From a virus: DNA of 22,920 bases. The notes under the pieces were generated by a model, which was given only the letters and a program-made list of their open reading frames with translations, had not been told where the DNA came from and made no database searches. The DNA is taken from IMG/VR virus record IMGVR_UViG_3300009026_000067, positions 1 through 22,920 of that record; one strand, 5' to 3'. How positions within the stretch are numbered: the stretch's first letter is position 1; each line of letters starts with the position of its first letter. This document shows, piece after piece, positions 1 to 22,920 of the stretch. Both the position numbers and the translations under genes were made by a program.

Positions 1-143
1 CGAGTCGCGACGATCCCGCTCTCCTCGGTCGCGACGATCGCCCGTTCGGGGCACGCAGCCCGGAGCGCGGCGTCCATGTGCCGGCCGACGAGGTAGCAGA
101 CGACGAGGGGGGCTTGGCCTTTCTGGACGAGTCGGTACTTCAT
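1..143 (-). CDS. Unknown small protein, 3' end cut off by window edge
   Basis: An open frame begins at ATG 143 and runs off the left edge with no stop, giving 47 visible residues. It starts MKYRLVQKGQAPLVVCYLVG and is preceded by a purine-rich GGTGAGG about 4 bases before the ATG, a fair ribosome-binding site. GC-rich third positions support coding. The first half is hydrophobic (LVVCYLVG) but too short to call a membrane segment. It follows a 9-codon micro-ORF whose stop lies 5 bases upstream. I do not recognise the family. It is the last gene of the co-oriented late cluster that can be seen here. Confidence 0.55.
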   Translation of the reverse strand, partial: MKYRLVQKGQAPLVVCYLVGRHMDAALRAACPERAIVATEESGIVAT

Positions 144-148
144 CTGCC

Positions 149-178
149 TCACCAATTCGCGACGAGCGCGGCCTTCAT
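149..178 (-). CDS. 9-residue micro-ORF (MKAALVANW), possible coupling ORF
   Basis: The frame ATG AAG ... TGG TGA encodes MKAALVANW. Its ATG overlaps the stop of the upstream gene (ATGA at 175-178) and its stop lies 5 bases before the ATG of the next gene at 143. This stop/start arrangement matches the other gene junctions in the window. It could keep ribosomes moving across the gap rather than make a functional peptide. It may also be chance, since it is very short. Confidence 0.25.
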   Translation of the reverse strand: MKAALVANW

Positions 179-444
179 CGGACGAACGGTCCGATCGCGG
201 TTGGCGTCCCCGAGCCCACGACGGTACGGTCGATCCGGATCTCGGTGATGCCTTCGGGGATCTCGTAGATGCCGTCTGCGGAGATCGCCGAGCTGCCGAG
301 GTTCGCAAAGGCGCCACCGCTGCGGATCCGACCCTGCGGCCGCAGCTGTCCGCCGCCGGCGATGCCCTCGACCTGGATCCACTTGTCCACCAGGTTGGCG
401 ACGTCCGTCGGCGTGCCCTGCGTTTGCGAGCTGGGAACGTTCAG
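175..444 (-). CDS. Unknown small protein with unusual or frameshifted start
   Basis: The frame is open from the TGA of the upstream gene (484-486) to the TGA at 175 but contains no ATG. The candidates are CTG at 444, which overlaps the stop of the preceding 9-codon ORF as CTGA and gives 89 residues, and GTG at 390, which gives 71 residues but has no ribosome-binding site. Codons between 444 and 390 have the high-GC third positions of real coding sequence, so I prefer a start at or upstream of 444. A well-placed GGAAGGAAGG precedes ATG 470 in the neighbouring frame, so a one-base indel near 445-455 could also explain the arrangement. The protein has several short beta-prone, Gly-rich stretches and ends TAIGPFVR. 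I do not recognise the family. Confidence 0.5.
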   Translation of the reverse strand: MNVPSSQTQGTPTDVANLVDKWIQVEGIAGGGQLRPQGRIRSGGAFANLGSSAISADGIYEIPEGITEIRIDRTVVGSGTPTAIGPFVR

Positions 445-470
445 AGCCTTGCCTTGGTGTCCTGCAGCAT
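441..470 (-). CDS. 9-residue micro-ORF (MLQDTKARL) with strong RBS
   Basis: ATG 470 is preceded by GGAAGGAAGGACC, the clearest ribosome-binding site in this part of the window, yet the frame ends after nine codons at TGA 441-443. The stop overlaps a CTG in the frame of the next gene (CTGA). Either this is the true 5' end of the 175-444 gene interrupted by a -1 frameshift, or it is a micro-ORF coupled to a non-canonical start. A sequencing indel cannot be excluded. Confidence 0.3.
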   Translation of the reverse strand: MLQDTKARL

Positions 471-483
471 GGTCCTTCCTTCC

Positions 484-795
484 TCACGATCCGTACTCCC
501 CGGCCGGGATCGAGAGCTCCCGGCCCTCGGCCTGCGCGTCGATCCAACGCGCGTTGATCTCCATGCGTGCCATCGGCCCCGGGTCGAGCTCGGCCAGGCG
601 CTCGAAATCCAGCGCGAGCGCCCGCATGCGCATCGCCAGGCCCTCGCACTTCTGCGCCCGGTGCGGCAGTCGGAGCCGTCGGGCTTCGTCCGCGGCCGCG
701 GTCAGCCTCGAGGCCCAGTCCAGGGCGAGGACGCGAAGCACGGGGGCGCTCGAGACGAGCGGGGTGTGCCGCGGCGTCGGCGTCTCGTCAGCCAT
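484..795 (-). CDS. Unknown small helical protein (103 aa)
   Basis: The frame can start at GTG 798 or at the adjacent ATG 795. ATG 795 is preferred because GGAG lies about 7 bases upstream. The start overlaps the end of the upstream gene by 8 bases. The middle (about residues 25-75) is rich in Ala, Arg, Leu and Glu and probably helical, possibly an amphipathic helix or coiled coil. There is no signal peptide or membrane segment. The C-terminus is REGRELSIPAGEYGS-like, short and polar. I do not recognise it. Its position in the accessory end of the late operon suggests a small accessory protein, but no function can be assigned. Confidence 0.6.
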   Translation of the reverse strand: MADETPTPRHTPLVSSAPVLRVLALDWASRLTAAADEARRLRLPHRAQKCEGLAMRMRALALDFERLAELDPGPMARMEINARWIDAQAEGRELSIPAGEYGS

Positions 796-991
796 CACCG
801 TTCTCCGTCGGCGCAGGTGGCGCCAGCGTCGGCGCGCAGGGCGGGACGGTGTCGCGCGGCTCGAGCTCGTCGAAGTCGAACGCGCGCTCGCTCGCCTCGG
901 CCGCGTACAGCACGGCCGTCGCGCTCGAGCGGCGCTCCAGCGGGATGATCCCGGCGTCGACGAGGACCTCGACCGCGCGCGTGGGGTTCAT
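788..991 (-). CDS. Unknown small protein (67 aa)
   Basis: ATG 991 overlaps the stop of the upstream gene as ATGA, the usual junction type in this cluster. The N-terminal half (NPTRAVEVLVDAGIIPLERR) looks like a small helical fold. The C-terminal third is Pro-rich (VPPCAPTLAPPAPTENGDG) and probably disordered. No membrane segment or known motif is visible. Coupling to both neighbours argues that it is translated. Function is unknown. Confidence 0.6.
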   Translation of the reverse strand: MNPTRAVEVLVDAGIIPLERRSSATAVLYAAEASERAFDFDELEPRDTVPPCAPTLAPPAPTENGDG

Positions 992-1182
992 CGCCCGCGG
1001 ATCCTCTTCTTCGCGCGCTCGCGCGCGGCGGTGACGTCCGCCTTCATCCGGGCGACCCAGGCGCGCGCGGTGGCGATCGCGACCTCCTTCGAGACCGCGC
1101 GGTCTGCGCCCGTCTTCTCGGCGATCGCGTCCGCGATCTCGCCTGCGAGCCCGAAGGCGCCATCGAGGAGCTTGTCGATCAC
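988..1182 (-). CDS. Unknown small basic protein (64 aa)
   Basis: The only usable start is GTG 1182, because an in-frame TGA lies at 1210-1212. That GTG overlaps the stop of the upstream 19-codon ORF (GTGA at 1179-1182). The protein is largely Ala-rich and helical (DGAFGLAGEIADAIAEKTGA) and ends in a basic cluster (RERAKKRIRGR). The first 20 residues could form a weakly amphipathic helix but are not hydrophobic enough for a confident membrane call. Location beside the membrane proteins of the left end is compatible with an accessory lysis role, which is speculation. Confidence 0.55.
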   Translation of the reverse strand: MIDKLLDGAFGLAGEIADAIAEKTGADRAVSKEVAIATARAWVARMKADVTAARERAKKRIRGR

Positions 1183-1238
1183 GGGAGCGCCGCCCGGTTC
1201 GTGCGGGCCTCAGCTGCGAGCTCGGGTTGGTGGCTCAT
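1179..1238 (-). CDS. 19-residue micro-ORF bridging two genes
   Basis: ATG 1238 overlaps the stop of the upstream membrane protein gene (ATGA at 1235-1238). The frame encodes MSHQPELAAEARTNRAALP and ends with a TGA that overlaps the GTG start of the next gene (GTGA at 1179-1182). Both ends therefore follow the 4-base overlap rule seen at most other junctions here. Codons have mostly G or C in the third position. The product may be a real microprotein or only a translational bridge. Confidence 0.45.
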   Translation of the reverse strand: MSHQPELAAEARTNRAALP

Positions 1239-1885
1239 CGCGCACCGCCTTCACCGCCGATGCCGCCCTCGACGAGCGCTCCGCACGCCTCGTCGGCCGC
1301 CGTGAGGTCCGCCGGCGTCTCGGCCTTGTCGTAGGCCTGCACGCAGGGGTTCGAGGCGCCACCGCAGCCCGTGAGCACCGCGTAGCCGACGAGCGCTACG
1401 ATGAAGCACCCAATCGCCATGAGCGGTCCGGGCATCTTCGGCGCCGGCGGGACCGACGGGGGGCGCTCGACGTCGGTGAGCGGCGGCTCGGGCGGGATGG
1501 TCGTGCCCGCGCGCACCGCAGCGACGAGACCGAACACCCAGCGGAGCAGGCGCTTTCCGCCCTCGTGTCCGCCGTACGCCGTGAGGTACAGGAGCCCCGC
1601 GTGCTTCGCGAGCAGCGTCGGGTCGGAGTAGCCGACCTGGTAGACGCCGACGGCGATCGAGAGCCCAGGGACGAGCACGGTCGGCGTGGGCCAGCCGACG
1701 AGCTGCGGAAACTGCTTCCGCGCGAGACCGGCACCGGTCACGACGTAGAAGACGCCCATCGTGACGAGCAACGGCCACGAGGTGGTGGGCGGCGGGGGCG
1801 CGTCGGGCACGATGACGGTCTCCTGGCCGTGCGCGAGCGCTGGCGTGAAGACGAGGACGACGAGGAAGAGCAGGAAACGAAACAT
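1235..1885 (-). CDS. Membrane protein with signal peptide and internal lipobox; candidate lysis protein
   Basis: Start ATG 1885 is chosen over the upstream ATG 1906 because AGGAGG lies 6 bases before it and it overlaps the upstream stop as TGATG. The 216-residue product begins with a clear signal sequence (MFRFLLFLVVLVFTPALAHG). Hydrophobic segments follow at about 37-54 and 70-86, and a third at about 155-173 ends in LTGC (171-174), a lipobox-like motif. After it come Cys 181 and Cys 201. Residues 130-155 are Pro-rich. Internal ATGs at 1435 and 1420 could in principle yield a short lipoprotein, but ribosome-binding sites there are weak. Adjacency to a coiled-coil, membrane-anchored protein suggests a holin or spanin-type role. 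This is an inference from topology and place, not from recognised homology. Confidence 0.7.
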   Translation of the reverse strand: MFRFLLFLVVLVFTPALAHGQETVIVPDAPPPPTTSWPLLVTMGVFYVVTGAGLARKQFPQLVGWPTPTVLVPGLSIAVGVYQVGYSDPTLLAKHAGLLYLTAYGGHEGGKRLLRWVFGLVAAVRAGTTIPPEPPLTDVERPPSVPPAPKMPGPLMAIGCFIVALVGYAVLTGCGGASNPCVQAYDKAETPADLTAADEACGALVEGGIGGEGGAR

Positions 1886-2418
1886 CACAGACCTCCTGGT
1901 GAGCACGCGTAGAACTGGCTGGCCGCCGCGACGCAGGCAGCGACGAAGACGAGGACGGCAGCCCGACCGATCGTCGGCAGGTGGACACGCACGACGCCAA
2001 GGGCCTCGCGCCGGAGCTCGCGGAGCTCGTCGCCGGCGGGTGGGTTCGCCAAGATGGCTTTCGATGCCGCAGCGGCCTGGTCGAGCGCGGTCTGCAGCTG
2101 CTCCTCCGTCCTCGACTGCCGCTCGCCGAGCGCCACGACCGCGTGCTTCGCGCCCGACGCCTTGCGCCCGACGCTCTGCACCTGGCGCTCGAGCTCGGCG
2201 TCGCGCTCGGTGCTGATCTTGAGCGCGGTCGCGAGCGCGTCGATCTTCTCGTTCAGCGCAGCGAAGCCGGCGTCGACCTTTGCCTCGATATCGCGCAGCA
2301 GCTGCCGATCGCTGCGAACGTCCTCGATAGCGGCATCCGCCTTCTCGGCGGCGTCCTCCGCAACCCGCTCGGCGCGCGCGAGGCGGGCGTGGAGCTCGAT
2401 GGGAGCACGGATCGTCAT
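1885..2418 (-). CDS. Coiled-coil protein with C-terminal membrane anchor (XhlA-like topology)
   Basis: ATG 2418 shares its A with the TGA of the tail fibre gene (TGATG), giving 177 residues. Residues about 5-110 are charged, Ala/Glu/Lys/Arg-rich heptad-like sequence (including ERVAEDAAEKADAAIEDV and EKIDALATALKI), consistent with a long coiled coil. Residues about 150-170 (AAVLVFVAACVAAASQF) form one membrane segment, followed by a short tail CSPGGL. A coiled coil followed by a C-terminal membrane helix is the layout of XhlA-type holin partners, although this protein is longer than usual members. Its place between the fibre and a multi-spanning membrane protein fits a lysis or membrane-associated role. 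Family assignment is tentative. Confidence 0.7.
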   Translation of the reverse strand: MTIRAPIELHARLARAERVAEDAAEKADAAIEDVRSDRQLLRDIEAKVDAGFAALNEKIDALATALKISTERDAELERQVQSVGRKASGAKHAVVALGERQSRTEEQLQTALDQAAAASKAILANPPAGDELRELRREALGVVRVHLPTIGRAAVLVFVAACVAAASQFYACSPGGL

Positions 2419-4457
2419 CAGTGCTCGCTCACTTTCACTTCGATCCAGCACGACCATCGAAGGTCGTCGGTCTTCGCCTGCGTCACCCGGAAGACTGGAT
2501 CGCCGGAATCGAGGGCCGCGCTGAAGGTCGAGTTGACGCCACCCGTCGTGTCCTCGTCGGTGCCCGGGTTGTCGACGGCGCCGACCGTGAGCGTGCCGCT
2601 CGTCTTGCGCACCGCGAACTTGCGAAACGCTCGATGGTGCGAGTTGTTCGTCACGTCATAGCCGTGGACGTCGACCGTGACCGTCGCCAGGCAGTTTCCA
2701 GCCGGAAACGTCGCAGCGGGGATGCGGGCGATGATCTGGTTCGCCGTCGTGACCTGCACCTGCGCTCCGTCCTCGATGAGGATGCGCTTTCGGCTCGTCC
2801 CGGTGCTTCGGCGCGAGACGTAGGCGAAGCCGTCGACGGTCTTGTTCGGCTCGCGCGCCGTAAGCTGCCCAGACTCCGACCACCAGTAGGCACCGGTCGT
2901 CGGGTTGCCGGTCGGCGTGGCCGTTCGGTCGCGAACGAAGCCGATCCCCTCTCCCGCGTTCCAAGAGCCCGGGCTCGCGTGCAGCCCGACGTTGCCAGTC
3001 TTGCCCGCGCCAGTCTTCGAGCCACCGGAGATCTCGACGTGCCCGCCGTCAGCGTCGGTCCCAGAGCCGTTACCGCCACGAACGCTCGCGAGGCCTCCAG
3101 TCTTGCCCTCGCCACCGAAGACGCCGACAGCGCCGCCGACACCTGCAGCATTCGTCGTCTTCTGCGCGCGGATGGTGACCGCAGCGGCGGTGGCGCCAGC
3201 GCCGTCAGCGAAATCCAGGAGGAAGGCGGTCGGCCCGTTTGCGAAACGGAACCTGGTCTCGCCGTCCGCGTCGAGGTGCTCGGTGAGGACGACCGTCCCG
3301 ACCTCTCGGTGGAAGATGTCGCGGTTGCTCCCGTGCCCCAGGTAGAGATCCGTGTTCGGCTGGAGCGCGACGAGCGTGGAGCTGGACTCGATACCGACAG
3401 ACGCGCCGCGAATGGTCAACGCGTTGGTGCCGCCCGCGGCTCCTCCGTAGAGGGCCGAGGTACCCGCACCGATCTCGTACATGGTGAAGATCTTCGTGCC
3501 GTCTTCGCGCTCCAGGTACAGCGGAGCCGTCGCACCGGTCACCGGCACCCCAAGCTTCACCCGGACCGCGCCAGCTGAGTTGGTTCCGCCTGTTCCGCCG
3601 AGTCCGCCAGCGAGAATCAGGTCACCTCCCACCGCACCCGCCGCGCCGCGCTGGCCAGCAATCGTTGTCGCGGCGCCCGCGCCGCTCCCGTCCTGGACCC
3701 ATCCCACGGTCAGGGACGTGCAAGCCGCATCAACGGTCAGCGCGCATGCCGCTCCGGTCGCGACGGCGAGCCCGGTGGCCCCGTTGTCGATTCTCACGAC
3801 CGCGGTGGTCGGATCGAGTTGCAGCCTCGGACCGGTCGCTGATGCGAGCTCGGCGTAGACGTTGAATGCGGTGTCAGGGTCGAGGCCGCCGATCGCGTAC
3901 TGGTCAATCGCGAGCCCACCTGCCGAAGGGCGGCGGACGAAGAAGATGCCGGAGCTCGCGTCGACAAGCCTGGTGCGGCTCGCGTGTGCACCCGGGTCGA
4001 CAGTCTGGACGAGCTCGACGAAGCCGAACGCGCAACGCGCAGATGCATCTCTCGAGCAGAGGGTGTTCGGCGTCGCCTCCGGGGTCCCCGTCGCAAGCGC
4101 TGCGACCGCCGCGTCGAGGGCGAGCTTGTCCGCGCCCGACATGAAACCAGCAGTCGGCGTACCACCCCCGACCGCGACCGCGTGCAGCGAGCCGCCGCCG
4201 CGGTTGCCGTGCGCGTGCACGTGGTCGGATCGCGCGAAGGTGGTGCCCACGCCGACGGCACCCGCGCTGTTCGTGACCTCCGCCGGCGTCGTCGAACTCG
4301 GCGACGAGCCCGAGACCGTGACGTCGAGCCGGTTCTGCGCCGCGTTGTCCACCACGGTCGCGCCCGATACGAAGTTGAGCTTCGGGCGTGCCGGCTTCGC
4401 GACGCCGGCCTCGAGGATGTCCTTGATCCCGAAGAGCAGCGTGTCGAGCCAGCTCAT
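2418..4457 (-). CDS. Tail fibre / receptor-binding protein (679 aa)
   Basis: ATG 4457 overlaps the previous stop (ATGA). The N-terminus (about 1-50) is a probable attachment domain. Next is a fibre-type segment with FARSDHVHAHG (75-84), the HxH repeat common in phage fibres, which in trimeric fibres can bind metal along the shaft. Gly-rich stretches at about 262-300 (AVGGDLILAGGLGG) and 440-495 (VRGGNGSGTDADGG, VEISGGSKTGAGKTG) look like two related repeats forming beta-rich shaft elements. The C-terminal 150 residues contain alternating beta-type sequence with few Gly repeats and probably form the receptor-binding head. No separate chaperone or tail fibre assembly gene is visible. Position after the baseplate genes fits the fibre of a Mu-like myovirus. 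The receptor is unknown. Confidence 0.85.
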   Translation of the reverse strand: MSWLDTLLFGIKDILEAGVAKPARPKLNFVSGATVVDNAAQNRLDVTVSGSSPSSTTPAEVTNSAGAVGVGTTFARSDHVHAHGNRGGGSLHAVAVGGGTPTAGFMSGADKLALDAAVAALATGTPEATPNTLCSRDASARCAFGFVELVQTVDPGAHASRTRLVDASSGIFFVRRPSAGGLAIDQYAIGGLDPDTAFNVYAELASATGPRLQLDPTTAVVRIDNGATGLAVATGAACALTVDAACTSLTVGWVQDGSGAGAATTIAGQRGAAGAVGGDLILAGGLGGTGGTNSAGAVRVKLGVPVTGATAPLYLEREDGTKIFTMYEIGAGTSALYGGAAGGTNALTIRGASVGIESSSTLVALQPNTDLYLGHGSNRDIFHREVGTVVLTEHLDADGETRFRFANGPTAFLLDFADGAGATAAAVTIRAQKTTNAAGVGGAVGVFGGEGKTGGLASVRGGNGSGTDADGGHVEISGGSKTGAGKTGNVGLHASPGSWNAGEGIGFVRDRTATPTGNPTTGAYWWSESGQLTAREPNKTVDGFAYVSRRSTGTSRKRILIEDGAQVQVTTANQIIARIPAATFPAGNCLATVTVDVHGYDVTNNSHHRAFRKFAVRKTSGTLTVGAVDNPGTDEDTTGGVNSTFSAALDSGDPVFRVTQAKTDDLRWSCWIEVKVSEH

Positions 4458-5080
4458 CCGGCCCCCTTGTCGATGTTGGCGAGGGTGAAGTCGACCTCGA
4501 TGCCGAGCACGCGGAGGCCTGCGATCGCGTTGCCTTGGCTCTCGCCCTGGACGCGCACGCGGTAGACCCGGTTCGCTCTCGAGACCACGTGGTTGATGGC
4601 CGCGAGCGTGATGACGTGCCGGAGCTCGTACTGCGGCAGCACCACGATGTCCGACTGCGTTCCGACCGTCGTCGCGGCGTCGCCGGACGGCTGGTAGTGG
4701 ATGAGCTGCAGGAACGGCACGCCGACCGGCATCGCGCCGTGTCCAGCGACGGGGTCGATCGTCGCCCGGATGGTGTTGATCGTCGCCCCATCCGGGATGT
4801 CGATCGCGATCGTCGGCGCCTTCACGCCCGCGGAGATGTCGACCTGCGAGAGCGACCCGTTGAGATCGATCGTCCAGTCCGATGGATCGTAGTCCCAGCG
4901 ACCGAAGGCGCGCGTGATGGCTCCGCCGACCGCGAGGGCCTTGAGGCGAGCGATGTCGTCCGCCATCCCCTCGCCCGGGACGTTGTAGTCGGCCGCCTTG
5001 GGGGGCCCGTCGCCGTCGTCGGGGAAGGTGTAGGACGCGAGGACCGCGCCGGCCGGGTTACCGTTGTAGACGTGGCTCAT
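4454..5080 (-). CDS. Unknown baseplate- or fibre-associated protein (208 aa)
   Basis: ATG 5080 overlaps the stop of the gp48-like gene (ATGA) and the stop overlaps the fibre start (ATGA), so it is coupled on both sides. The sequence is mostly beta-prone (for example VDISAGVKAPTIAIDIPDGA, RVYRVRVQGES) with no membrane segment and no motif I recognise. Residues about 60-200 read like a single beta-sandwich domain. Lying between the gp48/gpI-like protein and the fibre, it may connect the fibre to the baseplate. That role is inferred from location only. Confidence 0.75.
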   Translation of the reverse strand: MSHVYNGNPAGAVLASYTFPDDGDGPPKAADYNVPGEGMADDIARLKALAVGGAITRAFGRWDYDPSDWTIDLNGSLSQVDISAGVKAPTIAIDIPDGATINTIRATIDPVAGHGAMPVGVPFLQLIHYQPSGDAATTVGTQSDIVVLPQYELRHVITLAAINHVVSRANRVYRVRVQGESQGNAIAGLRVLGIEVDFTLANIDKGAG

Positions 5081-5877
5081 GAGGTACCTGCCCAGTAGCG
5101 AGCGGTGGAAAGGCGCGACGGCACGTAGGTGCCCGCGACGACCTTGGCGTCGTTCCCCCAGAGCCCATCGGGCAGCGGCGCGCCCGGCGGGTCCGTTGGG
5201 TCGAACGAGGCCGCGTCGAAGGCGATGATGATCTTGATGCAGCGCGTGCCGGCGGGCTTCCACTCGCGCACGAGCTGCCGGATGGCGACGACCTGCTCGA
5301 TCGTCGCGGTCGTGCCGCGCGTCGCCGTCGGGGCGAGGCCGTAGCCGCCGCCGTAGAGCTGCGCCGTATTGTAGCTCGGCCCCTCGGTGAACACGCCGCT
5401 CGCGAGCGGATAGATGATGACCCAGAACCGCGACCACTTCTGCGGCGGCTCGCCGTCCCAGTCCCAGTTGCCCTGCTTCCGATGGATCTCGATCGTGCCG
5501 TCGGGCTCGCGCGTGAACCACGTGCCTTTGTGCGAGACCGTGCGGATACGGACCTCGAACGGCGAGAGGTAGCCCGCGAGCTGCTCGAGCATCGCGACGG
5601 GGTTGCCTGCGATGCGCCAGGAGTCGAGCCACTTGAGGAGGCGGACCTGGTAGGCCGCGTCGGTCTCCGCGAAGCCGCGGACGATGCGCCGATCGCGACC
5701 GATCGCGCCGAGCGCCGTCGGCGTGCCCTTCTGCGGGAAGCGAGCACGAACGCCCTGCAGCATCCACTCCGTGACCCCGTCGACGAGGACGCCCGGCGCG
5801 TAGAGGTACTTCTCGCCCCACTCCCGGCGCAGCCAGGGCGGCGAGATCTCGCGGATGAAGTCGCGAAAGCGGATCAC
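5077..5877 (-). CDS. Mu gp48 / P2 gpI-like baseplate protein (266 aa)
   Basis: GTG 5877 overlaps the baseplate J stop (GTGA). The N-terminal part has the general form of P2 gpI / Mu gp48 tail proteins, which attach fibres to the outer baseplate: an acidic/aromatic start (RDFIREISPPWLRREWGEKYLY), a segment on tail-tip geometry (DAAYQVRLLKWLDSWRIAGNP, about 73-93), and a C-terminal CIKIIIAFD strand (about 222-230). The match is by order and character rather than a strong motif. Position directly after gp47 is the conserved place of this family. Confidence 0.7.
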   Translation of the reverse strand: MIRFRDFIREISPPWLRREWGEKYLYAPGVLVDGVTEWMLQGVRARFPQKGTPTALGAIGRDRRIVRGFAETDAAYQVRLLKWLDSWRIAGNPVAMLEQLAGYLSPFEVRIRTVSHKGTWFTREPDGTIEIHRKQGNWDWDGEPPQKWSRFWVIIYPLASGVFTEGPSYNTAQLYGGGYGLAPTATRGTTATIEQVVAIRQLVREWKPAGTRCIKIIIAFDAASFDPTDPPGAPLPDGLWGNDAKVVAGTYVPSRLSTARYWAGTS

Positions 5878-7049
5878 GTCGCCCCCGGTGGCAAGACCTG
5901 CACGACGTTCGTCGTCACGGTCCCGAGCGTGACGACCTCGTTCTGCGCGAGGACCTCGTCGGCAGCGGGGAGCGTGACGACGGCCTGGTAGATGGGCCCG
6001 CGCTGGTCGGTCGTCGATCCCGAGGCCTTGATCTCGCCCTCAAGTGCGTTCACGTGCACGCCCGCAGTCGGAGGGATCTTGTTGCCCCCGATCGGGATGG
6101 TCGGGACGTAGCCGACGAGCCGCTCGTCGACGAGCGTCTGGACGTTCGCGTTCGTGAGGTTCGCGCTCGTGTAGACGTAGACGGTGCTCGTCACGTTGAG
6201 CGGGTGCGCCACGGCCGAGAGGACGGTGCAGTCGATGCAGAGCGGCACCGCGAGCTTGTCGATGGCGTTCTGCACCTTCGCGACGTCGGGCGCGGAGATC
6301 GGCCCCGTCGGCCCGGCGATGTAGAGCGTCACGTCCCCGGTGTCCGAGTCCTCGATCGGGAGCGTCCGGGTGACGACGACGCCGCCGTTCAGCTCGAAGG
6401 TCTTCGCGACGTACTCGTACGCGGCGGTCGGCCCGTTCGGCGACAGGCTTCCGAGCTTCGCCCGGCAGCGCACGCGGAGCTCCGGGTCGGTCTCGTCGTC
6501 GATGCCGATCACCGCGGCCGCGTTGGTGCACGTGACGCCGGGCAGCGGCGGCTCGAGCTGGCTGATCATGGCTGCTGCCGACGAGCTCGCCGAGCCGACC
6601 TCGAGCGCCTGGATCGGGAACGTGAGCCCGACCTGGAGCGGGTTGAGCGTCTGCAGCGTGGTGTTCGTGTAGAGCTTTTTGTTCGTCGGGTTGAGGAACC
6701 GCCCTTGGAACGGCTGGAAGGTGTAGAGGCCGCCGCCCGAGTTGTTCAGCGTCAGCTCGCCGGTCGCGAAGGTCGCCTTGCGCTTGGTGACGCCGTAGAC
6801 CTGCTCGGCGACGACCTCGAGCATGACGCCCGTCGCGTAGTCGAGGAACCCCGACGCGGTGACGAGCACCATCGCGTCGGTGAACGGCGCGAGCAGGCGG
6901 CAGAAGAGGACCACGAGCGTCCTGATGACCGCGGCGGCCTGCCACGACGTCACTGGGAACCCGAGCGAGGTGAGAACGGAGAACGCCGTCGTCTTCAGCT
7001 CGTCGACGGTCAGCTTCTTCATGAGCTGGTCGATCGGGAGGAGCGCCAT
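5874..7049 (-). CDS. Baseplate J-like wedge protein (Mu gp47-like, 391 aa)
   Basis: ATG 7049 lies one base after the previous TGA. Length and layout fit the baseplate J family (T4 gp6 relatives): a helical N-terminus (LMKKLTVDELKTTAFSVLTS), a beta-rich middle with GVTKRKATFATGELTLNN, the typical ETDPELRVRCRAKL segment (about 186-199) followed by GPTAAYEYVAKTF, and a C-terminal beta domain (NVTSTVYVY, about 277-285). In the virion it builds the wedge ring around the hub that triggers sheath contraction. It sits between gp46-like and gp48-like genes exactly as in Mu. Confidence 0.9.
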   Translation of the reverse strand: MALLPIDQLMKKLTVDELKTTAFSVLTSLGFPVTSWQAAAVIRTLVVLFCRLLAPFTDAMVLVTASGFLDYATGVMLEVVAEQVYGVTKRKATFATGELTLNNSGGGLYTFQPFQGRFLNPTNKKLYTNTTLQTLNPLQVGLTFPIQALEVGSASSSAAAMISQLEPPLPGVTCTNAAAVIGIDDETDPELRVRCRAKLGSLSPNGPTAAYEYVAKTFELNGGVVVTRTLPIEDSDTGDVTLYIAGPTGPISAPDVAKVQNAIDKLAVPLCIDCTVLSAVAHPLNVTSTVYVYTSANLTNANVQTLVDERLVGYVPTIPIGGNKIPPTAGVHVNALEGEIKASGSTTDQRGPIYQAVVTLPAADEVLAQNEVVTLGTVTTNVVQVLPPGAT

Positions 7050-7050
7050 T

Positions 7051-7467
7051 TCAGCCGACCCCCGTGAGGATGGTGCCCGCGGTCGTGGTGTCCGTCGTCA
7101 TCCGGAAGGTCGGCCCCGCGTTCGGCGTGACGAAGAACTGCAGGCGGAGGACCTCGCGCGAGAAGAGGACGATCTTCGTGTCGACCCGGTTGACGCGTTC
7201 GTCCTTCGAGAGCTCGGCGTTGATGCGAGCCGGGAGCGCCGCCAGCTCGTCGTCGGTCATGCCTCGTGAGAGGTAGGACGCGAGCTCGAGCCCCGCGTCC
7301 TCGCCGTCCTCGCCGTCGTCCACCAGGCTCCCGCGCGGCATGTCGAGCCGGTGCACGCAGACCTGTGCGAGCCCCTCGATCGAGTCGGCGGCGATCTCGC
7401 GCCCGGTCGGATCGAGGTCGAACCCGCACGCGAGATCGAGCCCGTATTGGGGGGCGGTCGTCGTCAT
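7051..7467 (-). CDS. Mu gp46-like baseplate protein (138 aa)
   Basis: The real start is ATG 7467, overlapping the hub stop as ATGA; the frame is also open further upstream but that part is the antisense or alternate-frame shadow of the hub gene. The product carries the GP46 family look: YGLDLACGFDLDPTGRE near residues 8-23, then a segment with LASYLSRGMTDDELAALPAR (62-81) and a C-terminal strand pair (VDTKIVLFSREVLRLQFFV, 95-113). GP46 proteins are the small wedge subunit related in role to T4 gp25 and initiate sheath assembly. Gene order hub-gp46-gp47-gp48 supports it. Confidence 0.85.
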   Translation of the reverse strand: MTTTAPQYGLDLACGFDLDPTGREIAADSIEGLAQVCVHRLDMPRGSLVDDGEDGEDAGLELASYLSRGMTDDELAALPARINAELSKDERVNRVDTKIVLFSREVLRLQFFVTPNAGPTFRMTTDTTTAGTILTGVG

Positions 7468-8672
7468 ACCTTCACCTTGGCCGTGAGGTTCACGCCCGGC
7501 GTGTGCGGCTGGACGGTGTAGGGCAGCGCGCCGTTGACCTGGGCGAGCGTCGGGGGAAGGAGCGTGTCGCCGTAGCAGACGACCCGTCCGGCGGTGATGA
7601 AGTTGTTGTCGCGCCCGCTGCCGAGCTCGACCATGTCGGCCCCCTTGCCTACCCGCACAACCTCCTCCGCGTTGAGGTCGAGCTCGAGCGGAAGGTGGGC
7701 CGCGTCGTCTTTCCTGGTGAAGCCGCGCACGATCGGCATGGACGGGTTGCCCTCGATGAAGTCGACGAGGACGACGCTGCCGAGAGCGGGCTTGGCCGCG
7801 GCGCCGGCGACACCTGGGACCATCCCGATGAGCGGCAGGTCCGGGAGCCCGAGCGTCCGGTCGACGGCCTGCAGGTACAGCCGGTCGACGACCTGCTGCA
7901 CGACGCGGTATCGGAACGGGCCGCCGAAGAAGCGCGCCCGCGGCATCGCATCGCGCACGAGCTCGGAGAAGAGCGCCGCGAGCTCGCCGGCGTTGTCCGC
8001 TCCGGCCCACGCTCGAGCGCGGATGTCGTTCTGCTGCACCCAGACCTCGAGGTCGTGGATCACGAACGTGCCCACGAGGCGCGGATCGCTGAACGAGGCG
8101 CCGGGCAGGATGAGGCGCAGATCGTCGGTGACGATGGTCGCGCTTCGACCACGCGGATCGACGTCGAGGACCTCGATCTTGCCTGTGACGTCCGTCGTCG
8201 GGCGGGCCCCGATGCGCGTCGTGCCGTCCGGATTGATCCACCAAGTCGACGACGGGAAGGCCTGGTCGATGATGCGCGCCGCCTGGCCAGCCTCCCGGGT
8301 GAAGTCAACGCCGAGGACCTCGTCGCCGACCGCGTCGATGCTGACCGTCTCGCCCACGACCGTCGCGAGCAGCTCGGCCACGTCGCGTCGCCGGACGCCG
8401 GCGTCGTTGTGGTGCGGGTGCGGCCCGACCGTCTTGCGCCATCCCCCGGCGCCCTGCAGGAGCCGCGCGCGCGTCCGGTCCGCGAAGGTGCCCTTCGCGT
8501 CGACGTCGACGATGCAGGCGAGCTCGAGCTCGCCGATGCTCAGGGCGACGCTCCCGTCGAGCTGGACCTCGTCCGCGAAGGCGATGTCGGCGGAGCCGAC
8601 GCCGCGCCACGGGAGCACGAGGTAGAGCTCGGTGCAGCGGTGCCCCCCGGCGGTGACGTTGAAGGTGGCCAT
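7464..8672 (-). CDS. Baseplate hub protein with OB-fold/spike-type region (402 aa)
   Basis: ATG 8672 directly follows the upstream TAG. Residues about 1-240 read like a gp27/gp44-type hub body with paired domains. Residues about 280-318 (MVPGVAGAAAKPALGSVVLV, then FIEGNPSMPIVRGF) match the OB-fold of gp5, VgrG and gpV proteins, which links the hub to the membrane-piercing spike. The remaining 80 residues are short beta-type sequence, too little for a long needle but enough for a small spike base. Mu encodes hub (gp44) and spike (gp45) separately, so this gene appears to combine them. It caps the tail tube at the baseplate centre. Confidence 0.75.
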   Translation of the reverse strand: MATFNVTAGGHRCTELYLVLPWRGVGSADIAFADEVQLDGSVALSIGELELACIVDVDAKGTFADRTRARLLQGAGGWRKTVGPHPHHNDAGVRRRDVAELLATVVGETVSIDAVGDEVLGVDFTREAGQAARIIDQAFPSSTWWINPDGTTRIGARPTTDVTGKIEVLDVDPRGRSATIVTDDLRLILPGASFSDPRLVGTFVIHDLEVWVQQNDIRARAWAGADNAGELAALFSELVRDAMPRARFFGGPFRYRVVQQVVDRLYLQAVDRTLGLPDLPLIGMVPGVAGAAAKPALGSVVLVDFIEGNPSMPIVRGFTRKDDAAHLPLELDLNAEEVVRVGKGADMVELGSGRDNNFITAGRVVCYGDTLLPPTLAQVNGALPYTVQPHTPGVNLTAKVKV

Positions 8673-9227
8673 CTACTTCGCGGCCTCCTTCTCGATCTCG
8701 TCCATGATCTGCTCGATGATCGCGTCGGCCTCGTCCTTCGGCTGGGGCTCGTCCGGGCTCGCGGCCTCCGACTTGGCGGGCTTGCCGAGACCGGGCTCGG
8801 GCGCGCGGAACTGCTTGACCTTGATGGTGCAGCCCCAAAGCCCGGTGTCGTCGCGCTCCTCGAGCTGCGTCCGATCCACGACGACGACGCTCTTGATGTC
8901 GAGGTCCGCGCACGCCGGGTGCTCGATGTCGTACGCCTTCGGTTTCTGGCCCTTCGGCGTCTTCGCGATCACCGCCTGGACGTTGGCGGACCGCCACTCG
9001 TCGAAGTGCTCCGGCTCCCAGAGCTCGACGTCGATGTCGAACTCCGCCAGCCCGTCGCCGACCCACTTCAGCGACGCGCCGCTGGTCCCGTTGCCCTTCT
9101 GCTCCGCCCACTCGCGAGGCGAGCTCGCGCCCTTGGGGAAGGCCTTGCCGGGCAGCTGAACGCCACCGAGCCGCGTGCGGTCCCACGCGTCGGCCTCTTC
9201 GGGGCGGAGCGGGTTCGCGAACGTCAC
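8673..9227 (-). CDS. Tail/baseplate adaptor, position of Mu gp43 (184 aa)
   Basis: GTG 9227 overlaps the tape measure stop (GTGA). The core (about 12-130) contains LGGVQLPGKAFPKG, a probable beta segment ASLKWVGDGLAEFDIDVELW (about 51-70), and the run IEHPACADLDIKSVVVV (about 101-117), a pattern common in baseplate adaptor proteins that follow tape measure genes. The last 45 residues are acidic/basic, Lys/Glu-rich and probably helical or disordered. I cannot name the family with confidence. By position it is the hub adaptor that joins tube, tape measure and hub; Mu has its gp43 (N) here. Confidence 0.6.
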   Translation of the reverse strand: MTFANPLRPEEADAWDRTRLGGVQLPGKAFPKGASSPREWAEQKGNGTSGASLKWVGDGLAEFDIDVELWEPEHFDEWRSANVQAVIAKTPKGQKPKAYDIEHPACADLDIKSVVVVDRTQLEERDDTGLWGCTIKVKQFRAPEPGLGKPAKSEAASPDEPQPKDEADAIIEQIMDEIEKEAAK

Positions 9228-11062
9228 GCGGGCGCCCCCTGGAGAGGCGGCATCGCGCCGCCCTTGAGGACGCTGCGCAGGACGTCGATGAGCGCCGGGC
9301 GCAGCTTGATCTTGAAGTCCTCGACGTCTCGGACGCCCTCGACGTGGACGTGCAAGCCGTTGATGGTGACGCCGGCGGCGGCTGCCCTGTCTGCGCCCGC
9401 CCGCGGTCCGCTCCGAGCTGCGGTGGCGGCGCCGATCGCGGCCTCGCCCATCCCTTCGACGGCCCCTTCGACGCTGGGCGCTCCGTCCTCGACGCCCTTG
9501 GTCATGCCCTCCGTGATCTGGTGGCCCACGAGCATGAAGGCCTTCGACGGCGACGCGATCCCGAGCTCCTTCTTCGCGGCCGCGAGCGCCTTCTTCGCGA
9601 CGCCCGCGAGCGCGGCGATCACCTCGCTCGCGCCACCGGTGATCGCGCTGACGAGCCCGCGGATGATCGAGGTCCCGATCTCCGACCAGCTCATCCCCTT
9701 GATCTGGTCGTATGCGAGCTTGAAGGCTGCGCCCAAGGCGATGATGGCGACCACGGGCAGCAGCACGAAGGCGGCCAGCAGCACGAGCGCGAGGCCGACC
9801 ACACCGAGCATCACCGCGAAAGCCAGCCCGATCCCGACGCCCGCGGCGAGCGCGACCTTGAAGCCGTCGATCCCTTTCAGCGCATCCCCGCCGAACGCGC
9901 TCTTGAGGGCGTTCTTCACCTTCAAGATGACGAGGACGACCAGGAGGACGGCGATCACGATGCCCTTGAAGAACGCCGTGAAGACGCGCCCGTGCTTGCC
10001 GACGAAGTCGATCATCGGCTGGAACACGACCTCGGCGACGCGCCGGAGCGCCTTGCCGCTGGCCGTGCTCTGGTCGAGCAGGCCGACGACGTCCGCGAGG
10101 ACCTTGAGGACCGGATCAATCTTGAGGCCCGCGAAGATGCCGCTGAAGCCCTCCTTGAGCCGTTGGATGAGGTTCGGCAGCGAGAGCAGCTGCGCGCGCG
10201 CCGCCTCACCGAAGCGCTTCCGGATCGCGTCCTGGAGCTGCTTGAAGGTGTACTCACCCTCGAACCCGATCTCCTCGAGCCCCTTCACGACGACCTTGCC
10301 GGTCTTCGCCGCCTGCTCGAGCGCTGCCTTCAGCTTCGACGCCGGCCCCGCGCCGATCGTCGCCTGCACGGTCGCCACCGACTCGAGCGCCTGCGTGAGC
10401 GCCTCGCCTTGGATGCCCGCGAGCCGGAGCTCGCTGGCGATCGCCTGCAGCTCCGCTCGAGCGAGGGCAACCCGCCGGGCCACCTGGTCGATCGAGCGCG
10501 CGAGCGCGGCGCCTCCGGCCTCGCTCCCCGCGAGAGCCGTCAGGTAGATCCTCGCGCTCCGCGCGGCGTCGGCCATCTTCACCGCCAGCGCGAAGAGCGC
10601 GACGCCTGCCGCGAGCGCGATGACGCCGACCACACCGATCGCGAAGGCGATGCCAGCCGGGCTCGCGAGAACGGCGAGGAGTCCCTCCCCCTTTTGGATG
10701 ACATCGCCCATGGGGCCGCCGAGCTGCTGCAGCGCCTCTCCGAGGCCCTTGGTCCCCTCGACGACGCCGGCGGCCTTCTTCGACAGGTCGCCGAGGTTCC
10801 CGCCGAGCTTCAGGAACTGCGCCTGCGAGCTCGCGAGCGACGAGCGCACGGACGCGATCCGGTCCTGCAAGGCCTTCTTCTGCGCGACGACCTCGACGCT
10901 CGAGCCCTTGAGGCGCCCCATCGCCGCGGTCATGTCGCGGAGCTCCTGCTGGGCGGAGAGGATCTTCGCCTTCAGGCGCTCGAGCGCAGCGGCGGCGTCC
11001 TCGGCAGGCGCCGAGGTCTGGTCCTCGAGCTCGACCTCGAATGTCGCCTTTGCGTTCGCCAC
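9224..11062 (-). CDS. Tail tape measure protein (612 aa)
   Basis: GTG 11062 has AAGGAG 4 bases upstream and lies one base after the stop of the frameshifted chaperone. The N-terminal 120 residues are heptad-like helix. Hydrophobic stretches lie at about 137-160, 367-382 and 404-447. The C-terminal motif GIASPSKAF (501-509) followed by VGHQITEGMTKGVEDGAPS is a standard tape measure signature. In assembly it sets tube length and leaves through the membrane at infection. At roughly 0.15 nm per residue, 612 residues would mean a tail of about 90 nm, an estimate from the general relation. It is shorter than many myovirus tape measures. Confidence 0.9.
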   Translation of the reverse strand: MANAKATFEVELEDQTSAPAEDAAAALERLKAKILSAQQELRDMTAAMGRLKGSSVEVVAQKKALQDRIASVRSSLASSQAQFLKLGGNLGDLSKKAAGVVEGTKGLGEALQQLGGPMGDVIQKGEGLLAVLASPAGIAFAIGVVGVIALAAGVALFALAVKMADAARSARIYLTALAGSEAGGAALARSIDQVARRVALARAELQAIASELRLAGIQGEALTQALESVATVQATIGAGPASKLKAALEQAAKTGKVVVKGLEEIGFEGEYTFKQLQDAIRKRFGEAARAQLLSLPNLIQRLKEGFSGIFAGLKIDPVLKVLADVVGLLDQSTASGKALRRVAEVVFQPMIDFVGKHGRVFTAFFKGIVIAVLLVVLVILKVKNALKSAFGGDALKGIDGFKVALAAGVGIGLAFAVMLGVVGLALVLLAAFVLLPVVAIIALGAAFKLAYDQIKGMSWSEIGTSIIRGLVSAITGGASEVIAALAGVAKKALAAAKKELGIASPSKAFMLVGHQITEGMTKGVEDGAPSVEGAVEGMGEAAIGAATAARSGPRAGADRAAAAGVTINGLHVHVEGVRDVEDFKIKLRPALIDVLRSVLKGGAMPPLQGAPA

Positions 11063-11063
11063 G

Positions 11064-11686
11064 TCACTCCTTCAACGCGAGAGAGACCCGTATGCAGAGC
11101 TCACCGATGAGAATCGCGCCCACCTTCGACGGCGCCGTCCAGTTGTCCTCCCCGCGCGTCATCGCGAGGGCCCAGATGCACTCTCCGGCGAGCCGGACGT
11201 CGCGCCGTGCGTCTGCGAGGAGGGCCGTTATTTTCCCTCGTCCTCCTTCGTCTTGAGCCCGTAGAGGTCGGCGAGCTCGGTCGCGAGACCGCTAAGGCTC
11301 CCCGGCTGCTCCTCGAGGAACTCGGACAGCGAGACCTCGCGCCCGTTGAGCGCCGAGAAGACGACGCACGGCGACACGAAGTCCTCGACCGCCTTGTTCG
11401 GGATCGGGTTCTTGCCCGCACGCTCGGCCGCGCTCTGGAACTTCTTCCAGAGGACCTCGAGCCCTCGCTTGAGGACGATGAGGTTCGGCCCCACGCGGAC
11501 GGCGCGGATCTTGGTCGCCCCGTGCTTCTCCTCGAGCTCGGCGAGCGCCGTCTGGTAGACCGCCTCTCGCTCCTCCTCCTCGAGGTCGGCGAGCTTGCGC
11601 AGGCCTTCGCGACGCGCTTCCGCTGCCTCTCGCTTCGCGCGCGCAGCCGCGAGGCGCTCTTCGATCGTCGGTTGGTCAGCCATCAT
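11064..11686 (-). CDS. Tail assembly chaperone, -1 frameshift fusion form (gpG-GT type, about 207 aa)
   Basis: The in-frame product is the 152-residue chaperone. At its end the codons read GAG GGA AAA TAA, containing the heptamer G GGA AAA at 11231-11237 in the correct phase for -1 slippage. The -1 frame then continues for 55 codons (starting ITALLADARRDVRLAGECIW, ending LALKE) to a TGA at 11064-11066, one base before the tape measure GTG. No other gene occupies this 165-base stretch. A short G form plus a rarer GT form before the tape measure is the conserved layout of long-tailed phages, as in lambda gpG/gpGT. In assembly, the GT tail recruits tube subunits to the tape measure. Confidence 0.8.
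11184..11197 (-). other. Short hairpin downstream of the slippery site
   Basis: On the minus strand TCCGG-CTCG-CCGGA can form a 5-bp stem with a 4-base loop. It begins about 33 bases after the slippery heptamer, farther than the usual 5-9 base spacing of frameshift stimulators, so a stimulating role is doubtful. It may be incidental in GC-rich sequence. Confidence 0.25.
11228..11686 (-). CDS. Tail assembly chaperone, unshifted form (152 aa)
   Basis: ATG 11686 overlaps the tube stop as ATGA; the adjacent ATG 11683 is better spaced from AGAGG and may be the actual start. Residues about 5-60 are strongly charged and helical (RLAAARAKREAAEARREGLR, LADLEEEEREAVYQ), followed by a globular part (AVRVGPNLIVLKRGLEVLWK, 63-82) and an acidic end. 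No sequence motif is diagnostic, but size, place between tube and tape measure, and the slippery end identify it as the first chaperone. It is expected to coat the tape measure during tail assembly and to be absent from the mature tail. Confidence 0.8.
   Translation of the reverse strand: MMADQPTIEERLAAARAKREAAEARREGLRKLADLEEEEREAVYQTALAELEEKHGATKIRAVRVGPNLIVLKRGLEVLWKKFQSAAERAGKNPIPNKAVEDFVSPCVVFSALNGREVSLSEFLEEQPGSLSGLATELADLYGLKTKEDEGK
11231..11237 (-). promoter_or_regulatory. -1 ribosomal frameshift slippery site GGGAAAA
   Basis: The heptamer fits X XXY YYZ with X=G, Y=A, Z=A, in phase with the chaperone frame (GAG|GGA|AAA|TAA). Re-pairing of the Gly and Lys tRNAs in -1 is possible at all but the wobble base. 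The stop codon directly 3' may add to shifting by pausing the ribosome. The position at the end of the chaperone, and the open 55-codon -1 frame, are what is expected of the tail chaperone frameshift. Confidence 0.8.
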
Positions 11687-12159
11687 CGCCTCTTCGCCGC
11701 GTAGAGCGTCTTGCCGTTCTTCTTGATCTCCATGCACCCGAACGGGATCTCCTCCTTCGTCGGGTCGGCGCTCCCCTCCTCGCCGCCTCCGTCGTCGCCG
11801 GCGATCCAGCAGCCGAGGACCTCGTCCTTGATCGGACCGACGCCGTCCTCGATGTACTGGACGGTGATCGGGAAGCGCGCGTCGCCGTAGCTCTGACCGT
11901 CTGCGCTCTGCCGCGCGAGGTCGTCGCGGATCTGCTGCGCCGTGCCCTTGAGCACCGTGAGCGAGCCGTCCTCGGGGTTGTACTTGCCCCCGGTGACCGC
12001 GATCGGCTTGCGCTGGTTGCCCTGGCCGTAGACGCGCGTGCGCTCGCGCTTGTGGGAGTACTTGACCGCGAGGATGCCCTCGTAGGCCTTGCCGTTGACC
12101 CGGATGACCGTGCTGCCCCAGTCGTGGGCCTTGCCGTTGATGTAGACCGTCTCCGCCAT
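11683..12159 (-). CDS. Tail tube protein (158 aa)
   Basis: ATG 12159 lies 3 bases after the sheath stop. The sequence opens with VYINGKAHDWGSTVIRVNGK (about 5-24) and alternates beta strands (KYSHKRERTRVYGQG, PITVQYIEDGVG). A Gly/Glu-rich loop near 119-135 precedes a final strand (FGCMEIKKNGKTLYA). This size and strand pattern after a sheath gene are typical of contractile-tail tube subunits, which stack as hexamers inside the sheath. I see no family-defining motif, so the call rests on location and general character. Confidence 0.8.
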   Translation of the reverse strand: MAETVYINGKAHDWGSTVIRVNGKAYEGILAVKYSHKRERTRVYGQGNQRKPIAVTGGKYNPEDGSLTVLKGTAQQIRDDLARQSADGQSYGDARFPITVQYIEDGVGPIKDEVLGCWIAGDDGGGEEGSADPTKEEIPFGCMEIKKNGKTLYAAKRR

Positions 12160-12162
12160 GGC

Positions 12163-13614
12163 TCAGACCTCCACGATGGTGAGCGCCGGGTTGTAGAAGC
12201 CGACGTCGACGTCGAAGAACTTCACGTACCCGAGAGGGGTGACCCGGACCTTGCCCTTGAGCCGGAACGTCGAGAGCAGGTTGTCGCTCCGGTTCAGGAT
12301 GAACTTGGCCGCCGATGCGTTCCGGGTCTTCACGAGCAGCTCGTCGAGCTCGTGGTCGACGGCGGTGTCGATGTCGCTCGCCTCGTCCTCGACGATGAAG
12401 CCCGTGCTCGAGCTGACGATGAGGTCCGCGGAGGACCGGAGCTCGAGCACGCGCCTCGCGATGTCGCACGCGACGTTGATCACGCGCAGGTGCTGACCGA
12501 ACTGGTAGTCGCTCCCCGGCGTCGACAAGACGCGGCAGTTGTTGACGTACGCGCCGGGACTGTTCGCCCAGGAGCGGAGCGTGGTGAACCGCGAGTCGTC
12601 GAGGCCAGGGAAGAGCCGCTCGTCGTGGTGCTTCGGGTTCCGCGCGGCGTCGACGATGCGCACCCCGGGCAGCGGCCCGAGCGACTTCTCGGCGATGTCC
12701 TGCCCCGGGCGGACATCGACCAGCCGCGCTGCGACGGACATCGAGATCGGCCGGAGGTACTGCCGCTGCGAGATCGGGGACTGCATTTCGCACCCGCCCG
12801 CGCAGGGGATCGAGAACTTGGACACCGAGGCGCCGAACGCCGTGTCCATCGCCGTCTTGTAGGCGGTCTCGCTCTCGCCGATGTTCGGGACACGCGTGTT
12901 CCAGATGAAGGCGACCTCTTTGCCGACGGCCTCGAAGGCGACGGCCGCGGCTTGGATCGCGACGACGTCGGCGTCTCCCGCCACCGGGCCGACGATCTGG
13001 CACTGCTGGAACGTCTCGAGCGAGTTCCTGAGGGCAGTGAGCGCGGCCGAGAGCTGCGCCGTGTTCCACTTCGGCGCCGACGTCCGGCACTTCCAGGAGT
13101 CGCCGGCGAGCAGCGTTCCCGCGGCGAGGTTGAAACGGACGTTGCCGGCGAGCGTGATGTTCGTCGACGTTCCGAGCGCGGTGATCGCGCTCATCGTCCG
13201 GCCGCCGTCGAGGCTCCACCTGTAAGTGATACCGGCGACGCCGATCGTGCCGCCGACAACGATCTCGATGTATGCCTCGAAGTCGTCGTAGGGCTCGGTC
13301 GCGGCGTTCGTCGTGACGACGGACGTGCCGGCGACATCCGTCACGTCGACGGTTCCGTAGCCGCCGACGGTCGTGGTGGCGGTGCGGCAGAGGACCACCG
13401 GCCTCCCCGTCCACTCGAGCTCGTAGCAGGCAGCCTCGACAAGGGGTCCCTGTCCGAAGGTCGACTGGATATCCTCGGGGCGGTAGTAGAGCCCGGGCGT
13501 GTCGAGCGGCCCCGAGGAGCAGTTGCCGACGAGCGCCATCGTGTCGCCGGTCTGCGGCGGAGTGACGCCGAGCTGGTTGTCGAGGCGGTTGATGTTGACG
13601 GCGGGGACGGACAT
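12163..13614 (-). CDS. Tail sheath protein (DUF2586-type, 483 aa)
   Basis: ATG 13614 is preceded by AAGGAG. The N-terminal third is probably the variable part, with a beta-rich insertion (GVAGITYRWSLDGGRTMSAI, about 115-137). Residues about 200-483 carry the sheath core: NTRVPNIGESETAY, the linking segment PISQRQYLRPISMSVAARL (about 271-290), the GPLPGVRIVDAARN stretch, and the C-terminal beta strands LKGKVRVTPLGYVKFFDVDV, which in sheath proteins join neighbouring subunits. The family looks like the DUF2586 sheath group rather than the classical gpL group. It contracts to drive the tube through the cell envelope, so the virion is a myovirus. Confidence 0.85.
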   Translation of the reverse strand: MSVPAVNINRLDNQLGVTPPQTGDTMALVGNCSSGPLDTPGLYYRPEDIQSTFGQGPLVEAACYELEWTGRPVVLCRTATTTVGGYGTVDVTDVAGTSVVTTNAATEPYDDFEAYIEIVVGGTIGVAGITYRWSLDGGRTMSAITALGTSTNITLAGNVRFNLAAGTLLAGDSWKCRTSAPKWNTAQLSAALTALRNSLETFQQCQIVGPVAGDADVVAIQAAAVAFEAVGKEVAFIWNTRVPNIGESETAYKTAMDTAFGASVSKFSIPCAGGCEMQSPISQRQYLRPISMSVAARLVDVRPGQDIAEKSLGPLPGVRIVDAARNPKHHDERLFPGLDDSRFTTLRSWANSPGAYVNNCRVLSTPGSDYQFGQHLRVINVACDIARRVLELRSSADLIVSSSTGFIVEDEASDIDTAVDHELDELLVKTRNASAAKFILNRSDNLLSTFRLKGKVRVTPLGYVKFFDVDVGFYNPALTIVEV

Positions 13615-13626
13615 CCTCGAGCTCCT

Positions 13627-14430
13627 TCAGGGGGTGGGGGGACAGACGTCGACCTCGCCGCCCGGGAAGACGAGCGAGGCGCTGGGTTCGGGCGCGAGCG
13701 CCGGCGGCGGCAGGACGATCGGTTGCGACGACCGCATCACCGGGACGTCGAGCGTCACGTTCGCGACGAGCTCCTTGCCGAAGAGGCGCTCCACAGGCGT
13801 CGTCGTCCACTTCGGATCGCCGACGTCGTAGCGCCCGCACGCCGAGTCACGGAGCGCGTTCAGGACCAGGTCGAAGAGCGCCCGGGTGGCCCGGTACTGC
13901 GCGCGCTCGTCGTTCGGCGCCGCGGGGTCGTGGCCCCAGACGCGAAGCTGGAAGAGCTCCTCGTACGTCGCGATCTGCCGGCGCCGACCGCCGATCTTCG
14001 CGGGCGCGAGCTTGCCCGCCTTGCCGCCATCGTCGCCGGGGACGAAGACGACGCGGTTGGCGCGCCCGGTCCCCTGGTTCACCTGCTTGGACACCTCGCG
14101 CCAACCGAAGACGACGCTCGAGCCGTAGCCGTGGAGCGCGAAGTAGTCCTTCACGTCCTCGAAGAGCTCCGAGCAGTCGCGCACGACCTCCGCGGCCCGG
14201 GCCACGTGCACGCCCACGCCGGCGTCGAGGATGTCGATGGCTGCCCCGCCAGGCGTCGCCGAGAGCCGGTACGTGTCCGGGGTGCGGTCGCGGACGTAGC
14301 GCACCATCGCCGCAGGCAGAGGCGCGGGCAGCGTGCCGCTCGAGCGCAGGATGACCGCCTGCAGGTCCTTCAGCAGGTGCCCGGGGCTCGTGAGCAGGTT
14401 CGAGCCGACGTCGACGACGAAGACGCTCAT
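13627..14430 (-). CDS. Probable tail terminator / completion protein (267 aa)
   Basis: ATG 14430 overlaps the previous stop (ATGA). The core at about 100-240 has the pattern VVFGWREVSKQVNQGTGRAN followed by a strand RVVFVPGDD, then ELFQLRVWGHDP, ERAQYRATRALFDLVLNALR, and a final KELVANVTLDVPV strand. Long-tailed phage tail-terminator proteins have a similar order of a strand, an aromatic helix and a ligand-like last strand. About 90 extra N-terminal residues are unusual for a terminator and may form a second domain. Location between gpG-like and sheath genes fits the neck/tail junction. The C-terminal 25 residues are Pro-rich. Confidence 0.5.
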   Translation of the reverse strand: MSVFVVDVGSNLLTSPGHLLKDLQAVILRSSGTLPAPLPAAMVRYVRDRTPDTYRLSATPGGAAIDILDAGVGVHVARAAEVVRDCSELFEDVKDYFALHGYGSSVVFGWREVSKQVNQGTGRANRVVFVPGDDGGKAGKLAPAKIGGRRRQIATYEELFQLRVWGHDPAAPNDERAQYRATRALFDLVLNALRDSACGRYDVGDPKWTTTPVERLFGKELVANVTLDVPVMRSSQPIVLPPPALAPEPSASLVFPGGEVDVCPPTP

Positions 14431-14822
14431 CGGCCGCCTCCCATCGTCTTCTCGAACTGCTCAACCATCTTGGCTCGGAAGGCGAGCCCGAGAGAGTCAG
14501 GCATGACGCCGCGCGGGAGGATCTGCCGCTCGGGGTCCTTCTTCGTGCCGTAGTGGTGGAACACCTCGGGCCCGGTGAGGACCGCCTGCACGACGGAGCC
14601 GTCGGCGCGCGTCGTAACGGCCGCGGCCGCGTTCACGAGCGGACGGCCGCCGTCCTTCTTCGGCTTCCACGTCGAGCCGTCGGGCGCGCGTCCCGCCGCG
14701 ATGTTCTTGTCGAGCTCCGACTTCAGCGCGACGGCGAGCTCGGGCGCGGCCGCCTTCACCATTTCGGGAAGCCGTCGCAGCTTCGCGACCCAGGCGTCGA
14801 GCTCGGCTTCACCCTTCGCCAT
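14427..14822 (-). CDS. gpG-like virion morphogenesis protein (131 aa)
   Basis: The true start is ATG 14822, with GGGAGG about 9 bases upstream; the frame is open to 15017 but that extension is Arg/Ser/Pro shadow sequence. The start overlaps the upstream gene by 14 bases. After a helical N-terminus (ELDAWVAKLRRLPEMVKAA), the segment AGRAPDGSTWKPKKDGGRPL (about 47-66) matches the G-x-PDG-x-W pattern of Mu gpG / phage virion morphogenesis proteins, and the end (ILPRGVMPDSLGLAF) corresponds to their R-x-FL-P-R-G region. These proteins complete the tail or head-tail junction. Confidence 0.75.
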   Translation of the reverse strand: MAKGEAELDAWVAKLRRLPEMVKAAAPELAVALKSELDKNIAAGRAPDGSTWKPKKDGGRPLVNAAAAVTTRADGSVVQAVLTGPEVFHHYGTKKDPERQILPRGVMPDSLGLAFRAKMVEQFEKTMGGGR

Positions 14823-15279
14823 CGGCGATCGCCTCCCTCTGCCTGTCGGTCCACGTGTACGGCGACTGCTCGGAGTAGCCGAACGGCTCGCCCTTCGAGA
14901 CGCCGCTCGAGCTCGGCGCGTCCTGGCGCAGCGGCAGCTCGAAGAGGCCGGTCTCGCTGTTCGCGGCCTCGAGGATCTCCGCCTTCGCGGTCTCGGCCGC
15001 GTTGGGGATGAGCCCATCCTGCTCGGCCGACGGGTTGAAGCCGCGCTTCAGGTACGCGTCGAGCGTCACCAGGTCGACGATCCAGCCGACGGCAGCGTCG
15101 GGCGGGCTCGAGCTCGAGAACGGCACCGCGTACCGCTTCGCGAGCCGCGCGTTCATCTTGCCCTCGTGGTAGGCGATGCGCGCGACGATGAAGCCCGGGT
15201 AGTGCTCCTCGAGCCAGTCGACATCCTCGCTCGGCATGATCGAGCGGGTGCGGAAGCCGCCGAGTTCGAGGATGGCCAT
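14809..15279 (-). CDS. DUF1320 / Mu gp36-like head-tail connector (156 aa)
   Basis: ATG 15279 has only a weak ribosome-binding site (GAAAG) and lies just after a strong hairpin. The protein starts with a helical segment typical of adaptor proteins (SEDVDWLEEHYPGFIVARIA, 17-36) and continues with MNARLAKRYAVPFSSSSPP, then VGWIVDLVTLDAYLKRGFNP (64-83), the AxxYLxRG-type element of gp36-like proteins that build the ring under the portal. The C-terminal 40 residues are extended and polar. Placement right after the capsid gene is the same as in Mu-like phages. Confidence 0.75.
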   Translation of the reverse strand: MAILELGGFRTRSIMPSEDVDWLEEHYPGFIVARIAYHEGKMNARLAKRYAVPFSSSSPPDAAVGWIVDLVTLDAYLKRGFNPSAEQDGLIPNAAETAKAEILEAANSETGLFELPLRQDAPSSSGVSKGEPFGYSEQSPYTWTDRQREAIADGEG

Positions 15280-15285
15280 CTTTCA

Positions 15286-15329
15286 CGGGCTCAAGCCCGG
15301 GGCCCTGGTTCTCCAGGGCCTCCCGGGCT
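15286..15329 (-). promoter_or_regulatory. Strong hairpin, possible attenuator or processing site after the capsid gene
   Basis: On the minus strand, AGCCCGG-GA-GGCCCTGG-AGAA-CCAGGGCC-CCGGGCT forms an 8-bp inner stem with a 4-base loop and a 7-bp outer stem, interrupted only by a 2-base bulge (15294-15329). The 3' arm overlaps a second short hairpin CGGGCT-TG-AGCCCG (15286-15299), so the two are mutually exclusive. No U-tract follows, so a plain intrinsic terminator is unlikely. It lies in the one 68-base gap of the cluster, between capsid and connector genes, where it could lower downstream expression relative to the capsid. Confidence 0.6.
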
Positions 15330-15347
15330 GAGCTGCCGCGCCGACGA

Positions 15348-16385
15348 TCAGGCCGCGTTCGGCTCGAAGCGGAAGAAGAGGAACGGGTGCCCGTAGGTCG
15401 CGCCGTTCCGGCCCTTGAACTTCCACTCGAACGCGTCCAGGTGCGCGAGCGTGACGTCATCGACGTGCGAGTAGGTGTTCATCGAGAACGGCTTGCGCTC
15501 GGAGTAGATGAGGCCACCGAGCGTGTCGTCCTCGACGAGCTCGCAGCCGAGGTACCACACGCCGCGGGTCTCCCCGTTGGTGTGGCCGCCCGCAGGGTCG
15601 GCCGTGAGGGCCGCCGCGCTGGTCGCTCCGGTCTCGTCGAACTCCGGATCGATCACCGGCTCCTCGAAGCCGTAGGTGACTTTGATCATGTTCTGCGCGG
15701 TGGCCGTCGAGCTCGCGCGGACGGGGTCCGCGTAGAACTCGGCGCCGAGGGCCTGCACGACGCGCAGACGCTCGAGCTCGCCCGCCGCGACGACGCGCGG
15801 CTTGAGCTTCCGGTAGAGCCCGTCCGGCGCCTTGATACCCGCGATGAGCCGATAGGCCCGCGCGAGGTTCGAGGGCGAGAACGGGAAGTCGTAAAAGAGG
15901 TTCGCGTAGGTCCCGCCGCTCGCGCCGATGTAGTGATTCACCGGGTGCGCGGTGTTGAAGAACGAGAGACCGTCGTAGCAGAGGTTCGTCTTCCCGTTCT
16001 TGATGAGCGACGTCGCCTGGATCTGGGGCCACTCCGCGGCGTAGCCGCCGATCTGAGTCGCCCACTGACCAGCGCGGTCGAGCGCGGAGCTGTCCTCGAT
16101 CTCGTCCTCGTCGAGGCGGAGCGCCGTGCCGAAGCGTTCCACGAGGATCTCGTGGTGGACCTCGGTGATGTCCTCGTAGTCGTAGTTCCCGCCGTTGCCG
16201 ATCGGCTTGATCTTCGCCGTCTGCAACATCCACTGCAGGATCTCGCGCTTCGACGAGGCGGTGCGCTTCTTCATGAGCCGCTCCCACCACTTCGCTTCGC
16301 GCCGGCGGCGCCACGCATCGGTGAGGAGGTACTCGATGTTGTCCTCGATCCGTCGGATGACCTGGGGAGTGATGACGATGTTCAC
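15348..16385 (-). CDS. Major capsid protein (Mu gpT-like, 345 aa)
   Basis: GTG 16385 is preceded by GAGAAAGG about 9 bases upstream. The order of features is that of the Mu gpT head protein family: an N-terminal ITPQVIRRIEDNIEYLLTDA, then HHEILVERFGTALRLDEDEI (77-96) followed by EDSS, the helix WATQIGGYAAEWPQIQATSL (108-127), and the very typical CYDGLSFFNTAHP (about 136-148). These fit the HK97-fold capsid subunit. The end carries beta-type sequence with an aromatic FLFFRF. No N-terminal delta domain is obvious. The scaffold gene is two genes upstream. Confidence 0.9.
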   Translation of the reverse strand: MNIVITPQVIRRIEDNIEYLLTDAWRRRREAKWWERLMKKRTASSKREILQWMLQTAKIKPIGNGGNYDYEDITEVHHEILVERFGTALRLDEDEIEDSSALDRAGQWATQIGGYAAEWPQIQATSLIKNGKTNLCYDGLSFFNTAHPVNHYIGASGGTYANLFYDFPFSPSNLARAYRLIAGIKAPDGLYRKLKPRVVAAGELERLRVVQALGAEFYADPVRASSTATAQNMIKVTYGFEEPVIDPEFDETGATSAAALTADPAGGHTNGETRGVWYLGCELVEDDTLGGLIYSERKPFSMNTYSHVDDVTLAHLDAFEWKFKGRNGATYGHPFLFFRFEPNAA

Positions 16386-16405
16386 GGGTCGTTACCTTTC
16401 TCCGC

Positions 16406-17365
16406 TCAGGCGGCCTTCGGGACGTATTCGAGGAAGACGCCTTCGACGATCACGTCGTCGGTGCCGAGCAGCCCGTCCGTCGGCTGCATCGTCAGCGTCA
16501 GGGCCGCCGCCCCGGCCGGCACGTCCGCCGCAGCGATCGTGCGCGACACCAGCTGGACCGTCTTCGCCGCGGCGTTGCCGGTCATCGCCGTCGAGGCTCC
16601 GCCCGCGTTCGCGTCGGCGTCGTGGAGCTCGCCCACGGTGTTGAAGTAGGCCGCGAACGTGAAGGTGACCGCGTCGCCCAGCGTGGCCCCGGACTTGGAC
16701 GCGATGACCTTGAGGACGAGCGCCTGGGTCGGGTCGCGATCACTCGGGAGCGGGACCGAGGTCAGCACCTCGTCGGGCGTGGCGTGGTTGTTCCACCGAA
16801 GGCCGAAGGCCTTCGAGTTGGCCAGGTTGAAACCGGGGACGGTGCTCGCGCCGTCCACGAACTTGGCGAGGGGGTCGCCGTCCGCGTCGACGAACGACGC
16901 GATCGGGATCGGGATCGCTCGGGTCACGCCGCACGCGACGTTGAGGCCCGGCTCAACGAGCACGAGGGCGTCGTCGAAGCCCCACACGGTGCCGCCGACG
17001 GAGCGACCGGAGCCGTCCATGCTGACCGTGTTGTTGTCCTTGACGAAGCACCGCTGACCGATGTCGGTCTCGGCGACGGGGGTCGTCGCGTCGTTGACGA
17101 GCTTGAGGCACTCGAAGTGTCGGTGGAAGAGGACCTCCACCTTCTTCGCGCCGGCGGCGCCGCCCGTGTTGTCGACCGTCTCACCGAAGCGGCCGATGAT
17201 GAGCAGGTTGCCCGCGGCCGTGCCCTCGACGACGAGCCCCTTGTTCGTCCCCGACAGCGCGATCGCCGCGATGCAGCCCTTGAGCGCCTTGAAGTTGGCG
17301 CCCATCTTCATCTTCAGCCGATCGAGGGTCTTGAACCCGCTCGGGAAGTCCTTGGTGGTGGCCAT
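16406..17365 (-). CDS. Capsid decoration / head-associated protein (319 aa)
   Basis: The frame may begin at GTG 17368 (overlapping TGA) or at the adjacent ATG 17365; the latter is preferred because GGAGGTGA is correctly spaced. Residues about 30-115 have alternating beta and Gly-rich sequence (LVVEGTAAGNLLIIGRFGET, EVLFHRHFECLKL, ETDIGQRCFVKDNNTVSMDG) that resembles capsid cement proteins of the DUF2190 kind. Residues about 200-319 form a second beta domain (LVLKVIASKSGATLGDAVTF, VIVEGVFLEYVPKA), so it is about three times the length of a simple decoration protein and may project from the capsid. It sits directly before the capsid gene. The role is inferred from composition and context. Confidence 0.6.
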   Translation of the reverse strand: MATTKDFPSGFKTLDRLKMKMGANFKALKGCIAAIALSGTNKGLVVEGTAAGNLLIIGRFGETVDNTGGAAGAKKVEVLFHRHFECLKLVNDATTPVAETDIGQRCFVKDNNTVSMDGSGRSVGGTVWGFDDALVLVEPGLNVACGVTRAIPIPIASFVDADGDPLAKFVDGASTVPGFNLANSKAFGLRWNNHATPDEVLTSVPLPSDRDPTQALVLKVIASKSGATLGDAVTFTFAAYFNTVGELHDADANAGGASTAMTGNAAAKTVQLVSRTIAAADVPAGAAALTLTMQPTDGLLGTDDVIVEGVFLEYVPKAA

Positions 17366-18183
17366 CACTCACCTCCCGTCTGCGCCGCGGCGGCCTTGAC
17401 GACCTTGGCGGGCGCGATGTTCGAGATCGTGAGGCGGCCCGTCGTGGGGTCGCGTCCGATCGCCTGGGTCGGCACCGGAGCGAGGCCCATCCGACGGTCG
17501 ACCTCCTGGATGGTCGGGTCGACCGACATCTGCCGGCGAGGGCCCTGAGCGGGCGCGGTGTTGCGCTGCGCGGCCGGCGTCGAGCTCGGAACGGTCGTCG
17601 CGATGTAGCCGCGGACCTGCTCGTACGAGAGCGTCTGCGCGAACTTCTTCTGCGCCTCGTTCAGGCTCGAGCCGTGGAGCTCGATGTACTGGTCGACGCG
17701 GTAGCGCTCGAACTCACCCCGCGTGACACCGGCCGGCGGTGCCGCCGTGGTCGACGGAGCGGAGGGCGTCGCGGCCGCTCGGGTGTGGGCCTGCGCTGCC
17801 GAGGCCGGCGCGGGAGCGCCGCTCGTGAGCGTCGCCAGGTAGGAGCGCACCGCCGCGGGCGCGAGCGTGAGCGCGAAGCGACGCTGCTCGTCGTTCAGGC
17901 TGGCGCCGTGCTGGTGAACGAGCTGCTCGGTCTGGAGCTGCTCGAACTCCTGTCGAGAGACCGCGCCCTGTGCCGTCGGCACGGCGCGGGCCGCTCGCGG
18001 CTCTTCCGCCGGAGGCGCCTGCATGCGCGGCTCCTCGGGCGGGGGCTGCTGTGCGGCCGGTGGTGCGGCGCCCTCGCCGCCTCCGCCTCCGCCGCCGCCC
18101 TGCAGCTTCTTCAGGTAGTCCTTGGCCGCCTCGGGGTCCGACTCGAGCAGCGCGAGCAGCGCCGCGATCACAGCAGGGTCCAT
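17365..18183 (-). CDS. Nested scaffold-like protein from an internal start (272 aa)
   Basis: An internal ATG at 18183 within the gene at 17365-18609 is preceded by GAAGGAGAGGAAG, the best ribosome-binding site of the area, so this part is likely also made alone. It starts MDPAVIAALLALLESDPEAA, a short helix, then a poly-Gly run and Pro/Ala-rich linkers. Two homologous 44-residue blocks follow, then an end domain with DPTIQEVDRRMGLAPV. The low-complexity, helix-linker composition suits a scaffold. In Mu, the scaffold Z is likewise an in-frame product nested in the protease gene I, so the arrangement is a functional parallel even though the protease domain here is of another class. Confidence 0.7.
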   Translation of the reverse strand: MDPAVIAALLALLESDPEAAKDYLKKLQGGGGGGGGEGAAPPAAQQPPPEEPRMQAPPAEEPRAARAVPTAQGAVSRQEFEQLQTEQLVHQHGASLNDEQRRFALTLAPAAVRSYLATLTSGAPAPASAAQAHTRAAATPSAPSTTAAPPAGVTRGEFERYRVDQYIELHGSSLNEAQKKFAQTLSYEQVRGYIATTVPSSTPAAQRNTAPAQGPRRQMSVDPTIQEVDRRMGLAPVPTQAIGRDPTTGRLTISNIAPAKVVKAAAAQTGGE

Positions 18184-18609
18184 CTTCCTCTCCTTCGTCC
18201 GCCCTCCGGCGGTGAAACGTTCACGCGCGCGCGCCGCCATGGCCCGCGCGATCTGGCCCCTCCGGGCCGCAGTCTTCGCGTTCGTGATCGCCTCGGCGAT
18301 CGCCCAGACCGCCTGCTCCTCGGCGGCGATCTCGGGCTGGGTGTTCCCGGAGAACGGCGCGAAGTGGAGGTGGACGAGCTCGTGCACGAGCGTCTCCTCG
18401 ACCGACGGATCGTTCTCCGTCGCGGGCGTCTCCGGGTCACGGATCTGGATGCGCGCGCGCTTCGCGTCGACCAGGTGCGAGCACAGCCCGTGCACCGGGT
18501 AGCCGCTGGAGGTGCAGAGGTTCGGCACGTACGAGACCTCGATCCGCCAGTCGAGGAGCCGTAGGTCGCGCTGCAGCTCGGCGAGGAGGGCGATGAGATC
18601 GGGCTTCAT
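17365..18609 (-). CDS. HExxH metallopeptidase domain fused to scaffold-like region (414 aa)
   Basis: ATG 18609 overlaps the portal stop (ATGA). Residues 1-130 form a zinc-metallopeptidase-like domain: LDWRIEVSYVP (19-29), a strand RARIQIRDPE (51-60), the helix ETLVHELVHLHF (72-83) with HELVH at 76-80, and downstream glutamates at 97-98 as candidate third ligand. The pattern resembles SprT-like or small phage-borne zincins, not the serine prohead proteases of Mu gpI or HK97. Residues 143-414 are the scaffold-like region with Gly8 at 171-178 and a duplicated 44-residue segment. By position it takes the place of the protease/scaffold gene. Whether it cleaves head proteins is unknown. Confidence 0.8.
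   Translation of the reverse strand: MKPDLIALLAELQRDLRLLDWRIEVSYVPNLCTSSGYPVHGLCSHLVDAKRARIQIRDPETPATENDPSVEETLVHELVHLHFAPFSGNTQPEIAAEEQAVWAIAEAITNAKTAARRGQIARAMAARARERFTAGGRTKERKMDPAVIAALLALLESDPEAAKDYLKKLQGGGGGGGGEGAAPPAAQQPPPEEPRMQAPPAEEPRAARAVPTAQGAVSRQEFEQLQTEQLVHQHGASLNDEQRRFALTLAPAAVRSYLATLTSGAPAPASAAQAHTRAAATPSAPSTTAAPPAGVTRGEFERYRVDQYIELHGSSLNEAQKKFAQTLSYEQVRGYIATTVPSSTPAAQRNTAPAQGPRRQMSVDPTIQEVDRRMGLAPVPTQAIGRDPTTGRLTISNIAPAKVVKAAAAQTGGE
17593..17958 (-). repeat. Duplicated 44-residue protein segment in the scaffold-like region
   Basis: Residues 218-261 and 296-339 align without gaps: SRQEFEQLQTEQLVHQHGAS / TRGEFERYRVDQYIELHGSS, then LNDEQRRFALTLAPAAVRSY / LNEAQKKFAQTLSYEQVRGY. Shared positions include EFE, the HGxSLN core, Q, FA, TL, VR and YAT-like ends. 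The copies are separated by a 34-residue Ala/Pro linker. Two helices joined by HGxSLN are likely in each. The copies sit at 17827-17958 and 17593-17724. Confidence 0.85.
18076..18099 (-). repeat. GGC/GGA trinucleotide tract coding for Gly8
   Basis: Eight consecutive GGC or GGA codons form a short, nearly perfect trinucleotide tract in the linker of the scaffold-like protein. Such tracts are prone to expansion or contraction by whole codons, which would change only linker length. Confidence 0.7.
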
Positions 18610-20210
18610 GCCGCCGCCTTCGCCTGGCGGATGGGGCGCCAGCGCTTGTGCCAGATCAGGTTGCCGTCAGCGTCGCGCTCGCAGTCCGCGTCGACCTCGA
18701 CGCCGCACTTCGGGCACCGGTTCGTGTGGCCGTGCCAGCACGCGTCGGCCTCGAGCTCGGTCATGCGAGCGGCGAGCCGTGCCGCCGCGTCCTCCGTGAG
18801 CGGCTCATCCTCCTCGGGCGCGTACGCATCGGGAGGCTCGGTCGCGCCCGGGAGCGGGGCGCCGGTGTCGTTCGCCGGCGCGATGGTCGCGCCTGGGACG
18901 ACGGTCGAGATCGCCTGCTCGACGACCTTGATCGGAACGGCGAAGCGAACCGCGAGCTCACGGACGTCCACCTCGATCCCGTGAGCCACGAGGGACGTCG
19001 CCAGGTCGGTGATCGCCTTCGCGGCAGCCGAGAAGGCGTCGGCCTCCTCCTTCTTCGACGTCGGCTTGCGCGTGTCCCACACGACGCGCGCCTTCCTCGG
19101 GTTCGCGACGCGCCCCTCGAGGAGGAACGGGAGGATCTGCGCGCTGCAGGTGTTGCCGAGCTTCTTGCCGTCGCCCTCGATGAGGTCGCCGCGGATCGTC
19201 GCGTGGATGTCCGCGTTCGCGAACCCCGTGCCGCCCGTGGTGGTCACGACCTGGCCGGCGAGCGAGATCATGAACTCCTGGTTCGAGTCGCTGATCGTCT
19301 CGCGGAAGCTCTCGTAGCCGCGGCCGTTGCTCTCGAGGAGCTTCACGTCGTATCCGGGCAGCATCCCGAACACGGTGTTCATCCCCCAGGCCATGACCTT
19401 CTGGAACCAGGTCTGCCGTTGCAGCTCGGTCGACCCTTGCGGAGCGACCGCGACGCGCGCCGGGTGCGCCAGCTTCGCGTTCCAGTTCTCTCGATAGAGC
19501 ATGGCGTGCTCCTTCGAGATCGCGGCCCGCGCCAGGCACTGCCACAGCCCGCGGTTCCACGGCTCCTGCCGACCGCCCGGAAGATGCAGAACCCACCGCC
19601 CATCCCCTGGCGTGACGAGCTCGAGGCCGTGGACGGTCTGGTAGTACCAGCGGTCCTCCCACCATCGATAGATCAGGAACTCCGGGTCGAGCCGCACGAG
19701 AACCGGGTGGTCGAGCCCTTCGACGTCGATGAGCTCGGCGATCCCCGCGCCGCAGACAATGCCGTCGGCAGCCAGAAGCTCGAGCTCGGCGTCGGGGCAC
19801 GCGCGCTCGAAGAGCCCAGGCTCGCCCTCGGAGCCAGCGAGGAGCGCCCGCGTCTCGTCGTCGCCGGTGAACTTCTTCGGCAGCCGCACGAGGCCCCCGG
19901 TGCGGGTTCCGAGGAGCCCCTGCACGGTTCCGTCGCTCGCGAGCCAGCGGTAGATCCGCCCTACCAGCGAGAGGTCACCGGAGCCAGCACGGTGCTTCGC
20001 CGTCTCAACGTCGCTCTGGATCCATCGCGTGACCGTCTGCGGCTGACGGCTCGAGCGCTTCTTCTTCCGGACCGGTCGCTTGATGACGACGGGAGCGGAG
20101 GCGGCCGCGTCGGTCGGCGCGGGCGGGAGAGCTGGAACCGCCGACGGCACCGCCGAGGAGACGCCGAGGTAGAGCGCGAGCGCGCTCGCGGCGCGGCGCA
20201 TGAGGCTCAC
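18606..20210 (-). CDS. Portal protein (DUF935 / Mu gp29-like) with Cys-rich C-terminus (534 aa)
   Basis: GTG 20210 overlaps the terminase stop (GTGA); ATG 20201 three codons in is an alternative. After a low-complexity, Ala/Pro-rich N-terminus of about 45 residues, the core matches DUF935 portals: VTRWIQSDVETAKHRAGSGD, GLLGTRTGGLVRLPKKFTGD (about 99-118), a long aromatic region DPEFLIYRWWEDRWYYQ, then DSNQEFMISLAGQVVTTTGG (about 311-330) and FANADIHATIRGDL. These form the dodecameric ring for DNA entry. The C-terminus has C491, H493, H495, C499, C502 and C510 in CWHGHTNRCPKCG and beyond, a likely zinc-binding knuckle that is not part of the core family as I know it. Confidence 0.85.
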   Translation of the reverse strand: MSLMRRAASALALYLGVSSAVPSAVPALPPAPTDAAASAPVVIKRPVRKKKRSSRQPQTVTRWIQSDVETAKHRAGSGDLSLVGRIYRWLASDGTVQGLLGTRTGGLVRLPKKFTGDDETRALLAGSEGEPGLFERACPDAELELLAADGIVCGAGIAELIDVEGLDHPVLVRLDPEFLIYRWWEDRWYYQTVHGLELVTPGDGRWVLHLPGGRQEPWNRGLWQCLARAAISKEHAMLYRENWNAKLAHPARVAVAPQGSTELQRQTWFQKVMAWGMNTVFGMLPGYDVKLLESNGRGYESFRETISDSNQEFMISLAGQVVTTTGGTGFANADIHATIRGDLIEGDGKKLGNTCSAQILPFLLEGRVANPRKARVVWDTRKPTSKKEEADAFSAAAKAITDLATSLVAHGIEVDVRELAVRFAVPIKVVEQAISTVVPGATIAPANDTGAPLPGATEPPDAYAPEEDEPLTEDAAARLAARMTELEADACWHGHTNRCPKCGVEVDADCERDADGNLIWHKRWRPIRQAKAAA

Positions 20211-21835
20211 CGCAGACCTCCGCCGTAGGGAGAGATCTCGCCGACCCTGTCGTCGAGGTCCTCTTCAGCGTACGGGTCGTACGGCTTCGCCGCGGCCGTC
20301 GGCGCGTCGTTCTCCGGCAGCAGGACCATCGGCTCCCAGCACGAGAGCAACCACGCGTCGGCGCGGTCGGTGGACCGCCCAAGCGCCTTGCGCAGCTCGA
20401 GCTTCGGCGTGACCTTGCGCGTGCCGCCGACATGGTCGTGCCAGCTCGGAGCATGAATCTCGCGCGACTGCTTGGGGTCTGCCATCAGGGCGCCGCCGTC
20501 GCGCAGCCAGTCGCGCCCGTTCGCCCACAGCTCGTCGCGCACCCGGTCGTAGCGCGTCGGCTCGCGGGTTGCTCGCTCGCTCGCCCGGACGCGCACGAGG
20601 TGAAAGTCCTCGGGGTTCTTGTCCAGGTGCTCGGAGAGCAGCTGGTAGACCTTGAAGCCGAGACCCTCAGAGTCGACGATGACCGCCGGCTTCTCGCGCG
20701 GGCGACGCAGGTCACGCAACACGACGAGCAGCTCCTCGACGATGCGGTGCGCGTCGAGCCCGCGGTGCGGCACAATCGCGATCTGCTTCTTGCCGCGGCG
20801 AGCGGCGAAAAGCGTCTCGTCGGAGGCGTCGCTGTCACCGGCTGGGTCGACGCCAATCCGCAAGGGCCCCTCGGCAGGCGTGTCCTCCCAGCGCGACTCG
20901 GCCTCGGTGATGAGGTGGAGGGAGCAGACCTTGCCCTCCTCGTGCGTCGCGAACTGACCGCGGACGCGGACGGCGTAGAACGCGCTGTCCTCGCCGTACT
21001 CCGACTTCATCTCGTCGATCCAGTTCCGACCGGCGAGACCGCGGATCGGCGTGCCCTTGCCCGTCGCGTTCGGCGTCTCTTCGCTCGAGATCGACACCGT
21101 CCGGTAGAAGTCCGCCTTCCCGTGGAACGCGTCGAAGAACCGGCCCTCGTTCCGGGTGGGGTTCGAGATCATGACGACGCGACCACCGCCGGCGCGATTG
21201 CCCTCGATCGCCTCGAAGATCTCGTCCGCGATGCCCGACGCTTCGTCGACCAGGTAGAGCAGGTTGGCGCCCGAGATGCCCGCCACCGCCTCCGGCTCCT
21301 TCGCGGTGAAGCCGACGATCTCGCGTCCGTCCTTCGCCTTGATGCCGCTGCGGGCGAGCTCGCGGACCTCGCCGTCGAGCGGGACCAGCGCATTCCGGTG
21401 GAGCCGCTTGATCTCGCGGTAGATGATCCCGTCGACCTGCCGCGACGTCGTCGCGGTGATGCAGACGCGGGAGTCAGGGAACGAGTGGAAGTGCCACAGC
21501 CCGAGCCCCGCGAGGGCGGTCGACTTGCCGCACTTGTGCCCGCTCGTCGCCGCTACGCGCTCGTGTCCTTCCGCGGCCTCGAGCAGCTCGACCTGCTTCG
21601 ACCACGGCTCGATGCCGAGCACTTCGCGGAAGAACCCGACGGGGTCCTTCTGGTATCGCGTCGATGGCCAGGTGATCGTCGGCTTCGCCTGCGCACGCCG
21701 GGCGACGTCCCGAAGACGCGAGAAGGCCGAGCGCGCCGACACCGTTTGGTGCCGGCGACGCTCGACCTCCTGCATCGTCGCCGCGCTTGCCACCTTGCCC
21801 GTCAGAGGGTGGCGGACGCGCCCGACCGCACGCAC
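20207..21835 (-). CDS. terL: Terminase large subunit (542 aa)
   Basis: GTG 21835 directly follows an in-frame TAA and has AAGGGC about 8 bases upstream; ATG at 21775 would remove 20 residues. The ATPase domain has a Walker A SGHKCGKST at 98-106, Walker B LLYLVDEAS at 192-200 with D197 and catalytic E198, and the coupling motif ISNP at 223-226. The nuclease domain shows RIGVDPAGD (326-334) with D330, VIVDSEG (385-391) with D388, and a terminal acidic pair in STDRADAW (488-495, D490 and D493). It translocates DNA into the prohead and cuts it. Gene order terS-terL-portal is conserved. Confidence 0.95.
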   Translation of the reverse strand: MRAVGRVRHPLTGKVASAATMQEVERRRHQTVSARSAFSRLRDVARRAQAKPTITWPSTRYQKDPVGFFREVLGIEPWSKQVELLEAAEGHERVAATSGHKCGKSTALAGLGLWHFHSFPDSRVCITATTSRQVDGIIYREIKRLHRNALVPLDGEVRELARSGIKAKDGREIVGFTAKEPEAVAGISGANLLYLVDEASGIADEIFEAIEGNRAGGGRVVMISNPTRNEGRFFDAFHGKADFYRTVSISSEETPNATGKGTPIRGLAGRNWIDEMKSEYGEDSAFYAVRVRGQFATHEEGKVCSLHLITEAESRWEDTPAEGPLRIGVDPAGDSDASDETLFAARRGKKQIAIVPHRGLDAHRIVEELLVVLRDLRRPREKPAVIVDSEGLGFKVYQLLSEHLDKNPEDFHLVRVRASERATREPTRYDRVRDELWANGRDWLRDGGALMADPKQSREIHAPSWHDHVGGTRKVTPKLELRKALGRSTDRADAWLLSCWEPMVLLPENDAPTAAAKPYDPYAEEDLDDRVGEISPYGGGLR

Positions 21836-21861
21836 TTACGAAAGCCCTTACAACTTACGAA
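21831..21861 (-). repeat. Repeated motif TCGTAAGT at packaging gene junctions
   Basis: In the terS-terL gap the minus strand has TTCGTAAGT twice (21834-21842 and 21853-21861), 19 bases apart. A third related copy, TCGTAAGTGCG, lies at 22875-22885 over the kinase start and is identical over 11 bases to the copy at the terL start (21831-21841). The motif is A/T-richer than its surroundings. It contains the TAA stop and, in two copies, the GTG start, so coding constraint explains part of the likeness. Confidence 0.45.
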
Positions 21862-22376
21862 GTGACGCGCCCCGCCTCGAGCCTGACCATCTCGTCCTCG
21901 AAGGCCTGCGCGACCTCCGGATGCCCCTCGAGCACGCGCCCGATCGCGGCCTCGAGCTCCGGCCAATCAGGGTGATCGACCAGCGAACCCGGCGGCATGC
22001 GCGAGAGCTCTCGGACGGCGACGGCGAGCTCGCGCAGCGCCTTTGCCCGCTCGCTGTCCGTCAGGTCCGTCCGCCTCTTCAGCTTCCAGAACGTGGCCGC
22101 CGCCTCCTCCTCGAGGCCGCGACGGAGCCCCGCGAGGCCTAGTTGGGGAGGCCGCTCCGGCTGCGCCGCCTGCTCGCCTCCCCACGCCTCGTCCCAGCCC
22201 TCGATGGTGACGGCTGGCCACCGCTTCGCGATGCGGGCCCGCCTGTCCGCGTTCGGCTTCGTCGCACCCGTCAGCCAGTGCGACGCCGCGACACGCGAGG
22301 TGCCGGCGACCGCGCCGATCTCTTCCTGCGTCGCCCCGGTCCGGGCGAGCATGACGGCGCTCCGCGAGCGGCTCAC
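21855..22376 (-). CDS. terS: Terminase small subunit-like, HTH DNA-binding protein (173 aa)
   Basis: The start is GTG 22376, overlapping the kinase stop (GTGA); the frame is open to 22514 but the extra part is Arg-rich shadow. The N-terminus contains a helix-turn-helix: TGATQEEIGAVAGTSRVAAS then HWLTGATKPN (residues about 12-41), where the first helix and recognition helix are clear. Residues about 75-115 form charged helices (GLEEEAAATFWKLKRRTDLT, SERAKALRELAVAVRELSRM), suited to oligomerisation, and the end is EDEMVRLEAG. Place right before terL and size fit a small terminase that binds the packaging site. A transcription regulator with the same HTH is the main alternative. Confidence 0.75.
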   Translation of the reverse strand: MSRSRSAVMLARTGATQEEIGAVAGTSRVAASHWLTGATKPNADRRARIAKRWPAVTIEGWDEAWGGEQAAQPERPPQLGLAGLRRGLEEEAAATFWKLKRRTDLTDSERAKALRELAVAVRELSRMPPGSLVDHPDWPELEAAIGRVLEGHPEVAQAFEDEMVRLEAGRVTS

Positions 22377-22879
22377 CCATGCCTCCCGATCGCGGCGCGG
22401 ACCAGCGTGATCACCTCGCGCGGCGGACGGTCGGTGTCGACGCCGATGCACTGTCCGTCGAGCGCGATCGCATCGGCCAGCCGGCGCGCTCGCGTCGTCT
22501 GCCGCTCGAGCCACTCCGGCGCTGCCCCTGGGCTTCCGCGCTGGGCTCGACGGCGCGCGATCGTCGCCGGTGAGGCGGTCAGGAGCAGGGCGATCCGGTC
22601 GAAGCGGCCGCGGGTGATCTCGTCGTCCTGGTGACCGAACCGCGTGCCGTCGAGGAGTGCGACGAGCTCGGGCGGGACGTCGGTGAAGAGGCGCTCGAGC
22701 GAGCGCTCGATCACGGCGCGGGCGTGAGGAAGCTGGTCGGCGCCGTCGAGCGGGTCGCCCTTGTACGGCCCCAGAGCGGTCCAGCGCCCGATCTCGCGGC
22801 GGTCCTGGCCGAGCAGATGCCGCACCAGCGTGGTCTTCCCGACGCCAGGGCAGCCCAGAACGAACACCAGTCGGCGCAC
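22373..22879 (-). CDS. P-loop kinase / ATPase (168 aa)
   Basis: GTG 22879 directly follows a TAA in another frame, and GAGGGTG lies about 8 bases upstream. The N-terminus is RRLVFVLGCPGVGKTTLVRH, with Walker A GCPGVGKT at 9-16. A later element FDRIALLLTASPATIARRRA has the sequence of an adenylate-kinase-like strand and a lid helix with several Arg, and RARRLADAIALDG follows. The fold is likely a small nucleoside or polynucleotide kinase, or a zeta-toxin relative; the substrate cannot be told. It is coupled to terS by GTGA, so it is expressed with the packaging genes. Confidence 0.75.
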   Translation of the reverse strand: MRRLVFVLGCPGVGKTTLVRHLLGQDRREIGRWTALGPYKGDPLDGADQLPHARAVIERSLERLFTDVPPELVALLDGTRFGHQDDEITRGRFDRIALLLTASPATIARRRAQRGSPGAAPEWLERQTTRARRLADAIALDGQCIGVDTDRPPREVITLVRAAIGRHG

Positions 22880-22920
22880 TTACGACACCCTCGAAAGGGG
22901 TTCCGGACCACTCCGACGCC
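22880..22920 (-). CDS. Possible 3' end of an upstream gene
   Basis: One minus-strand frame from the right edge reads RRSGPEPLSRVS and ends in TAA at 22880-22882, directly touching the GTG of the kinase. Contact of stop and start fits the compact style of the cluster, so it may be the tail of a gene beyond the window. Only 12 residues are visible, which is too little to judge coding or function. Confidence 0.3.
   Translation of the reverse strand, partial: RRSGPEPLSRVS

Follow-up and report, generated by a model that had tools for sequence, protein, structure and literature searches.

Introduction

One of the closest described systems is the -1 frameshift of phage lambda, which yields the tail chaperone protein G and its extended form GT (Levin 1993; Xu 2004; reviewed in PMC5009743). 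The locus reported here resembles that of lambda in lying before the tape measure gene, in its GGGAAAR heptamer and in the predicted pair of a short and a long chaperone with T fused in the -1 frame. The lambda heptamer, however, ends 15 nt before the stop codon, whereas in the present phage the stop touches the heptamer. In the SEA-PHAGES training set, heptamer and stop lie 26 nt apart on average (PMC10885494). A second likeness is to phage Mu gp41, a chaperone also extended by frameshifting; the contractile, Mu-type gene order and the Mu-type portal are found here as well. Mu shifts by -2 at another sequence (PMC3498833), whereas the family described below would shift by -1, or by +1 in a side clade.

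For the stop codon that adjoins the slip site, the nearest precedent is potato virus M, in which P-site slippage at AAAA_UGA with a shifty stop was proposed (Gramstat 1994, cited in PMC4737148), although the main review treats this case with caution (PMC5009743). Our literature search for a natural -1 case proposed with A_AAA plus a stop found potato virus M only. The likeness lies in A_AAA directly followed by a stop and in the proposed slippage of a single tRNA in the P site; the difference is that potato virus M is a plant RNA virus using UGA, whereas the present family consists of phages using UAA or UAG, mostly with a full heptamer. The shifty-stop sites of prfB and Listeria tsh differ in their +1 direction and in their slip codons. 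At the protein level, the comparison extends to the chaperones HK97 gp13 (2OB9), YqbN and RBSTP2171 (3FGX). The stretch of phage P2 that was fetched begins only after the chaperone genes, on their downstream side, and did not enter the comparison.

Results

The window, i.e., the whole stretch of 22,920 nt analysed, comes from an IMG/VR virus record, and its structural genes all lie on the minus strand. Their order is Mu-like: terminase, Mu-type portal (PF06074), capsid genes, DUF2586 sheath, putative tube, G, tape measure and baseplate J. The sheath gene (12163–13614, minus strand) matched PF10758 (3.9e-26) and phrog_907 (2.3e-23). The gene between it and G (11683–12159, minus strand) is a putative tail tube gene by position and by a weak PHROG tail match (2.4e-4); its top PHROG match, phrog_9206 (5e-8), carries the label major head protein. 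The tape measure gene (9224–11062, minus strand; GTG start, 612 aa) was matched by several PHROG tape measure families, the best at 1e-11. The Mu-type portal (18606–20210) has a Cys-rich C-terminal stretch, CWHGHTNRCPKCGVEVDADC, that resembles a zinc ribbon. An antisense ORF of 1093 aa (7266–10547, plus strand) lies opposite several tail genes and is probably a high-GC artefact.

G occupies 11228–11683 on the minus strand (151 aa, ATG at 11683, TAA at 11230–11228), with a second in-frame ATG at 11686, and its 3′ end reads AAG GAG GAC GAG GGA AAA TAA. As the initial annotation had proposed, the heptamer G_GGA_AAA (11237–11231, minus strand) stands in the X_XXY_YYZ phase before the zero-frame stop, with the UAA (11228–11230) immediately 3′ of it. 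The -1 frame, likewise as described there, is open for 55 codons from ATA (11231–11229) to GAG, running from (K)ITALLADARRDV to LALKE, and ends with TGA (11066–11064), so that the T extension spans 11064–11231 on the minus strand and a single base (11063) separates its stop from the tape measure GTG at 11062. The predicted GT fusion is 206 aa long, with EGKITALLADAR at the junction. The initial annotation was right to call G/GT-type frameshifting before tape measure genes established, since this is the known scheme of lambda (PMC5009743). GGGAAAA occurs once in the window on both strands together, against a chance expectation of 0.64, and G_GGA_AAA is the sole in-phase X_XXY_YYZ with Y = A or T among the 5,365 codon pairs of minus-strand genes. 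The open -1 frame alone is not evidence, because 35% of dinucleotide shuffles keep it open, and the window by itself is weak support for a frameshift.

Direct searches with G or GT in phage records gave no match, no Pfam or PHROG model matched the window G, and a G query in viral contigs returned the same phage only. Because G and T had no usable direct matches, relatives were fetched through sheath alignments, first Myxococcus phage Mx4, Meiothermus MMP7 and MMP17 and Thermus Riverbug, then viral contigs and three genome MAGs; the resulting set holds phages of Myxococcus, Thermus and Meiothermus, a Polyangiaceae MAG and IMG/VR contigs. An alignment of baseplate J with a sheath (A2) was mistaken and was ignored. 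The 57 first-round loci, chosen partly by their slip sites, served to build profiles of G and T, which were searched against every stop-to-stop ORF in 279 loci; the later loci were found by profile alone with no slip motif required. Both proteins were found in 223 of the 279 loci, pairs being accepted only where T overlapped the end of G or came straight after it. Of these loci, 213 had T in the -1 frame and 10 had it in the +1/-2 frame; none had it in frame. The non-redundant set has 126 members, 120 of them -1, and 116 of these 120 carry either a canonical heptamer (86) or an A_AAA-type core (30) located 0–12 nt before the G stop. Disruption of the heptamer or of the -1 frame in relatives, which the initial annotation had named as grounds for rejecting its proposal, was thus not the pattern seen. 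It is these relatives, rather than the window alone, that decide in favour of the predicted frameshift.

Two members of a lineage near the window (L014:6876-7202 and L088:2482-2802) have a T of about 105–107 codons against 55 in the window, apparently via an inserted segment. In the Mx4 (L004:6745-6933) and MMP7 (L005:6685-6834) records, T is annotated as a separate hypothetical gene and not as a frameshift product.

Between related pairs, substitutions in T at codon positions 1, 2 and 3 numbered 285, 200 and 618, and dN/dS was 0.09–0.3 in most pairs. By these measures T is under purifying selection and evolves as a protein. Its AlphaFold2 model comprises three helices (pLDDT 96.6), for which structure searches gave no meaningful match; T aligns across -1 and +1 members, and its domain starts right at the junction. 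The G profile matched PDB 3fgx (E=7e-5, profile positions 49–147), and the AlphaFold2 model of G (pLDDT 95.3) had 3fgx as its top Foldseek match (probability 1.00, target TM 0.70), with HK97 gp13 (2ob9) third. 3FGX has been described as a tail assembly chaperone (PMC9603447). G is a homologue of such chaperones, and the name tail chaperone given to it earlier is supported by both profile and fold, more weakly through HK97 gp13; gene order and the PHROG matches of the following gene place it directly upstream of the tape measure. Unlike 3FGX, the G model has a long N-terminal helix (residues 7–54), largely outside the matched region. The family's G and T profiles detected neither the lambda nor the Mu G/T proteins significantly.

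The slip sites vary across the 126 non-redundant members. A canonical heptamer is followed directly by the stop in 55 and by a stop 3–12 nt later in 31; the heptamer has decayed to A_AAA with an adjacent stop in 27, which keep only A_AAA followed by UAR, and with a non-adjacent stop in three (L086, L106 and L225); the +1/-2 clade accounts for six and other sites for four. Two members with no A core (L202 and L217) have U_UUC near the G stop (ACU_UUC, CUU_UUC), the second-best tetramer class in E. coli. Decay of the heptamer represents at least eight changes on well-supported tree branches. The stop touches the slip codon, as in the window, in 82 of the 120 -1 members, being UAA or UAG in 81 of these 82, and AAAA stands directly before the stop in 79 of the 120 G genes versus none of the 708 ends of other genes from these loci. 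The 120 G genes end in UAG (72), UAA (36) or UGA (12), whereas the other 708 gene ends have UGA in 498, UAA in 134 and UAG in 76; UAG is strongly over-used as the G stop.

With regard to other candidate stimulators, a Shine-Dalgarno-like AAGGAGG (11242–11248, minus strand), absent from the initial annotation, lies 4 nt upstream of the heptamer and pairs strongly with the anti-SD sequence (-10.6 kcal/mol); across the family, anti-SD binding in this region is modestly stronger than under synonymous recoding (z = -2.4). The window RNA downstream of the slip site is not more structured than shuffles (z about +0.9), in line with the earlier remark that a hairpin at the usual spacing is absent. The family mean at +5 to +60 is weakly more structured (z = -0.96), and no single conserved downstream fold was evident in the structures inspected.

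The Thermus and Meiothermus relatives, in which T lies in the +1/-2 frame, group together in a single clade (support 97), and all six of its members have UUU_C in the overlap, as GA[UA]_UUU_CGN or CGA_UUU_CUG. These members are L005 (6660-6680), L007 (6275-6290), L083, L087, L089 and L209, with sites such as GAU_UUU_CGG and CGA_UUU_CUG. A +1 shift is favoured here because re-pairing from UUU to UUC is better than any -2 re-pairing seen, so the clade appears to use UUU_C as a +1 site. A comparable +1 site with UUU re-pairing is UUU_CGU of influenza PA-X (PMC3498833). Within the family, the shift therefore appears to have changed direction, with the two-form chaperone retained.

Discussion

Comparison across the family makes it highly probable that a programmed -1 ribosomal frameshift produces two forms of the tail assembly chaperone. 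Most ribosomes would halt at the UAA to give G (151 aa), and a minority would slip back one base on G_GGA_AAA and read AUA ACG GCC onwards to give GT (206 aa). By analogy with lambda, G would coat the tape measure protein, and GT would recruit tail tube subunits through its T domain; given such lambda-like roles, the ratio of G to GT would matter. We infer the occurrence and efficiency of the shift, together with the roles of G and T, from these comparisons.

In its most likely detail, slippage would take place during a pause in which the P site contains Lys-tRNA paired with AAA and the A site contains the stop, with assistance from the SD-like sequence upstream. Both the placing of the stop against the slip site and the forms in which A_AAA is directly followed by UAR suggest P-site slippage aided by a release pause, i.e., a shifty stop. 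Because A_AAA is the weakest of the tetramers that work in E. coli (PMC4066793), slippage at the decayed sites would depend on assistance from the stop, from the SD-like element or from structure. Whether the adjacent stop really contributes to slippage we regard as evenly balanced. The raw association of decay with adjacency (27 of 30 decayed sites; Fisher p=0.009) was not significant in tree-corrected independent pairs, so that the role of the stop stands as a proposal.

The same tree-corrected result counts in favour of a tandem slip on the heptamer before translocation, with the adjacent stop having no effect and being kept for compactness or for a preference of T for Lys-Ile, an explanation whose probability we put only slightly short of even and which opposes the stop-assisted detail, not the frameshift itself. 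Slippage in the A and P sites is the general view for heptamers (PMC4066793), a canonical heptamer is present in 86 of the 120 -1 members, and 31 of these manage without adjacency, as do the three decayed non-adjacent members. With GGGAAAA, the usual tandem slip may suffice. Moreover, the first T codon next to a UAR stop is AUA (Ile), and selection for a T that opens with Lys-Ile could account for part of the UAR adjacency. Against this stand the 27 members that have lost the XXX half of the heptamer but keep A_AAA with an adjacent UAR, A_AAA alone being a weak tetramer in E. coli (PMC4066793). In addition, UGA is still depleted at non-adjacent G stops (9/31 vs 498/708 elsewhere, p=4e-6), a hint of selection on the stop itself, with the caveat that where the stop follows the slip by one codon, UAG and UGA can both leave leucine as the T-frame codon.

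A fuller version of the stop-assisted reading, which we advance tentatively and hold to be somewhat less probable than either of these, is a natural bacterial -1 shifty stop, in which a single Lys-tRNA would slip on A_AAA in the P site with UAR in the A site, release factor supply would set the chaperone ratio with UAG favoured, and the heptamer would aid slippage without being required for it, the 27 decayed members being examples.

It is very unlikely that T is instead a small gene in its own right, read by ribosomes that re-initiate past the G stop via the SD-like sequence. The strength of AAGGAGG close to the stop and the listing of the extension as a small ORF of its own in the Mx4 and MMP7 records would fit such a gene, but only 22 of the 120 -1 members have an ATG, GTG or TTG in the T frame at 30 nt or less from the G stop, the other 98 having none, and the T domain begins at the junction itself. 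AUA, with which the T frame opens in the window, is not a usual start codon. Separate initiation of T was rejected on the ground that a start codon near the junction is not conserved. Transcriptional rather than ribosomal slippage on the A run, for which A7–A8 runs in some relatives (L004, L036 and L085) could speak, is more improbable still, since in the window and in most relatives GGG is followed by A4 only, with the X_XXY_YYZ phase kept. That there is no frameshift and the -1 frame is a high-GC chance ORF, as its openness in shuffles would allow, has a negligible probability, being contradicted by the family data on T, namely its conservation, its bias among codon positions and its predicted fold.

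Judged by its site, frames and neighbours, the predicted programmed -1 frameshift described here is of the known lambda G/GT class and not of the Mu type, in which the extension would lie in the -2 (+1) frame, and it occurs in a poorly catalogued family of myoviruses with a DUF2586 sheath. The adjacency of the stop makes it a distinctive variant of this class, and the stop is a candidate shifty stop; the stop-assisted mode suggested in the initial annotation is plausible, and its layout is conserved. The finding extends G/GT frameshifting to a myovirus family in which the extension is overlooked or listed as a gene of its own, and the approximately 120 natural site variants may be used to ask whether -1 slippage in bacteria is stimulated by an A-site stop codon.
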